DNA of 64,000 bases, taken from Chlorobiota bacterium (GTDB lineage: Bacteria > Bacteroidota > Ignavibacteria > Kapaibacteriales > NICIL-2). This document shows positions 1-64,000 of the stretch, piece after piece. Made by a program: the position numbers and the translations under genes. The stretch is taken from contig JAOAGY010000033.1 of NCBI GenBank assembly GCA_026415505.1, forward strand, positions 1 to 64,000, written 5' to 3'. The notes beneath the pieces were generated by a model. That model made no database searches and was not told the DNA's origin. It saw nothing but the letters and a program-made list of their open reading frames with translations. Each line of letters begins with the position of its first letter. Position 1 is the stretch's first letter.

Positions 1-227
1 CCGCACGCCCGGCAATGATACGTGCCCGGCTCGAAGTGATTGGTGTAGCCGTAATCGCCGGGTGGATCGGTCGCTTTTTCGACGATGACTTTGTATTCCC
101 ACGGCGTCAGGTGCACGGTGTATTCGGGCTTCATGGTCGTAGGTTTCGATGGTTCGTGACATGCAACGCTGCTGCCGACCAGCAGCACCACAGCACACAG
201 CAATTTTGAACAACGACGATTGCTCAT
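1..227 (-). CDS. msrB: Peptide-methionine (R)-S-oxide reductase MsrB, lipoprotein form (partial, C-terminus beyond window)
   Basis: Runs off the left edge, so only about 75 residues are visible. The start ATG at 227 is followed by a basic N-terminus and a hydrophobic segment ending in a lipobox-like S-V-A-C (Cys23), so the enzyme is probably exported and lipid-anchored. From residue 40 it matches the MsrB N-terminal fold: LTPWEYKVIVEKATDPP, then a Y-x-C-R-A-C-G element with Cys72 and Cys75, the first pair of the structural zinc site. MsrB reduces methionine-R-sulfoxide in proteins, here presumably in the periplasm. The catalytic cysteine lies outside the window. It is divergent from the downstream fusion gene with only 3 bases between the two start codons. 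Confidence 0.85.
   Translation of the reverse strand, partial: MSNRRCSKLLCAVVLLVGSSVACHEPSKPTTMKPEYTVHLTPWEYKVIVEKATDPPGDYGYTNHFEPGTYHCRAC
201..209 (+). promoter_or_regulatory. Weak -7-type promoter box before the fusion gene
   Basis: CAATTTTGA, 21 bases before the GTG at 231. It is close to the nAnnTTTGC box seen before other transcription units but ends in A, and it lies inside msrB on the other strand. Confidence 0.25.
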
Positions 228-230
228 CGA

Positions 231-1091
231 GTGACGATGCGCTCCTATTTCTACGCGCTCACCGCACGTGGAGAGTTGCTCCACGACGGTATCGCGATCG
301 AAGACGAACGCTTTCGAGACATGTTTTTCGCCAACCTTCGACCGAACGATACCGGCATCCATCCGGACTATCCCTACTGCTCGCCGTGCGGCGTCGAGAT
401 GAACTTTTTGCGACCGGAGGACACGCCGTATGTGTTCGATCGCTTCGATGGCGAGCGGCTGTTTTTCGCACCGAGCCTGAGCGTGCCATTCGACCCGGAA
501 TCGTTGGTATTCAGCGATGGTGTGTTGTACCATCGTGCACCGCACGGGCAGTGGGGGCGCATCGGTGCGGCGATTGCCGTATCGCTTGCCGATGCGATCG
601 AGCCGTGGGGCGATTGGTACCAGCTCGAATGGCACGGCGAGCGTCACGTCGTACCGCCCCGTGCGATGCCGGATCATCTTCGTTTGATTCGTCCCAAACG
701 CGGCAACTACTGCGCTGGTTGTGGACGCGACAATCCGATGAGCTTGCAACTGTCGGCGCTCTACGACGAGCGACAGCGCACTGCAGAAAGCTGGCTCACC
801 GTTCCGCAATACACGAGCGGTTCGCTCGGCATTATGCATGGCGGATTCATTGCGCTCCTGCTCGACGAAATCATGGGGAAGGTTTTGAGCGGTATGGGGA
901 TCAAAGCACCGACGCGACAGCTTCAGGTCGAATACTTGCGTCCTGTGCCGATCGGCCGGCGCGTTCACGTCAAAGCGTCGTACCGCGGTGGCGAAGATCG
1001 TGCCCATACGGTCGCAGGTTCGATCAGCGATGCCGAAAGCAATCGGCTGCTCGCACGCGGAGAAGCGGTGTTCGTTGTGCCGCGGTCGTAG
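231..1091 (+). CDS. Two-domain protein: UPF0598/DUF4505-like N-terminus fused to PaaI-type hotdog thioesterase
   Basis: 286 residues counted from the GTG at 231; ATG at 237 (third codon) is the alternative start. Residues 4-125 resemble the UPF0598 (human C8orf82, DUF4505) family: a YFY start, then FFANLRPN, YPYCSPCGVEMNFLR, a VPFDP step and LYH. The function of that family is unknown. Residues 158-286 look like a PaaI/YigI-type hotdog thioesterase, opening with C-A-G-C-G-R-D-N-P (Cys161, Cys164) and carrying I-M-H-G-G (203-205) and L-L-D-E (210-213), the usual active-site region. The substrate is probably an acyl-CoA, by family only. I do not know this fusion as a described architecture. No signal peptide, so cytoplasmic. 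Confidence 0.7.
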   Translation: MTMRSYFYALTARGELLHDGIAIEDERFRDMFFANLRPNDTGIHPDYPYCSPCGVEMNFLRPEDTPYVFDRFDGERLFFAPSLSVPFDPESLVFSDGVLYHRAPHGQWGRIGAAIAVSLADAIEPWGDWYQLEWHGERHVVPPRAMPDHLRLIRPKRGNYCAGCGRDNPMSLQLSALYDERQRTAESWLTVPQYTSGSLGIMHGGFIALLLDEIMGKVLSGMGIKAPTRQLQVEYLRPVPIGRRVHVKASYRGGEDRAHTVAGSISDAESNRLLARGEAVFVVPRS

Positions 1092-1164
1092 CGCTACAAT
1101 GTTGCCCGGTCGTCGTGCGTCGTATTCGTCGCCTGGTTCACCGATCGAACGCTGCACACAAGCG

Positions 1165-2409
1165 ATGGATCCGAAGCGTTGGTTGTGGTTCGTTCTGACG
1201 TCGGCGGCGATGCTGTTTGCCATCGATGCAATCGTGCTCGCAGCGTGGCAGCGCTTCGTCCGCCGTCGCCAGTGGAATCGCTGGCTCTATCGTGTGCCGT
1301 GGATACTCGCAGCGGTGTTTCTGGTCGTCTCGCCGTACGTGTCGTTCAAACGCATCAGTCCCAGCCAGCTCGAAGAAGGTATGTTCGTGCTTTTTGCTGC
1401 TTCGACGTTGTGGTATTTGCCGAAAATCCCCATCGCGGTCGTCGTGATCATCGCCAGTCTCGCTCGTGCCGTGCGAAAAGTTTTCGCGCGATCGCGTCAA
1501 TGGTTACGCCAGCGGAGCGCTCCCGTAGTGCCGTCGAACACCGACACTGGACGCCGCGAAGTACTCGGGACGATCGCATGGAGCAGTGCCGTTGTTCCGT
1601 TCGGCATCGTCGGCAAAGGCTTTTTCGACACCGACGATTTGACGATCTACGAAGAGGAAATCACGCTGCGTTCGTTGCCGCGTGCATTCGACGGCATTCG
1701 CATCGTGCAGATCAGCGATATTCACGCCGGTTCGTGGCGCTCGCCGCAGCCGTTCCGTCGCGCACGTGCGCTGATCGAACAGCTCAAGCCGGATGTGCTC
1801 GTTGTCACGGGCGATTTCGTCAACTTCGATCCGAAGGAACTCGAACTGATCCGCAGCGACTTGCAACGGCTCCGCGCCGATATGGGCGTGTTCGCATCGC
1901 TCGGCAATCACGACCACTACAACTCACCGCAGAATCACTCGCTCCTGCGATCGGTGATTTCGAACTGTGGTCTGACACTGCTGGTCAATGCGAACGCTGC
2001 TCTCCGAACGCACGGCGAGACGCTCTATATCGTCGGCACGGACAACACCGGCTTGGGACAAAATTTCGCGGACTTGCCGGCTGCGCTCGTCGGTGTCGAA
2101 CCAGGTGCTCCGACGATACTGCTGGCGCACGACCCGACGTTCTGGGACAAAGAAGTTCGCCGCAAAGCACCGATCGACCTCATGCTCAGCGGTCACACGC
2201 ACGGCGGGCAGGTGGGCATTCACTTTTTGGGCGTCGAATTGAGCGTTGCGCAGGTGGTGTACAAGCAGTGGGCAGGTCTCTATCGCGATGGGGAGCAGTA
2301 CCTCTACGTCAATCGCGGTTTGGGGACAGTCGGACCGCCTGTTCGCATCGGCATCCCGCCGGAAATCACCGTGCTGACGCTGCGATCGCCGAAACCGCAA
2401 TACGGCTAA
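1165..2409 (+). CDS. Membrane metallophosphoesterase (YkuE/YaeI family)
   Basis: 414 residues from ATG 1165. The N-terminus holds about three membrane segments (residues 7-28, 44-62, 72-100), then a short G-R-R-E-V-L-G stretch and a further hydrophobic stretch (134-150) that resembles a twin-arginine leader placed internally. The calcineurin-like phosphoesterase domain follows from residue 178: S-D-I-H (D185, H187), G-D-F (D217), G-N-H-D (247-250), a later A-H-D, and G-H-T-H-G-G. These are the five dinuclear metal motifs. Relatives in this family cleave UDP-diacylglucosamine or other phosphoesters at the membrane; the substrate here is unknown. It meets the M20 gene tail to tail with a 4-base overlap. 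Confidence 0.85.
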   Translation: MDPKRWLWFVLTSAAMLFAIDAIVLAAWQRFVRRRQWNRWLYRVPWILAAVFLVVSPYVSFKRISPSQLEEGMFVLFAASTLWYLPKIPIAVVVIIASLARAVRKVFARSRQWLRQRSAPVVPSNTDTGRREVLGTIAWSSAVVPFGIVGKGFFDTDDLTIYEEEITLRSLPRAFDGIRIVQISDIHAGSWRSPQPFRRARALIEQLKPDVLVVTGDFVNFDPKELELIRSDLQRLRADMGVFASLGNHDHYNSPQNHSLLRSVISNCGLTLLVNANAALRTHGETLYIVGTDNTGLGQNFADLPAALVGVEPGAPTILLAHDPTFWDKEVRRKAPIDLMLSGHTHGGQVGIHFLGVELSVAQVVYKQWAGLYRDGEQYLYVNRGLGTVGPPVRIGIPPEITVLTLRSPKPQYG

Positions 2410-3581
2410 CGCTCGATCCACGCCGCTGCAGTCGAGGCAAGCATCGCCGCGCCGATTGGGAGCGCATTTTCGTCGGGTGAGAACAGCGGCGAATGCAGAG
2501 CAGGCATCGCGTCCACTTCCGGTGGGCGACAGCCGAGCATCCAGAACGCAGCAGGCATTCGTCGAGCGTAGAATGCGAAGTCCTCCGCCCACAGCTTCGG
2601 CTCGAACGTGCGGACATTGGTTGGCGCAAGCAGCTTTTCAGCTACCGAACGCGCATGGGCAGTCGCTGCGTCGTCGTTGACGAGTGGCGGATAGCCTTCG
2701 GCGATCTCGACGGTACACTCGACGCCGTGGAGACTGCAGAGCACCTTGCTCCGTGCAACGATGCGATTCCACGCAGCTCGTCGCCACTCGTCGTCGAAAC
2801 TGCGGAGCGTGCCCTTCATACGGACGCAATCGGGGACGATGTTGGTAGCTGTGCCACCTTCGATCGCAGTCACTGCGAGCAACGCCGGATGGAGCGGATT
2901 GCGCGTCTGCTGGACGATGCTTTCCAAGTGCAAAATCAGTTCGGCAGCCGCGCGAATGGGATTGGCGCCCTTGTGGGGTTGTGCTGCGTGCGTACCCTTC
3001 CCGCGAAGCGTCCAGTACAGCTCGTCGGCACTCGCCATGATCGGACCGCTTGCGATTTCGATCGTACCGGTCGGTGCGTCAGGATAGACGTGCTGACCGA
3101 AAATCGCTTCCGGGCGATAGCGCTCGAAGACACCATCGGCGATGACCAGTGTCGCACCGCCGGGAGCTTTTTCCTCGCCAGGTTGGAAAACGAGCAACAC
3201 ACGCCCGCCGAGCAGCTCTTCGTGTGCTTTGAGGATCGCTGCTGCGCCAAGCAACATCGCGGTGTGGCAATCATGCCCGCAGGCATGCATGACGCCGCTG
3301 CATTCGGACGCGAACGGAAGCCCAGTTCGTTCCGTGATCGGCAATGCGTCGATGTCGGCGCGAAGAGCGACGCAACGCTCGCCCGAGCCGATCGTCGCAA
3401 CGACGCCGGTTCGCGCGACGATCTGCGGTTCGATGCCCAATTGCTGCAACGCCGATGCGATGTAGTCGCGCGTGTTGTGTTCGTCGAACGACAGCTCCGG
3501 GTGGCGATGCAACCAGCGCCGATGTGCGACGATGACGTCGAAATGCTCGCGTGCTGCGTCGAGCCACGATGCGAATTCCAC
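2406..3581 (-). CDS. M20 family metal-dependent amidohydrolase (N-acyl-amino-acid/hippurate hydrolase type)
   Basis: 391 residues from a GTG start. It carries the M20D zinc motifs: L-R-A-D-I-D-A-L-P (D76), H-A-C-G-H-D-C-H (99-106), P-G-E-E (E136, E137) and a later F-G-Q-H (H164), with the dimerisation (lid) domain between about 175 and 295. Enzymes of this group remove acyl groups from amino acids or from diaminopimelate intermediates. It is the last gene of a minus-strand run after impase and dapF; dapF ends one base before it. Neighbourhood with dapF makes an N-acetyl-diaminopimelate or N-acyl-amino-acid substrate attractive, but this is inference. Confidence 0.85.
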   Translation of the reverse strand: MEFASWLDAAREHFDVIVAHRRWLHRHPELSFDEHNTRDYIASALQQLGIEPQIVARTGVVATIGSGERCVALRADIDALPITERTGLPFASECSGVMHACGHDCHTAMLLGAAAILKAHEELLGGRVLLVFQPGEEKAPGGATLVIADGVFERYRPEAIFGQHVYPDAPTGTIEIASGPIMASADELYWTLRGKGTHAAQPHKGANPIRAAAELILHLESIVQQTRNPLHPALLAVTAIEGGTATNIVPDCVRMKGTLRSFDDEWRRAAWNRIVARSKVLCSLHGVECTVEIAEGYPPLVNDDAATAHARSVAEKLLAPTNVRTFEPKLWAEDFAFYARRMPAAFWMLGCRPPEVDAMPALHSPLFSPDENALPIGAAMLASTAAAWIER

Positions 3582-3582
3582 C

Positions 3583-4428
3583 TTACACTGTCTCCGTTAG
3601 TTCCACAGTCGCTCGTCCGATTTCTCGTGCCGGTCCCGCCAGAATCAAGCGAGCGATGGCTCCGCCCTCGGCAACGATCTCGACGTCGAGCCGCTCGCCG
3701 CTCGGTGGAACGATACCGATCGTCGTGCTGTTGGTTTCGCCGCGGAGCCACGCAGCGACCGCCGTTGCCAGTGCACCGGTACCGCAGGCGCCCGTGATCG
3801 CTTCGACGCCGCGCTCGTAGGTCACAAGAACGATCGTCGCGCCTTCCCAGCGGTACATGTTCACATTCGTGCCACGCGGAAATCGCTCGTGGAAGCGAAT
3901 GCGAGGAGCCAGCCACAGAAAGTCGAGCGTTCGACCACACGCAGCAAGCGTATCTGCGAGCCGATCGCTGGCGAAAACGACATGGTCGGAGCCGACGTCG
4001 AGGTAATCGCCGCAGAGCGTGCAACCGCCGACGTCGAGCGTGATGTTCCGTTCGATGGTGCGCGGCGGTGGAAACTCGATAGCGATCGTGTCGCCGACGA
4101 TGCGAGCGGTGTACTGCGTATCGGCGAGCGCGATCGTCAGAGCATCGGACGGGGCGATACTGCCGCGGTCGAGCGCATACCGCACGGCGCATCGCGCCCC
4201 GTTGCCGCACATCATGCCGCTCGAACCATCCGGATTGAAAAAGGACACACGGAGCCGGTCGCCACCTGTAGCGACGAGCAGCACACCTTCTGTCCGCCGA
4301 CCGATCGCACTCCGAGCATCGCAGAGACGTTCGATGTTCTGCGCGACCAGCCGCGGTTCGAGCTCGTCGGCATCGAGTACGGTGAACAGATTTCCCGCTC
4401 CCGACATGTAGCTGACGTCACGCTTCAT
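3583..4428 (-). CDS. dapF: Diaminopimelate epimerase
   Basis: 281 residues from ATG 4428. DapF interconverts LL- and meso-diaminopimelate, for lysine and peptidoglycan. The two catalytic cysteines are visible in the expected settings, Cys74 in M-M-C-G-N-G-A-R-C and Cys215 in G-A-C-G-T-G-A, along with G-A-G-N-L-F (10-15) in place of the usual G-N-D-F. It overlaps the preceding impase gene by 11 bases and the M20 hydrolase follows after 1 base, so the three are surely co-transcribed. Confidence 0.95.
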   Translation of the reverse strand: MKRDVSYMSGAGNLFTVLDADELEPRLVAQNIERLCDARSAIGRRTEGVLLVATGGDRLRVSFFNPDGSSGMMCGNGARCAVRYALDRGSIAPSDALTIALADTQYTARIVGDTIAIEFPPPRTIERNITLDVGGCTLCGDYLDVGSDHVVFASDRLADTLAACGRTLDFLWLAPRIRFHERFPRGTNVNMYRWEGATIVLVTYERGVEAITGACGTGALATAVAAWLRGETNSTTIGIVPPSGERLDVEIVAEGGAIARLILAGPAREIGRATVELTETV

Positions 4429-5227
4429 CGGGCTGGCTCTGCAAGAAAGCGATGAACTCGTCGTGGATGATGCCGTTGGTCGCAACGATCGTGCGCGCCG
4501 AAAGCGAGTGCGGCGAACCGTCGTAGCTGGTGACGCGTCCGCCTGCCTCGGTGACCAGAAGCACGCCTGCGGCGATGTCCCACGGATGAAGACCGACTTC
4601 CCAGAAGCCATCGAAACGCCCGGCAGCGACGTATGCCAAATCGAGCGCCGACGAACCGAGCCGGCGAATCGGAATGCCGCGACGCACCAACGCGGGGAAG
4701 TGCCAATCGCGGTATTCGGGAAACGAGGCGATGTTGTACGGGAAACCGGTCACCAAAAATGCATCGGCAAGGTGTCGGCATTCGGAAACACCGATCGGCT
4801 GACCGTTGAGATACGCACCGTCGCCGCGCCGCGCAGTGAACAGCTCGCCGAGCATCGGGTGATAGACGACGCCGACGACGACAGTGCCATCGAACTCGAC
4901 GGCGATGCTGACCGAGAAAATGGGCACACCGTGTGCGAAGTTGACCGTGCCGTCGAGTGGGTCCACGATCCACCGATAGGGCGAACGAGCCTCGTGCAGC
5001 CCGCTTTCTTCGGCGACGATGGCATGCTCGGGAAACGACGCTCGAATCGTCTCGACGATGAGACGCTCCGAAGCGATGTCCGAGTCGGTGACGATGTTGT
5101 GAATGCCTTCCTTGAAGCGGAGTTGTTTGCTGCGATCGAAGTTGGTGCGGAGCAACTCGCCGGCGCGTTCTGCTGCAGCGACAGCGACACGCTCCAGGTC
5201 GGTCAGCGGAAGAGTGGGAACGGTCAT
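4418..5227 (-). CDS. Inositol monophosphatase family protein (SuhB/CysQ type)
   Basis: 269 residues from ATG 5227, chosen over an in-frame upstream ATG because it lies at a normal distance (26 bases) from the promoter-like box at 5254-5262. The lithium-sensitive phosphatase motifs are complete: E-E-S-G (E73, E74), D-P-L-D-G-T-V-N-F (D89, D92) and a later H-P-W-D-I-A-A-G. Members hydrolyse inositol-1-phosphate, fructose-1,6-bisphosphate, histidinol-phosphate or PAP, and motif content alone does not choose among these. First gene of the operon with dapF and the M20 hydrolase. Confidence 0.9.
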   Translation of the reverse strand: MTVPTLPLTDLERVAVAAAERAGELLRTNFDRSKQLRFKEGIHNIVTDSDIASERLIVETIRASFPEHAIVAEESGLHEARSPYRWIVDPLDGTVNFAHGVPIFSVSIAVEFDGTVVVGVVYHPMLGELFTARRGDGAYLNGQPIGVSECRHLADAFLVTGFPYNIASFPEYRDWHFPALVRRGIPIRRLGSSALDLAYVAAGRFDGFWEVGLHPWDIAAGVLLVTEAGGRVTSYDGSPHSLSARTIVATNGIIHDEFIAFLQSQPDEA

Positions 5228-5253
5228 GCATGGCGCGGATGAGTGAACAGCGC

Positions 5254-5262
5254 GCAAAATTA
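5254..5262 (-). promoter_or_regulatory. Promoter -7 box TAATTTTGC for the impase-dapF-M20 operon
   Basis: Matches the Bacteroidota-type TAnnTTTG element and sits 26 bases before the impase ATG. No convincing -33 TTG element is visible. Confidence 0.5.
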
Positions 5263-5272
5263 CCGCGTGCAG

Positions 5273-5872
5273 TCAGCCGAGGAACTTGTTCTGTTCTTTG
5301 CGCAGTTCGGCGACCAGGTATCGCAAGTGCGGATTGTCGCGTTCTTCGGCGAGCGGAACGTAGCGTTCCATCGTTTCGTTGATATAGCGAATCGGATTGC
5401 GCTTGAGATCGAACTGCAGACAGCGAAAGTTGTCCAATCGTGCTGCCAAGCGAATGATCAAGCAATCGTCGCTGGCATGCTTGAGTCGTTCGACGTGTTC
5501 GAGATCGACGGCGTCGTGATCGAGCTCTTGTCGCTCCAAATCTTTCGTCAGTGTTTCGACGATGTAGGCGCAGTACTCGCCGAAATTGTACGCGATGATG
5601 TCGCGCGTGATCTCGTCGGAGTCTTCGAGAACGTCGTGGAGCAGCGCGGCGCAGAGCACGTCGGTATCGGTGATGCCGAGTTCCTCGATCAGGATTTTGC
5701 ACACACGCGAGCAGTGGAAAAAGTACGGCGAACCGTCGCGACGCATTTGCCCTTCGTGGACGCTCTCAGCCATTTCGTAGGCGCTGATCACCTTGTTCAG
5801 TTCGACGGGGTCAATGCGGTCCCGTAGGAGCTGTTCCAGTTCCGAGATCGTCAGGTGGGTCAAATGGTACAT
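5273..5872 (-). CDS. HD-domain hydrolase resembling the (p)ppGpp hydrolase half of RelA/SpoT
   Basis: 199 residues. The HD motifs follow the RelA/SpoT hydrolase order: H39 in S-V-H-E-G-Q, H53 in Y-F-F-H, H79-D80 in A-A-L-L-H-D-V-L-E-D, and a later A-R-L-D-N-F-R (D147) in the position of the RSH A-D-R-x-H-N motif. No synthetase, TGS or ACT domain is present, so it is either a stand-alone small alarmone hydrolase (Mesh1-like) or an HD phosphohydrolase with another nucleotide substrate. It follows the PhnD-like gene by 21 bases on the same strand. Confidence 0.7.
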   Translation of the reverse strand: MYHLTHLTISELEQLLRDRIDPVELNKVISAYEMAESVHEGQMRRDGSPYFFHCSRVCKILIEELGITDTDVLCAALLHDVLEDSDEITRDIIAYNFGEYCAYIVETLTKDLERQELDHDAVDLEHVERLKHASDDCLIIRLAARLDNFRCLQFDLKRNPIRYINETMERYVPLAEERDNPHLRYLVAELRKEQNKFLG

Positions 5873-5893
5873 CCCACGCTCCGATTGTTTGAA

Positions 5894-6829
5894 CTATCGC
5901 TTGCGGAGGAGAGCCCTGAGGTCCCCGCCGAAATTACGAATCAACTGGCGCAGCGTGTCGTAATCGCGGTCGGTCGCTGGAGCCAATCCTTCGATGCTGT
6001 AGGCATCGTAGAGGATGCGCTTGCCGGTCGGCGTGCGTTGGAAGTCGAGCAGCGCCCGCACGATCGTATCCCGCAGCGCACGTGGAAAGCCGCGGCGAAA
6101 CACGATCGGGTCGTTCGGTATTTCGTCGGTGAGTGCAACGATGCGCACTTTCTCGAACACGTCGGGGAACTGGGCGGCGACGCGAGCGCGGGCGTCGAGA
6201 ATTTCGCCTGTCTGTCGATCGGGCGGGGAATAGTACGTTGCGCCGGCGTCCACCTGTCGCTGATAGACCATCGTCACGACGTTGTCGTGGCGTCCGGCAA
6301 AGAGCGTTTCGCCAAGACGAATGCCGTTACGGTCGAGCAGCGCTTTCGGCAGAATGTAGCCCGATGTCGAGGCAGCGTCCACAAAAGCAAAACGCTTGCC
6401 TTGCAGGTCGGCGAGCTGGCGGATGCCGCTTTCGACGTGCGCGATGATCTGTCCACGATAGTGTGTCTCTCCACCGCGCCGGACGACCATCATCGCTGCT
6501 TCGGCGCCGTATTTCTCGTGTGCCAGAACGTAGCTGAACGTGTTGGTGATCGCCATGTCCACACCGCCGCTGCCGAACGATTCGACGACGACGATGTACG
6601 ACGACGGCACCGCAGCGGTAAAATGCAAACCGGTGGCGCGATGCAAGTATGCCACGAGCGAATCGGCGCTCGTTGTCACTTTCTGATTTTCGACCGACGG
6701 TGTGAGCATGATCTGAATCGGTCGAGCAGCGCTGCCGAGCTCCTCGTCGCCGCCGCGGACGAGTGGACGAATCGTCAGCCAGGTGATGGCGATCAGTGTC
6801 AGCGTTCCGTAGATGAGAGCGTACCGCAT
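5894..6829 (-). CDS. PhnD-like periplasmic phosphate/phosphonate-type substrate-binding protein
   Basis: 311 residues with an uncleaved-looking hydrophobic N-terminus (about 5-22), so it is probably membrane-anchored and periplasmic. The body follows the PhnD/SsuA-type binding fold: an opening I-M-L-T-P-S, then G-G-V-D-M-A-I-T-N in the middle, a D-L-Q-G-K-R-F-A-F-V-D step, and a T-S-G-Y-I-L-P segment. No ABC ATPase or permease gene is next to it, so the partner is elsewhere or it senses rather than transports. Its divergent neighbour is sucC. Confidence 0.7.
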   Translation of the reverse strand: MRYALIYGTLTLIAITWLTIRPLVRGGDEELGSAARPIQIMLTPSVENQKVTTSADSLVAYLHRATGLHFTAAVPSSYIVVVESFGSGGVDMAITNTFSYVLAHEKYGAEAAMMVVRRGGETHYRGQIIAHVESGIRQLADLQGKRFAFVDAASTSGYILPKALLDRNGIRLGETLFAGRHDNVVTMVYQRQVDAGATYYSPPDRQTGEILDARARVAAQFPDVFEKVRIVALTDEIPNDPIVFRRGFPRALRDTIVRALLDFQRTPTGKRILYDAYSIEGLAPATDRDYDTLRQLIRNFGGDLRALLRKR

Positions 6830-6885
6830 ACGAATCGGGGTTGCTGGTTATGGACCAATGGATGCGACTGGGCACCGCTGTGCCG

Positions 6886-6894
6886 TAGTTTTGC
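6886..6894 (+). promoter_or_regulatory. Promoter -7 box TAGTTTTGC for sucC-lpdA
   Basis: Same box as before other operons, here 82 bases before the sucC ATG, so the leader would be longer than usual. Confidence 0.4.
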
Positions 6895-6916
6895 AGCCGT
6901 TCGTGCTCGGCTGGTT

Positions 6917-6925
6917 GCAAAGTTC
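6917..6925 (-). promoter_or_regulatory. Possible promoter -7 box GAACTTTGC for the PhnD-like gene
   Basis: Fits nAnnTTTGC but starts with G; 87 bases before the ATG at 6829. It lies 23 bases from the divergent sucC box, so the two transcription units would share one control region. Confidence 0.3.
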
Positions 6926-6976
6926 GGCATCAGCGGTGCGAACACAACGAACAGTTCCACTCATCGCACGCGACCG

Positions 6977-8236
6977 ATGAACATTCACGAGTATCAAGCC
7001 AAGCAACTGCTACGCCAATTCGATGTGCCCTTGCTCGACGGCAAGCCGGTGTTCAGCGCCGAGGATGCGGGCATCGTCGCCTATCATCACTTCGAATCGC
7101 GTGGTGTGAGCACGATCGTCGTCAAAGCGCAAATCCACGCCGGCGGACGCGGCAAAGGTGTCATTTACGATCCCGTCACCAACCAGCCGCGCATGCTCTT
7201 CGGCAAGGAGTTGCGCGGTGTCGTCATCATCCGTCCGGACGAGTACGGCAACATCGCTCACAAAGCGTACCTGGCTGCACGCGAAATGCTCGGCGGAAAA
7301 CTCGTCACGCATCAGACCGGACCGGAAGGAAAAATCGTTCGCCGCCTGCTCATCGAAGAAGGAGCCGCGATCAAAAAGGAGTTCTACTGTTCGATTCTGC
7401 TCGACCGGAGCCGTTCGCAGAACGTCATCATGGCGAGCACAGAAGGTGGCGTCGAAATCGAGCGAGTCGCCGAAGAGACGCCGGAGAAAATCGTTCAGGT
7501 TCACATCGATCCCACCATGGGGTGTCAACCCTTCGTGCGGCGTCGTTTGGCGTTCGGTTTGGGCTTGGAGGGCGCAGCGTTCCGCAATTTCCTCGACTTC
7601 ATCGAAAAGCTCTACCGCGCTTACGAGGAGCTCGATTGCTCGTTGCTCGAAATCAACCCGCTCATCTTGACTGCCGACGATCGTTTCGTTGCGCTCGATG
7701 CGAAAGTCAACTTCGACGACAATGCGCTCTATCGCCATCCGGAGTATCTCGATCTTGTGGACACCGACGAAGAAGAGCCGCTCGAACGCGAAGCCGCCAA
7801 GTACAACCTCAGCTACATCAAGCTCGATGGCAACGTCGGCTGCATGGTCAACGGTGCCGGCTTGGCGATGGCGACGATGGATTTGATTCAGCTCGCTGGC
7901 GGCAAGCCGGCGAACTTCCTCGATGTCGGCGGTGGTGCGAACGTCGAGCGCATCGCCAACGGATTCCGCATCATGATGAGCGATCCGAACGTGCGAGCGG
8001 TGCTCATCAACATTTTCGGTGGCATCGTTCGCTGCGATCGTGTCGCCAACGGTATCGTTCAAGCGCTCCAGCAGGTCGAGGTCACCGTGCCGGTCATCGT
8101 GCGGCTCGAAGGCACCAATGCAAAGGAGGCGCTGGAAATTCTGCGGTCGAGCGGGCTGAATTTCTTGCTCGCCGAATCGTTCGAAGATGCAGCGCACATG
8201 GTCACGCGTGCGCTCCAGACTGCCGATGCTGCTTGA
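6977..8236 (+). CDS. sucC: Succinate-CoA ligase (ADP-forming) beta subunit
   Basis: 419 residues from ATG 6977, starting M-N-I-H-E-Y-Q-A-K. SucC forms the ATP-grasp half of succinyl-CoA synthetase in the citric acid cycle. Visible are the A-G-G-R-G-K-G nucleotide loop, the L-L-E-I-N-P-L metal motif, D-G-N-V-G-C-M-V-N-G-A-G-L and the G-G-I-V-R-C-D phosphate-binding region. It is about 30 residues longer than typical SucC (about 388). The extra length falls near residues 130-175, a short insert around L-V-T-H-Q-T-G and K-K-E-F-Y. No sucD is adjacent; lpdA follows after 24 bases. Confidence 0.95.
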   Translation: MNIHEYQAKQLLRQFDVPLLDGKPVFSAEDAGIVAYHHFESRGVSTIVVKAQIHAGGRGKGVIYDPVTNQPRMLFGKELRGVVIIRPDEYGNIAHKAYLAAREMLGGKLVTHQTGPEGKIVRRLLIEEGAAIKKEFYCSILLDRSRSQNVIMASTEGGVEIERVAEETPEKIVQVHIDPTMGCQPFVRRRLAFGLGLEGAAFRNFLDFIEKLYRAYEELDCSLLEINPLILTADDRFVALDAKVNFDDNALYRHPEYLDLVDTDEEEPLEREAAKYNLSYIKLDGNVGCMVNGAGLAMATMDLIQLAGGKPANFLDVGGGANVERIANGFRIMMSDPNVRAVLINIFGGIVRCDRVANGIVQALQQVEVTVPVIVRLEGTNAKEALEILRSSGLNFLLAESFEDAAHMVTRALQTADAA

Positions 8237-8260
8237 TCGAATTGTCCCATCACCTGTAGC

Positions 8261-9670
8261 ATGCCGATGAACACTCACACTGCCGATGTCGTTGTCCTCG
8301 GATCGGGTCCGGGGGGATACGTCGCTGCGATCAGAGCGGCGCAACTCGGAATGAAAACCATCTGCGTCGAACGCGATCGTTTGGGTGGCGTGTGCCTCAA
8401 TTGGGGGTGCATTCCATCGAAAGCGCTGCTCAAGAGTGCCGAATACAAACAGTTTCTCGATCACGCCCCCGATTACGGTTTTTCGCTCGGCGATGTCGCG
8501 GTGGATTTCGCGAAAGTGATCGCCCGAAGCCGTGCCGTTGCCGATCGCATGAACAACGGTGTGGCGTTTTTGTTCAAGAAGTACAAAGTCCAGCACGTCA
8601 AGGGTAACGGTCGGCTTCGCGATGCACGAACGCTCGACGTCAGCGATGCAAACGGCACCGTTACCGACCGTATCACAGCAAAACACATCATCGTCGCCAC
8701 CGGTGCGCGGACGCGGATGATACCGGGCATCGAAGTCGATCGCAAGCGAGTCTGGACGAGCACCGAGGCGATGCTCGCCGAGAGCATTCCGCAAACGATG
8801 ATCGTCATCGGCTCGGGGGCAATCGGTGTCGAGTTTGCCTACTTCTACAACGCGTTCGGAACGAAAGTGACCATCGTCGAGATGATGCCGATGCTTGTGC
8901 CGAACGAGGACGAAGAGATCGCCAAAGAACTCGAACGGAGCTTCAAAAAGCAAGGCATGACGATTCGCACCGGCACGAAAGTCGTCAGCGCCAAAACTGT
9001 CGGCGATGGCGTCGAAGTCGTCGTCGAGGACTCCAGTGGCAAACGCGAAACGCTCCACGCCGATGTTGCGCTCAATGCCGTCGGTGTGCAGGGGAACGTC
9101 GAAAACATCGGCTTGGAAGAGGTCGGCGTTACGGTCGAGCGTGGCTGGATCAAAGTGGACAGCTACATGCGCACCAATGTCGAAGGCGTCTATGCGATCG
9201 GCGACGTTGCCGGTCCGCCGTGGCTGGCGCACAAAGCATCGGCAGAGGGGATTCTCTGCGTCGAACACATTGCCGGATTGGATGTCCACCCGATCGACTA
9301 CAACAACATCCCCGGCTGCACGTATTGCCAGCCGCAGATTGCGAGCATCGGTCTGACCGAAAAGAAAGCACGCGAGAAAGGCTACGAGGTCAAAATCGGC
9401 AAATTCCCGTTCACCGCAAGTGGGAAGGCGTGGGGTATCGGCAAGACCGAAGGCTTCGTCAAGCTGGTCATCGATGCCAAGTACGGCGAAATTTTAGGCG
9501 CGCACATGATCGGACCGGACGTGACCGAGCTGGTCGCAGAAATCGGTGTCGCACGCTCGCTGGAGGCGACGGCGCACACGCTCATCAAGACGATCCATGC
9601 CCATCCGACGCTCAGCGAAGCCGTGATGGAATCGGCGGCGACGGCATACGGGGAGTCGGTGAATTTCTGA
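8261..9670 (+). CDS. lpdA: Dihydrolipoyl dehydrogenase (E3)
   Basis: 469 residues (the third codon is also ATG). A flavin disulfide reductase that reoxidises lipoamide of the 2-oxoacid dehydrogenase complexes and the glycine cleavage system. Seen: FAD fingerprint G-S-G-P-G-G (14-19), redox pair C45/C50 in G-G-V-C-L-N-W-G-C-I-P-S-K, NAD fingerprint G-S-G-A-I-G-V-E-F, and the C-terminal H-A-H-P-T-L-S-E with the active-site His. Probably co-transcribed with sucC; a strong terminator follows. Confidence 0.96.
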   Translation: MPMNTHTADVVVLGSGPGGYVAAIRAAQLGMKTICVERDRLGGVCLNWGCIPSKALLKSAEYKQFLDHAPDYGFSLGDVAVDFAKVIARSRAVADRMNNGVAFLFKKYKVQHVKGNGRLRDARTLDVSDANGTVTDRITAKHIIVATGARTRMIPGIEVDRKRVWTSTEAMLAESIPQTMIVIGSGAIGVEFAYFYNAFGTKVTIVEMMPMLVPNEDEEIAKELERSFKKQGMTIRTGTKVVSAKTVGDGVEVVVEDSSGKRETLHADVALNAVGVQGNVENIGLEEVGVTVERGWIKVDSYMRTNVEGVYAIGDVAGPPWLAHKASAEGILCVEHIAGLDVHPIDYNNIPGCTYCQPQIASIGLTEKKAREKGYEVKIGKFPFTASGKAWGIGKTEGFVKLVIDAKYGEILGAHMIGPDVTELVAEIGVARSLEATAHTLIKTIHAHPTLSEAVMESAATAYGESVNF

Positions 9671-9700
9671 GCGCGCAAAAAGCACTTGTACGTTTGCACG

Positions 9701-9736
9701 AAGCGGCACAGCCGAAGTGGGGCTGTGCCGCTTTTT
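9701..9736 (+). terminator. Rho-independent terminator after lpdA
   Basis: A 13-bp perfect stem (9701-9713 with 9721-9733), 7-base loop, then a T-run at 9732-9736. It is 30 bases past the lpdA stop. Confidence 0.85.
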
Positions 9737-9760
9737 CGTACGCGTTGCGTCGCAATCCTC

Positions 9761-10993
9761 TCATGCCGGTAGCGGCGTCCCCTTGGTTTCGCGCGCCCAG
9801 AACGTCGCAGCGACAGCCACCAGATACGCACACGCAAACAGCATCGCCGATTGCGCAAATCCACCCAACGTTTGCACGATCACACCGACGAACAACACCG
9901 CCACTGCCGTACTCAGGCGCCCAGCATTGAGACAGAAACCGACAGCCGTTGCACGAATTCGCGTCGGGAAAAGCTCCGGTAAGTACACGTACATGATCGC
10001 TTGCGCCAACCCAATGAAGAACCCCAACAGCGCCGACTCGGCGTAGATGATCGAACTGAAGCGCTCGTTGGTCAGAAACAGCAACGCGGACGCAAGGAAA
10101 CATCCGCTGAAACTGAGTGCGATCGTCGGCACACGACCGATGCGATCGGCAAGCCAACCGGCAATCGAACAGCCGACGACTGCCGCCAAACCTTGCCACA
10201 TCGTCGCCAATGCTCTCTGTGAGCTGCCGTCGGGTGGGACGAAAAACGTTTGAATCCACGCCGGTATCCACGACAGCGACGCCCAATAACCGATGAGCAA
10301 CGCACCGAACGCTGTCGCACCGACCGCGACGTTCCGCCGATGCTCGCGACTGAACAGCTCGGCGAGCAGCCGATAATCTTCGCCTCGATGTTCTTTGCTC
10401 TCGATCCAGCGGTCGCTTTCTCTGAGAGCCAATCGCAGGAAAATCGTCAACACTGCAGGGAGCGCACCGATGAAAAACACTGTCCGCCAAAAGGGGACGA
10501 GTTTGACGATGGTGCCAGCAATGAGCACTCCCGCTTGGTACGACGTGATGAGCACACCGATCGCGACGGCACGCGAACGTTCGGGCCAAACCTCAGCCAA
10601 AAACGTCGTGATACTCACAAGCTCGCCACCGATGCCCAGTCCGGTCAAAAACCGACAGATGCCCAGTTGCCACCACGTCTGCGACAACCCCGCAACGCCA
10701 GTGAAAAGCGCATAGAGCGAAATCGAGATGATCATCGAACGAACGCGCCCCAAACGATCGCCGATCATTCCCATCACGATGCCGCCGGTCATCCAGCCGA
10801 AGAGAAACATCGAACCGACGAGCGAGCCGTAATGACCGACGTTCTCCGGAGACATCGAGCCGGTCAAGTCGCCGATCGCCGATGGCAGCACGACGGTCAT
10901 CAGCGTCGAATCCATGCCGTCGAACATCCCACCGAGCCAGCAGCCGAGAAAAACGAGCAGGTGATACCGCGTGATGCGTTGAGAAGTCGTCAT
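9761..10993 (-). CDS. MFS transporter (AAHS/sugar-porter type)
   Basis: 410 residues with twelve predicted membrane segments. It carries the MFS loop motif after helix 2, G-D-R-L-G-R, and its second-half counterpart A-D-R-I-G-R, plus P-E-L-F-P-T-R-I-R-A before helix 10, as in the aromatic acid:H+ symporter and sugar porter branches. The opening G-M-F-D-G-M-D in helix 1 fits the AAHS family, so an organic acid is the best guess for substrate. It is a single-gene unit with its own promoter-like box. Confidence 0.85.
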   Translation of the reverse strand: MTTSQRITRYHLLVFLGCWLGGMFDGMDSTLMTVVLPSAIGDLTGSMSPENVGHYGSLVGSMFLFGWMTGGIVMGMIGDRLGRVRSMIISISLYALFTGVAGLSQTWWQLGICRFLTGLGIGGELVSITTFLAEVWPERSRAVAIGVLITSYQAGVLIAGTIVKLVPFWRTVFFIGALPAVLTIFLRLALRESDRWIESKEHRGEDYRLLAELFSREHRRNVAVGATAFGALLIGYWASLSWIPAWIQTFFVPPDGSSQRALATMWQGLAAVVGCSIAGWLADRIGRVPTIALSFSGCFLASALLFLTNERFSSIIYAESALLGFFIGLAQAIMYVYLPELFPTRIRATAVGFCLNAGRLSTAVAVLFVGVIVQTLGGFAQSAMLFACAYLVAVAATFWARETKGTPLPA

Positions 10994-11020
10994 CGTGCGA
11001 ACGCCGAATCGAAAAACGGC

Positions 11021-11029
11021 GCAAACTTA
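11021..11029 (-). promoter_or_regulatory. Promoter -7 box TAAGTTTGC for the MFS gene
   Basis: Fits TAnnTTTGC exactly, 27 bases before the MFS ATG at 10993. Confidence 0.5.
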
Positions 11030-11036
11030 CATCGCC

Positions 11037-12173
11037 TTACGGAGCGAGCGTTCGCGTGCGTGGCTGGACGGTGACGAAAACTTGATCCTTCCAACGAATC
11101 GAGCGCGACAGCGCCATCAGCGGCAGCGACAACTCCAACACGCCGAAAAGCAGCGTCGTCGGCGGTATCCACCGAATCAGGTGCTGCCGACCGAGTCGCA
11201 CAAGAGGTGGAACGTTGAGAAGTGCGTCGGCGAGGATACGCGAAATGACGATCGCTATTGCCCACTCCCACAAACCGCCGACCAGCGAAGCGACCAGTCC
11301 CGTCCAATATGCTGCAGTCGTCGCAACGAACGCATACGCACGCCAACCGAGCGCGCGCGCCCCGTGCACCCACCGTTGATGCTGACGGATGTATTCGCCG
11401 AGCGTGCGGCATGGTTCGGTCTCGACGCTCGACTCGACCGAGCAGAGATAGCGCACGCGCCATCCCGTCGCGCCGACGGCTTGGAGCAGGGCTAAATCTT
11501 CGGTGACCGAAAAGGGAATGGCACCGTAGCCGCCGAGCATGTGATAGAGCCGACGCCGGATGGACATGTTGTTGCCGAAGCAGCCCAAATACTGCCGGAA
11601 GTGCACGCCCGCGCTCGCCATCGTGTGAGTAGCATTCCATTCGACCGCTTGGTAGCGATCGAAGCCGCTGCTGCCGGCGATGAGCGTATAGCCGCAAACC
11701 ATCCCGACCTGCAGATCGCGATACTGCGCCACGTGAGCGCGTGCCCAGCCGGGATGGACGGCACAATCGGCGTCGGTCATCAGCACGATGTCGCCGCGTG
11801 CAACGGCGATGCCTGCGTCGAGTGCTCCTGCTTTGCCCTGCAAGTTGCCACGGCGTGGCTCGGTCAGGGAAACAACGCGCAATGTCGGTATGCGATCGGC
11901 ATAGCTGCGGACTATCGCCTCGGTTCGGTCGGTCGAACGATCGTTGACGACGATGATTTCCATGCGGTCGTGGGGATAGTCGAGTCGGGCAAGCCAATCG
12001 AGACACCGTGCGATGCGGTGCTCTTCGTTTCGCGCGGGAACGACGACGCTGATGCTGGGCAATTCGTCGCCCGCCAATGGTGGCAGTATGCATCGCCGCT
12101 CGCGCCATGCGCCTAAAGCCATCACGAGCGTGCGAAGCCAATAGACGCCGATTGCGAGCAGAGCCAGTTCCAC
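11037..12173 (-). CDS. Family 2 glycosyltransferase, membrane-bound processive type
   Basis: 378 residues from a GTG that shares its first base with the recX stop (TAGTG). One N-terminal and about three C-terminal membrane helices flank a GT-A domain: V-V-P-A-R-N-E (44-50), V-V-N-D-R-S-T-D (D78), T-D-A-D (134-136), T-E-D (D226, catalytic base) and Q-H-Q-R-W (264-268), the signature of cellulose-synthase-like, hyaluronan or ceramide glucosyltransferases. It probably extends or decorates a surface polysaccharide or glycolipid. Being last behind recA-recX probably reflects compact packing rather than shared function. Confidence 0.85.
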   Translation of the reverse strand: MELALLAIGVYWLRTLVMALGAWRERRCILPPLAGDELPSISVVVPARNEEHRIARCLDWLARLDYPHDRMEIIVVNDRSTDRTEAIVRSYADRIPTLRVVSLTEPRRGNLQGKAGALDAGIAVARGDIVLMTDADCAVHPGWARAHVAQYRDLQVGMVCGYTLIAGSSGFDRYQAVEWNATHTMASAGVHFRQYLGCFGNNMSIRRRLYHMLGGYGAIPFSVTEDLALLQAVGATGWRVRYLCSVESSVETEPCRTLGEYIRQHQRWVHGARALGWRAYAFVATTAAYWTGLVASLVGGLWEWAIAIVISRILADALLNVPPLVRLGRQHLIRWIPPTTLLFGVLELSLPLMALSRSIRWKDQVFVTVQPRTRTLAP

Positions 12174-12826
12174 TACGATTCCTCTGAAGTGGCAAGCGAC
12201 CTGAGAACATGCCGCACGACCGACGAAGAATATCCGCGACGGATCAGATGGTCGCGAATGCGGCGGTAGCGTTTTTCCGGCGACAGCGATGCAGAGCGTC
12301 GCAGTGCTGCTCGTGCCGCCGCAAGTGCACGCGCGAATTCGTCGCCATGCGGATATTCCTGACGTAGAACGCGCTCGGCGATGTCGGCAGCGACGCCTTT
12401 TGCGATGAGCTTGCGCCGAATCGCAGCCGCCGACAGCGAGCGGAATCGGACATGATCGCGAACGAACGCACGTGCGAAGCGCTCGTCGTCAATGAACCCG
12501 TGAATGCCGAGGAATTCCATCGCGTCGCGAATATCGTCGGCGTTTGCTCCCGCGCGGCGTAAACGTTCGATAACTTCCGCCGACGAGCGCAGACGATACG
12601 ACAAAAAGCGGTGCAGGCGTCCGACGAGCGCTATCGTTCGGTGGCGTCGTTCGATGGCAGCGAGTGTATCGTCGTCGAGTTCGATGCCGGTTGCAATGCC
12701 GAGTCGTTCTGCTGTCGCGCTGTCGAGCCGAAACGTCGTGCGTTCCCCGTTGTGCTCGATCTCGACGCACACGTCGCCGAAACTGCTGCCCGTCGGATAC
12801 CACCCGACGACATGCCCGCTCGTCAT
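12173..12826 (-). CDS. recX: RecA regulator RecX
   Basis: 217 residues. RecX binds the RecA filament groove and modulates its activity. The three helical repeats are recognisable: a first block around L-S-Y-R-L-R-S-S-A-E-V-I-E-R-L-R-R, a second with F-I-D-D-E-R-F-A-R-A-F-V, and a third with R-Y-R-R-I-R-D-H-L-I-R-R-G-Y. About 70 N-terminal residues before the first repeat include a beta-rich segment seen in many FCB-group RecX proteins. It lies 3 bases after recA on the same strand, the classic pairing. Confidence 0.9.
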   Translation of the reverse strand: MTSGHVVGWYPTGSSFGDVCVEIEHNGERTTFRLDSATAERLGIATGIELDDDTLAAIERRHRTIALVGRLHRFLSYRLRSSAEVIERLRRAGANADDIRDAMEFLGIHGFIDDERFARAFVRDHVRFRSLSAAAIRRKLIAKGVAADIAERVLRQEYPHGDEFARALAAARAALRRSASLSPEKRYRRIRDHLIRRGYSSSVVRHVLRSLATSEES

Positions 12827-12829
12827 CGG

Positions 12830-13882
12830 TTACGAGGCAGGTTGTTCGACCGGCAATCCGAGTTTGGTGCGAACATCGCGCTCCAGATCGGCGAGAAGTT
12901 GTGCATTCTCCTGGAGCAGTTTCCGCAATGCGTCGCGTCCCTGGACGCGCTCGCCTTTGTACGTCAGCCACGAACCGCTGCGCGTGATGACGCCGTGTTC
13001 GAGTCCGACGTCGATCATGTCGCCGATTTTCGAGATACCCTCGTTGTAGAGGATGTCGAACTCGCACTCGCGGAAGGGTGGCGCGACCTTGTTTTTGACG
13101 ATCTTGGCACGAACCCGATTGCCGATGATTTCGTTGCCTTCTTTGATGACGTCTTTGCGCCGGATGTCGATACGGACCGATGCGTAGTACTTGAGCGCAT
13201 TGCCGCCAGTAGTCGTTTCGGGGTTGCCATAGACGACGCCGATTTTTTGGCGCAGTTGGTTGGTGAAAATCACGACGGCATTGGAGCGACCGATCGCGGC
13301 TTGCAGTTTGCGCATCGCTTGGCTCATCAAGCGTGCCTGCGAGCCCATCTGCGCTTCGCCCATTTCGCCTTCGATCTCGACGCGTGGTGTCAGCGCCGCG
13401 ACCGAATCAATGACGACGACATCCACCGCACCGCTGCGCACGAGCGTTTCGACGATTTCGAGCGCTTGCTCGCCGAACTCCGGTTGGGAAACAAGGAGCG
13501 TGTCGAGATCGACGCCCAGCCGTTGTGCGTAGCCGATGTCGAGCGCGTGTTCGGTGTCCACGATCGCCGCGATGCCGCCGCGCCGTTGAGCCTCGGCGAT
13601 GACCTGCAAGCAGACGGTCGTTTTACCGGACGATTCCGGACCGAAAATTTCGATGATGCGTCCGCGCGGAAAGCCGCCGACGCCAATTGCTGCATCGAGC
13701 GAGAGGCAGCCGGTCGAAATTGCTTCGATCTGGACCGGTGTGGCATCGGAAAAACGCAGGATCGCGCCTTTGCCGTGTTGGCGCTCGATTTGCTCGATAG
13801 CCTGTGTGACGAGTTTCAGCTTTTCCGGCGCGGGCTTGGCGGTCGCCGGCGTCGGCGTGCCGCCGTTTTTCGGTTCGGGCAT
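12830..13882 (-). CDS. recA: Recombinase RecA
   Basis: 350 residues from ATG 13882, the first methionine after the promoter-like box and giving a normal RecA length. Walker [10 protein letters not shown] at 81-89, Walker B V-V-V-I-D-S, and the N-Q-L-R-Q-K-I and [10 protein letters not shown] regions are all present. It has about 15 extra N-terminal residues rich in Pro, Lys and Ala. I see no recognisable LexA box upstream, but the operator of this lineage is not known to me. Confidence 0.97.
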
Positions 13883-13905
13883 GGGATGGCTTCCGGTTGT
13901 TCGAC

Positions 13906-13914
13906 ACAAAAATA
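13906..13914 (-). promoter_or_regulatory. Promoter -7 box TATTTTTGT for recA-recX
   Basis: Fits TAnnTTTG with T at the last position, 23 bases before the recA ATG. It lies directly past the rplS terminator. Confidence 0.45.
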
Positions 13915-13930
13915 TCGCACGGGGAGCAAG

Positions 13931-13956
13931 AAAAATCGGGGGAGATGCTCCCCCGA
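13931..13956 (-). terminator. Rho-independent terminator after rplS
   Basis: On the minus strand a 9-bp GC-rich stem (13948-13956 with 13936-13944) has a 3-base loop and is followed by a run of five T. It separates rplS from recA. Confidence 0.8.
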
Positions 13957-13999
13957 CCGATCGTGGCTTGCCACGCACAACGTTGATACCGACGTGCGG

Positions 14000-14368
14000 T
14001 TATTCCTGGTGGAGTTTCTTGCGAATCTTCCGCTCGGACATACCGCGCAGATAGAAGAGTTTGGCGCGGCGGACATGCCCGCGGCGCTCGACGGTGATTT
14101 TTTGGATGAACGGCGAATAGAGCGGGAAGATGCGCTCGACACCGACACCGTTCGAAATTTTCCGAACGCGGAACGTTTGGTTCGGACCGGAGCCGCGACG
14201 TGCAATGACGACGCCGGTGAAGTTCTGGATGCGCTCTTTGTCGCCTTCGACCACGCGAAGCGAAACGGTGACCGTATCACCAGGACCGAACTCGGGAATC
14301 GGTTCGCCGCCGCGGAGCGCCAGCGCTTGTTCGACGACCATGCGTTCGACTTTTTGCAACTTGTCCAT
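14000..14368 (-). CDS. rplS: 50S ribosomal protein L19
   Basis: 122 residues from ATG 14368. bL19 sits at the 30S-50S interface. The family core is clear: [35 protein letters not shown] and the C-terminal [13 protein letters not shown]. It is a single-gene unit here, with its own promoter box and a strong terminator; the usual trmD and rimM partners are not adjacent, and rpsP is 23 kb away. Confidence 0.97.
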
Positions 14369-14415
14369 TGGAGTGTTCGGGGTTGTTCGTAGCATGTTGC
14401 TTTCGATACGAGCGT

Positions 14416-14424
14416 GCAAAAATA
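14416..14424 (-). promoter_or_regulatory. Promoter -7 box TATTTTTGC for rplS
   Basis: Exact TAnnTTTGC match, 47 bases before the rplS ATG. Confidence 0.5.
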
Positions 14425-14458
14425 CGAGCATGCTCTCCGATCGCGTTTGCACGCGGCG

Positions 14459-14467
14459 TAATTTTGC
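14459..14467 (+). promoter_or_regulatory. Promoter -7 box TAATTTTGC for lepA
   Basis: Exact match, 36 bases before the lepA ATG; divergent from the rplS box 35 bases away. Confidence 0.5.
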
Positions 14468-14503
14468 CACCTTGCAGGACGACCCGATGGCATCACCGTA
14501 CCG

Positions 14504-16312
14504 ATGGAACTCATTCGCAATTTCTGCATCATCGCGCACATCGATCACGGCAAGTCCACGCTCGCCGATCGCCTCTTGGAGCGAACCGGACGCGTGACCG
14601 CGCGCGAAATGGTCACCGATCAAATCCTCGACGACAATCCGCTCGAACAAGAGCGCGGTATCACCATCAAGCTCCACGCGGTGCAGATGGACTACACCGC
14701 ACGCGACGGCAAGACGTACACGCTCAATCTGATCGACACGCCGGGACACGTGGACTTTTCCTACGAAGTGTCGCGATCGCTTGCCGCATGCGAAGGTGCG
14801 TTGTTGGTCGTGGACGCCACCCAAGGTGTCGAAGCGCAGACGATCTCGAATCTCTACTTGGCGGTGGATGCCGGACTGGAAATCATCCCGATCGTCAACA
14901 AAATCGATTTGCCGAGCGCTGCGACGATGATCGAAAATGTCAAGCAGCAAATCATGGACCTCATCGGCTGCCGCGAGGAAGAAATCATCCTGGCATCGGC
15001 AAAAGCGGGGATCGGTATCGAAGAAATTCTCGAAGCAGTCGTCCGACGCATTCCACCGCCGAAGGGCGATCCGGATGCGCCGCTGCGAGCACTGATCTAC
15101 GATTCGCTCTACGATCCGTATCGCGGCGTGGTCGTCAACGTGCGTGTTTTCGACGGCACGCTGCGCGAAAAAGACAAGGTGCTGTTCATGGCGACCGGGC
15201 AAGTGTACGAAGTGGACGAAGTCGGTGTTCTCTACATGGAGCAGCACCGAACGGGTGTGCTCAGTGCGGGGAACGTCGGATATTTCACCGCCTCGATTCG
15301 CCGTGTGCGGGACACCAAAGTCGGCGACACCGTCACCCACGCTCAGCGTCCGTGCAGCGAACCGATCGCTGGTTTCCGCGAAGTCAAGCCGATGGTCTTC
15401 AGCGGCATCTATCCTGCCGACAGCGACGATTTCGAGGACTTGCGCGATGCGCTCGAAAAACTGGCTCTCAACGATGCGGCGATCCACTACGAACCGGAAA
15501 CATCGGCAGCGCTCGGCTTCGGCTTCCGGTGCGGCTTTCTGGGATTGCTCCACATGGAGATCGTCCAAGAGCGCCTCGAGCGCGAGTTCAATCAAACGAT
15601 CGTCACGACGGTCCCGAACGTGCGCTATCTGGTTCGTCGCACCGACGGCACCGAGCAATGGGTCGAAAACCCCGCGCAGATGCCCGAGCCGGTCAAGATC
15701 GCCGAAATACTCGAACCCTACATCCGCGCGCAGATCATCACACCGACCGAGTACATCGGACCGATCATGCAGTTGTGCATCGAGCGACGCGGCGTGCTCT
15801 TGGGTCAGCACTACCTGACGCAAACCCGCGTGGACATGACGTTCGAACTTCCCCTGGCAGAAGTCGTCTTCGATTTCTACGACAAGCTCAAGAGCATCTC
15901 GCGAGGCTATGCATCGCTCGACTACGAATACAGCGACTACAAACCCGGCGATTTGGTCAAGCTCGACATCCTGCTCAACGGCGATCCTGTGGATGCGCTT
16001 TCGACGATCGTCCATCGTCAGAAAGCCTACGAATGGGGTCGTCGCCTCTGCTCGAAGCTCAAAAAGATCATCCCGCGTCATTTGTTCGAGGTCGTCATCC
16101 AGGCAGCGATTGGATCGAAAATCATCGCGCGCGATAGCATCGCACCGCTGCGCAAGAACGTGTTGGCAAAATGCTACGGCGGCGACGTGACGCGCAAGCG
16201 GAAGCTGCTCGAAAAACAAAAAGAAGGCAAAAAACGTATGAAGCAAATCGGACGCGTCGAGGTGCCGCAAGAGGCATTCTTGGCGGTGCTCAGTTTGGAC
16301 GACGAATCATAG
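14504..16312 (+). CDS. lepA: Elongation factor 4 (LepA)
   Basis: 602 residues, a normal LepA length. The GTPase motifs are intact: A-H-I-D-H-G-K-S-T (11-19), [15 protein letters not shown] and N-K-I-D-L-P. The C-terminus carries the LepA-specific basic domain with [22 protein letters not shown]. LepA acts on stalled or initiating ribosomes. It is followed 11 bases later by the first of two signal peptidase genes; lepA-lepB is a widespread arrangement. Confidence 0.97.
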
Positions 16313-16323
16313 CGAGGCAGGCA

Positions 16324-17265
16324 ATGCTCGGCAAACTCTGGCAATACATCGTGCGCTTTTGGCAATGGCGACGCCAGCGGAAACTCGAACGCAAGCGTCG
16401 CTACCAGCAGATGACATTCCCGCAAAAAGTCGTCGCTTGGGTGCGATCGCTGGCGGGGGCGTTCATTGTAGTCGTCGTCATCAATGGTTTGGCGATCGCG
16501 GCGTTCGAAGTGCCGACCGGTTCGATGGAAAATACCGTGATGGCAGGCGAGAATCTCTTCGTCAACAAATTCATCTTCGGTCCCTCGACGCCGCAGATAA
16601 TCCCCCTGTTCAACATTCCGCTGCCGTACTACAAGCTGCCGCCGCTCCGCGATCCGCGCCGTGGCGATGTCATCGTGTTCATCTATCCCGGCGACCGGGA
16701 CGAAGTCAAAGCCAAAGAGTTCATGTACTACCTCAAGCGGTGCATCGCCGTTGCTGGCGATACACTGCTGATTCGGAACGATAGCGTGTTCGTCAATGGC
16801 GAGTTCATGCCGTTTCCCGAACATGCGAAGTTTCTGCCGACACCGGACGACCCCTCGCGCATTTTCCCGCCCGGGAAAGGCTGGACACGCAGCAATTACG
16901 GACCGCTCCGCATTCCGAAAAAAGGCGATGTGATTCATCTCGATGGCTCGAATTTTATCGAGTGGGAAATTTTCATCGAGCGCGAAGGTCACGACGCCGA
17001 GCTGCGGATGGGGCAAGTGTACATCGACGGCAAACCGACGAACACGTACACCGTCGAACGAGACTACGTTTTCGGCATGGGCGACAATCGCAACAATTCG
17101 CTCGATAGCCGCTACTGGGGATTCATTCCCAAAGACGACGTCGTCGGCACGCCGATGTTCGTCTATTGGTCCTGGGAAAAAACCGATCTCAACGGCAATC
17201 CACTACCGCTGGCAAAACGCCTTGCACGAATTCGCTGGTCGCGACTTGGAACGATCGTCCGATAA
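16324..17265 (+). CDS. lepB: Signal peptidase I (first copy)
   Basis: 313 residues from ATG 16324 (weak upstream GAGGCAGG). A basic N-terminus and one membrane helix (about 38-60) precede the catalytic core: Ser67 in P-T-G-S-M, the general base Lys138 in Y-Y-L-K-R, and box E G-D-N-R-N-N-S-L-D-S-R-Y-W-G. It removes signal peptides on the periplasmic side of the inner membrane. An extra segment of about 40 residues between the Lys box and box E is typical of Gram-negative enzymes. The second signal peptidase begins 13 bases downstream. Confidence 0.93.
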   Translation: MLGKLWQYIVRFWQWRRQRKLERKRRYQQMTFPQKVVAWVRSLAGAFIVVVVINGLAIAAFEVPTGSMENTVMAGENLFVNKFIFGPSTPQIIPLFNIPLPYYKLPPLRDPRRGDVIVFIYPGDRDEVKAKEFMYYLKRCIAVAGDTLLIRNDSVFVNGEFMPFPEHAKFLPTPDDPSRIFPPGKGWTRSNYGPLRIPKKGDVIHLDGSNFIEWEIFIEREGHDAELRMGQVYIDGKPTNTYTVERDYVFGMGDNRNNSLDSRYWGFIPKDDVVGTPMFVYWSWEKTDLNGNPLPLAKRLARIRWSRLGTIVR

Positions 17266-17278
17266 GGAATGCGGCGCC

Positions 17279-18046
17279 TTGCAGTCCGATCGTCGCACGC
17301 CAGCCGGTGGAAGCGTTCGACTCGTTACGGTTTTGGCAGTGTCGCTCCTGGTTGCGCTCGTCGTGCGAACGTTTGCCCTCGGTGTGTTCGCGATACCGAC
17401 CGGCTCGATGGAGCCGACCCTCATGGCAGGAGATGTCGTGCTGGTCAGCAAGCTCAGCTACTGGCTCGGACTGCCACCGGTGATTCCGCTCACCGACATC
17501 GTGGTATCGTCTCCGATTCGCATCCAGTGGAGCAAGCCCCGACGCGGCGACGTTGTCGTTTTTCGCTTCGCCTATCACGCCGAGTATCCGACAGAGCCGG
17601 AGTATTTCGTCAAACGAATCGTCGGATTGCCGGGCGATACGCTCTGGGTCGTCGGCGATAGTGTCGCCCGACAGCCGGTGGGTCGCGTGCGTCCTGCCCG
17701 TGACCAGCGATACAGCGGCAAAGTCATCGTCCCTGCAGAAGGAATGACAGTCGAACTGACAGCGCGAGCGATCGACTACTGGCAACCGTTCATCGAGCGC
17801 GAAGGTCATCGGGTCGAGGTCTCGCGCGGGCTGGTTTTGATCGACGAGCAGTCACGATCGAGCTACACGTTCGAACGCGACCATTACTACGTTCTCGGCG
17901 ACAATCGCGCCAGCAGCTTCGATTCGCGCTACTGGGGATTCGTCAGCGAGCTGGATATCGTCGGCAAACCAGTTCTGGTGCTGTGGTCGAAAAGTCCGAC
18001 GCTCGGCACGATGCGGTGGGAACGATTCGGGAGGGTGCCGCAATGA
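17279..18046 (+). CDS. Signal peptidase I (second, tandem copy)
   Basis: 255 residues from a TTG at 17279. I chose it because AAGGA lies 10 bases upstream, it clears the previous stop, and it leaves a short basic N-terminus before a single membrane helix (15-36). In-frame TTGs at 17222 and 17246 would overlap the first copy, and there is no ATG. Catalytic Ser43 is in P-T-G-S-M, Lys is in Y-F-V-K-R-I-V-G-L-P-G-D, and box E is G-D-N-R-A-S-S-F-D-S-R-Y-W-G. The two copies differ widely, so this is an old duplication with possibly different client proteins. It overlaps hemW by 4 bases. Confidence 0.85.
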   Translation: MQSDRRTPAGGSVRLVTVLAVSLLVALVVRTFALGVFAIPTGSMEPTLMAGDVVLVSKLSYWLGLPPVIPLTDIVVSSPIRIQWSKPRRGDVVVFRFAYHAEYPTEPEYFVKRIVGLPGDTLWVVGDSVARQPVGRVRPARDQRYSGKVIVPAEGMTVELTARAIDYWQPFIEREGHRVEVSRGLVLIDEQSRSSYTFERDHYYVLGDNRASSFDSRYWGFVSELDIVGKPVLVLWSKSPTLGTMRWERFGRVPQ

Positions 18047-19215
18047 ATCGGCGTCGGATCGGCGTGTACGTTCACATTCCCTTTTGTCAGCACAAGTGCT
18101 CGTACTGCGACTTTTATTCGGTCGTCTCGCTCGATGCGATGGATCGCTTCGTCGAAGCGCTCTGCCACGAGATACGTCTGCGAAGCGAGTATGCATCGGA
18201 AGTCGAGGTGGCAACGATGTTTTGGGGAGGAGGTACGCCGTCGCTACTCGACCCGGACCAGTTCGAGCGTATCGTCGGGCAGCTCGATGAAACGTTTCGT
18301 TTTTCGAGCGACCTGGAATGGACGATCGAGGCAAATCCTGGCACGGTTGCTCTCGACAAACTCCGTGCGTATCGGCGTTCGGGAGTCAATCGCATCAGCT
18401 TCGGTGTGCAGTCGTTCGACGACGGAGAGTTGCGCTTCCTCGAGCGCATTCATTCTGCACGCGATGCCCAGCGAGCAGTCGAGCTGGCGCGATCTGCCGG
18501 CTTCGACAACATCAACGTCGACATCATGTACGCACTGCCGGGGCAACGAACAGAGACACACCGCGCCAACATCGAGCGCGCATGTGCACTGCAGCCCGAA
18601 CACATCTCGGCATACAGCCTGGTGTACGAGCCGAACACGCCGCTGTATCATCGCATGCGGCGCGGAGAGATTCTCCCGCTCGCCGACGAGCAAGAAGCCG
18701 AGCTTTATATGCTCACCGCCGAGCTGCTCGAACGTCATGGCTACCGGCAGTACGAGGTATCCAACTTTGCGCAGCCCGGGCGAGAATGCCGGCACAATTT
18801 GCTCTACTGGCACCGAGGCGAATATCTCGGTTTCGGTCCGTCGGCACACAGTCACTGGCGCAACGTTCGGTGGAGCAACATCCGCAGTGTGCATCGGTAC
18901 GTCGAAGCGGTGATGAATGGGACGTTCCCGATCGCGATGAGCGAGCAGCTTTCGATCGAAGAGCAACGCAATGAAACAGTTTTTCTCGGCTTGCGTGCCG
19001 ATGGCGTCGAGCTGAGCGTCGTCGAGCGGCTCTATGGTTGCTCGATAGCGGGTGCCGTCGCCGACCTGATCGAGCGGTGGAAGCAAGAAGGATTGGCGAC
19101 GTGCGACGGCACAAAGTTGCGCTTGACCGCACGTGGCTATGCGGTGTGCGACGGACTCACCGTCGAACTCCTCGACGTGCTCGAACGCTCGTGCGAGGTT
19201 CGCCAGGTTTTGTAG
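18043..19215 (+). CDS. hemW: HemW-like radical SAM protein (coproporphyrinogen III oxidase-like heme chaperone)
   Basis: 390 residues from ATG 18043 (ATGA overlap with the preceding stop). Y-V-H-I-P-F-C-Q-H-K-C-S-Y-C gives the cluster cysteines C15, C19 and C22 (CxxxCxxC). F-W-G-G-G-T-P-S and a C-terminal HemN-type winged domain follow. The exact P-F-C-x-x-K-C-x-Y-C-D-F pattern is that of HemW, a heme-binding chaperone, rather than true oxygen-independent HemN, but both were long annotated as coproporphyrinogen oxidase. The last 60 residues end in a V-R-Q-V-L tail. Confidence 0.88.
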   Translation: MNRRRIGVYVHIPFCQHKCSYCDFYSVVSLDAMDRFVEALCHEIRLRSEYASEVEVATMFWGGGTPSLLDPDQFERIVGQLDETFRFSSDLEWTIEANPGTVALDKLRAYRRSGVNRISFGVQSFDDGELRFLERIHSARDAQRAVELARSAGFDNINVDIMYALPGQRTETHRANIERACALQPEHISAYSLVYEPNTPLYHRMRRGEILPLADEQEAELYMLTAELLERHGYRQYEVSNFAQPGRECRHNLLYWHRGEYLGFGPSAHSHWRNVRWSNIRSVHRYVEAVMNGTFPIAMSEQLSIEEQRNETVFLGLRADGVELSVVERLYGCSIAGAVADLIERWKQEGLATCDGTKLRLTARGYAVCDGLTVELLDVLERSCEVRQVL

Positions 19216-19263
19216 ATTGCAACGCTGTAGCGAAACAGTACGTTCAACATACCGTCCTCTTCG

Positions 19264-22200
19264 ATGGAAAAGACAGCACAGTGGATTCACCGCAGTTTCG
19301 CCGCAATTGCACTGGCGGTGTCACTGATCACCTATTCGCTGACAGTTCAACCGACCGTACCGTTCTGGGATTGCGGTGAATTCTCGGCAGCAGCGGCGTG
19401 GCAGCAAGTGCCGCATCCGCCGGGCGCGCCGTTTTTCTTGGCGGTGGGAAGGCTGTTCCACCTGTTGCTGCCGATCGGCGGTCAGCCGGCATGGGATACG
19501 GGCATCCGCATCAACTTCGTGTCGGTCGTTGCATCGGCACTGACGGTGTGGCTGCTCTACTTGACGATCGTCAAAGTCATTGTCCATTTCCGCCAGCGGA
19601 ACATCGAAAGTGCAGCCGATGCACTAGCTGTCTGTGGAGCTGCGCTCGTCGGGGCATTGGCGCTCAACTTTTCCGATACGTTCTGGTTCAACGGCGTCGA
19701 ATCGGAAGTGTACGCCTCTTCGTCGCTGATGGTGCAGATCATCGTGTACCTGATGATGCGATGGAACGAAGAGGCGGACAACCCCGGGCACGAGCGATAC
19801 CTGCTGGCTATCGCGTACTTGATCGGTCTTTCGACCGGCGTTCACTTGCTCTCGATACTAGCGATTTTCTCGATCGTGTATCTGGTGTACTTCCGTCGCT
19901 ATCGAGCTTCGACGAAAAACTTCATCGTCGCCAGCATCGTTGCTCTCGTTGCGTTTTTCTTGGTGTACAAGGTGATTTTGATGTGGGTCCCGACGTTGCT
20001 TGCGGGGAATCTTCCGTTCAAAAACGAGCTGCGCGAATACTACGTGGAGAACGAAACATGGGTTCGCTTGCTTGCGATCGGTGCGATCGGACTTGTCGGT
20101 TATGGCATCTATTACGGTGCCAAGCGTGCAAAGCCGGTGCTTCAGTTGGCGTGCACGGCATTTCTGCTGATGTTGCTCGGCTATACGACGTACACGCACG
20201 TGTTGCTCCGCGCCAACGCCGATCCACCGATGAACGAAAACAGCCCGAAGACCTTCCGAGCGCTTGTGTCGTACTTGGGGCGTGAGCAATACGGCGAAGC
20301 ACCGCTTCTGTTCCCGCGTCGCTACGAGATGCAGGACCCGCAGAAAATCAGCAACTATCGCAAATACGGCAAGTGGTACGAGCCGACCACCAAACAAGTC
20401 ACGCGCAAGGATGGGCGTGTCGTGAGCATTCCGGAGCTGAAGCGACTCAACTACGCCGGCGAACTGAACTACCTGTGGCAGTACCAAATCAACCACATGT
20501 ACATCCGCTACTTCATGTGGAATTTCGTCGGGCGAAGCAGCGATCTGCAAGATGCTGGCTGGACGTTCGTTTCGACGAAAGAAGCCGAGATGAAGAACTT
20601 CAACAGCGGCTATCGCGATCGCTTCCCGGTTCGCTTTTTCGCATTGCCGCTCATTGTCGGACTCGTCGGCTTTTTCTACCACATGCGTGCCAGTCGCTCG
20701 ATGTGGTTCGTCTATCTGGTGATGTTTCTGATGATGGGCGTGCTCGCGGCGATCGCACAGAATCAGCAAGAACCGCAGCCTCGGGAGCGTGACTACTTTT
20801 ATGCCGGCTCGTTCATGGTATGGTGCTTGTGGATCGGCGTCGGTACGTATGCGATCATCGAGCAGCTCGCCAAGCGATTGTCGCTCGCAGCAGCAGCGTC
20901 GCTCGGTACTGTGGCAACGTTGATCGCCGTTCCCGTCAACATGGCGATCGGCGGGTGGCCCATCCATTCGCGTGCAGGTAACTACGTGCCGTTCGATTAC
21001 TCGTACAACATTCTCCAGAGCTGCGAACGGGATGCGATTCTTTTCACCAACGGCGACAACGACACGTTCCCTCTATGGTACTTGCAGGATGTCGCCGGCA
21101 TTCGACGCGACGTCCGCGTGGTGAACCTGAGCTTGGGCAACACGCTCTGGTACATCGATCAGTTGAAAAATCTCGAACCATGGGGCGCCAAGAAAGTCCC
21201 GATCTCGTTTCCTGATTCGATGCTGCGCACTGACGAAGACAGCGACCAAGCACTGACGTATTCGATCGGTCAGCCGGAAACCGTTCGTGTGCCGGTCGAT
21301 CGAGACATCCTTCGCAAATTCACGACCGACACGGCGTACATCAATCGTGGCTACATGGAATGGACGTTCACCGGTCAGCGCTACGGGAGCGAAGGTGGGC
21401 AGCCTGTCTATTTGATTCGCGTGCAGGACAAACTCATCCGCAACATCATCGAGACTTCGCGATTTAGGCGACCGATTTACTTCTCGGTTACAGTCGGGTA
21501 TCCGGGGAGCGATGTATTCGTCGGCTTGGGAGATTTCTTGCGGCTCGAAGGGATGGCTTACCGCATATGCCCTGCGCCACAGCGTCCGAACGTCAGTGGT
21601 ATGGCTATAAACGACAGCATTATGAAGCAATGTTTGATGACCGATATTCCGGCTGACGTTGCGTACACCGAGCCACATTACGGCTTCAAATTCCGTAATC
21701 TCGACAACAGTGGGGTGTACTACGACGAACCGACGCGGAATTACCTCGACACGTATCGGCGTTTGTTCCTCTACTACACGTCGTATCTCCTGCAGGAGCG
21801 CCGCGATCGCGCGGGGGCAGTCGCTGTGCTCGATCGAATGAATGCGGTCATCTCGCCAGAGCAATTCCCGATCAATTACATCGACATGCAGAATATCGCC
21901 GAGTTCTACTGGGCATGTGGACAGCTCGACAAAGCGCACGACTTCGCCAGACGAATCGTCGAACGCACCAAGCTCATCATCAACAATCCAGCCTATGCCG
22001 ACTACGAAAGCGGAGCGCGAAGCCCGTACTACCCGCCGCATCTGTACCTGGCTGATGCGTATGTTCTGCTCGGTCGGATCAAGGATGCCGAACGAACATT
22101 GAACGAGTACCAATCCATCGCAAGCGACGATCCACGCATACCGGTGCGGCGGGAGTTGCTGCCTGTGTGGGAATTGCTCGCACAAAAACGCTACACCGAA

Positions 22201-22329
22201 GCATTGGCGAAGCTCCAGCAAATGCAAGCCGAGTACATGCTCCAACCTGGCAAGCAAGCGTATGCGAGCGATCTGCGCCGCTTGATCTTCGACGTGCAGC
22301 TTCTGCTCGACGGTCAGAAAAGTTCATGA
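19264..22329 (+). CDS. DUF2723 membrane protein, GT117-type glycosyltransferase with C-terminal TPR-like region
   Basis: 1021 residues. The DUF2723 signature is near the N-terminus: F-W-D-C-G-E-F (35-40) followed by H-P-P-G-A-P-F-F, placing the acidic pair D36 and E39 at the lumenal loop after helix 1 as in GT-C enzymes. About ten membrane helices occupy residues 10-560, then a large periplasmic part, with TPR-like helices from about 830 to 1010. GT117 members use lipid-linked sugars to modify proteins or other acceptors in FCB-group bacteria; the acceptor is unknown. A polyprenyl-phosphate glycosyltransferase starts 2 bases downstream, a plausible donor-maker. Confidence 0.85.
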   Translation: MEKTAQWIHRSFAAIALAVSLITYSLTVQPTVPFWDCGEFSAAAAWQQVPHPPGAPFFLAVGRLFHLLLPIGGQPAWDTGIRINFVSVVASALTVWLLYLTIVKVIVHFRQRNIESAADALAVCGAALVGALALNFSDTFWFNGVESEVYASSSLMVQIIVYLMMRWNEEADNPGHERYLLAIAYLIGLSTGVHLLSILAIFSIVYLVYFRRYRASTKNFIVASIVALVAFFLVYKVILMWVPTLLAGNLPFKNELREYYVENETWVRLLAIGAIGLVGYGIYYGAKRAKPVLQLACTAFLLMLLGYTTYTHVLLRANADPPMNENSPKTFRALVSYLGREQYGEAPLLFPRRYEMQDPQKISNYRKYGKWYEPTTKQVTRKDGRVVSIPELKRLNYAGELNYLWQYQINHMYIRYFMWNFVGRSSDLQDAGWTFVSTKEAEMKNFNSGYRDRFPVRFFALPLIVGLVGFFYHMRASRSMWFVYLVMFLMMGVLAAIAQNQQEPQPRERDYFYAGSFMVWCLWIGVGTYAIIEQLAKRLSLAAAASLGTVATLIAVPVNMAIGGWPIHSRAGNYVPFDYSYNILQSCERDAILFTNGDNDTFPLWYLQDVAGIRRDVRVVNLSLGNTLWYIDQLKNLEPWGAKKVPISFPDSMLRTDEDSDQALTYSIGQPETVRVPVDRDILRKFTTDTAYINRGYMEWTFTGQRYGSEGGQPVYLIRVQDKLIRNIIETSRFRRPIYFSVTVGYPGSDVFVGLGDFLRLEGMAYRICPAPQRPNVSGMAINDSIMKQCLMTDIPADVAYTEPHYGFKFRNLDNSGVYYDEPTRNYLDTYRRLFLYYTSYLLQERRDRAGAVAVLDRMNAVISPEQFPINYIDMQNIAEFYWACGQLDKAHDFARRIVERTKLIINNPAYADYESGARSPYYPPHLYLADAYVLLGRIKDAERTLNEYQSIASDDPRIPVRRELLPVWELLAQKRYTEALAKLQQMQAEYMLQPGKQAYASDLRRLIFDVQLLLDGQKSS

Positions 22330-22330
22330 C

Positions 22331-23074
22331 ATGAGAGCAGGTGGGAGCGACGAGCAGCAGCCGTATGTGTCGTTGATCGTTCCAGCGTACAACGAGCAGG
22401 AGCGCATCGCAGCGACGCTCGAGCGAATACTCGACTATGTGCGTCGCCAAGCGTACTCGTGGGAGATTCTTGTCGTTGACGACGGTTCGCGCGACGACAC
22501 GGCAGCAATAGCCGCATCGTTTGCGCCGCAGGTTGCCGTGCATTCGCTCGTGACGAACCGTGGGAAAGGTGCCGCCGTGCGAACGGGGATGCTCCTGGCG
22601 CGGGGGCGGTATCGTGTTTTTACCGATGCCGATCTTTCGACGCCGATCGAGGAGCTCGAGCCAATGCTTGCAGCGTTCGAGCGCGGAGCAGACGTCGTGA
22701 TCGGTAGCCGTCGACTCGAACCGGGTTCGATCAAAAAGCACCAGCCGTGGTATCGCGAGATCATCGGCATCATGGGCAATAAACTCGTGCAGACGCTGTT
22801 GCTGCCTGGCTACGAGGATACTCAATGCGGGTTCAAGGGATGCACCGCCGAGGCAGCCATCGAAATTTTCTCACGGGCGACCATCGACGGCTTTGCTTTC
22901 GATATCGAGATGATCTACCTTGCCGAGCGGCTCGGCTTTCGGGTCGAACAGATACCGGTCGAGTGGTACAACGACGAACGCACGCGTGTTCGTGCCGTTC
23001 GGGATACGTTGCGGACATTGCGCGATGTCTTTGCGATTCGGCGGTCCCACCGAGGTGCTCCTATTCGATCGTGA
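22331..23074 (+). CDS. Dolichyl/polyprenyl-phosphate glycosyltransferase-like GT2
   Basis: 247 residues, no membrane helix. GT-A motifs: I-V-P-A-Y-N-E (16-22), V-V-D-D-G-S (D50, D51) and T-D-A-D-L-S-T-P (98-105), then G-S-R and D-T-Q-C-G-F-K-G. This is the layout of ALG5/dolichyl-phosphate beta-glucosyltransferase. Such enzymes charge polyprenyl phosphate with a sugar for GT-C enzymes, and the gene sits one base after the GT117 gene. The pair is probably a small protein or lipid glycosylation module. Confidence 0.85.
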   Translation: MRAGGSDEQQPYVSLIVPAYNEQERIAATLERILDYVRRQAYSWEILVVDDGSRDDTAAIAASFAPQVAVHSLVTNRGKGAAVRTGMLLARGRYRVFTDADLSTPIEELEPMLAAFERGADVVIGSRRLEPGSIKKHQPWYREIIGIMGNKLVQTLLLPGYEDTQCGFKGCTAEAAIEIFSRATIDGFAFDIEMIYLAERLGFRVEQIPVEWYNDERTRVRAVRDTLRTLRDVFAIRRSHRGAPIRS

Positions 23075-24704
23075 CATTGACGCGGTATCGCCGTGCGATG
23101 GTCGTTGCCGATGACCGAGCATCGTGTTCGGTTGCGAATCCCCAGAGTTTGACGCGAAAGGCGGTATGACCACTGAGCATGATTTCTTCGACGTAAGCAC
23201 GATAGCCGCGTTTTTCCCATTGTTCGGCTTGGTGAAGAGCATCTCGTTCTCGGTATGCATAGCCTACAATCAACTCGTAGGGGAGTAGCGATGGGTCGAG
23301 CCAACGAAACTCGACACGCCGATCGAGATCGTATTCGGTCGGTGACTGTGGTGCTGGATACAGTGGCTTGAGTCCGCCGATAGCCTTCATCCGAAGTTGG
23401 GCGGGTTGAACGCCGCGGCTCGACAGTGCCGTCTTGACTGCGAGTACTCGTTCAACCGAAAGCGATCGCATCGCCTCATCGGTGCCTTCACCGAAAGCGT
23501 GACCGATCAGCTCGATGCGTTGGGATGGATTCGCTCGGAGCACTTCGGCAATCGCATCGAGCAGCGGTCTGTAGGCTGAATCGAGTTCGCTCGATCCGTT
23601 GTTGAACAGCGCGACGATTTGCCGTGCAGGTAGTAGCACGCTGGGCGGAAGAACCGTTATCGAATCGAGATACGAAGCGTCGTCTCCATTGCACTCCAGA
23701 GATAACGTCGTTCCCGGTGTAATGTCGGCAGCAGCCTCGACAGGAATTTTCACCGAGACAGAGCTGGCGATTTGTTCGGCGCGAACGATTTCAATGAGTG
23801 TATGAGCGAACGCCTCTTTATCGCGGTCGGAATAGAAAGGGTACGATTTGCCGCCGGTGTATGCACCGATAGCCTCCCACGGAGCTACTTCGACGGTCGG
23901 ACCGAGTGTGACAGAGTAAATCGGCGTTTCGGAGCGTTGTGCTACTCTGATGAGGTCCACAGGTACGACATCGTACGATGCGTAGTCGTCGCTGCCGGTA
24001 ACGACAATGACTGCCGAAGGTCGGTATCGCTCCAATGCCCAGAGAATCGAGTAGTACAAGCGCGAGACTCCAGTGTAGTCGCTACTACGATCGAACAATG
24101 TACCGAGGCTTGGTAGTTCGCTATGATGCGTCATCGGCAATGCCTCGATAGCCGTCGTCCCAGCGAGGACGATTGCCAGTGAATCGTCCGGACCGAGTGC
24201 CCAGCCGAGCGAGTCCATCGTAGCGCAAATGAGGTGACGATACCGCCTCGTGCTGGATGATGCGTCCAGACACAACACAAGGCGCAAGGAATGCTCGATC
24301 CAAATGTTCTGGCGAAGTTTCGGCGATGCAGCAAAGCTGTTTCTTTTTCCGTCGGCAGAGCGGAGATGCAGGTTCCAGCGAAATTGCTCGTCGGGGATTC
24401 CAACGAGCGCATTGCCGAAGCTATCGAGCAAGGCGAAGCGCACAGCGACAGTGCCGCTGCTATCGGTAGGAAGTCGCCATCCCAGTGTACGAAGCCGCAT
24501 TGGAGTGCCGACGGTATATGCCGCAACCGAGCGCAGCATCGGTGTCGGAGTCGTCGAAGGAACAAGATGGAAGCTTCGGACAGGAGCAGTGCCGGAGATG
24601 ATGGCATCGGTATCGCTCTGTGCGCGAAGTACGACGCAAACGAGCACAATTGCGGCAATCTGAATGGAAAGTCGAAATTGTCCGGGCATGGCTGCAGTGT
24701 GCAT
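23061..24704 (-). CDS. vWA-like/OmpA/SPOR-type envelope protein
   Basis: 547 residues from ATG 24704; ATG 24689 (542 residues) is equally good, as neither has a clear ribosome site. A signal peptide ends near A-Q-S. Residues around 150-320 resemble a von Willebrand A domain (V-L-C-L-D-A-S-S-S-T in place of DxSxS). Residues around 370-490 are an OmpA peptidoglycan-binding domain: L-F-N-N-G-S-S-E-L, then I-E-L-I-G-H-A-F-G-E-G, L-S-V-E-R-V-L-A-V-K, and D-R-R-V-E-F. The last 60 residues look SPOR-like, with aromatic and basic strands. It probably anchors an outer-membrane assembly to the wall. It overlaps the preceding GT2 by 14 bases, tail to tail. Confidence 0.7.
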   Translation of the reverse strand: MHTAAMPGQFRLSIQIAAIVLVCVVLRAQSDTDAIISGTAPVRSFHLVPSTTPTPMLRSVAAYTVGTPMRLRTLGWRLPTDSSGTVAVRFALLDSFGNALVGIPDEQFRWNLHLRSADGKRNSFAASPKLRQNIWIEHSLRLVLCLDASSSTRRYRHLICATMDSLGWALGPDDSLAIVLAGTTAIEALPMTHHSELPSLGTLFDRSSDYTGVSRLYYSILWALERYRPSAVIVVTGSDDYASYDVVPVDLIRVAQRSETPIYSVTLGPTVEVAPWEAIGAYTGGKSYPFYSDRDKEAFAHTLIEIVRAEQIASSVSVKIPVEAAADITPGTTLSLECNGDDASYLDSITVLPPSVLLPARQIVALFNNGSSELDSAYRPLLDAIAEVLRANPSQRIELIGHAFGEGTDEAMRSLSVERVLAVKTALSSRGVQPAQLRMKAIGGLKPLYPAPQSPTEYDLDRRVEFRWLDPSLLPYELIVGYAYRERDALHQAEQWEKRGYRAYVEEIMLSGHTAFRVKLWGFATEHDARSSATTIARRYRVNVTIE

Positions 24705-24725
24705 ATCCACAGAGCGACGTTCGAG

Positions 24726-24734
24726 CAAATTTAC
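24726..24734 (-). promoter_or_regulatory. Promoter -7 box TAAATTTGC for the OmpA-type gene
   Basis: Exact TAnnTTTGC match, 21 bases before ATG 24704 and 36 before ATG 24689. Confidence 0.45.
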
Positions 24735-24859
24735 TTTCCTTCAGTGCAGCATCTTCCAGACCGCAACAGTTTCTTTGTCGAGTGCCGATACTTTGCTTTG
24801 GAAAACTGGCACGTTTTTTCCATAGAGCTGCAAGACGAACAGATCATGGAGGATTGACG

Positions 24860-25423
24860 ATGGCAGATGTCGAGCAAGAACTCACACCTGCCGAGGAAGC
24901 GCCGAAGAAAGGCATCCGTCTGCCCGTTCTGATCGGCATTATTCTCGGCATCATCGTCGTGCAGGCAGGAATCGTCCTGGCTGCACTGAAGATATTCGCA
25001 CCAGGCTCTGAAAATCGTTCGCAACAGACACCGACCGAGCATGCCTCGGTGAGCAGCGATTCGACGACCGACGAGGACGATCAGCCGGGTCCAATTCTGG
25101 TTCAAAAGGTCGAGGGTATTGTCACACCGAAAAACGACTTGTTCATCAATCCTCGCGGGTCGTCGTCGCATATCGTTGTCGTTTCTGTCGGCATCGAAGT
25201 TTCGCCAGCCGAGAAAGCCAAAGAAGTCGAAGAAAAATTGATGATCCCGATTCAGGATCGCATCATCGCGCGTGTATCGAGCTATTCGCTCGACGAGCTA
25301 CAGGATCTCAAGCTACGCGATTCGCTGCGATTGATCATTCGCAACGATCTCAAGCCGTATTTCAACGCGCTCGACGGCGTCAAGATTCGCAACGTGTATT
25401 TTCCAAAGTTCGTCATCCAGTGA
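24860..25423 (+). CDS. fliL: Flagellar basal-body protein FliL
   Basis: 187 residues from ATG 24860, set by a good GGAGGA six bases upstream, unusual in this window. One membrane helix (about 20-46), then an acidic low-complexity linker (55-75) and the FliL periplasmic domain, with I-V-V-V-S-V-G-I-E-V near its start and K-I-R-N-V-Y-F-P-K-F-V-I-Q at the end. FliL stabilises stator engagement at the motor. It starts a three-gene run with fliM (7-base gap) and fliN. Confidence 0.8.
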   Translation: MADVEQELTPAEEAPKKGIRLPVLIGIILGIIVVQAGIVLAALKIFAPGSENRSQQTPTEHASVSSDSTTDEDDQPGPILVQKVEGIVTPKNDLFINPRGSSSHIVVVSVGIEVSPAEKAKEVEEKLMIPIQDRIIARVSSYSLDELQDLKLRDSLRLIIRNDLKPYFNALDGVKIRNVYFPKFVIQ

Positions 25424-25430
25424 TACTGCG

Positions 25431-26429
25431 ATGCCGGAGTTTCTGACCCAAGAGGAAATAGACAGCTTACTCCAAGCCGCCCAAGAAGAGGCTCTCGGCG
25501 GGCATCAACAGCTACGTCAGGACATCGTCAGTTACGATTTCCGCCGTCCGAACCGGATTTCGAAAAATCAGCTTCGGACGATTCAGAACATCCATGAGAC
25601 CTTCGCGGAGACACTTAGCTACTATTTCGTTTCCAAGCTTCAGACCGTTGCCACGGTCAACGTGACGTCGGTTGATCAGCTCTTCTATTCGGAGTACATC
25701 CTGTCGGTTACCAATCCCAATTGCCTGTACGTATTCGACATCGAAGGCGCCGATGGATCGGGTGTCCTCGAAATCAGTCCGCCGCTTGCGCTGACGCTGA
25801 TCGAGCGATTGCTCGGTGGTACTGCCGAACAATCGCGCAAGCCACGGTCGCTCACACCTATCGAACAAGCTGTTCTCCGCGGCGTCGTCGAGCACATATT
25901 GGCTGATCTATCTGCTGCATGGCGCTCGGTGACGGAGTGCACTTTTCGCTACAATCGGTTCGAGAGCGAGCCTGATTTCGTCCAGATCGCACCAGCATCG
26001 GAAATCGTGCTCGTCGTCTCGTTCGATGTCAGCATCGGATTGAATGCGTTCGTCATGAACCTGTGTTTCCCGACGTTCGCACTCGAAGAAGTCATCGCCC
26101 AGCTCTCGACAGAATCCCTGTCAGCACGCCACGCGGGACGCCGGCGTGAACGCGAAAGCGAGAGCACACGCGTACTGCAACAACTTCTGAGCGTGATCGA
26201 GATGCAATTGGTCGCCGAACTCGGCAAAGCGACCATTACCGTGCGAGAATTGCTCGAACTCGACGTTGGCGATATCATCAAACTCGACACGAGTATCACC
26301 GGCGAGCTGACCGTCGCTGTCGGCGACAAACCGCGGTTCGCAGCAAGACCCGGCAAGGTCGAAGACAAAAAAGCAATCCGCATCACGCGCGTGCTCAGCG
26401 CCGAGGACATATTGTTGCACGGTTCGTAA
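25431..26429 (+). CDS. fliM: Flagellar motor switch protein FliM
   Basis: 332 residues. The N-terminus L-T-Q-E-E-I-D-S-L-L is the FliM/FliY CheY-binding helix. The middle CheC-like domain has the paired halves, including E-I-S-P-P-L-A-L-T-L-I-E-R-L-L-G-G. The C-terminal SpoA/FliN-like domain (about 245-332) has E-L-L-E-L-D-V-G-D-I-I-K-L-D and F-A-A-R-P-G. It forms the middle of the switch complex and senses CheY-P. The next gene, fliN, begins 23 bases later. Confidence 0.95.
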   Translation: MPEFLTQEEIDSLLQAAQEEALGGHQQLRQDIVSYDFRRPNRISKNQLRTIQNIHETFAETLSYYFVSKLQTVATVNVTSVDQLFYSEYILSVTNPNCLYVFDIEGADGSGVLEISPPLALTLIERLLGGTAEQSRKPRSLTPIEQAVLRGVVEHILADLSAAWRSVTECTFRYNRFESEPDFVQIAPASEIVLVVSFDVSIGLNAFVMNLCFPTFALEEVIAQLSTESLSARHAGRRRERESESTRVLQQLLSVIEMQLVAELGKATITVRELLELDVGDIIKLDTSITGELTVAVGDKPRFAARPGKVEDKKAIRITRVLSAEDILLHGS

Positions 26430-26452
26430 CACATCTACCCGGAGTATCAGTC

Positions 26453-26869
26453 ATGGCGATGTCGCAAGAAGACATTGATGCGCTCTTGAAAAATATGCCA
26501 GAGCACGAGCAGACGGGCACCGAGGAAAAAATCCCGGTCGCTGAACCGCAGTTTTCCGAAGTCGAGCCCTCCAGCGCTGCCGACACGAACGCAGGGCAGA
26601 AATTCAATCCGAAGCTCGATTTGCTGTACGATCTTCAACTGGTGCTCTCGATCGAATTGGGGCGCACGACGATGATGATCCGCGATATCCTTCGCCTGTC
26701 ACGTGGTTCGGTCGTCGAATTCGACAAGCTCGTCAGCGAACCTGTTGATGTGCTGGTCAATGGCAGAAAAATTGCCGAGGGGGAAGTCGTCGTCATTGAC
26801 AAGCATTTCGGCATCCGCATCACATCGCTGGTCGATCCGAGCGATCGGTTGCGTTCGCTGCGCCGATAG
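26453..26869 (+). CDS. fliN: Flagellar motor switch protein FliN
   Basis: 138 residues. It opens with its own short S-Q-E-D-I-D-A-L-L helix, like FliM, then about 40 acidic residues and a SpoA domain (55-130): L-S-I-E-L-G-R, R-D-I-L-R-L-S-R-G-S-V-V-E-F-D, V-L-V-N-G-R-K-I-A-E-G-E-V-V-V-I-D. FliN forms the lower C-ring. No other flagellar or chemotaxis gene is in the window; a new promoter and panD follow. Confidence 0.93.
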   Translation: MAMSQEDIDALLKNMPEHEQTGTEEKIPVAEPQFSEVEPSSAADTNAGQKFNPKLDLLYDLQLVLSIELGRTTMMIRDILRLSRGSVVEFDKLVSEPVDVLVNGRKIAEGEVVVIDKHFGIRITSLVDPSDRLRSLRR

Positions 26870-26909
26870 CAGCGGCAATAGAGCTGGCGACAGGACGTTT
26901 ATAGTCTCG

Positions 26910-26918
26910 TAACTTTGC
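26910..26918 (+). promoter_or_regulatory. Promoter -7 box TAACTTTGC for the panD operon
   Basis: Exact TAnnTTTGC match, 28 bases before ATG 26947 and 19 before ATG 26938. Confidence 0.5.
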
Positions 26919-26946
26919 GGTGTGCCAATAGCACTCGATGCATGCT

Positions 26947-27333
26947 ATGCGACGGATCATGTTCAAATCGAAAGTTCACCGCGCGACCGTCACTGACGCC
27001 AACCTCCATTACGAAGGCAGCCTAACGCTCGACGAGCTGTTGATGGAAGCTGCCGACATGCTGCCCTACGAGCAGGTGAGCGTCCTCAACATCAACAACG
27101 GCGAGCGGTTCGAGACGTACGTCATTCCCGGTGCGCGCGGCAGTGGAACGGTATGCCTCAACGGTGCTGCTGCCCGTAAAGGGCAGGTTGGCGATCGCAT
27201 CATCATCCTCACCTACGCGGAGATGACCGACGAAGAAGCTCGGCGACATCATCCGACAGTTGTGCTCGTCGATGAGCACAATCACATTACTGAAATCGGC
27301 AACGCTGTCTTTGCCAATCGCCTTCTCGACTGA
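26947..27333 (+). CDS. panD: Aspartate 1-decarboxylase
   Basis: 128 residues from ATG 26947; ATG 26938 would add three residues but the chosen start matches the family's M-x-R-x-M opening. A pyruvoyl enzyme making beta-alanine for pantothenate. The self-cleavage site Y-E-G-S puts the pyruvoyl Ser at 25. [13 protein letters not shown] and the Y-x-x-M-x-D-E-E-A-R-R tail are conserved. The chaperone PanM/PanZ is not visible. It leads a run of four genes, and panC lies on the opposite strand 1.6 kb away. Confidence 0.95.
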
Positions 27334-27336
27334 CCG

Positions 27337-28113
27337 ATGAGCACTGTCGGGATTGTCCTCGCTGCGGGCAAAGGAAAACGCATGCTCGAACCGTCCTTGC
27401 CGAAAGTGCTCGTGCCTCTGGCAGGCAAGCCGCTCCTCGGATGGGTGTTGGACGCTCTTTTGCCTCTCCATCTGGATCGCATCGTCGTCGTCGTCGGTTA
27501 CAAACACGAAGATGTCATCGCATACCTTGGAGCATCGTATCCATCGGTTCAGTGGGCATACCAGAACGAGCAGCTCGGTACCGGGCATGCTGTTCTCCAA
27601 GTTCAGCCACTGCTCGGCGAATGCGATGCGACACTGCTCATCGTCAACGGTGACGTCCCGCTGGTTCGCGCTGAAACGCTTGCTGAATTGTTGACTCATC
27701 ACCGCCGCAAGAGCGCTACCATCACGCTTCTTTCGACGGTTGTGCCATCGCCAGATGGATACGGTCGCATTGTCCGCACCAGCACCGGACACTTCGAGGC
27801 TATCGTCGAGGACAGCGAGCTGCAGCAACATCAAAGAGCGATCGCAGAAATCAACACCGGTATCTATGCTGCCGAGTCGGGAGTGTTGTTCGACTCTCTG
27901 GCTCATGTACGAAACGAGAACGCACAAGGCGAGTACTACTTGACCGACGCTGTCGCGATCGCTGCCGAGCACGGTCATCCTATCGAAGTTCGGTGTCACC
28001 CGGATTGGCGCCAGTTTGCTGGGGTCAATACACGCCGACAATTGGAAGAACTCGAGCAGATGCTACTGTCGCTCGACAATCCGAGTACGACAACTGCCGG
28101 CGAACACGCATGA
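27337..28113 (+). CDS. Single-domain NTP transferase, GlmU N-terminal type
   Basis: 258 residues, so only the uridylyltransferase half of GlmU and no left-handed helix acetyltransferase. Motifs: L-A-A-G-K-G-K-R-M (usual LAAGxGTRM, with K replacing T), P-K-V-L-V-P-L, Q-L-G-T-G-H-A-V, N-G-D-V-P-L-V, and E-I-N-T-G-I-Y. The fold joins UTP to a hexose-1-phosphate; UDP-GlcNAc is most likely. GlmM and a separate LpxA-type acetyltransferase are not nearby. It begins 3 bases after panD and overlaps the epimerase by 4. Confidence 0.85.
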   Translation: MSTVGIVLAAGKGKRMLEPSLPKVLVPLAGKPLLGWVLDALLPLHLDRIVVVVGYKHEDVIAYLGASYPSVQWAYQNEQLGTGHAVLQVQPLLGECDATLLIVNGDVPLVRAETLAELLTHHRRKSATITLLSTVVPSPDGYGRIVRTSTGHFEAIVEDSELQQHQRAIAEINTGIYAAESGVLFDSLAHVRNENAQGEYYLTDAVAIAAEHGHPIEVRCHPDWRQFAGVNTRRQLEELEQMLLSLDNPSTTTAGEHA

Positions 28114-28532
28114 TCTGCCAACTGTCGCACATCGGTATCGCTGTCGCCGACTTGGATGCGAGCATCGCTCTCTACGAGAGGATATTTCGACCATCGGCGA
28201 TACACCGCGAAACGGTGCCGGAGCAGAAGGTCGAAATTGCTTCGTTCTCCGTCGGCTCGGTGCGCATCGAACTTGTTGCAGCGACCTCGCCCGATTCGCC
28301 GATCGCTCGTTTCATTGCAAAACGTGGCGAGGGCATCCATCATGTAGCGTTCGAGTCCGACGACATCGCCGCCGATCTCGACCGACTCGATAATGCAGGC
28401 ATACAGCTTATTGACCGTGTCCCGACCAACGGTGCACACGATATGTTGATTGCGTTCATCCATCCCAAGGCGACTGGTGGTGTGCTGATGGAACTATGCC
28501 AGACGCGTACTACTGGTAGTGGTCGCACATGA
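28110..28532 (+). CDS. mce: Methylmalonyl-CoA epimerase
   Basis: 140 residues from ATG 28110 (ATGA overlap). A VOC-fold enzyme converting (S)- to (R)-methylmalonyl-CoA, so the cell probably runs the propionate/succinate path. Metal-ligand candidates in the family positions: H7 in L-S-H-I-G-I-A-V, E54 where many members have Gln, H78 in G-I-H-H-V-A-F-E, and E128 near the C-terminus in L-M-E-L-C. The Rieske gene overlaps its end by 4 bases. Confidence 0.88.
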   Translation: MICQLSHIGIAVADLDASIALYERIFRPSAIHRETVPEQKVEIASFSVGSVRIELVAATSPDSPIARFIAKRGEGIHHVAFESDDIAADLDRLDNAGIQLIDRVPTNGAHDMLIAFIHPKATGGVLMELCQTRTTGSGRT

Positions 28533-28948
28533 CCCGGCGTCGTGCTCTCGCTGTTACCCTGCACACGCTGTGGATCGGCACACTCGCATGGCTCGGTGCG
28601 CGGACTCTTGCCGGAGTCGGTGGTGGTGTCCGTCGCGTTTTTCGAAAAGTACGACTTGGAACGCTCGATCGAATTGTCGCTGCCAATGGCAGTATTGTTG
28701 CTGTGGAGGGGAAAACGTATTTCGTTACGATCGAACGTGGTTCGCCGATCGCGCTCGATATGCAATGCACACATGGCGCTTGCACCGTTCGATACGACAC
28801 GGAGAGCGATCGCTTCGTCTGTCCTTGTCACGGTGGCATTTTTCAACGCGATGGTACTGTGGTACAGGGTCCGCCACAACAGCCCTTGGCACGAGTACCC
28901 GTTCGTGTCGAAGGTGACCAGCTTTATCTACTCGATTCCTCTTCTTAG
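28529..28948 (+). CDS. Stand-alone Rieske [2Fe-2S] protein with N-terminal membrane helix
   Basis: 139 residues. A basic start and one hydrophobic helix (8-28) suggest a membrane-anchored, periplasm-facing protein. Cluster ligands are C80-T-H82 and C98-P-C-H101, and the second cysteines C85 and C100 can form the disulfide of high-potential Rieske proteins. The serine that usually follows the second motif is Gly here, which would lower the potential. The form resembles cytochrome bc or arsenite oxidase Rieske subunits, but no cytochrome b is nearby. Its partner is unknown. Confidence 0.85.
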   Translation: MTRRRALAVTLHTLWIGTLAWLGARTLAGVGGGVRRVFRKVRLGTLDRIVAANGSIVAVEGKTYFVTIERGSPIALDMQCTHGACTVRYDTESDRFVCPCHGGIFQRDGTVVQGPPQQPLARVPVRVEGDQLYLLDSSS

Positions 28949-29796
28949 GGCACCCGAACGAGCAGATTGTCAATCAGGCGAGTCGAACCGATCCGTACAG
29001 CGACCAAAAGCACGACACTGTCGCCGCTGAAAAATTCTTCCGGTTCGTCGAGCGTTTCGGCACGAGCTGCGGCTGCGTAGTCAATTCGAATGTCGCCTGC
29101 ACTCGCGAGCGTTTCGTACATGACGGCATTGATCCGTTGACGCGAGCGTTGACCATCGAGGATGGATTGCTCAGCCGCTCGGAGCGTTCGGTAAATGATG
29201 CTTGCTTTTCGGCGATCGTCAGGTTGCAGGTAAACGTTCCGCGAACTCATCGCTAACCCATCGGGTTCACGGACAGTCGGAAGTACGCGCAATCGGATGT
29301 CGAAATTCAAATCGGCGATGAGCCGGGCAATCACGAGCGTTTGTTGGTAATCTTTTTGCCCGAAATACGCCACATGCGGTTTGGTCAGGTGGAAAAGTTT
29401 CGCGACGACGGTTGCAACGCCGCGAAAATGACCTGGTCGAAATGCACCCTCGAATTTTTCGCCGATGGGACCGACATCCACTGTCGTTGCATAGCCGACC
29501 GGGTACATATCGTCTCCTGAGGGAGCAAAAACGACGTGCGTTCCTGCTCGATGAGCCAGTTGGATGTCGCGTTCCAAGTCGCGTGGGTAGCGTGCGAAGT
29601 CCTCACCGGCACCGAACTGCAGGGGATTGACAAACACGGTCGTCACGACCAGGTCACATTCGCGCGCTGCGGTCTCGATGAGCGAGCGGTGACCGTCATG
29701 AAGATATCCCATCGTCGGAATAACGCCGATCGTCTTGCCGGAGCGACGCACTTCATCGCTCCACTGTTGCATTTCCGAAAGAGTCGAAACGAGCAT
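28945..29796 (-). CDS. panC: Pantothenate synthetase
   Basis: 283 residues from ATG 29796. Joins pantoate and beta-alanine with ATP. Class I adenylyl motifs: P-T-M-G-Y-L-H-D-G-H (H33, H36), F-V-N-P-L-Q-F-G, F-G-Q-K-D-Y-Q-Q and M-S-S-R-N. The tail overlaps the convergent Rieske gene by 4 bases. The divergent bacilliredoxin gene lies 99 bases upstream; panC and panD are near each other but on opposite strands. Confidence 0.96.
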   Translation of the reverse strand: MLVSTLSEMQQWSDEVRRSGKTIGVIPTMGYLHDGHRSLIETAARECDLVVTTVFVNPLQFGAGEDFARYPRDLERDIQLAHRAGTHVVFAPSGDDMYPVGYATTVDVGPIGEKFEGAFRPGHFRGVATVVAKLFHLTKPHVAYFGQKDYQQTLVIARLIADLNFDIRLRVLPTVREPDGLAMSSRNVYLQPDDRRKASIIYRTLRAAEQSILDGQRSRQRINAVMYETLASAGDIRIDYAAAARAETLDEPEEFFSGDSVVLLVAVRIGSTRLIDNLLVRVP

Positions 29797-29823
29797 ATCC
29801 TGTCGGCAGTGGTCGAACGCACT

Positions 29824-29832
29824 GCAAATATC
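29824..29832 (-). promoter_or_regulatory. Possible promoter -7 box GATATTTGC for panC
   Basis: Fits nAnnTTTGC with G at the first position, 27 bases before the panC ATG. Confidence 0.35.
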
Positions 29833-29856
29833 GGTTCGATGGAGAAGCCGATGCCG

Positions 29857-29865
29857 TAGTTTTGC
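29857..29865 (+). promoter_or_regulatory. Promoter -7 box TAGTTTTGC for the bacilliredoxin gene
   Basis: Exact match, 30 bases before ATG 29896. Confidence 0.5.
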
Positions 29866-29895
29866 GTTGGATGCACACTCGTGGAAGGTACAACC

Positions 29896-30339
29896 ATGCG
29901 TTACGACCCACTGTTTGTTGCGCCGATGCGCGAAGAATTGGTCCGGCTCGGATTCGAAGAGCTGCACACTCCTGACGAGGTTGACCGAGCGCTTCAGCGT
30001 CAAGGTACGACCCTGCTGGTAATCAATTCGGTCTGCGGATGTGCAGCGGGAAGTGCACGTCCTGCTGTCGCACTCTCGTTGCGCCATACGAACAAACCGG
30101 ATCACCTCGTCACAGTGTTCGCCGGGATGGATGTCGAAGCGACGCAACATGTTCGCGAGCGGTATCTTGTCGGTCAACCGCCCTCGTCTCCCTCGATGGC
30201 ATTGTTAGCCGATGGTAAATTGGTCGCGATGATCCACCGCTACCAAATCGAAGGTCAGTATCCAGAGACGATCGCACAGCTTCTCACCGACATCTACGAC
30301 CGCTATTGTCAGAAAAGTGCTGCGCCGATCGAGGCGTGA
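29896..30339 (+). CDS. BrxA/BrxB-type bacilliredoxin (UPF0403)
   Basis: 147 residues, the usual length for the family. The redox motif C47-G-C49 sits in V-I-N-S-V-C-G-C-A-A-G-S-A-R-P, diagnostic of BrxA/B, and P-S-S-P-S-M-A-L precedes the final helix. These thiol-disulfide exchange proteins remove bacillithiol from proteins, so a bacillithiol pool is implied; the synthesis genes bshA/B/C are not in this window. Opening Y-D-P-L-F-V-A-P-M-R-E-E-L is typical. Confidence 0.9.
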   Translation: MRYDPLFVAPMREELVRLGFEELHTPDEVDRALQRQGTTLLVINSVCGCAAGSARPAVALSLRHTNKPDHLVTVFAGMDVEATQHVRERYLVGQPPSSPSMALLADGKLVAMIHRYQIEGQYPETIAQLLTDIYDRYCQKSAAPIEA

Positions 30340-30367
30340 TTCTCTCCGATTGTGAAGCTTAGCGGAG

Positions 30368-31618
30368 ATGGGGATGGGTAATAGCGGTATTTCTGTCGTC
30401 GGTGGAATCACACTCGGTGCCCTGTTGATTGCGGCGTTTCTCGTCGTGACCGGCATGGTCAGTGGAGTCTTGGCGCCGATGTTGCTCTACGGTAGTGCAA
30501 TGGTATTTCTGGTGCCGTTCCGTCGGCAGTCCGAGTTGGTGCGGCACATGGTGACGTGGTTGAACGTGCTATTGGCTATTTGGGTTTTGACCGATTTGGG
30601 GGCGCTGCTGTCGCCGTTCGTGCTCGGCTTTTTCATCGCCTATGTTCTCGACCCAATCGTGAGCCGCGCTGAGCGTTGGCGTATTCCACGGTGGGTATCG
30701 GCACTCCTTGTCAATGCGATGTTGATCGGTGCCGTTACGCTCGTGGCTACCTTCGTCGCGCCGATTGTGTGGTCGCAGTTGCAAGAGCTCGTCAAAAGTA
30801 TTTCATCGCTGGTAACCGCAGCGCAACAGTTCCTCGACAGCCGGCAGTTCTATCGCTGGTTGCGCGCACTCGGTATGCCGAGCGACCAAGTGCGAACGCT
30901 CGTACAGGATTACCTTGTGCCGCGATTGGAAGGAGTCTCGCAGTATCTGTTCTCGCTGGTCATCTCGTTTCTCGAAGGAGCAGCCGGCATTGTCGCGCAC
31001 ATCGTCAATGTCATCCTCGTGCCGCTCCTGGCATTTTACATGCTGACCGATATGCCACGCTTCAAGCGTGTACTTCGAGGTGTGCTCCAACAACGTTCGC
31101 CGCGACTACTCGAAGACTTGATTGCTATCAGCGGCATTGTGCGGGCGTATATCACCGGGCAGCTCATCACTGCAAGTTTTGTCGGCATGCTCGCAATGGC
31201 AGCATTCGCAATCGCCGGCATTCCTTACGGCATATTTCTCGGTGCACTTTGCGGTCTGCTCAACCCGATTCCGTATGTCGGTTTGTTGGCGAGTATCCTC
31301 GTTGCAATCGTAACGATCATCTTGGCGCAATCTCCGCATCCGGTGATGGATATCGTGCTCGTGACGGTTATCGTCAATGTACTGCACTTCATCGCTACCT
31401 ACGTTATCGACCCACGCATAACGGGTAAGCGCATCGGATTGCATCCGGTGCTGTTGATCGCAGCGCTCTTCGTCTTCGGTCATTTTTTTGGATTGCTCGG
31501 ATTGATTGTCGCGGTACCGGTTACTGCGGTCTTGATGATGTACTTCGATCGTTGGGCGACATCGCTGCAAACTCGTGCCGACGTGGTCGAACAAACACCA
31601 GCCGGCAATGGCACGTAA
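30368..31618 (+). CDS. AI-2E family transporter (PerM-like permease)
   Basis: 416 residues (a second in-frame ATG lies two codons in). Around eight membrane helices with the family's central soluble region (about 130-200) and the conserved P-Y-V-G ... D-P-R-I-T-G-K-R-I-G-L-H-P-V motif near the C-terminus. Characterised relatives export autoinducer-2 or act as Na+/H+ antiporters, so the substrate is uncertain. Its 3' end overlaps the recombinase gene by 11 bases. Confidence 0.85.
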   Translation: MGMGNSGISVVGGITLGALLIAAFLVVTGMVSGVLAPMLLYGSAMVFLVPFRRQSELVRHMVTWLNVLLAIWVLTDLGALLSPFVLGFFIAYVLDPIVSRAERWRIPRWVSALLVNAMLIGAVTLVATFVAPIVWSQLQELVKSISSLVTAAQQFLDSRQFYRWLRALGMPSDQVRTLVQDYLVPRLEGVSQYLFSLVISFLEGAAGIVAHIVNVILVPLLAFYMLTDMPRFKRVLRGVLQQRSPRLLEDLIAISGIVRAYITGQLITASFVGMLAMAAFAIAGIPYGIFLGALCGLLNPIPYVGLLASILVAIVTIILAQSPHPVMDIVLVTVIVNVLHFIATYVIDPRITGKRIGLHPVLLIAALFVFGHFFGLLGLIVAVPVTAVLMMYFDRWATSLQTRADVVEQTPAGNGT

Positions 31619-32639
31619 ACGAGAACTCTTGGTTCCCGGCGCTCGAGATGTCTTCGAGCCGGTACAGATGACACCGTCAGAAATTTCTGAGCATGTCGCG
31701 CGGTTCATTGTTTCGCTGCGCGACTACAGCCAACAATCGATTGGGACGTACAAGCGTTGCCTGCGCGAGTTCGTGTACTACACGACATCCGTCGAGAAGC
31801 GTTTTCGATTCTTGCCGGAAGACATTGAACGATATCGCGACTATTTGCTCCACCGCAAGCGACGGTTGAAAGCAGGTCGGGTTGGCTTGACGGAAGTTGC
31901 CATGTCCCAGTATCTGACGGCATTGCGGCGATTTTGCCATTACCTCGTCGAAAGCGGCATTCTCGCAAAAAATCCTGCACGGCTGGTCAGTGGCGGCAAA
32001 CGTCCGTCGCGACATCACCGGCGAGCCTTGACGATCGAGCAGCTCGATTGCTTGTTTCGTGTCCTCGATGGAGAGGACGAGGAGCACTGTCGTGATCGCG
32101 CACTTGTACTGCTGATGCTCGGTGCCGGGCTGTCGGAGGTAGAGTTGCACCATCTCGATATCGGAGATTTCGAACGCATCGGCAAAATGTGGTATGCTCG
32201 GGTTCGGGGAAAAGGGCGTCGCCTCAAGGTCGAACGCACAGTGATTCCGCAGCCAGTGATGGACGTTGTCGAACGTTACATGGCGTTCTACCCGGACGCA
32301 TCACCGAACGATCCGCTCTTCCGTAGCCTGAGCAAGCGGTCACGAGGCAAACGCCTCAGTATTCGCTCGATGCATTTGGCGATCGAAGAGCGAATGATTG
32401 AAGCGGGCATCCGCACCGACGATGACGCACTCCGTCTGACACCGTTTTCGCTACGGCACACCGGTGGCATCATTCTTGCCGAAGCTGGTGTACCGATCGA
32501 ACATTTGATGGAGCGATGGCGCATCTACTGGCGACCGACAGCCGAACGTTACTACAAACTTGCAGGTACACTGCAAAGCGACACTCGACCGGACATTCAA
32601 CGATACGTTGTCGTCGGTCGGTACGGACATACGCTGTAG
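31608..32639 (+). CDS. Tyrosine recombinase-like protein lacking the first catalytic arginine
   Basis: 343 residues from ATG 31608. A SAM-like N-terminal core-binding domain (about 20-125) and a phage-integrase catalytic domain (about 140-330). Box I reads A-G-L-S-E-V-E-L (173-180), with Ser176 where the family has the catalytic Arg. Box II reads P-F-S-L-R-H-T, with the first His replaced by Phe280 but Arg283 kept. Lys202 (R-G-K-G) and Tyr315/316 are kept. It may bind DNA without full strand cleavage. It is not XerC/D by motif and no phage genes or attachment repeats flank it. Confidence 0.75.
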   Translation: MARKRELLVPGARDVFEPVQMTPSEISEHVARFIVSLRDYSQQSIGTYKRCLREFVYYTTSVEKRFRFLPEDIERYRDYLLHRKRRLKAGRVGLTEVAMSQYLTALRRFCHYLVESGILAKNPARLVSGGKRPSRHHRRALTIEQLDCLFRVLDGEDEEHCRDRALVLLMLGAGLSEVELHHLDIGDFERIGKMWYARVRGKGRRLKVERTVIPQPVMDVVERYMAFYPDASPNDPLFRSLSKRSRGKRLSIRSMHLAIEERMIEAGIRTDDDALRLTPFSLRHTGGIILAEAGVPIEHLMERWRIYWRPTAERYYKLAGTLQSDTRPDIQRYVVVGRYGHTL

Positions 32640-32647
32640 CGATCGCT

Positions 32648-34285
32648 ATGAAGCTCGTTGTACTCGGATTGCTCCTGATAATGGCGTCCGCTGAGGCTGC
32701 ATCGCCTGCGACGGTATTGCTCGTCGAAAACGGCACGCGTCGTCAGCGAATCACCGTGCAGAATATCGGAGGCGTCAAGTATATCGCGTTGAGTTCGCTC
32801 GGTCGGGTGCTCGGTACGTTCCGCCCACCGGATGAATGCGTCGTTGCCGCTGCCCGAGTTCGATGGAGTGCTCCCGGCTTTTTTGTGTCCGTCATGTGGA
32901 GCAATTCTCGTCGCGTTGTCCAGAGTATGCGTCCGGCTGTGTTGCGCGGTGATGCGGTCCTGGTTCCGCTCGACGAATGCATGCAGATTCTCGGCGATAT
33001 TGGTCTTGTCGCGTGGGATCGTTCACAGAACCGACTTCGTGTCATCGCGCCGAACCCACCGCGACAAACTCGGCAAGCACCACGCTATGGACTGCCGCCG
33101 TTGCTCCGCCGTCCATCTCTCGAACGATTGCAACGTTCACCGAACGAAAGCCGCTTGTCGGTGCGTTCGGTTTCGCCGTTGCTCGCAGCGCTCGGCAGCG
33201 TTCCTGTGCTCCTTCAGGATTCCATAGCGTCGGTCATTCGTACCGAGCTTCGCATCGTGGGCGATACGACGCGTATTGTGTTCGTCCTCAGTGCGCCATT
33301 GCATGGTGAGCAAGCAAGGCTCGAGCGTACCGGTGATCGTCTTGCGGTACGGCTTCCTGGCGTGCGATGCAGTCGTGCGATGCTCGAACCGCTCCGACGG
33401 ATTCGCTTGCGCAGTTTCGCTGTCGAACAGGACGAGGAAGGTGCGATAATTCGGCTCAGGCTTCGTAGTGCCCGACGAAGCGCTCGTCTTCTCGACAGCG
33501 ACCGCCAGCGTGTGATTCTCGAAATCGCGCCAGCTTCTTCGGCGTCTCAGCAACCATCGCCATGGGCGTTCGATTGTGTAGTGCTCGATGCGGGGCATGG
33601 CGGCAAGGACGTCGGTGCAATCGGCGTTCGCGGCACTCTGGAAAAACACGTTACTCTCGCAGTCGTGCACAAAGTCGCTCGGCATGTGCGCGGGCTGATG
33701 CCGTCGGTTCGCGTTGTGCTCACGCGCAGCGAGGATCGCTTCGTCGAGTTACACGAGCGGAGTGCCGTCGCCAATCGTGCAGGCGGCAAGCTGTTCGTTT
33801 CGCTCCACTGCAATGCCGCGCCATCGAAGCCGCATCCAGCACGTGGCGTGGAGGTCTATGTGCTCAGTCCCGCGCGGACAGACGAGGCGGCAGCAGTCGC
33901 CGCACGCGAGAATGCTTCGATTCGGTTGGAGCATGGCGGTAGTCGGTATCGCGATGCAGATGTCGAGCGACGTATTCTGGCATCGGTGACGCAGCGCGGC
34001 TTCCTCGACTTGAGTCATCGTTGTGCTGCCTTGCTCGATAGCTCGATCACTCGGAGATTGCAGTGCTCCTCTCGTGGAGTGCAAAGCGCTGGCTTTCTCG
34101 TTCTTGTGGATGCTTCGATGCCGAGCGTTCTGGTCGAGATGGGTTTCTTGACCAACCGCGAAGAAGAGCGGCTTCTCCGTTCGCCTTCGTATCAGGAAAA
34201 GCTGGCTCGCGCGATTGCCGATGCGATTGTGGTGTACGCTCGCCAGTACGAACGTATGGTCACCAGTGGAAACGATCACAGATGA
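32648..34285 (+). CDS. N-acetylmuramoyl-L-alanine amidase (Amidase_3)
   Basis: 545 residues from ATG 32648, with a signal peptide (about 1-18, A-E-A-A-S cut). Residues 20-130 resemble the copper-amine-oxidase-like N1 beta domain, and 180-300 an AMIN-type region. The zinc amidase is C-terminal (about 305-535): D-A-G-H-G-G-K-D, T-L-E-K-H-V-T-L, S-L-H-C-N-A and V-E-M-G-F-L-T-N-R. It cuts the peptide stem from glycan during division or recycling, in the periplasm. It is fused end to start with ppk1 by an ATGA overlap. Confidence 0.92.
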   Translation: MKLVVLGLLLIMASAEAASPATVLLVENGTRRQRITVQNIGGVKYIALSSLGRVLGTFRPPDECVVAAARVRWSAPGFFVSVMWSNSRRVVQSMRPAVLRGDAVLVPLDECMQILGDIGLVAWDRSQNRLRVIAPNPPRQTRQAPRYGLPPLLRRPSLERLQRSPNESRLSVRSVSPLLAALGSVPVLLQDSIASVIRTELRIVGDTTRIVFVLSAPLHGEQARLERTGDRLAVRLPGVRCSRAMLEPLRRIRLRSFAVEQDEEGAIIRLRLRSARRSARLLDSDRQRVILEIAPASSASQQPSPWAFDCVVLDAGHGGKDVGAIGVRGTLEKHVTLAVVHKVARHVRGLMPSVRVVLTRSEDRFVELHERSAVANRAGGKLFVSLHCNAAPSKPHPARGVEVYVLSPARTDEAAAVAARENASIRLEHGGSRYRDADVERRILASVTQRGFLDLSHRCAALLDSSITRRLQCSSRGVQSAGFLVLVDASMPSVLVEMGFLTNREEERLLRSPSYQEKLARAIADAIVVYARQYERMVTSGNDHR

Positions 34286-36399
34286 AACGAACGCGAACAA
34301 AACGCAACAGTGTCTCGGTGAACGGACGCGCGACCGATACAGTCGATCTCCACGACCCATCGCTGTATTTCAATCGCGAGTTGAGTGCATTGGATTTTCA
34401 GGAGGAGGTGCTCGAAGAAGCTCTCGATCCGACGCATCCATTGTTGGAGAGACTCAAACTGCTGTGTATCGTAGCGTCCAATCTCGATGAATTCTTCATG
34501 GTTCGTGTTGCAGCGCTCAAAGAACAGATCGAAGCGGGGATCGTCGAGCCAACGCCAGATCGTACTTCGCCCCAAGAGCAGCTCCGGCGAATACGTCAAC
34601 GCTTGCTCGATCTCTACGCGCGCCACGAACGCGCGTTGTTGGATGATGTCTTGCCGAAACTCGCAGCCGAAGGTATCCGGATTGTGTCGTATCGGCACTT
34701 GTCCGCTGCCGAGCGTGCGCATTTCGAGCAGTATTTCGCCAGCGATGTTTTTCCGGTACTTACGCCACTGATACTCGATCCGGGGCATCCGTTTCCGCGC
34801 TTGCTCAACCGGAGCATCAACATCGCGTTCGTCCTTCGATCGCTCCAGGATCGCTCTGAACGCGCTGTCGGCGTACTCCAATTGCCACCAGTACTGCCAC
34901 GACTGCTGCGCATCCCCGACCGAAGCGAGTATGCCTTCGTGTTGCTGGAAGAGGTCGTTCAAGCTCATGCGGACATACTGTACGGCGGGTGGGAAATACG
35001 CGACAGCTATTGTTTTCGTGTCACGCGCGATGCAGAATTGGAAATTGCCGAGGACGAAGCCGAAGACTTGCTCAGCGAAATTGCCGAACAAACACGAATG
35101 CGCAATTGGGGTGCAGATGCTGTCCGGCTCGAAGTGGATGCCGAAATGCCCGCTGGGCTGCGGAATCTGATCATGCAATCGCTCGGATTGGAGCGCGACG
35201 ACGTCTATGAGCTGCGACGTCCGATGAACATATCGGATTTGTTGGTGCTGCTCAAACTCGATGTGCGGCAGTTGAAAGATCCGCCGTTCACTACCCGCAT
35301 ACCACCCGAATTCGCAGGCGATGCAGCGCATGTTTTTGCGCAGCTCCGTCAGCGCGATGTCCTCGTTCACCACCCGTTCGATTCGTTTTCGAACACTGTC
35401 GTCAAACTCCTCCGGATTGCAGCGACCGATCCAGCTGTCGTTGCGATCAAAATCATTCTCTACCGTACCGGCGGCGATTCGCCCGTCATCGAAGCGCTCA
35501 AGACCGCTGCAATGAACGGTAAGAGCGTCACTGCTGTCGTCGAACTCAAAGCCAGATTCGACGAGGAAAACAACATCGTCTGGGCGCGACAGTTGGAGCA
35601 GGCAGGTGTGCATGTTATCTACGGTGTGCTCGGTCTCAAAGTACACGCCAAAGCGCTGATGATCGTTCGGCGCGAATCGAATACGCTGCGCACATACGTG
35701 CACCTGGCAACGGGGAATTACAACCAAACGACGGCACGTGTGTACACCGACTTCGGCTATTTCACCGCTCGCGAAACGATCGGTCGGGATGTCGCCACTT
35801 TGTTCAACATGCTGACCGCCAATGCGCGTCAGATCCGTACCGAAACGCTCGTCTTAGCACCGATGGATCTCGGACGTACCATCCTGACGTTGATCGAAGA
35901 AGCCACCAAAGCTTGCGGTGAGGGTGTTCGGTGTCGCATCAGTGCGAAACTGAATGCGCTCGTCGATCCAGATGTCATCCGAGCGCTCTATCGTGCCTCG
36001 ATTGCGGGAGTAGAGATTCGGCTCCTTGTCCGTGGTATTTGCTGTCTCCGACCCGGCGTCCCCAATGTCAGCGACCGCATCGAAGTTCGCAGCATCGTAG
36101 GACGTTTTTTGGAGCATTCGCGCATGATCGTTGTGGAACAGGGCGATGTGCGACGCGTCTTCATCAGTAGCGCCGATTGGATGCCGCGCAATTTCTATCG
36201 GCGTGTCGAGTTGATGCTCGAAGTGCCGGACGACGAACTCGCTCGCCAGCTCTGCGAGATATTCGAGGTTTACTGGCGCGATACAGTCAAAGCACGTGTG
36301 CTCCAACCGGACGGTCGTCGCATTCGCCGTCAGCCTGCCGAGGGCGAGACTCCGTTTATTGCACAGAATTACTTTCTCGACCGAATTCGGCGGGGATAA
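34282..36399 (+). CDS. ppk1: Polyphosphate kinase
   Basis: 705 residues from ATG 34282, standard Ppk1 length. Makes polyphosphate from ATP at the inner membrane. All four domains are recognisable: the N-terminal Y-F-N-R-E-L-S-x-L-x-F, E-F-F-M-V-R-V near residue 75, the phospho-accepting His in L-K-V-H-A-K, and a second His in F-L-E-H-S-R-M-I. No ppx or phoU is adjacent. An AMIN-amidase and a recombinase-like gene are upstream. Confidence 0.96.
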   Translation: MKRTRTKRNSVSVNGRATDTVDLHDPSLYFNRELSALDFQEEVLEEALDPTHPLLERLKLLCIVASNLDEFFMVRVAALKEQIEAGIVEPTPDRTSPQEQLRRIRQRLLDLYARHERALLDDVLPKLAAEGIRIVSYRHLSAAERAHFEQYFASDVFPVLTPLILDPGHPFPRLLNRSINIAFVLRSLQDRSERAVGVLQLPPVLPRLLRIPDRSEYAFVLLEEVVQAHADILYGGWEIRDSYCFRVTRDAELEIAEDEAEDLLSEIAEQTRMRNWGADAVRLEVDAEMPAGLRNLIMQSLGLERDDVYELRRPMNISDLLVLLKLDVRQLKDPPFTTRIPPEFAGDAAHVFAQLRQRDVLVHHPFDSFSNTVVKLLRIAATDPAVVAIKIILYRTGGDSPVIEALKTAAMNGKSVTAVVELKARFDEENNIVWARQLEQAGVHVIYGVLGLKVHAKALMIVRRESNTLRTYVHLATGNYNQTTARVYTDFGYFTARETIGRDVATLFNMLTANARQIRTETLVLAPMDLGRTILTLIEEATKACGEGVRCRISAKLNALVDPDVIRALYRASIAGVEIRLLVRGICCLRPGVPNVSDRIEVRSIVGRFLEHSRMIVVEQGDVRRVFISSADWMPRNFYRRVELMLEVPDDELARQLCEIFEVYWRDTVKARVLQPDGRRIRRQPAEGETPFIAQNYFLDRIRRG

Positions 36400-36468
36400 T
36401 CGGACACTTTTGGATGCCGAAAGTGATGGCGACTCGTTCGAGGAAACCAGGCTCGAATCGCTCTCCCG

Positions 36469-36477
36469 TATTTTTGC
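36469..36477 (+). promoter_or_regulatory. Promoter -7 box TATTTTTGC for ffh-rpsP
   Basis: Exact match, 31 bases before the ffh ATG. Confidence 0.5.
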
Positions 36478-36508
36478 AGCCTTGCTGAGCATTGCAGGCA
36501 CTGACGGC

Positions 36509-37846
36509 ATGTTCGAAAGTCTCCAATCGCGGCTCGAAGAAGCCATCAAGCGACTCCGCGGTCAGGCACGCATCACCGACGACAATATCGCCGATGCGCT
36601 CGCCGAAGTGCGCCGCGCGTTGCTCGATGCCGACGTTCATTTGGACGTCGTCCGGCGCTTCATCGAGGATGTCAAAACCAAAGCGATCGGAACCGAAGTC
36701 AAGGGCAAGGTGCTGCCCGAACAGCTCATCGTCAAGATCATCTACGACGAGCTGGTCTCGATCATGGGCACCAGCAAAGCCGATCTGGTGCATGCACCGC
36801 AGCCACCGACGATCGTCATGGTCGTGGGTTTGCAAGGATCGGGGAAAACGACGTTCGCAGCCAAACTGGCAGCGATGCTGCGGAAAAAAGGGCATCAGCC
36901 GCTTCTGGTCGCCGCCGACGTCTATCGTCCAGCCGCGATCGAACAACTCAAAATGCTCGCCTCGACGATCAACGTGCCGGTGTTTTCGATGGAAGGCGCC
37001 GAGCCGGTCAACATTGCGCGCGAGTCGTTGCAGTACGCACGCAAGTTCGCCCGAACGCACGTCATCGTTGACACCGCCGGTCGGCTGGCGATCGACGAGC
37101 CGATGATGCAAGAAGTCGCGACGATTCGCCAGACGATCTCGCCGCACGAGGTGCTCTTCGTCTGCGATGCGATGACCGGTCAAGACGCCGTCAACACTGC
37201 ACGCACGTTCGACGAACGCATCGGCTTGACCGGAGTCGTTTTGAGCAAGCTCGACGGCGACGCGCGCGGCGGAGCGGCGCTTTCGATCCGCTACGTCGTC
37301 GGCAAACCGATCAAGTTCGTCAGCACAGGCGAAAAGCTCGACGCACTCGAAGTGTTCCATCCCGACCGCATCGCCTCGCGCATCTTGGGCATGGGCGATA
37401 TCGTTTCGTTCGTCGAACGTGCCCAGCAAGAATTCGACGAGGCAAAAGCAGCCGAACTCGAAGAGAAAATTCGCAAGCGCGAGTTCAACTTCGAGGATTT
37501 CCTCGAGCAACTGCGCATGATTCGGCGGATGGGATCGGTTCGCGAACTGCTCGGCATGCTGCCCGGCATGGACAAAGCGCTGCGGAACATCGAGCTGGAC
37601 GATCGCGCGTTCACAAAGATCGAAGCGATGATCCTTTCGATGACGCCGCAGGAGCGTCGCAATCCGCGCATCATCAACGGTTCGCGCCGCTTGCGTATCG
37701 CTCGTGGGAGCGGTACGACGATTCAGGATGTCAACCGGCTGCTCAAACAGTTCGAAGAAATGCAAAAACTCATGCGTGCCGTCACGACCGGGAAGGTCAA
37801 GCTCCGCAACCTTCCGACGATGATCGGCACGGGCTTCAAACGCTGA
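36509..37846 (+). CDS. ffh: Signal recognition particle protein Ffh
   Basis: 445 residues from ATG 36509. NG domain: helical N part, then the G1 loop G-L-Q-G-S-G-K-T (107-114), D-T-A-G-R and S-K-L-D-G-D-A-R-G-G. The Met-rich M domain from about residue 320 has R-R-M-G-S-V-R-E-L-L-G-M-L-P-G-M and the SRP RNA-binding R-R-L-R-I-A-R-G-S-G helix-turn-helix. No 4.5S RNA gene is evident nearby. rpsP follows after a 141-base structured gap. Confidence 0.97.
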   Translation: MFESLQSRLEEAIKRLRGQARITDDNIADALAEVRRALLDADVHLDVVRRFIEDVKTKAIGTEVKGKVLPEQLIVKIIYDELVSIMGTSKADLVHAPQPPTIVMVVGLQGSGKTTFAAKLAAMLRKKGHQPLLVAADVYRPAAIEQLKMLASTINVPVFSMEGAEPVNIARESLQYARKFARTHVIVDTAGRLAIDEPMMQEVATIRQTISPHEVLFVCDAMTGQDAVNTARTFDERIGLTGVVLSKLDGDARGGAALSIRYVVGKPIKFVSTGEKLDALEVFHPDRIASRILGMGDIVSFVERAQQEFDEAKAAELEEKIRKREFNFEDFLEQLRMIRRMGSVRELLGMLPGMDKALRNIELDDRAFTKIEAMILSMTPQERRNPRIINGSRRLRIARGSGTTIQDVNRLLKQFEEMQKLMRAVTTGKVKLRNLPTMIGTGFKR

Positions 37847-37879
37847 GAAACTGGGAGTGCACCTGTCGTGGACGCTCTG

Positions 37880-37937
37880 CGCGGCTCGTTGCCGCGGTAG
37901 CTGAAAAGCGTGCATCCGTGGTCGATGCACGAGCTAC
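37880..37937 (+). promoter_or_regulatory. Structured leader upstream of rpsP (two adjacent hairpins)
   Basis: Hairpin A pairs CGCGGC with GCCGCG (37880-37885, 37891-37896). Hairpin B begins on the next base: outer stem 37897-37902/37932-37937, one-sided bulge GAAAAG (37903-37908), inner stem 37909-37915/37925-37931 and a 9-base loop. No T-run follows, so it is not a simple terminator. It may be a ribosomal-protein leader for autoregulation of S16, or an mRNA processing structure; the function is inferred. Confidence 0.45.
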
Positions 37938-37987
37938 GACAAATCGCACTGCCGATGTATGTTTCACCATTGCGTCCTGTACAAGTC

Positions 37988-38407
37988 ATGGTTCGTCTCC
38001 GTTTGCGTCGTCGTGGTCGCACACACGATCCCTTCTACGACATTGTCGCCGTCGATGCTCGCACAAAGCGCGACGGTCGCTTCATCGAGCGCATCGGGTA
38101 CTACAATCCGATGACGCAGCCCTCGACGATCAGCGTCGATCACGAGCGAGCGATTTACTGGCTCGGTGTCGGTGCACAGATGAGCGACACGGTCCGCAAC
38201 ATTTTCCACTACGACGGTGTGCTGCTCCGACGCGCTCTCCAACGGCAGGGGCGTTCGCCTGAGGAAATCGAGCAACTCGTCGCCGAGCATCGCGAGCGTG
38301 TCCTCAAGCGCTATTGGCGCAACAAAGAAAAACGTGCCGAACGCAAACGCCGCAAAGCACAAGCTGCAGCGAGCCAGCAAGAGACCGCAGAATCGGCTGA
38401 GCAATAA
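37988..38407 (+). CDS. rpsP: 30S ribosomal protein S16 with a basic C-terminal extension
   Basis: 139 residues from ATG 37988. The bS16 core is clear: M-V-R-L-R-L-R-R-R-G, P-F-Y-D-I-V-A-V-D-A, F-I-E-R-I-G-Y-Y-N-P. Beyond about residue 80 there is a long charged tail of Lys, Arg and Glu, then an Ala-Gln-rich end, about 55 residues more than the E. coli protein (82). No Shine-Dalgarno is visible. rimM and trmD, usual partners, are absent. Co-transcribed with ffh, probably. Confidence 0.95.
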   Translation: MVRLRLRRRGRTHDPFYDIVAVDARTKRDGRFIERIGYYNPMTQPSTISVDHERAIYWLGVGAQMSDTVRNIFHYDGVLLRRALQRQGRSPEEIEQLVAEHRERVLKRYWRNKEKRAERKRRKAQAAASQQETAESAEQ

Positions 38408-38421
38408 CGCCGAATCCTGCG

Positions 38422-38883
38422 ATGCCACGATTTTCTTCGGCTACCGAGCAACTGATCGGCGGTGAGTGGATCGCCGAACGTCGTCTGCTCGGTAGGCTCA
38501 CACGGACTGCCTTCGCAATAGCCGGCATGCTCTGGCTGCCGCTTTTGTGGTTCGGAATCGAACCGCACGAGCGGCAGCTTTTTTCGACGACGCAGTACCA
38601 GTTGTACCTGCTGCTTCTGACGCTGTGGGGCTACGACTATCGCCGGCAGATGCGACGTGCCGAGTATGTTCTCCAATTGGCTGTGTCGCAAGCGGTCGCT
38701 CCCCAGAACATCGGTTGGGACGATGTTCTTGCCGGTGGTCGCGTCTCGCTTTTCGATGTGTTGCGTCGCAGGCAGGGTTCGCGCGGCTGGTTCGCCGTCG
38801 TGTTTACGTGGTGTTTGCTCGTCGGCAGCTATGCTCTGCTGAGCCGGCAAGTGTTTCGTATGGTCGCAATCATCGCTGATTAG
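38422..38883 (+). CDS. Small membrane protein of unknown function
   Basis: 153 residues, not recognised. Three hydrophobic segments: about 25-47 (aromatic and Leu-rich), 60-72 (Y-Q-L-Y-L-L-L-L) and 122-140. The loop from 73 to 118 is basic near its start and then neutral, and the C-terminus is very short, so an in/out orientation is unclear. It sits 14 bases after rpsP and 2 bases before the UXS-like epimerase, so it belongs to this run, but context gives no clear role. Confidence 0.6.
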
Positions 38884-38885
38884 AC

Positions 38886-39827
38886 GTGGCACGCATTGTC
38901 ATCACTGGCGGCGCTGGGTTTCTCGGTTCGCATCTGTGCGATCGGTTCGTCCAGCGAGGCGACGACGTGATTTGTTTGGACAACCTCATCACCGGATCGC
39001 CCGACAACATCGCACACCTGATCGGCAAACCGAATTTCCACTTCATCTGCCACGACGTGACCAATTTCATCTACGTCGAGGGTCACGTCGATTACGTGCT
39101 GCATTTTGCATCGCCCGCGTCGCCGATGGACTACTTGCGGTTTCCGATTCAGACGCTCAAGGTCGGTTCCCTCGGCACGCACAAAGCACTCGGTTTTGCG
39201 AAAGCCAAACGGGCGCGATTTTTGCTCGCCAGCACCAGCGAGGTGTACGGCGATCCACTCGTTCATCCGCAGCCGGAGAGCTATTGGGGAAACGTCAATC
39301 CCGTCGGCTTGCGCGGTGTGTACGACGAAGCCAAGCGCTTTGCCGAAGCGATGACCATGGCGTATCACCGCTATCACGGACTGGACACCCGCATCGCACG
39401 CATTTTCAACACGTATGGCGAGCGGATGCGGCTCGACGATGGGCGGATGATCCCAGCTTTTATGACGCAAGCTCTTCGCGGCGAGCCGCTGACGGTCTTC
39501 GGCGACGGTTCGCAAACGCGCTCGATTTGCTACGTCAGCGACATGGTCGAAGGTATCGTTCGCTTGCTCGAATCCGACGTCGTCGAGCCGGTCAATCTCG
39601 GCAATCCCGACGAAATCTCGGTTCTCCAGCTCGCCGAGGAAATTCGAACGCTCGTCGGTTCGTCGAGTCCGATCGAGTTTCGCTCGCTACCGGAAGACGA
39701 TCCGAAAGTCCGCCAGCCCGACATCAGCCGTGCACGCAGTCTTCTCGGCTGGGAGCCGCGCGTGTCACGGGCAGAAGGCTTGAGACGAACGGCGGACTAT
39801 TTTCGCCGGCGCCTAACCATTCCGTAG
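38886..39827 (+). CDS. NAD-dependent epimerase/dehydratase, UDP-glucuronate decarboxylase (UXS) type
   Basis: 313 residues from a GTG. SDR fold: G-G-A-G-F-L-G-S-H (8-16), D-N-L-I-T-G, the active Y-D-E-A-K and the conserved [17 protein letters not shown] type region. The H-F-A-S-P-A-S-P-x-D-Y and N-P-x-G-x-R-x-x-Y-D-E-A-K-R combination is that of UXS, which makes UDP-xylose from UDP-glucuronate. Supplies a sugar nucleotide for surface polysaccharide. Confidence 0.9.
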
Positions 39828-39836
39828 CAATGCGCG

Positions 39837-41222
39837 ATGTGTCGGAGTGTTCGTTTTCGCGCGTTCCGCTGGTTGATCGCCTGCGGGATTGCTCTTTGTT
39901 TCAGCGTCGCCGATGTGTGGGCAGCAAGCGGCGGCAGTCGGTCGGAGGAAATCTTCATCGCGCTCGGATGGATCGTCGTCGTCCTGCTTGCAGCCCGCAT
40001 CGGTAGCGCGATCGAGCGCATCGGTCAACCGCCGGTGCTCGGCGAAATACTCGCGGGAGTCGTGCTCAGTGGTTTTGCGCTCGTCGGTGTCCACTGGCTG
40101 GAGCCGATGCGCACGAGCGTCGTCATGCGATTCCTGGCGGAAGTCGGCACGATCGTGCTGCTGTTCCAAATCGGCTTGGAATCGAATCTCGAACAGTTCC
40201 GTCGCGTCGGACTGCGAGCGACACTCGTCGGTACCGTCGGTGTCTTCTTTCCGTTCGTCGGTGGGTACTTTCTGGGGCAGTACCTCTATCCGGAGGGAGG
40301 CGCCAACATGCACATTTTCTTGGGTGCCACACTGACGGCGACATCGGTTGGCATATCTGTTCGTGTCTTCCGTGACCTCGGCGTTGCCAGCAGCAAAGAA
40401 ACGAGCATCATTTTGGGTGCGGCTGTCATTGACGACGTTCTCGGCGTGGTAATCCTCGCCGTCGTTCAGGGATTGGTCAAGACCGGGACGTTCGAGCTGC
40501 TCGACGTGGCGATCATCATCGGGAAATCGTTGCTCTTTTTGGTCGGTGCGATCGTCGTCGGTGGGCGTCTGGCGCCGTGGCTGGCGCGATGGATGGCGCG
40601 ACTGAGCACTTCGACGACGATGAAATTCGCCGTGCCGATAGCGGTTTGTTTCCTCGCATCGTTCGTCGCTTACCTGGCTGACTTGGCGCCAATCATCGGA
40701 GCGTTCGGTGCTGGATTGATCCTCGATCGTGTGCACTTCGACATCTACCGTGCGCCGCAAATCGTCGAGGAAATCGAGCACGATATTCTGCCCGATCTCG
40801 GTGAGCCGCATCGCTCTCGCTTGGTGGGAATTCTCCAGAGGCATCGTCTCCATCACATCGAGGAGTTGATTCAGCCGCTGGCGTACTTTTTCGTGCCGAT
40901 GTTCTTCGTGATGACCGGCTTCAGCGTGGATTTGCGCACGTTCGGTACGCTCGGTGTCGTCGTTGCGGGTCTTCTCATCACGCTCGTTGCAGTGGTCGGA
41001 AAGCTGGTGGCTGGTGCGGTTGCGGGATCGGTCCGACGATGGATCGTCGGTTGGGGTATGGTGCCGCGAGGGGAAGTGGGGTTGATCTTTGCGTCGGTCG
41101 GTTTGGGTATCGGTGTCGTCACTGCCGAAGAGTATTCGGCGATCATGCTCATGGTGATGCTGACGACGCTGGTCACGCCGATCGTGCTCGGTCGGTTGCT
41201 ACGGCGAGGTTCTGCATCGTAG
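39837..41222 (+). CDS. Cation:proton antiporter, CPA2 family
   Basis: 461 residues with a basic N-terminus and about 13 hydrophobic segments. Key CPA2 features: G-Q-P-P-V-L-G-E-I-L-A-G (around 63-74), the ion-binding pair in A-A-V-I-D-D-V-L-G, and A-P-I-I-G-A-F-G-A-G-L-I-L-D. No C-terminal RCK/TrkA domain, so regulation must be separate. It exchanges Na+ or K+ for H+ across the inner membrane. The intervening loop between helices (about 300-345) is unusually long and charged. Confidence 0.88.
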   Translation: MCRSVRFRAFRWLIACGIALCFSVADVWAASGGSRSEEIFIALGWIVVVLLAARIGSAIERIGQPPVLGEILAGVVLSGFALVGVHWLEPMRTSVVMRFLAEVGTIVLLFQIGLESNLEQFRRVGLRATLVGTVGVFFPFVGGYFLGQYLYPEGGANMHIFLGATLTATSVGISVRVFRDLGVASSKETSIILGAAVIDDVLGVVILAVVQGLVKTGTFELLDVAIIIGKSLLFLVGAIVVGGRLAPWLARWMARLSTSTTMKFAVPIAVCFLASFVAYLADLAPIIGAFGAGLILDRVHFDIYRAPQIVEEIEHDILPDLGEPHRSRLVGILQRHRLHHIEELIQPLAYFFVPMFFVMTGFSVDLRTFGTLGVVVAGLLITLVAVVGKLVAGAVAGSVRRWIVGWGMVPRGEVGLIFASVGLGIGVVTAEEYSAIMLMVMLTTLVTPIVLGRLLRRGSAS

Positions 41223-41256
41223 TTTGCAATCGGACCACAACTGAACCGATGCAATC

Positions 41257-41595
41257 ATGGCACGCGTTCCTCTCTACAAGCTGGCACACGGACGCAGCGG
41301 CGACAAAGGCGATGCCGCCAATTGCGGCGTCATTGCCTATCGTGCGGAATGGTATCCCATCCTCCGCGATTACCTGACCGCCGAGCGAGTGCAAGAGTAT
41401 TTCGCGGGCATCTGTACCGGTCCGGTCGAACGTTACGAACTGCCGAATCTGTGGGCGCTCAACTTCATTCTGCACGGAGCACTCGGCGGCGGCGGGACAG
41501 TCTCGCTCAAGCTCGATGCGCAAGGCAAAACGATCGCATCGGCGATGCTGATGATGGAGATCGACGTGCCCGACGACATCGCCGCATCGCTATGA
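41257..41595 (+). CDS. AtuA-like small domain protein
   Basis: 112 residues. Residues 4-100 match the small C-terminal domain of AtuA (acyclic terpene utilisation) proteins, here alone: Y-K-L-A-H-G-R-S-G-D-K-G-D-A-A-N-C-G-V-I-A, then W-Y-P-I-L and N-F-I-L-H-G-A-L-G-G-G-G. The family has no proven reaction. In many genomes it sits with acyl-CoA metabolism genes, but here the neighbours are an antiporter and a GNAT protein (4-base overlap). Confidence 0.7.
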   Translation: MARVPLYKLAHGRSGDKGDAANCGVIAYRAEWYPILRDYLTAERVQEYFAGICTGPVERYELPNLWALNFILHGALGGGGTVSLKLDAQGKTIASAMLMMEIDVPDDIAASL

Positions 41596-42083
41596 GCACT
41601 GTTCGTATCGAGCCGCTCACTGCAGAACGCTTCGAGGAATTCTATCGCCTCGTTTGCGCCTTGGCAGAGTACGAGCGACTTTCCCCGCCGGACGATGCTG
41701 CACGCCAGCGGCTCTATCGCGACGGCTTCGAGCATACTCCACCACGATACGAAGCGCTGCTGGCGATGGTAGATAGCGCTGCGTGCGGCTATTGCATGTT
41801 TTTCGAAACGTACTCGTCGTTCCGCGCAGCGCCGACGCTGTTTCTGGAAGACATCTTTGTATTGCCCCAGTGGCGCTTTCGGGGAGTCGGACGTGCGATG
41901 ATGCGACATTTGGCACGCATTGCGGTCGAACGTGGCTGCCAGCGGATGGAATGGCTCGTCCTCGATTGGAACGAACCGGCGCATCGCTTCTATCGGACAA
42001 TCGGAGCCGAGCGGCTGGTTCAGTGGCAATTGTATCGGCTCAGCGACGACAACCTCGCTCGTCTTGCCGATGAATCCGCGTAA
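41592..42083 (+). CDS. GNAT family N-acetyltransferase
   Basis: 163 residues from ATG 41592. The acetyl-CoA loop is V-L-P-Q-W-R-F-R-G-V-G-R-A-M-M (R/Q-x-x-G-x-G/A form), preceded by L-F-L-E-D-I-F and followed by W-N-E-P-A-H-R-F-Y-R-T-I-G-A. The layout is that of diamine acetyltransferase/RimI-like enzymes (SpeG-distant, SAT1-like), which acetylate small amines. The acceptor is uncertain. Its start overlaps the AtuA-like gene, and its end overlaps the next gene. Confidence 0.88.
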   Translation: MSTVRIEPLTAERFEEFYRLVCALAEYERLSPPDDAARQRLYRDGFEHTPPRYEALLAMVDSAACGYCMFFETYSSFRAAPTLFLEDIFVLPQWRFRGVGRAMMRHLARIAVERGCQRMEWLVLDWNEPAHRFYRTIGAERLVQWQLYRLSDDNLARLADESA

Positions 42084-43422
42084 GGTGTTCGTGGTCGCGG
42101 TCGGTGTCGCGATACTGCTCACGTCGGCGATTGCGTCGGCGCAATCGGGCATGACGCGGGACGAATTCTACCGGAAGCTCGAATCGTATTTCGACCGCGA
42201 ACTCATCGGCGACCTCGACAGCGCATTCCCCGATCCTCGAAGCGTGACGTTCTACTCGTGGGATGCGGGCGATTTCTCCGGCGACGGGAATTACGACTTG
42301 GCATGCGTCGTTCGCCACCGAGCTGAGAAAGACAAACGCCTGTGGGTGTACTTGTTCGTGGATACCGATGGCTTTCTGACGCTCGTCACGCGGAAAGAAT
42401 ATCGCTTCGTCGAGTTGCCGTTGGAAGTCGGTGTCGTCGTGCGATACGGCGTGTGCTACGTCACCGAAAAGCTCCAGCAATTCAACTGGCGCATCACGGG
42501 GTTCCGATTCGACGGCATTGCCCTGCTGACGGTGAGCGAGTATCGAACGCAGCGTGTCGGCAGTTTCACGCTCGATCGCTCGCTCGATTACATGCGACTG
42601 CAAATTGCCGAGCGAGTGACGACGACGCTGACGGGGAATCTCGCCGTCGAACGCAAGTGCGCGGTCGTTCCGATTTATCCGCGCGGTGTCATACCGGGTC
42701 ATGGCTATCGCCGTCGTGCTCAGGCATCGAGCATCGACTACGTCCAGCGCGGCGCGTACTACTGGAGCGGTCCGGACGACTGCTCGACGACGCTCGCCGG
42801 AGCTTACGATACGAGCTACCTCTACCTGACCATTGCCGTCCGCGACGACGAAGTGGTCACGGCATATTGCGACACGTGTCCCGCCGATCGGCTGGAGTTG
42901 TGGTTCGATTTGTACATGCCGGACTCGACGCTGCCGAGCATAGCGCTGCGCCGCGAAAAGCGTGGTGTCTCGATTCGTCGGCGTCCCGACGCGCCGCTTG
43001 TCGGCATTGGCATCCATCTGGGGAATTTCGACGCGCAACCGGCGTCGGTCAAACTGCTCGTCAGCGATAGCAGCATGCTCACGCGGCTGCGGATGAAAGC
43101 GTTCGCCGACGTGGCAATTCATGCAGAACGACAAAGCGAGGGATACGTCGTCCGACTACGCATCCCGTGGCTGCTGATGTCCGGCGATCGAATACCGCCA
43201 TTCCGCAAACCGACGCCACTCGGTGTGCTCGTCAGCATTACCGATGTGGACAATGAATTCCGTCCGGAGGAGGCAACGATTTTCTGCAATGCGATGTACG
43301 ATCCGAGCATTGTCGCTACCGAAGGCGAACTCGTCATCCTGCCGGAAGGCGAAGGGTACGGCAATGTCGAGTACGTCTATGCCGAGCGAATCGTCGAACA
43401 ACTCCAGCGAGGCGGTTTTTAG
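42070..43422 (+). CDS. Secreted protein with FG-GAP-like and CBM9-like regions, function unknown
   Basis: 450 residues from ATG 42070. Signal peptide 1-25 (A-S-A-Q-S). An N-terminal F-S-G-D-G-N-Y-D-L element resembles an FG-GAP calcium loop. The C-terminal half (about 225-440) resembles the CBM9/DOMON-like domain: Y-Y-W-S-G-P-D-D, L-Y-L-T-I-A-V-R-D-D, D-R-L-E-L-W-F-D, and a strand-rich end. CBM9-like domains of this type occur in secreted sugar-binding or heme-related proteins. Two Cys near 273-276 may bridge. No enzyme motif is seen. Confidence 0.65.
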   Translation: MNPRKVFVVAVGVAILLTSAIASAQSGMTRDEFYRKLESYFDRELIGDLDSAFPDPRSVTFYSWDAGDFSGDGNYDLACVVRHRAEKDKRLWVYLFVDTDGFLTLVTRKEYRFVELPLEVGVVVRYGVCYVTEKLQQFNWRITGFRFDGIALLTVSEYRTQRVGSFTLDRSLDYMRLQIAERVTTTLTGNLAVERKCAVVPIYPRGVIPGHGYRRRAQASSIDYVQRGAYYWSGPDDCSTTLAGAYDTSYLYLTIAVRDDEVVTAYCDTCPADRLELWFDLYMPDSTLPSIALRREKRGVSIRRRPDAPLVGIGIHLGNFDAQPASVKLLVSDSSMLTRLRMKAFADVAIHAERQSEGYVVRLRIPWLLMSGDRIPPFRKPTPLGVLVSITDVDNEFRPEEATIFCNAMYDPSIVATEGELVILPEGEGYGNVEYVYAERIVEQLQRGGF

Positions 43423-43424
43423 CG

Positions 43425-44159
43425 ATGGTGGATCGAATTTTTCGTACCGACGAGCGCTACGCTCTTACCGGTCCACACGGACGGTGGGAGGAGCTGCGAT
43501 TCATCCTTCGAGTTGCGTGGGAGTTCGTGCGTGGCTTTCGAGCGCTGCATTTCGTCGGTCCGTGCATCACGGTATTCGGTTCGGCGCGCATCGGCGAAGA
43601 CCATCCGTATTACGACCTGGCTCGGCGTGTGGGCAGAGCGATCGCTGAGCTCGGCTTTACGGTGATGACAGGTGGCGGACCTGGCTTGATGGAAGCAGCC
43701 AATCGCGGTGCACGCGAAGCCGGCGGTCGCTCGATCGGTTGCAATATCGAACTGCCGCACGAGCAGCAGCCGAACGCATATCTCGATCGGTGGATCACCG
43801 TGCGGTACTTTTTCGTGCGGAAGGTGCTGCTGGTCAAGTATTCCTACGGTTTCGTTGTTCTGCCCGGCGGTATCGGTACGCTCGACGAGCTGTTCGAGGC
43901 GCTGACACTGATTCAAACCGGAAAGATAGAGCGATTCCCGGTTGTGCTCATGGGCACTCAGTACTGGGCGTCAGTCGAGACATTGCTCGATCAGATGGCA
44001 GAGGAAGGCACGATCTCGCCCACCGATCGCGAGCTGATACTGGTGACCGATTCGGTCGAGGCGATGCGTGAACACCTGGAGCGGTATGCGGTCGAGCGCT
44101 TCCACCTTCAGCGAGTTGTCATGTTGCGACCGATGCGTATCCTGGGCGAAAAAGTGTAG
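43425..44159 (+). CDS. LOG family protein (TIGR00730, Rossmann)
   Basis: 244 residues. Family motifs: V-F-G-S-A-R, the G-G-G-P-G-L-M-E-A-A-N-R-G-A loop, and P-G-G-I-G-T-L-D-E. Members are cytokinin-activating phosphoribohydrolases or PpnN-like nucleotide hydrolases; in bacteria most are the latter type or unassigned. It starts 2 bases after the secreted protein's stop. It ends the group before the ATPase operon promoter. Confidence 0.9.
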   Translation: MVDRIFRTDERYALTGPHGRWEELRFILRVAWEFVRGFRALHFVGPCITVFGSARIGEDHPYYDLARRVGRAIAELGFTVMTGGGPGLMEAANRGAREAGGRSIGCNIELPHEQQPNAYLDRWITVRYFFVRKVLLVKYSYGFVVLPGGIGTLDELFEALTLIQTGKIERFPVVLMGTQYWASVETLLDQMAEEGTISPTDRELILVTDSVEAMREHLERYAVERFHLQRVVMLRPMRILGEKV

Positions 44160-44199
44160 CGTTGTGGGTCCCAAGGTGGGGGATGGTATCGCGCTGCCA

Positions 44200-44208
44200 T
44201 ATTTTTGC
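44200..44208 (+). promoter_or_regulatory. Promoter -7 box TATTTTTGC for the ATP synthase operon
   Basis: Exact match, 32 bases before the atpZ GTG start. Confidence 0.5.
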
Positions 44209-44240
44209 GACCTGTTACGAGGTTCTTTGAGCGCACGAGC

Positions 44241-44516
44241 GTGACCGACCGACCGCTGCTGACACCGTCGAAGACTGCACTCCGTCAACTTGCGCCGCTT
44301 GCGACGCTCGGCGTCGAGCTTGCGGTGACAGCGCTTGCCGGCGGTGGGCTGGGATGGTTGCTCGATAACGCGACCGAGATGCGTCCGCTGTGGACGATCG
44401 TCGGATTCGTGTTCGGTGTGATTGCAGCGATCGTGCAATTTGTTCGCACTATCGCGCGATTGGATCGGCAGCGGTCAGCCGAGCGAAAGTCGGATCAATC
44501 ACCAGCGAAACATTGA
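44241..44516 (+). CDS. atpZ: AtpZ-like ATP synthase accessory membrane protein
   Basis: 91 residues from GTG 44241; a TTG at 44205 would add 12 residues but overlaps the promoter box. Two membrane helices (about 26-45 and 52-72). The glycine-rich A-G-G-G-L-G-W-L-L-D between them and the G-F-V-F-G turn match the AtpZ/AtpI-type protein preceding ATPase operons. Its stop overlaps the next start. Confidence 0.7.
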   Translation: MTDRPLLTPSKTALRQLAPLATLGVELAVTALAGGGLGWLLDNATEMRPLWTIVGFVFGVIAAIVQFVRTIARLDRQRSAERKSDQSPAKH

Positions 44517-44872
44517 GCCAGACCAGCCACATCGTCCTGAGCGCGGCTGTCGGGATTTTGCTCAGTGCGGCAAACATCGCCGCTGGATTGCTGGTGGCAC
44601 GGCGAGCACAGCGTCTGCCGGTCAATCGAGCGACGGCACTGGTGCTGACGGCAATGGCGATCCGACTGGTGGCGATGGTCGTGCTGATCGCAGTAGCGGT
44701 GACGCTGTTCGATCTGCACAAGCTCGCGCTGGCGCTGGCGCTCATGATCTCGTTTTTTGTGATGGTGGTGCTCGAAGCTTTTTTTTTACACGCTCGTCAC
44801 GAAAAAGCTAAGGCGCCACTGGTCAAACGTCGCCGCTATCGGCGTCCTCGAGTACCGTTTACAGTGTGGTAA
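44513..44872 (+). CDS. atpI: ATP synthase accessory membrane protein, AtpI-like
   Basis: 119 residues from TTG 44513 (TTGA overlap with the previous stop), since no ATG or GTG lies at a good position. About four hydrophobic segments (10-30, 42-60, 62-80, 82-100), then a Lys/Arg-rich tail. AtpI is thought to assist c-ring assembly. Similarity is low by eye, so the call rests mainly on position and topology. Confidence 0.6.
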   Translation: MSQTSHIVLSAAVGILLSAANIAAGLLVARRAQRLPVNRATALVLTAMAIRLVAMVVLIAVAVTLFDLHKLALALALMISFFVMVVLEAFFLHARHEKAKAPLVKRRRYRRPRVPFTVW

Positions 44873-44875
44873 CGC

Positions 44876-45862
44876 ATGAGTTCGAGCGATACACTGACGA
44901 CACAGCACGCTCACGCGGAGGACATTCCGCCGAGCCAGGTCATTCCGCATTTGTTGCAGGAACTGGGCGATCATCACGAACTCAACATTGCGTTCACGAC
45001 GTCCGATGTGCTGCCGGTCGTGCTCTACGACGGTGGCAAGTGGCACTTTTACCGAAACACTCACACCATGGAGCAAGCCGGCGCGTATCGGCTCGTCAAG
45101 GGACACATCGTTCGTGCCGCCGATGGCGGCTCTCCGACGCTCGATCTATCGGTGACGAACCTGGTCGTCTTCCAATGGATTGGCATGCTCGTCGTGCTGA
45201 CGCTGTTTTTCGTCGCCGGACGGCGGTATCGTCGCGATCCATTGGCTCCGCCGCGCGGCATCCAAAATGCTCTCGAAGCGATCGTGGTGTATATCCGCGA
45301 CGAGGTGGTGCGACCCAATCTCCGCTCGGAGCGTCTGGTGCGGCGGTTCATGCCGTATTTCGTCGGGCTGTTTACGTTCATCCTGGTGTTGAATCTGATC
45401 GGTCTTCTGCCGGGCATGCACACCGCAACGGGGGCAATCGGCACGACTGCAGCACTGGCGATCACGGCGTTCTTGGTCATCAACGGACTTGCCATTGGCG
45501 AGATCGGCATCAAAGGCTGGCTCCATCACTTGCTCGGCGGAGCACCGGTCTATTTGGCACCGATCATGGTTCCGATCGAAATTCTCGGACTGTTCACCAA
45601 GCCCTTCGCCTTGACGGTTCGTTTGTTCGCGAACATGTCGGCGGGGCACATCATTTTGCTCTCGCTCATCGGACTGATCTTTTACTTCCGCTCGATTTTC
45701 GTTGCGCCGATGTCGGTCGGATTTTCGATTTTTATCTACCTGTTGGAAACGCTCGTCTGCTTTTTGCAGGCGTACATTTTCACGATTTTGACGGCGGTCT
45801 TCGTCGGCTTGGCGCTGGGCGACCATGCGCACGAACACGACGAACACCACGCCACTGCGTAA
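44876..45862 (+). CDS. atpB: F1F0 ATP synthase subunit a
   Basis: 328 residues. Membrane stator channel for protons. A long N-terminal periplasmic part (about 1-95) with His-rich start is typical of FCB-group AtpB. The essential Arg is in P-F-A-L-T-V-R-L-F-A-N-M-S-A-G-H, and the C-terminal helix has L-E-T-L-V-C-F-L-Q-A-Y-I-F. The tail is His/Asp rich. Three-base gap after atpI. Confidence 0.95.
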   Translation: MSSSDTLTTQHAHAEDIPPSQVIPHLLQELGDHHELNIAFTTSDVLPVVLYDGGKWHFYRNTHTMEQAGAYRLVKGHIVRAADGGSPTLDLSVTNLVVFQWIGMLVVLTLFFVAGRRYRRDPLAPPRGIQNALEAIVVYIRDEVVRPNLRSERLVRRFMPYFVGLFTFILVLNLIGLLPGMHTATGAIGTTAALAITAFLVINGLAIGEIGIKGWLHHLLGGAPVYLAPIMVPIEILGLFTKPFALTVRLFANMSAGHIILLSLIGLIFYFRSIFVAPMSVGFSIFIYLLETLVCFLQAYIFTILTAVFVGLALGDHAHEHDEHHATA

Positions 45863-45899
45863 TTCAGTGTTTTGTTGAACTTTTTTCGGAGTTGTTTCG

Positions 45900-46130
45900 A
45901 TGGACGGTTACGGTCTTGCATGGCTCGCAGCGGGAATCGGCTGCGGAATCACCGTATTGGGTGTCGGCAATGGTATCGGGCGCTTGGCAGCAGCAGCGCT
46001 CGAAGCAGGTGCACGTCAGCCTGAAGCTGCCGGCGATGTGCGAACGACGATGATCATCGGCGCAGCGCTGATCGAAGGTGTCGCGCTGTTCGCGCTCGTC
46101 GTGTGCATTTTCCTGGCGCTCAAAGGATAA
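45900..46130 (+). CDS. atpE: F1F0 ATP synthase subunit c
   Basis: 76 residues. Two helices with the R-Q-P-E loop (A-R-Q-P-E-A) and the ion-carrying Glu in A-A-L-I-E-G-V-A-L-F. The residue after Glu is Gly, and no Gln partner is seen, so this ring probably carries H+ rather than Na+. The upstream 37 bases contain a T-run (TTTTTT) and a fair CGGAG ribosome site. Confidence 0.95.
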   Translation: MDGYGLAWLAAGIGCGITVLGVGNGIGRLAAAALEAGARQPEAAGDVRTTMIIGAALIEGVALFALVVCIFLALKG

Positions 46131-46193
46131 TTTGCCGTCGCTGGTGACGGTATCGCCTGGCTAACGAATCGAACATCATTTTGCCGGTGCACG

Positions 46194-46691
46194 ATGGATG
46201 GACTGCTGCAGATAAGTCCGGGGCTGATAATCTGGACGCTGGTCAATTTCGGCTTGTATCTGTTGATACTGGCGAAGTTCGGCTACAAACCGCTCCGCAC
46301 AGCGCTCGAACGACGCGAGCAGACGATTGCCGACGCGCTGCGTTCGGCTGAGCTCGCCCGTGCCGAAGCGCAACGCTTGCTCGCCAATGCCGACGAGCAG
46401 CGCAAACGTGCTCATGCCGAAATGGTCGAGCTGCTCCGCGATGCTCGCCACCAAGCAGAACGCATCGTCGCAAAAGCAGCCGAAGAAGGCGAGCGTGTCA
46501 AACAGGACAAGCTCCGCGAAGCGGAACGCGAAATCGAGCGCATGATCGCCGATGCTCGCGCGTCGCTCCAACGCGAAGTCGCCGAATTGGCGCTGCAAGC
46601 GACGCAGAAGCTGCTGGCGCAGCATCTCGACGGCGAGCAACATCGCCGCCTGATCGAGCAGTCGCTGGCGCAATTGGAACGAGCCAACTGA
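46194..46691 (+). CDS. atpF: F1F0 ATP synthase subunit b
   Basis: 165 residues. One N-terminal helix (about 9-28) then a long, charged coiled coil (about 30-150) rich in Ala, Glu and Arg, such as A-L-E-R-R-E-Q-T-I and A-R-A-E-A-Q-R-L-L. It forms the outer stalk with delta. It lies 63 bases after atpE. Confidence 0.92.
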   Translation: MDGLLQISPGLIIWTLVNFGLYLLILAKFGYKPLRTALERREQTIADALRSAELARAEAQRLLANADEQRKRAHAEMVELLRDARHQAERIVAKAAEEGERVKQDKLREAEREIERMIADARASLQREVAELALQATQKLLAQHLDGEQHRRLIEQSLAQLERAN

Positions 46692-46704
46692 CGTCGAGGC
46701 GCCA

Positions 46705-47259
46705 ATGCGAAACGTTCGTGTCGCAAAACGCTACGCGCGGTCGCTGCTCGAAGCAGCGACCGACGCCGGTGCACTCGACGACGTCGCGCGGTCGGTCGAA
46801 CTGGTACGATCGGCGATTGCATCGTCGGCTCCGCTGCGTGCGTTTCTGCGCAATCCGGTGATCGCGTCGGAACGCAAGAAGGCGATCCTCGCTGCGATCT
46901 TCGCCGAGCGCGTCCATCCCATCGTTGCAGCGTTTCTTCAGCTCGTTTGCATCAAGGGTCGCGAAAACATACTCGACCAAATCGCCGAGCAATTCGGGCA
47001 GCTCTACGATGAGCATGTCGGTATCGTGCGGGCACGCGTGCTGTCGGCAACACAGTTCCCCGACGATCTGCGCGCGCGCATCGAATCGTTCGTTGCTGCG
47101 CGTTTCGGTGGAAAACCGCAGGTCGAATACCGCATCGAACCGGCGATTCTCGGCGGATTGATCGTCGAATGCAACGATGTTCGACTCGACGCCAGCCTGG
47201 CTGGTCAGCTCCAGCGGCTTCGCCAGCAGCTTCTTTCAACCAATGGCAAACAAGTGTAG
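46705..47259 (+). CDS. atpH: F1F0 ATP synthase subunit delta
   Basis: 184 residues, normal length. Starts with the R-V-A-K-R-Y-A-R-S-L-L-E-A-A motif, and the C-terminal V-E-Y-R-I-E-P-A-I-L-G-G-L-I strand segment matches OSCP/delta. Links F1 alpha to the b stalk. It lies 13 bases after atpF and 18 before atpA. Confidence 0.94.
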   Translation: MRNVRVAKRYARSLLEAATDAGALDDVARSVELVRSAIASSAPLRAFLRNPVIASERKKAILAAIFAERVHPIVAAFLQLVCIKGRENILDQIAEQFGQLYDEHVGIVRARVLSATQFPDDLRARIESFVAARFGGKPQVEYRIEPAILGGLIVECNDVRLDASLAGQLQRLRQQLLSTNGKQV

Positions 47260-47277
47260 CACAACTGGTAGGTGACA

Positions 47278-48837
47278 ATGGTCGAGGTTCGTCCCGAAGA
47301 AATTTCCGCGATACTGCGCAAACAGCTTTCCGGCTTCGAACTGGAAGCGGAAATCGAAGAAGTCGGCACCGTGCTTCAAGTCGGCGACGGCGTCGCCCGC
47401 GTGTACGGTTTGAACAAATGCATGGCGTCCGAGCTGATCGAGTTTCCCAACGGCGTGATGGGCATCGCACTCAATCTCGAAGAAGACAACGTCGGTGTGG
47501 TGCTCTTCGGCGACGACCGCTTGGTCAAGGAAGGCGATCTGGTTCGTCGCACGGGGCGCATTGCGTCGGTGCCGGTCGGCGAAGCGTTGCTCGGGCGTGT
47601 GGTCAATCCGCTCGGAGTGCCGCTCGATGGAAAAGGTCCGATCGACACGCCGCATTCGCTGCCGATCGAACGGAAAGCAGTCGGCGTCGTTTATCGCCAG
47701 CCGGTCAAAGAACCGCTCCAAACTGGCATCAAAGCCATCGACGCACTCATTCCGATCGGGCGCGGTCAGCGTGAGTTGATCATCGGCGACCGGCAGACGG
47801 GCAAAACGGCTGTCGCAATCGACACGATCATCAACCAGCGGCACACGCACACCGAAGAAGCAGCGCGACGCGGGATAAAGCCGGTGTACTGCATCTACGT
47901 CGCCATCGGGCAGAAAGCCTCGACCGTTGCAAATGTCGTCGCGACGCTCGAACAATACGGCGCGCTCGAGTACACGATCGTCGTGGTAGCCAATGCGTCG
48001 GACCCTGCACCGCTCCAGTTCATCGCGCCGTACTGCGGGGCGGCGATGGGCGAATATTTCCGCGACAGCGGTCGCCACGCATTGATTGTGTACGACGACC
48101 TTTCCAAGCAAGCGGCAGCCTATCGTCAAGTGTCTCTTCTGCTGCGTCGTCCGCCGGGACGTGAAGCCTATCCGGGCGACGTGTTCTACCTGCACAGCCG
48201 TTTGCTCGAGCGTGCTGCAAAGCTCAGCGACGAATACGGGGGCGGCTCGCTGACGGCATTGCCTGTGATCGAAACCCAAGCCGGCGACGTGTCGGCATAC
48301 ATTCCGACGAACGTCATTTCGATTACCGACGGGCAGATTTACCTCGAAACGAGCCTTTTCAACGCCGGTATCCGTCCAGCGCTCAACATCGGGATTTCCG
48401 TTTCGCGCGTTGGCGGCAATGCGCAAATCAAAGCGATGAAAAAGGTCGCCGGTCCGCTCAAGCTGGAACTGGCGCAATACCGCGCGCTCGAAGCGTTCGC
48501 CAAGTTCGGCTCCGATCTCGACAAAACCACACAACAACAGCTCCGACGCGGTGCGCGGCTGGTCGAGCTGATGAAGCAAAAGCAGTACAGCCCTGTGCCG
48601 GTCGAAAAACAAGTCGCTCTCATTTACGCAGCGACGAACGGCTACGTCGATGATCTGCCCGTCGAGTCGCTGCAACGATTCGAGCAGGAGTTGTACGAAT
48701 TCTTGGACAGCGCGCATGCCGATCTGCTCGACGCCATCGCGACGACGAAGGACCTGACGCCTGATATCAAGGAGAAACTCGACGCAGCTCTGGCGACGTT
48801 CGTCGAAGGATTCCGTCGTACCGTCGCAGCCAGTTGA
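47278..48837 (+). CDS. atpA: F1F0 ATP synthase subunit alpha
   Basis: 519 residues from ATG 47278 (TAGGTG just upstream; a GTG two codons earlier is less likely). Walker A G-D-R-Q-T-G-K-T at 170-177, the [12 protein letters not shown]-terminus, and [14 protein letters not shown] are conserved. The non-catalytic nucleotide subunit of F1. hldD begins in the stop codon, and no atpD or atpC follow. Confidence 0.97.
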
Positions 48838-49823
48838 TGATCGCACTCACCGGCGGGGCTGGATTCATCGGTAGCGCGATGCTGTGGCGTCTCAATGCCG
48901 AAGGTATCGGCGATGTTATCGTCGTCGATCGCTTAGGGAGTGATCTCAAGTGGAAAAACCTCGTCGGCAAGCGTTACCGTTACCTTGCAACGCCGGACGA
49001 ATTTCTCGCCGGACTCGAACGCGATGCGTTCGGTCGGCTCGATGCGATCGTGCACTTCGGCGCCCGTACCGATACGACCGAGCGCGATGCGGAGTATCTT
49101 GCCCAGAACAACTACCGCTACAGCGTTCGGCTTGCTGAATACGCATTATCGCGTGGTATCCCGTTCGTCTATGCAAGCAGCGCCTCGGTCTATGGCGATG
49201 GGGCATTGGGCTGGAGTGTCGGGCGAACGCGCGATCTTCGTCCGCTCAATGCCTATGCGATGAGCAAGTACATGTTCGATTGTTGGGTGGAAGAACACGA
49301 CGCGTTGGACAGTGTCTGCGGGTTGAGATTTTTCAATGTGTTCGGTCCGAACGAGTACCACAAGGGAGCGATGGCGAGTATGGTGTACAAATCGTTCGGG
49401 CAAATTCAGCGCACGGGCAAGGTGCATCTGTTCGAAAGCACGACGCCCGACTATGCCGATGGCGAGCAACGCCGTGACTTTGTGTACGTCAAGGACGTCG
49501 TCGAGATCGTCTGGCACATACTCCGCTTGCAGTGGAGCGAGCAGTCAATCCGTGGCATTTACAACGTCGGAAGCGGTTTGGCACGGTCGTGGAACGATTT
49601 GGCACGCGCAGTTTTTGCAGCGCTCGATCGTGAGCCGATGATTGTCTACATTCCGATGCCGGACGATCTGCGCGGGCAGTACCAGAATTTCACCTGTGCG
49701 GACATGCAGCCGCTGGCGGATGCGTTTCGCCAGCGAGGATTGACGCTGCCGGCGACATCGCTCGACGATGCCGTCGGTGATTACGTGCGCAACTACCTTC
49801 TCGGTTCGTGGCAGTACTTGTAG
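48837..49823 (+). CDS. hldD: ADP-L-glycero-D-manno-heptose 6-epimerase
   Basis: 328 residues from ATG 48837, whose A is the last base of the atpA stop codon. SDR: G-G-A-G-F-I-G (6-12), the active Y-A-M-S-K, and F-F-N-V-F-G-P-N-E-Y-H-K-G, the HldD substrate signature. It makes the heptose donor for LPS inner core. It stands between atpA and atpG with a 9-base gap to atpG, so it must be translated from the ATPase mRNA. A gmhB-like gene lies 14 kb away. Confidence 0.93.
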   Translation: MIALTGGAGFIGSAMLWRLNAEGIGDVIVVDRLGSDLKWKNLVGKRYRYLATPDEFLAGLERDAFGRLDAIVHFGARTDTTERDAEYLAQNNYRYSVRLAEYALSRGIPFVYASSASVYGDGALGWSVGRTRDLRPLNAYAMSKYMFDCWVEEHDALDSVCGLRFFNVFGPNEYHKGAMASMVYKSFGQIQRTGKVHLFESTTPDYADGEQRRDFVYVKDVVEIVWHILRLQWSEQSIRGIYNVGSGLARSWNDLARAVFAALDREPMIVYIPMPDDLRGQYQNFTCADMQPLADAFRQRGLTLPATSLDDAVGDYVRNYLLGSWQYL

Positions 49824-49832
49824 GAGCATGCG

Positions 49833-50717
49833 ATGGCAACACTACGTGACATTCGACGCCGTATCGTCGCGATCAAGAACACCTCGCAGATTACCTCCGC
49901 GATGCGGATGGTCGCTGCAGCCAAGCTTCGCAAAGCGCAGAATGCGATCATCGCAGCGCGCCCGTATGCAGCGAAGGTCGCTGAGATTCTGCAGAATCTG
50001 GCGCAGGCGGAACGCTACAGCTTCGTGCATCCGTTTTTCGAGGAGCGCCCTGAAGCGCGGAATGTGTTGCTCATCGTCGTTGCGAGCGATCGCGGTTTGT
50101 GCGGGGCATTCAATTCGAACGTGCTCAAGGCAGCGCAATACTACATCGAGCGGAAGCTCGGCGAAGAATTCCCCAAATCGCGAACACATATCATTGCCGT
50201 CGGCAAACGTGCTGTGCAGTTTTTCCAACGTCGGCGCGACAATCTCGTTTTGGCGCTGCCCGACGTCTTCGGTCGGCTCGACTTTTCGACGGTGCTTCAG
50301 ATTGCGCCGCATGTCGCCGATGGCTTCGTCAGTGGTCAGTACGACCGCGTGTTCGTCGTGTACAACGAGTTCCGCTCGATTCTCCGACAGGAAGTACGTC
50401 GTAAGCAAGTTCTCCCGATCGAAACTGCACCGACACAGCAGCGCCACGATGCGGGCGATTACATTTACGAACCGTCTCGCGCGGAAATTTTGGAAGCGTT
50501 GCTTCCGCAGTACGTCAACCTCCAGATTTGGTCTGCGCTGCTCGAGTCGCATGCAGCCGAGCACGCAGCACGAATGGTCGCGATGGACAATGCCACGACC
50601 AACGCTCGTGATTTGATCGCCTCGCTTCAGTTGGAATACAACAAAGCCCGGCAGGCGGCAATCACCAAAGAAATGCTCGAAATCGTCGGCGGCGCCGAAG
50701 CGTTGCGCCAGTCGTAG
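49833..50717 (+). CDS. atpG: F1F0 ATP synthase subunit gamma
   Basis: 294 residues. Central stalk. The N-terminal helix R-D-I-R-R-R-I-V-A-I-K-N-T-S-Q-I-T-S-A-M and the matching C-terminal helix N-A-R-D-L-I-A-S-L-Q-L-E-Y-N-K-A-R-Q-A-A-I-T-K-E are intact, and S-D-R-G-L-C-G-A-F-N is present. It closes the operon; radA follows after 43 bases. Confidence 0.96.
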   Translation: MATLRDIRRRIVAIKNTSQITSAMRMVAAAKLRKAQNAIIAARPYAAKVAEILQNLAQAERYSFVHPFFEERPEARNVLLIVVASDRGLCGAFNSNVLKAAQYYIERKLGEEFPKSRTHIIAVGKRAVQFFQRRRDNLVLALPDVFGRLDFSTVLQIAPHVADGFVSGQYDRVFVVYNEFRSILRQEVRRKQVLPIETAPTQQRHDAGDYIYEPSRAEILEALLPQYVNLQIWSALLESHAAEHAARMVAMDNATTNARDLIASLQLEYNKARQAAITKEMLEIVGGAEALRQS

Positions 50718-50760
50718 GCGTCCTATTTTCGCCGGCGACGCATGATTCAACTATTCCCGC

Positions 50761-52098
50761 ATGAAGACACGCTCGGTGTTCGTTTGCCAGGAGTGTGGCT
50801 ATCGCTCGCTCAAATGGCTCGGTAAATGTCCGTCTTGTGGTGCATGGGGAGCACTCGTCGAAGAAATCGAGCGCACCGACCGAAACGAGAAGCCTCCAAA
50901 TGCTGCAATACAACCAGTCCTGCTCGATAGCCTGGAGCAAGCGCCTGTCGAACGTCTTCGCACCGGAATCGAAGAATTCGACCGTGTCATGGGTGGTGGC
51001 ATCGTCCCTGGATCGGTTATCGTCATCGGTGGCGATCCGGGGGTCGGGAAATCGACGCTGATGCTTCAGCTCTGCGCACGCCTTTCCGAACGCTGTCCCT
51101 TGTATGTCACCGGTGAAGAATCTCTCGAACAGCTGCGATACCGTGCCGATCGGCTCGGTATCGAACGACGGGGCATTGCGGTTCTGGCTGAACAAGCCGT
51201 CGAAGACGTCGCAGCGACAATCGAGGCTTCGCAGCCAGGGGTCGTCGTCGTCGATTCGATCCAAACGCTCTACGGGCGAGAATTGGAATCGCTGCCGGGG
51301 AGCATCGGGCAAGTTCGATACTGTGCTGCGCAACTCGTTCAGATCGCCAAGCGAACCGGTATCCCGATGCTGCTTGTCGGACACGTGACAAAGGAAGGCA
51401 TGCTCGCAGGACCGAAGGTGCTCGAACACATGGTCGATGTCGTCGTACAATTCGAAGGCGAAGGGAACTATGCATACCGAATTTTGCGAGCGATCAAGAA
51501 TCGCTACGGCTCGACCAACGAAATCGGCGTGTTCGAAATGAGCGAACATGGGTTGATCGAAGTGCGCAATCCGAGTGCGTTGTTCTTGAGTGACCGCTCG
51601 ACTCCTGCAGCAGGAACTGCGGTCGCAGCAGTCGCGGAAGGGAGCCGTGCATTGCTTGTGGAAATCCAATCGCTGGTTATGCAGAGTGGGTACGGTGTAT
51701 CGCAAAGAGTGACAACTGGTTTCGACTACAAGCGCTTGCAAATGCTCTTGGCGGTTTTGGAAAGACGTCTTGGCTTGGATTTTCTTCACTCGGATGTGTT
51801 CGTCAATGTTGCCGGTGGCTTCGTTGTGCGCGATCCGGGAGCTGATGTTTCGGTCTGTGCCGCTCTCGTCGGTGCATTGCGTAACCGAGCCATTCAGGAA
51901 CGTGTTGTCGCAATTGGCGAAGTTGGACTCACCGGTGAATTACGGCAAGTTGCGGCGATGGATATTCGGCTCAATGAGGCTGCCAAACTTGGTTTCGAGG
52001 CAGCGGTCGTTCCAGCATTGCTTTCCATCGCCGGTGTCGGCATCGAGCTACGACCAGCGACCCATTTATCGGAAGCGTTGGGACTGCTCGGGCTGTAA
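50761..52098 (+). CDS. radA: DNA repair protein RadA (Sms)
   Basis: 445 residues. Zinc finger C9-C12-C23-C26, RecA-like core with G-D-P-G-V-G-K-S-T (91-99), the RadA-specific K-N-R-Y-G-S loop and a C-terminal Lon-protease-like domain that ends in L-S-E-A-L-G. RadA is a branched-DNA helicase of recombination. A TATTTTCGC near 50724 resembles a promoter box but is imperfect. Confidence 0.96.
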   Translation: MKTRSVFVCQECGYRSLKWLGKCPSCGAWGALVEEIERTDRNEKPPNAAIQPVLLDSLEQAPVERLRTGIEEFDRVMGGGIVPGSVIVIGGDPGVGKSTLMLQLCARLSERCPLYVTGEESLEQLRYRADRLGIERRGIAVLAEQAVEDVAATIEASQPGVVVVDSIQTLYGRELESLPGSIGQVRYCAAQLVQIAKRTGIPMLLVGHVTKEGMLAGPKVLEHMVDVVVQFEGEGNYAYRILRAIKNRYGSTNEIGVFEMSEHGLIEVRNPSALFLSDRSTPAAGTAVAAVAEGSRALLVEIQSLVMQSGYGVSQRVTTGFDYKRLQMLLAVLERRLGLDFLHSDVFVNVAGGFVVRDPGADVSVCAALVGALRNRAIQERVVAIGEVGLTGELRQVAAMDIRLNEAAKLGFEAAVVPALLSIAGVGIELRPATHLSEALGLLGL

Positions 52099-52140
52099 TT
52101 TGGCAACGGTTCGGAAACATTTTTCACCGTTTGCAGGTCT

Positions 52141-52743
52141 ATGGGACGCGCAAGCATGGACGAGCAAACGCTCGTCGAGCTCCTTTTGGAGCGGAAGGAA
52201 GACGGCTTCCGCGAATTGATGCGAGTCTATAAGGACGACTTGGTCAACTTCGCGTACCGTTTCGTCGGTTCCTACGACGATGCAGTGGACGTGGCGCAGG
52301 AAACGTTCGTTCGCGTGTTTCGCTTTATCGAGACGTTCCAGCGTGGCGCGAGATTGAAAACGTGGCTCTATGCCATTGCGCGAAATGTCGCGCTGTCGAT
52401 GCTCGATGAGCGAAAACGTCGCATGACGACGAGACTGGTCGAAACCGACGACGAAGGGCAGGAGGTCGAACGCGATGTACCGGATGTCAGCTACATGCCC
52501 GATCGTGCGGTGGATTCGACCATCGTCGCTCAGCGCATCCAGGAAGCGCTCATGAAACTGCCGACGGTCTATCGCGAAGCAGTCGTTCTGCGCGACATCG
52601 AAGGCTTGACCTACGAAGAGATTGCCGATGTGTGCAAAATCGAAATCGGCACGGTAAAATCGCGCATCAATCGCGGACGGACGATGCTGCAGGAACTCTT
52701 GCGCGATGTGTACGAGGAACTTTACGGCAAGCAATCGCAATGA
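52141..52743 (+). CDS. ECF-type RNA polymerase sigma factor
   Basis: 200 residues from ATG 52141 (52156 is an alternative). Region 2 includes S-Y-D-D-A-V-D-V-A-Q-E-T-F-V-R-V-F-R and region 4 includes L-P-T-V-Y-R-E-A-V-V-L-R-D-I-E-G-L-T-Y-E-E-I-A, with T-V-K-S-R-I-N-R-G-R at the recognition helix. It resembles RpoE-like group sigma factors. A 34-residue linker joins the regions. The stop codon overlaps the next gene by 4 bases, as for sigma/anti-sigma pairs. Confidence 0.9.
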   Translation: MGRASMDEQTLVELLLERKEDGFRELMRVYKDDLVNFAYRFVGSYDDAVDVAQETFVRVFRFIETFQRGARLKTWLYAIARNVALSMLDERKRRMTTRLVETDDEGQEVERDVPDVSYMPDRAVDSTIVAQRIQEALMKLPTVYREAVVLRDIEGLTYEEIADVCKIEIGTVKSRINRGRTMLQELLRDVYEELYGKQSQ

Positions 52744-53264
52744 GCGAGCACAAACCCGACAATCACGAGCACCCCGAACTGCGTGACATCCAGCGTCAAC
52801 TGCCGCGTGCAACGGCACCGATCGGTTTCGAAGAAACGGTGTTGCTGCGGCGGTTGCTGCAGGAGCACTTGCCGCACGCGACAGCGCCCGAAGGCTTCGA
52901 GGAGGAAGTGCTGTCGTGTCTTCGGAAAGAGGAATCGTCGCGCCGACGGTTGCGCAGACTGCGCCTGCCGAAGTCGCCGCGTACGTGGATCGCTATCGGA
53001 GTGGGTGCCGCAATTGTCGGCGGGATCGCGTATTATTCCGCCAGCAAGCTTGCATCGCCACAGATCGAGCACTACCAACCGCCAACACCACAAGTATTGC
53101 CGCTGGTGATCCCGACCGATTCAGCAATCGAAGAGCCTGTACCGACTCGGAGACAGCAGCAAGCGCCGCCGGTTCGTACTCCGCGCGAAACGCTCAAACA
53201 ACAGAGCACTGCACCGACGAAACGAGTGACTCCTGGCGTTCCGGATCACGACGACGAAGAATGA
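52740..53264 (+). CDS. Putative anti-sigma membrane protein with a duplicated N-terminal motif
   Basis: 174 residues from ATG 52740. The cytoplasmic part (1-85) contains two near-copies of an A-T-A-P-x-G-F-E-E-x-V-L unit (25-36 and 47-58), then a cluster of Arg (R-R-R-L-R-R-L-R-L). One membrane helix (about 84-103). The periplasmic part (104-174) is Pro/Thr/Gln-rich. There is no H-x3-C-x2-C zinc motif of zf-HC2 anti-sigmas. Position alone makes anti-sigma likely. Nothing in it resembles a protease site that I can name. Confidence 0.6.
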   Translation: MSEHKPDNHEHPELRDIQRQLPRATAPIGFEETVLLRRLLQEHLPHATAPEGFEEEVLSCLRKEESSRRRLRRLRLPKSPRTWIAIGVGAAIVGGIAYYSASKLASPQIEHYQPPTPQVLPLVIPTDSAIEEPVPTRRQQQAPPVRTPRETLKQQSTAPTKRVTPGVPDHDDEE

Positions 53265-53270
53265 TCGCCG

Positions 53271-54383
53271 CTACAGCAGCGTTGCCGGATCGGTGTAGGG
53301 CAAACCGAATGCCTCGGCGACGGCGCGGTAAGTGATATGTCCATCGACGAAGTTCAACCCCAACCATAGCTCCCGATTTTCCCGAACTGCACGTTGCCAG
53401 CCTTTGTCGGCGAGTTCGAGTGCGTAGGGGATGGTCGCATTCGTCAGAGCAATCGTCGAGGTGAACGGAACAGCGCCGGGCATGTTCGCAACGCAGTAGT
53501 GAACGACCCCATCGACAACGAACGTGGGATTCTCATGCGTCGTCGGATGTGTCGTTTCGATGCATCCACCCTGATCGACGGACACGTCCACAATGACTGC
53601 CCCTGTTTTCATCGTCGGAAGCATGTCGCGTGTGACCAAGTACGGTGCTTTGGCGCCCGGTATCAAAACGGCACCGATGAGAATGTCTGCTTGGCGAATG
53701 ACGGTGCGGATATTTTCGGGCGTGGACATCATCGTCGTGACGTTCTTGGGCATGACGTCGTCGAGGTACCGGAGCCGGTAGAGGTTGTTATCGAGAATGA
53801 TCACACGAGCGCCGAAGCCAGCTGCGATTTTTGCGGCGTTGGTCCCGACGACTCCACCACCCAAAATGACGACCGTTCCGGGCTGCGTTCCCGGTACACC
53901 GCCGAGCAGAACGCCCCGCCCGCCCATCGTGCGTTCGAGGTACTTGGCACCGTTTTGCGGTGCCATGCGACCGGCGACTTCGCTCATCGGGATGAGCAGC
54001 GGCAGCGATCCATCGGCTTTCTGCACAGTTTCGTATGCGATACCGATGCAACGAGAGCGAATCATTGCCTCGGTCAGCTCCCGCGACGCAGCAGCGTGGA
54101 AATACGTGAAAACAACCTGCCCTGGACGAATCAACTCGTATTCCGATGCGATCGGCTCTTTGACCTTCAAAATCATTTCCGCGCCGGCATACACCTCGGC
54201 TGCGGTGCTGACGATCGTTGCGCCTGCGCGAGCATACGCATCGTCATCGAAACCGCTGCCGACACCTGCCGAGGACTCGATAAGCACTGTGTGCCCGTGG
54301 CGAACGAACATCTCGACGCCGCCCGGCGTGATCGCGACACGGTTTTCGTTTGCCTTGATCTCTTTGGGGACTCCGACGATCAT
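53271..54383 (-). CDS. ald: Alanine dehydrogenase
   Basis: 370 residues from ATG 54383. Starts M-I-V-G-V-P-K-E-I-K-A-N-E-N-R-V-A. NAD fold: I-L-G-G-G-V-V-G-T-N-A-A, and the H-A-A-A-S-R-E-L-T-E active region. It oxidises L-alanine to pyruvate and ammonium. Converges with the anti-sigma-like gene with 6 bases between, and is divergent from a GT2 gene. Confidence 0.95.
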   Translation of the reverse strand: MIVGVPKEIKANENRVAITPGGVEMFVRHGHTVLIESSAGVGSGFDDDAYARAGATIVSTAAEVYAGAEMILKVKEPIASEYELIRPGQVVFTYFHAAASRELTEAMIRSRCIGIAYETVQKADGSLPLLIPMSEVAGRMAPQNGAKYLERTMGGRGVLLGGVPGTQPGTVVILGGGVVGTNAAKIAAGFGARVIILDNNLYRLRYLDDVMPKNVTTMMSTPENIRTVIRQADILIGAVLIPGAKAPYLVTRDMLPTMKTGAVIVDVSVDQGGCIETTHPTTHENPTFVVDGVVHYCVANMPGAVPFTSTIALTNATIPYALELADKGWQRAVRENRELWLGLNFVDGHITYRAVAEAFGLPYTDPATLL

Positions 54384-54420
54384 GCTGTTGACCTGTAGGG
54401 TTGTGAATCGATTACGGGGT

Positions 54421-54429
54421 GCAAAAATG
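54421..54429 (-). promoter_or_regulatory. Promoter -7 box CATTTTTGC for ald
   Basis: Fits nAnnTTTGC with C first; 37 bases before the ald ATG. Confidence 0.4.
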
Positions 54430-54456
54430 CGAAAAGTGTCGCCTGCTCGATTGCAG

Positions 54457-54465
54457 GATATTTGC
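54457..54465 (+). promoter_or_regulatory. Promoter -7 box GATATTTGC for the GT2 gene
   Basis: Fits nAnnTTTGC, 28 bases before the GT2 ATG; divergent from the ald box. Confidence 0.4.
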
Positions 54466-54493
54466 GACACCGCTCACTTTCTCCATTCGTTGC

Positions 54494-55282
54494 ATGCTCG
54501 ATGGCAAAAAGGTCGTCGTCGTTCTCCCCGCCTATAACGCCGAGCGCACGCTCGAACGAACGTATGCGGAGATACCGCACCACATCGTCGACGAGGTCAT
54601 CTTGGTCGATGATGCCAGTCGCGATCGAACAGTCGAACTGGCACGTCGCATCGGCATTCGCCACATCGTCGTTCACGAGCGCAACCGCGGCTACGGAGCA
54701 AACCAGAAAACCTGCTACCGGCGTGCTCTCGAACTCGGCGCCGACATCGTCGTGATGCTTCACCCGGATTACCAGTACACGCCGAAGCTCATTCTCCCGA
54801 TGGCGAGCATCATCGCAAGCGGTGTCTATCCTGTCGTTCTCGGTTCGCGTATTCTGGGGAAAGGTGCGCGCAAAGGCGGCATGCCGCTCTACAAGTACAT
54901 CGCCAATCGCATCCTGACACTGGCGCAGAACGTGCTCATCGGTGCAAAGCTGTCGGAATACCACACCGGCTATCGTGCATTCAGCAGCGACGTCTTGCGC
55001 ACCATTCGTCTCGATGCCAACAGCGACGATTTCGTTTTCGACAACGAAATGCTTTCGCAAATCATCTTTGCCGGTTTCGAGATCGCTGAAATCACGTGCC
55101 CGACGCGTTACTTCGACGAGGCGTCGTCGATCAATTTCTGGCGAAGCATGCGGTACGGCTTCGGTGTCTTGCGGGTCTCGGTGCAGCACCTGCTGGCGCG
55201 ATTAGGGCTGTACGTGCATCCGCGCTATCGAATGAACGAAAATTCCTCACCGAAGCTCTCGGTAAAATCGTCGAGCAATTGA
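54494..55282 (+). CDS. Family 2 glycosyltransferase, soluble
   Basis: 262 residues from ATG 54494. [13 protein letters not shown] and L-V-D-D-A-S-R-D form the donor site; a later L-H-P-D-Y-Q-Y-T takes the DxD place, with V-L-G-S-R. It resembles polyprenyl-phosphate mannose/GlcNAc-type transferases (E-Y-H-T-G-Y-R-A-F). No membrane anchor. Its 3' end overlaps the convergent lipoprotein gene by 58 bases. Confidence 0.85.
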
Positions 55283-56097
55283 CGGTACTGCTGTGGCAAA
55301 TGCCTGTTCCACCGCCGACGTTCGTGCAACAACATAGCCCTTGCCGACGCGACACTGCTTCGTTTGGATTCCAGGTTGACGTAGCTCATAATTTTGCTCG
55401 CTACGTCGTCCCAGGCAATGGCGATGCCGCGCCGATGCTCGTTCCAGAGCGAATCGAGCTGCTGTCGGTATTGCACAATGCGCCGATCGAGCAGCTCTCG
55501 GTACGGCAGAGTCGTACCCACTGCGATGAGCGAATCGGCGTATTCGAGCGCTTGTGCGTGCGGCAGTGTGCCGGAATACGTCTGGTGAATTTCGAGCACG
55601 AGCAGCGAATCGAGTTCGATCAGACTCGGATCGCCCCACGGTGCGTCGGCGATTTTTTCGAGGCGACCACTCCGCCAGACAAGCAGTATCTTGCCGTACG
55701 TCACTGCATCGTTGCCGCCACCGTCGAGCCATGCGACGATGATCGGCGAACCGACCGATCGGTGATGAAAAACGGTTGCATCGTACAAACCGAAATCGCC
55801 ATACTGACTCGAACGCAGATGGCGAGCTGCTTGCGGATCGAAGCGATACACGATGAGCGAATCACTCACGTTGCGACCACCGCGGAGCGTGAAACGAACC
55901 ACGACGAGCGCATCACGCCAGCCATCGCCGTCGATGTCGGCGAACCGAACGCTCGCTCCAGCGTATTCAGGTGGCACAGTAAAGAGTGTGTCGCTGCCGA
56001 TCGGCGGCGTGGCAATCGGTTGGCGATCGTGCTCGGTGCATCCAACGGTCCAAAGCATCGCAGCACAGAGAGCTATTCGGCGAATGGTCGCATTCAT
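55225..56097 (-). CDS. Lipoprotein with a calcium-loop-like repeat, function unknown
   Basis: 290 residues. Lipobox T-V-G-C (17-20) makes it an outer-membrane or periplasmic lipoprotein. [12 protein letters not shown] (51-62) is an FG-GAP/dockerin-like calcium loop; the rest to about 170 is beta-rich and the C-terminal 120 are helical, rich in Arg, Leu and Gln. I do not recognise the family. Start codons of this gene and the next, divergent one are 15 bases apart. Confidence 0.65.
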
Positions 56098-56112
56098 GCG
56101 TGGTCGAAAGCT

Positions 56113-56952
56113 GTGAGTTCAAGTTCGAAATTACTCGTTGTCCTCGTCTTGCTTCTGGCGGTAAAAGGATGGGGACAGTGGTCCGAGCCTGTACGCATAC
56201 CGTCGCTGTCGAGCCAGGCAGACGATTTTGCTCCATCGTGGTCGCCAGCAGACTCGACGCTCTACTTCGCACGTCAGTCGGGAGGTGGCAGGCTGCAAGT
56301 ACTGGCATGCCGCGGATGCACTGCCGATAGGTTGCTTGCTGGTGCAGCGATTCCGCTCGACACTGTTCGCGATTCGATTCCTTATGCTGCGTTCAATGGC
56401 TCGCGGTGGGTCGGTCATCGCATGGTTCGTGGGTCGCGTCAATCCTATGCCGCGTTGGTGAGTTCACCGTCGCCCTATCGCAACTTCGGCTCTGCAGTGC
56501 CGATCGGCGAGCTGTCTTTCCCCGAACGATTCGTGATGTTCCCGGCTTTGTCGCCTGATGGCGGGCTGCTGGTCTTTGCAGCGACCACGGATTCTTCCGA
56601 GTTGACGATGGATTTGTGGGTGAGCCGGTGGAATGGCTCGCAGTGGAGTACGCCGTACCCTCTCGATGGCTTCGAGCAATCGCCGGAGAGTGAAATCACA
56701 CCGTGCTTTGTCGGGAGCGATACCCTCGTCTTCGCTTCGAACGGCTTCGGAGGAAAAGGTGGTTTCGATCTGTTCATGACTGTGCGCACAGCGGGGCAGT
56801 GGTCTCCTCCTATGCCGTTAGCACTGGTCAATTCGCAAGCCGACGAACGCGATCCATGTGTGCTTCCCAGTGGGGATTTGCTTTTTGTCAGCAATCGAGC
56901 GGGAAGCTTCGACATTTACCTGGCACGACGCAAAAAAAACGAGCGCCCGTAG
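56113..56952 (+). CDS. Secreted PD40 (WD40-like) beta-propeller protein
   Basis: 279 residues from a GTG at 56113, since no ATG is in frame at the 5' end and the signal peptide (1-22, ending W-G-Q) begins just after. Repeated F-A-P-S-W-S-P-A-D-S-T-L-Y-F, M-F-P-A-L-S-P-D-G-G-L-L-V-F and S-N-R-A-G-S-F-D-I-Y elements are PD40 repeats as in TolB-like and OmpA-PD40 proteins. Role unknown. Its last codons contain the A-run that is the terminator T-run of the convergent gene. Confidence 0.7.
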   Translation: MSSSSKLLVVLVLLLAVKGWGQWSEPVRIPSLSSQADDFAPSWSPADSTLYFARQSGGGRLQVLACRGCTADRLLAGAAIPLDTVRDSIPYAAFNGSRWVGHRMVRGSRQSYAALVSSPSPYRNFGSAVPIGELSFPERFVMFPALSPDGGLLVFAATTDSSELTMDLWVSRWNGSQWSTPYPLDGFEQSPESEITPCFVGSDTLVFASNGFGGKGGFDLFMTVRTAGQWSPPMPLALVNSQADERDPCVLPSGDLLFVSNRAGSFDIYLARRKKNERP

Positions 56953-56967
56953 TCGAACGAGCGCTCG
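56932..56967 (-). terminator. Rho-independent terminator of the 56990 lipoprotein gene
   Basis: On the minus strand a 7-bp stem (56961-56967 with 56940-56946), a 14-base loop and eight T. It starts inside the 3' end of the opposite PD40 gene. Confidence 0.7.
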
Positions 56968-56989
56968 CCGAAAACGGTTCGAAAAGCCG

Positions 56990-57721
56990 TCAGTTCACTT
57001 TCCACCGCACGAGAACTTGCTCGCTGCCACCGGCTTCATTCGGACTGCCCGGTATCGTTGCCGTGTACGTCATGCGAGATTTTGCATTGCCGATAGTGGA
57101 AACAAACGAGGTTGTATTCGTCAGATTTGCGTTCGCGAGTCCGGAGACGCTGATCGTGACCGTTTGCGTGAACTTCTGCGCAGTGTAGCTCTTTCCACCG
57201 AGCGTGAGCGACTCGCTTCCTGCCTTGGCACCCGTAGCTTTGAATTGCACGGTTACCGGGATCGGGACGTTGGGGATTGATACTATCAACGTCGTGTCGA
57301 GCACTGTCCAGCTCGTTTCGCTGCCCGTGCTGGTGACTTTGACCCAGCGGGCAGGAATTTCCGGCAGACCGAACTCGGTGCCCGCTGAGAAGGACATGTA
57401 CTGCCAGATGCTACCGTCGGCATCTTTCGAGTAGTACGTCGTATCGGGTCCGGGATTGTCGCTGCTGTACGTGTAGTATGGATAGGCTGTGCGTCCGGCA
57501 ACTTGCGTTGCGACACCCACGACGACCGAGTCGGTGTAGGGTCCGCCTGATCGATTTCCGGAAGAGTCGAGGTCGTACCGCTCATAGACCCAGTAATTGC
57601 CGGTCTTCATCGGCATGTAATCGGGCGTGGTATCGCTGGGGCTTGTGGTTCCGGATTTGCAACCGCTTAACCATAGCAACACGGCAGCAACAACTGTTGC
57701 GGATACTGCAAAACGCTTCAT
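56990..57721 (-). CDS. Lipoprotein of unknown function
   Basis: 243 residues from ATG 57721, with a strong GGAGGTG six bases upstream. Lipobox L-S-G-C (18-21). The mature part is rich in Thr, Ser, Tyr and Gly, with a Y-M-P-M-K-T-G-N-Y-W-V-Y-E opening that is seen in beta-sandwich lipoproteins of FCB bacteria (similar to 'exosortase-associated/T9SS-adjacent' surface proteins, by eye only). It has no Cys beyond the lipobox. Function not recognised. Confidence 0.7.
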   Translation of the reverse strand: MKRFAVSATVVAAVLLWLSGCKSGTTSPSDTTPDYMPMKTGNYWVYERYDLDSSGNRSGGPYTDSVVVGVATQVAGRTAYPYYTYSSDNPGPDTTYYSKDADGSIWQYMSFSAGTEFGLPEIPARWVKVTSTGSETSWTVLDTTLIVSIPNVPIPVTVQFKATGAKAGSESLTLGGKSYTAQKFTQTVTISVSGLANANLTNTTSFVSTIGNAKSRMTYTATIPGSPNEAGGSEQVLVRWKVN

Positions 57722-57745
57722 GAGAACACCTCCGAAAATGGTGGA

Positions 57746-57754
57746 ACAAAAATG
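57746..57754 (-). promoter_or_regulatory. Promoter -7 box CATTTTTGT for the 56990 lipoprotein gene
   Basis: Fits nAnnTTTG, 24 bases before the ATG; a second, less exact TATTTTG lies just upstream. Confidence 0.35.
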
Positions 57755-57796
57755 GGACAAAATATGCGAGACTTGTGCAGTTGGCAGGTACAGGGG

Positions 57797-57880
57797 CGGA
57801 GGGTGGGGGACTCGAACCCCCACAGGCTCATCGCCCGGCGGTTTTCAAGACCGCTGCCATACCAGTTAGGCGAACCCTCC
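57797..57880 (-). tRNA. tRNA-Ser (anticodon UGA)
   Basis: 84 bases. Acceptor stem 7 bp (G-G-A-G-G-G-T with its complement), anticodon stem GCGGT/ACCGC with loop CTTGAAA, so anticodon TGA at the centre. The long variable arm (CGGGC GATGA GCCTG) and the standard GGTTCGAGTCC T-arm mark it as class II tRNA-Ser. CCA is not encoded. A promoter box ends 8 bases before its 5' end. Confidence 0.95.
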
Positions 57881-57888
57881 AGTGCAGT

Positions 57889-57897
57889 GCAAAAATG
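57889..57897 (-). promoter_or_regulatory. Promoter -7 box CATTTTTGC for tRNA-Ser
   Basis: Directly upstream of the tRNA 5' end (8 bases between), exactly where a -7 element should be for a tRNA starting near its mature end. Confidence 0.5.
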
Positions 57898-57907
57898 CAA
57901 CAAGCGA

Positions 57908-58771
57908 CTACTTCGACGTGATCGCGACATGTGTTTTTGTGCATTGAACGATGGTGTAATCCGGCTCTGGTCGTGCGATGAACACGACGACTTCCAACCG
58001 GCGACGATTCCAATCGGTACTGCTCAGATCGTAGGTGTAGCTGCGTTCGAAACTCGTGCCGCTCGTAGCTGTGCTGGCGATCAACGTCTGCCCGTATGCG
58101 CCGAGTGGTGCCGCTCTCAAGACGTGGCGATGCACGTAATCGGAGATGAACACGCCGTTGTCGAGTTGCGGAGCGACGATGCTGTCTTCGAGGACGTAAT
58201 AGCCGACATTGAGAGGATAAGGCACGTCGGCGATGCACTGCAGTTTCACAGAGACGCTCAACTCCCCGCGCGTCGTATCGCAGAAAGCACTTGCTTCGAT
58301 GGCGATCGGTGTCGGCGTGCGCAGCTCGGATGCGATTGCGCTACCCCAGTTCTGAACGCCGACGACATACGAAGTGCCGCCACCGATTTTGGTGCGGTCG
58401 ATGACCGCCGCAGGATAGGCGAACACGCGGAAGCGAGAGTTGAGTTCTTCGCCTTCGGGCGTTCGGAAATCAGCCGTGTATCCCTTTCGGGAGTCGGGGC
58501 GTGCGAATTCGCCTGCATGAATCGAAACGACAACCATGCTGTCGCCGAAGACAGCAGCCAAATCGGCGAGCTTGCGATGACCAAGCGGGCAGTTGGTACA
58601 TTGGGCACCGGTGAACTCTTCGACGAGTACCTTGCGATAGCGTACCATTCCGGTGTCGGTTGCCGTCGTGTCGCGCTGAATCGTTTTCGTGTACGGTGGG
58701 GTGATGACATCGCACCCGACGGCGAAACATCCCAAAATCAGTGCGGTGACGATGCCAGCGAACGTATTCAT
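57908..58771 (-). CDS. Omp28-related lipoprotein with thioredoxin-like CxxC motif
   Basis: 287 residues from ATG 58771, which is 4 bases after the priA stop; ATG 58801 would give a more basic lipoprotein leader but overlap priA by 26 bases. Lipobox A-V-G-C (17-20). L-V-E-E-F-T-G-A-Q-C-T-N-C-P-L-G-H (C58, C61) is the Omp28/thioredoxin-like motif. The C-terminal part is beta-rich. Such proteins are surface lipoproteins of FCB bacteria, sometimes annotated as redoxin-like; activity is unproven. Confidence 0.8.
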   Translation of the reverse strand: MNTFAGIVTALILGCFAVGCDVITPPYTKTIQRDTTATDTGMVRYRKVLVEEFTGAQCTNCPLGHRKLADLAAVFGDSMVVVSIHAGEFARPDSRKGYTADFRTPEGEELNSRFRVFAYPAAVIDRTKIGGGTSYVVGVQNWGSAIASELRTPTPIAIEASAFCDTTRGELSVSVKLQCIADVPYPLNVGYYVLEDSIVAPQLDNGVFISDYVHRHVLRAAPLGAYGQTLIASTATSGTSFERSYTYDLSSTDWNRRRLEVVVFIARPEPDYTIVQCTKTHVAITSK

Positions 58772-58775
58772 CCTT

Positions 58776-61289
58776 TCACAGCGACGATTGTGTGTCAACA
58801 TCAATGCTCATGCGAACCGCCGATGACGCGTGACGCTCGTTGTATGCAGCCCATGCCGTCGAGAGAGCGCGTCGCAGGTCGATGCCATTCGGATCGAGCT
58901 GCCGATCTCCTTTGACGAGCACGATGCGGCGATATTTGCCTTTGATGCGATCGACACTGGGACGCGCCGGACCGAGTGTCGTGATCGCTTCGACTCCGCG
59001 CGGCATGTAGCGCGCGAACGCATGGGCATGCTGCTCGACTTGTTGTGCGTCGTTGCCGGAAAATTCCACCAGCACCAAGCGCGAAAACGGAGGATAGTTC
59101 GCCTCGCGCCGTTCCTGAAGCTCGTCGGCGTAGAACAGGTCGTAGCGATACAACCGTGCGCACGTAATCGCTGTGTGCTGTGGATGAGCCGTTTGGATGA
59201 TCACCTCGCCCGGACGATCGGCACGACGCCCCGCCCGACCAGCGACTTGGACCAGCAGTTGAAACGTCCGCTCCGACGCACGAAAGTCCGGGACGTACAG
59301 TTGCATGTCGGCATTGACCACACCGACGAGCGTCACACGACCGATATCGAGACCTTTGGCGATCATTTGCGTGCCGACGAGAATATCCACGCGACCGGTT
59401 GCGAAATCGTGCAGGATGCGGCGCAGCGAACCTTTTGCCGCCGTCGCATCGGTGTCCACACGCGCAATAACCGCCTGGAGCGAATTCTGTTTCAGCAGTG
59501 CGTCCAGTTCGTCCTCGATGCGTTGTGTGCCGGCGCCGAGTGCCTCGAGCGTCGGGTTGCCGCAGACGGGGCAGTGCTCCGGTACTGGATATGCGCGTCC
59601 GCAGTAGTGGCAGCGGAGCTGATTGGTTCGCTTGTGATACGTCAGTGCGACGTTGCAGTAGCGACATTGCGGGACGTGTCCGCATTCGGGACATTCGAGC
59701 CGCGGTGCAAATCCTCGCCGGTTGTGGAGAACGATGACACCTTCTTTGCGCTCGACTCTGGCGCATATTGCTTCGAGGAGCGTTCGAGAAAAACGTCCCT
59801 GCATGCGTCCGTGCTTGCGTTCATCGATCGTATCCACCACGCGAATGAGCGGCAGTGTCGCTCCGTCGGCACGCGAGGTGAGTTCGAGCAAGTGATAGCG
59901 ACCGGTTGCAGCGTTGTACATGCTTTCCAGCGACGGCGTCGCCGAGCCGAGCACGACGACAGCATGCTCGATGTGACCGCGCACGATCGCGGCATCGCGT
60001 CCGTTGTATCGCGGTGGGGGCGATTCTTGTTTGTAGCTCGACTCGTGCTCTTCGTCAACGATGACGATGCCGAGTTCGCTCAGCGGAACGAACAGCGCGC
60101 TTCTCGGACCGAGCACCACGCGTGCCCGACCGCGACGAATCAGCCGCCATGCGTCGTAGCGTTCGCCTGCACTCATGCGGCTGTGGAAAGCGACCACGCC
60201 GCTTCCGAACGCACCAGTGAAGCGGTCGATCAACTGTGGCGTCAGCGAAATTTCCGGCACTAACACGAGCGCCGATTTGCCGGCTTCGAGTGCAGCGGCG
60301 ATCGCGTGCATGTACACGAGCGTTTTGCCGCTACCGGTCACACCGTGCAACAGAAACGTTTTCGGTCGTTCTGCACCGATCGCTTCGACGATGCGCTCGA
60401 CGGCGTGCGCTTGTTCATCGGTGAGCGGAAGTTCGAGCTCGCTGCGATCGGGGGCGAGCGATGCACCGCTATCGCTCTCTGTTCGATCGAGCTCGACAGC
60501 GGACGCGTGAACGTACCCTTTCTCGACGAGCGCCGAAAGAACGCTCTCGCTCGTGTTGCACACCGCAGCAGCCTCGCGACGCAGTAGCGGCTGCTTGTGG
60601 CGGGTATAGTGTTCGACGATGGCAGCCAGAGCTTGTGCTTGTTTGGGTGCGCGCTGTTCGAGCTGTGCGAGTGTCCGTTCGAGTTGTTCGCTGCTTTCCA
60701 GTAGCGTCGGTGAGGGCACGTAGCAGCGCTCTGTTTTCGGCGCCATCTCTTTCTCGATCGAGCGCTCGATTTCGATGTAGCCAGCGCTTTCGAGCGCTTC
60801 GAGTTGCGCGGTGATGCTCTCGGTCTGGAGTTGTTGTTGCAGGTAGCCGACCGTGACCGGATTCGTATGCTGTGCCAACACCGCCAACAGCCGTGCACGT
60901 TTCGGTGCTCGGCGTTCGAGTTGTTCGAACTCTTCGCTATTCGGTATGCGAAGGAGGCGGACACGGACGATGGATTGCGGTGCCAATTCGCGAGGCAACG
61001 CCGCTGCGAGCGCTTCCCCCCACGAACACAAGTAGTAGTCTGCCATCCACCGCGTCAGCTCCAGAATCGAGGGCACGATCGCCGGCGTGCTTTCGTCGAG
61101 CAGTTCGGCGATCGGCTTGGCTTCGGGATGCGGTGGAACGTCGAGTTCGACGACGATGCCTGTCAAGTGCTTCGACCCGAAAGGGACGATGACCCGCGCG
61201 CCACGCTCGACACGAAGATCGCCGGGAAGCTGGTAGGTAAACAGCTTCCGCATCGGCAATGGCACAGCGACGTTGACGTATCGTGCCAT
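58776..61289 (-). CDS. priA: Primosomal protein N' (replication restart helicase)
   Basis: 837 residues. DNA-binding N-terminus, helicase with Walker A G-V-T-G-S-G-K-T, D-E-E-H box, and two zinc sites C-P-E-C-x6-C-R-Y-C and C-H-Y-C-x10-C-P-V-C. PriA reloads DnaB at stalled forks. It has a slightly long linker between the DNA-binding and helicase domains (about 180-290). Followed 36 bases upstream by pepA. Confidence 0.96.
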   Translation of the reverse strand: MARYVNVAVPLPMRKLFTYQLPGDLRVERGARVIVPFGSKHLTGIVVELDVPPHPEAKPIAELLDESTPAIVPSILELTRWMADYYLCSWGEALAAALPRELAPQSIVRVRLLRIPNSEEFEQLERRAPKRARLLAVLAQHTNPVTVGYLQQQLQTESITAQLEALESAGYIEIERSIEKEMAPKTERCYVPSPTLLESSEQLERTLAQLEQRAPKQAQALAAIVEHYTRHKQPLLRREAAAVCNTSESVLSALVEKGYVHASAVELDRTESDSGASLAPDRSELELPLTDEQAHAVERIVEAIGAERPKTFLLHGVTGSGKTLVYMHAIAAALEAGKSALVLVPEISLTPQLIDRFTGAFGSGVVAFHSRMSAGERYDAWRLIRRGRARVVLGPRSALFVPLSELGIVIVDEEHESSYKQESPPPRYNGRDAAIVRGHIEHAVVVLGSATPSLESMYNAATGRYHLLELTSRADGATLPLIRVVDTIDERKHGRMQGRFSRTLLEAICARVERKEGVIVLHNRRGFAPRLECPECGHVPQCRYCNVALTYHKRTNQLRCHYCGRAYPVPEHCPVCGNPTLEALGAGTQRIEDELDALLKQNSLQAVIARVDTDATAAKGSLRRILHDFATGRVDILVGTQMIAKGLDIGRVTLVGVVNADMQLYVPDFRASERTFQLLVQVAGRAGRRADRPGEVIIQTAHPQHTAITCARLYRYDLFYADELQERREANYPPFSRLVLVEFSGNDAQQVEQHAHAFARYMPRGVEAITTLGPARPSVDRIKGKYRRIVLVKGDRQLDPNGIDLRRALSTAWAAYNERHASSAVRMSIDVDTQSSL

Positions 61290-61325
61290 CCGACCGCGCT
61301 GGAGTAGTGTGCGCTCCGTGCTGCG

Positions 61326-62798
61326 CTACCAGTTGCGCAGCATATCCACGAAAAGCCGCACGCCGACGCCTGTGCCGCCTTTCGGTGTGTAGGCGCCTTC
61401 TTTCGGTGCCATGCCGGTACCGGCGATGTCCAAGTGTGCCCACGGATAGTCGCCGATGAAGTGCTTCAAAAACAGTGCTGCAGTGATCGCGCCGGCAGGA
61501 CGTCCGCCGGTGTTCTTGACGTCGGCGATGTCGCTTTTGATCTGTTCGAGATACTCTTCGTGCAGTGGCAGTTCGCAGACGTACTCGCTGGTGCGTGCTG
61601 CGGCTGCTTCGATTCGTGCGATCAAATCTCGGTCGGTTCCCATCAAGCCGGTCGTCACATGTCCGAGCGCGATGACGCAGGCACCGGTCAATGTGGCGAT
61701 GTCCACGACGGCGCGCGGTTTGTATCGCTCGGCATAGGTGAGTGCGTCGGCTAAAATCAAGCGCCCTTCGGCATCGGTGTTGTCGATTTCGGCGGTCTTG
61801 CCGTTCATGAAGCGAATGACGTCGCCCGGACGGTAGGCGCTGCCGCTGGGCATGTTCTCGGTCGAGGGCACCAATCCGACGACGTTGATCGGCAATTTCA
61901 GCTTCGCGACGGCATAGAGCGTGCCGATGACCGTTGCGGCTCCGTGCATGTCCATTTTCATGTCGCCCATGCGATCGGCAGGTTTTATCGAGATGCCACC
62001 GGTATCGAACGTGATGCCTTTGCCGACGAGAACGACGGGCGGTTCTTTCGCACTGCCGCCGCGCCATTCCATGACGATGAACACCGGCGGTCGGACGCTG
62101 CCTTGATTGACCGCCAGCAAGCCGCCCATGCCGAGCTGCTCGATTTTTCGCTTGTCGAAAACCTGCACGCGGAAGCCGGCTTCTTTGCCGGCACGCTTGG
62201 CGTGTTCGGCGAGTGTTTCGGGATAGAGGTCGTTGCCGGGCATGTTCGCAAGGTCGCGTGTCAGATAGACTCCCTCGCAAACGATCGCTGCTTGCTCGAC
62301 GGCTTTGGAGATCGCTGCAGAGCGAGCGCTGCCGACGACGACGTATTCGCCGATCCCGCTTGCGTTGTCGCTCGTTTTGTACCGCGTGAATTTGTAGCTG
62401 CCCAGCACTGCACCTTCGACGATCGCGAATGCAGTGTCTTCGGGCGACAGTGGACATCCATCGGGCAGAACGAATGCGCACGACTTCGTACCGTTGCTCA
62501 GTCGGCGAGCGGCAGCCGATGCAGCACGCCGCAATGTTTCCGCCGTAACGTCGGCGCTCCGACCGACTCCGACGACGACGATTTTGCGAGTGCTCGACCG
62601 TTCGGGAGAGTACGCCACGACGAGCGAGCTTTTCTTCCCGCTGGCATCGCTCGACGACAGTGCTGCTTCGGTGGCGGGGAATAGCTGCCGGATAGCCTCG
62701 CTTTGCATCGAGCGATACGGCTCGTCTTCGCAAAGGAAAAAGACCGTTGCATCTGTGCGAACTTGGACAGGGGACGAAACACGATAGCGGACGTTCAT
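61326..62798 (-). CDS. pepA: Leucyl aminopeptidase (M17)
   Basis: 490 residues from ATG 62798. The C-terminal catalytic part has V-G-K-G-I-T-F-D-T-G-G, M-D-M-H-G-A-A, and the N-T-D-A-E-G-R-L signature that supplies the two-metal ligands. N-terminal domain is divergent. Cytoplasmic peptide turnover. It leads a minus-strand run with priA and Omp28 lipoprotein. Confidence 0.95.
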   Translation of the reverse strand: MNVRYRVSSPVQVRTDATVFFLCEDEPYRSMQSEAIRQLFPATEAALSSSDASGKKSSLVVAYSPERSSTRKIVVVGVGRSADVTAETLRRAASAAARRLSNGTKSCAFVLPDGCPLSPEDTAFAIVEGAVLGSYKFTRYKTSDNASGIGEYVVVGSARSAAISKAVEQAAIVCEGVYLTRDLANMPGNDLYPETLAEHAKRAGKEAGFRVQVFDKRKIEQLGMGGLLAVNQGSVRPPVFIVMEWRGGSAKEPPVVLVGKGITFDTGGISIKPADRMGDMKMDMHGAATVIGTLYAVAKLKLPINVVGLVPSTENMPSGSAYRPGDVIRFMNGKTAEIDNTDAEGRLILADALTYAERYKPRAVVDIATLTGACVIALGHVTTGLMGTDRDLIARIEAAAARTSEYVCELPLHEEYLEQIKSDIADVKNTGGRPAGAITAALFLKHFIGDYPWAHLDIAGTGMAPKEGAYTPKGGTGVGVRLFVDMLRNW

Positions 62799-62827
62799 CG
62801 GATGAAGCAAGTTGTGAAACGCGACGT

Positions 62828-62836
62828 GCAAACTTA
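62828..62836 (-). promoter_or_regulatory. Promoter -7 box TAAGTTTGC for pepA
   Basis: Exact match, 29 bases before the pepA ATG. Confidence 0.5.
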
Positions 62837-62883
62837 CGGTGTACCGTGTCGGAGAGCTGTGATTCCGAGCGACAGTGGCAGAG

Positions 62884-63423
62884 TTACAGCGCCGCAGTTT
62901 GAAGTACCTGTAAGCATTCAGCAAGACTGGAGACGATCGCATACGCCCCTGGCGCATCGCTCCGTGCATAATCGCCGACCAATATGGCGCGCACGCCAGC
63001 AGCGACGCCCGCTTCGACATCGCTCGGCATATCGCCGATCATCCACGAGCGCGACGGATCGCCGTGCCACTTGTCGAGCGCATCGAGCAACATCGTCGGA
63101 CGCGGCTTGCGGCATCGAGCGTCGGGAGTGTCGAGTTCGGTGCAGTAATAGACGTCGTCGAACGTCGCACCACATCGCGCTCGAATCTGCTCGTGCATCC
63201 ACTCGGTCAGTGCAGCCAGTTCCTCGGCTGTCATGATGCCTTTGCCGACCCCTTGCTGATTGGACACGACAATCGCTCGAAAACCATTCGCCTTCACCCA
63301 TTCGAACAGCGGGAAGAAACCATCGCAAAAGACGAACTGATCGGGTCTGCGGACGTAGTCGTCCACGAGTCGTCGATTGACGATACCGTCGCGGTCGAAA
63401 AAAACGATGCGCGAGCGTTCCAC
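62884..63423 (-). CDS. HAD-IIIA phosphatase, GmhB-like
   Basis: 179 residues from GTG 63423, sharing a base with the ruvB stop (TAGTG). HAD motifs: F-F-D-R-D-G (D10, D12), S-N-Q-Q-G-V, R-K-P-R-P-T-M-L and I-G-D-M-P-S-D. The family's zinc loop is degenerate: Y-Y-C-T-E-L-D-T-P-D-A-R-C keeps two Cys but no C-x-H. It could be D,D-heptose-1,7-bisphosphate phosphatase for LPS, matching hldD, or histidinol phosphatase. Confidence 0.75.
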   Translation of the reverse strand: MERSRIVFFDRDGIVNRRLVDDYVRRPDQFVFCDGFFPLFEWVKANGFRAIVVSNQQGVGKGIMTAEELAALTEWMHEQIRARCGATFDDVYYCTELDTPDARCRKPRPTMLLDALDKWHGDPSRSWMIGDMPSDVEAGVAAGVRAILVGDYARSDAPGAYAIVSSLAECLQVLQTAAL

Positions 63424-64000
63424 TACTCCCCACCGAACAGTGGCATCGCAGGACGCGGCGGCTCGATGCCGAAATGCTTGTATGCCAGAGGCGTCACTTC
63501 TCGTCCGCGTGGTGTGCGATTGAGGAAGCCCTCGCGAATCAAAAACGGCTCGTAAACTTCTTCGATCGTACCGGCGTCCTCGCCGACAGCGACGGCGAGC
63601 GCATTGAGTCCGACCGGACCGCCATTGAATTTTTCGATGATCGTCAGCAGAATGGCTTTGTCCATCTCGTCGAGTCCGTGCTCGTCCACTTCGAGAGCGT
63701 CGAGCGTCATCAGTGCGATTTCACGGGTGATGACGCCGGCGCCATGGACGTCGGCAAAATCGCGCGTTCGACGAAGCAGACGGTTCGCAATCCGCGGAGT
63801 GCCCCGCGAGCGACGCGCGATCTCCATCGCTGCCTCTTCTTCGATCGGAACGCCGAGTATCGAAGCCGATCGCATCACGATGTGAAACAGTTCCGCTGCG
63901 TCGTAATAGTCGAGACGGTTGACGATACCGAAGCGCGAACGGAGCGGTGCGCTGATGAGCCCCGCACGAGTCGTTGCACCGACCAGCGTAAAACGCGGCA
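63423..64000 (-). CDS. ruvB: Holliday junction helicase RuvB (partial, N-terminus beyond window)
   Basis: About 192 C-terminal residues are visible. [18 protein letters not shown] is the sensor 1/arginine finger of RuvB, and [12 protein letters not shown] is sensor 2. The winged-helix end carries [11 protein letters not shown]. It branches migrates Holliday junctions with RuvA. Confidence 0.95.

Follow-up and report, generated by a model that had tools for sequence, protein, structure and literature searches.

The DUF4505/UPF0598 family, which includes human C8orf82, has been given as metazoan (PMC2954204), and C8orf82 itself is an uncharacterised protein of the mitochondrial matrix (PMC7066081). 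In a personal communication of Aravind and Grishin reported in 2010, DUF1285, UPF0598 and PB002487 were assigned to one superfamily (PMC2954204). For DUF1285 there are structures, and a nucleotide-based ligand was proposed to occupy a conserved cleft between the domains; the authors of that study saw no residue of the cleft that was strictly conserved and preferred a binding role to a catalytic one, described Nudix hydrolases encoded near most DUF1285 homologues, mainly in Proteobacteria, and noted a superficial PH-like similarity of the C-terminal domain (PMC2954208). There was no mention of DUF4505 by name in the open literature searched, and the literature found on UPF0598/C8orf82 contained no link to a thioesterase.

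A bacterial member of this family, encoded in one chain with a hotdog enzyme, was analyzed in a 64,000-nucleotide stretch of DNA from a Chlorobiota bacterium (referred to here as the window). The open reading frame at positions 231-1091 on the plus strand is real and open and encodes a single chain of 284-286 aa, and both of its domains scored above their Pfam cut-offs, bearing out the two-domain fusion that had been proposed in an initial annotation. Comparison with related proteins suggests that ATG 237 is more likely to be the start than the alternative GTG 231, because L002, a 72%-identical relative, and most of the other relatives start at the equivalent of MRSYFY. The gene would then span 237..1091 and encode 284 aa. 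Among named relatives, the nearest comes from a metagenome-assembled genome labelled Chlorobiota bacterium SKW269, whose copy is 72% identical.

Pfam, fold comparison and residue conservation support a DUF4505/UPF0598 domain with a DUF1285-like fold at residues 1-148 (237..680, plus strand). Residues 3-124 matched PF14956 over profile positions 9-151 of 177 with a score of 65.2 bits (E=8.4e-18), comfortably clearing the curated 27.3-bit cut-off; the absence of a significant DUF4505 match in the N-terminal half, which the initial annotation had named as grounds for refutation, was therefore not what was found. The window protein resembles C8orf82 in this match, and it differs from the human protein in being bacterial and in being fused to a hotdog enzyme. 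G12, D23, G95, Y98, R108 and G125 were invariant in all 28 of the proteins compared, and D62 was conserved in 27 of them. DUF4505 had no match on plasmids and none in viral contigs.

The AlphaFold model of the whole chain had a pLDDT of 93.7 and a pTM of 0.85, so the two-domain arrangement is confidently predicted, and the N-terminal half modelled alone had a pLDDT of 94.8 and a pTM of 0.87. When the DUF4505 model was compared to solved structures with Foldseek, the DUF1285 structures 2re3 and 2ra9 were the sole matches at E<0.001 (E 4e-6 to 2e-5, probability 1.0). As modelled, the DUF4505 half shares the DUF1285 superfamily fold, which confirms the superfamily link made in 2010. This likeness is one of fold and is visible by fold comparison only: PF06938 (DUF1285_N) matched neither the window protein, at E values up to 10, nor anything else in the genome, and the DUF4505 half had no match among PDB chain sequences. 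UPF0598, which the initial annotation described as having no known function, does have some structural context as a member of the DUF1285 fold superfamily (PMC2954204, and the Foldseek matches above).

The C-terminal half of the chain (690..1088, plus strand) is well supported, by Pfam, a PDB profile search and Foldseek, as a THEM4-like hotdog domain with predicted acyl-CoA thioesterase activity. Residues 200-250 matched 4HBT (PF03061) with 33.2 bits against a cut-off of 20.6 (E=6.7e-8). The best match of a profile of this half among solved structures was human THEM4, a mitochondrial protein (E=7.8e-18), followed by 2ov9, THEM5 and 2prx, and the Foldseek matches were 2ov9 and THEM4 with E about 1e-10. 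The active-site spacing of THEM4/PaaI-type enzymes was present, with an Asp 9 residues after the His of an HGG motif and a Thr 16 residues after the Asp. The H201-G202-G203 motif (837..845), the predicted catalytic acid D210 (864..866) and the predicted second active-site residue T226 (912..914), all on the plus strand, were invariant in 28 of 28 proteins and aligned with the HGG, Asp and Thr of THEM4, positions that we take to be the catalytic ones of THEM4-type hotdog enzymes. A CxxCG motif (711..725, plus strand) opens the hotdog half, ahead of the hotdog core; C159, C162 and G163 in it were also invariant in all 28 proteins, and a similar CxGCGRNN motif is found in 2prx. This segment may bind a metal, form a disulfide or be structural. 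Although THEM4 and THEM5 (4gah, 4ae8, 4ae7) are the closest solved sequences to this half, no DUF4505 domain was matched in them, and the bacterial CxxCG segment lies outside the THEM4 match.

The initial annotation had called this half a PaaI-like hotdog thioesterase. The hotdog assignment stands, with THEM4/THEM5 and 2ov9 as the nearest solved structures, but PaaI proper was rejected: the hydroxyphenylacetyl-CoA thioesterase equivalog (TIGR02286) belongs to the same hotdog superfamily, yet the window protein scored 21.3 bits against its cut-off of 118.9, and both NCBIfam PaaI/hotdog cut-offs were missed. There was no second copy of the thioesterase half in the genome. Four genes of the enoyl-CoA hydratase family do score above cut-off in this genome, which makes acyl-CoA substrates plausible.

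In an even sample of the phylum comprising 395 genomes, DUF4505 was found in 18, all of them within the order to which the window belongs. One of the 18 loci (L008) runs off the end of its contig. Each of the 17 that could be assessed encoded a DUF4505-hotdog protein of about 285-300 aa in a single frame, and no split or DUF4505-only copies were among them. Both DUF4505 and 4HBT matched in each of the 18 aligned relatives. Among 123 genomes from this order, a whole-chain profile identified a near-full-length fusion in about 46, spread over 7 families, and three more copies that were partial. Other genomes therefore do carry the fusion, as the initial annotation had asked, although in the phylum sample it was restricted to one order and was absent from several families. 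The location of the gene near the end of contig C33 might be taken as a sign that assembly or annotation had joined two separate genes (an assembly join was the other ground for refutation named in the initial annotation), but this explanation is refuted: wherever a DUF4505 locus of the order could be assessed, it had one open frame, and the common architecture recurs in about 46 independent genomes, including on megabase-scale contigs. Among the carriers are a genome assembled as one contig (G059) and a genome with the fusion on a 2.16-Mb contig (G416).

Both halves of the protein are under purifying selection, with dN of about 0.2 and dS of about 1.2-1.8 in each half between the window protein and L002. 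Across the 28 proteins, the DUF4505 half had a mean pairwise identity of 44% and the hotdog half one of 45%. The distance matrices of the two halves were correlated (r=0.61, a value reached in 0 of 5000 permutations). This pattern is consistent with a single fusion event, after which the two halves were inherited together.

Analysis of the genome context showed that the commonest conserved neighbour, at 13 of the 21 loci examined, was a YaeI/LpxG-like metallophosphoesterase whose N-terminus is probably membrane-bound, and which is encoded directly downstream of the fusion gene, in the window at 1165..2409 on the plus strand. The phosphoesterase gene does not adjoin the fusion gene in families f57, f58 and f7 and in some others. 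A D-aminoacyl-tRNA deacylase gene (dtd) was upstream of the fusion gene in f57, f58 and f7, and argS was upstream in family f3. The conserved neighbours (the metallophosphoesterase, argS, dtd, tsaD and msrB) gave no pointer to acyl-CoA, and neither acyl-CoA synthetase genes nor beta-oxidation genes were seen adjoining the fusion gene. The neighbourhood consists mostly of housekeeping genes, changes between families, and is for the most part uninformative about function. In three congeners (G043, G247 and G415; loci L071, L072 and L074), the phosphoesterase gene was kept, with about 80% identity, without an adjoining fusion gene, and two of them (G043 and G247) had, directly beside the phosphoesterase gene instead, the msrB-like gene that flanks the fusion gene in the window. 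These loci represent a clean loss or gain. Its absence from the equivalent site in three congeners makes the fusion gene accessory and dispensable within the genus.

The reading that we favour, with a probability of about 0.5, is that the protein is a two-domain acyl-CoA thioesterase in which DUF4505 binds a nucleotide-like ligand, either the CoA moiety or an effector. The hotdog half would hydrolyse an acyl-CoA thioester by means of the His-Gly-Gly motif, Asp210 and Thr226, and would probably do so as a homodimer, as in THEM4. The DUF4505 half, a predicted DUF1285-fold domain packed against the hotdog half, would most likely bind a nucleotide-type ligand, be it the CoA portion of the substrate or an effector, and would thereby position the substrate or regulate hydrolysis. 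A CoA-type ligand would fit, because some Nudix enzymes hydrolyse CoA. We infer this role for DUF4505 from its fusion to a promiscuous partner and from weak genome context; because hotdog domains occur in fusions with many partners, this one places only a loose constraint on the ligand. The initial annotation had treated the fusion as a 'Rosetta stone' clue that UPF0598 acts with acyl-CoA or a thioester. The conserved architecture supports this idea, which is plausible, but the link is unproven, since just one order was seen to have the fusion and hotdog domains are promiscuous partners.

It is also possible, though rather unlikely, that DUF4505 binds no small molecule and is a structural or docking domain that keeps the hotdog oligomer stable or brings the enzyme to a protein partner. 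The metallophosphoesterase, the steadiest neighbour and one with a probable membrane segment, is an example of such a partner, and the C-terminal domain of DUF1285, reported to be superficially PH-like, points in the same direction (PMC2954208). However, a ligand site is suggested by the invariant polar residues D23, Y98 and R108, by the nearly invariant D62 and by the conserved cleft reported for DUF1285, and the phosphoesterase is not an adjoining gene in every family. The invariant Asp, Tyr and Arg residues might instead be read as those of an enzyme acting on the substrate or product of the thioesterase, and fusions of consecutive steps are common. A bifunctional enzyme of this kind is improbable, since Foldseek found no similarity to any catalytic fold and the DUF1285 authors argued against catalysis (PMC2954208).

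Finally, two unrelated domains could have been joined once in an ancestor and inherited without functional consequence, in which case the fusion would be uninformative about UPF0598. Its restriction to one order and its absence from several families and from three congeners would agree with such a history, but a neutral fusion is quite improbable: the joined gene has been retained in 7 families with a mean identity of about 44%, the two halves are equally constrained, and none of the assessable loci of the phylum sample has a split or DUF4505-only copy.

A broader reading takes in the whole UPF0598/DUF4505 family, mitochondrial C8orf82 included: the domain might bind acyl-CoA or CoA and regulate hotdog thioesterases, acting in cis in these bacteria and, in mitochondria, in trans on an enzyme that resembles THEM4. 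This extension is speculative and we consider it unlikely. The stable bacterial fusion to a THEM4-like thioesterase does provide a concrete hypothesis for C8orf82, namely acyl-CoA/CoA binding and thioesterase control, which is testable on the bacterial protein and then on human C8orf82.

Among the loci with dtd followed by the fusion gene were L060 (10163-10621, within a few bases) and L062 (8531-9082), and the same order was seen at L059, L067 and L069. The phosphoesterase adjoining the fusion gene in the window was considered as a missing LpxG of lipid A synthesis and rejected; it fell below the LpxG cut-off, and LpxC and an LpxH-like gene are present elsewhere in the genome. The LpxH-like gene (G000:C40:30526-31206) scored 92 bits against the LpxH cut-off of 190. 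Together with LpxC, and with no LpxI found in the genome, this gene is the probable lipid A diphosphatase of the genome.
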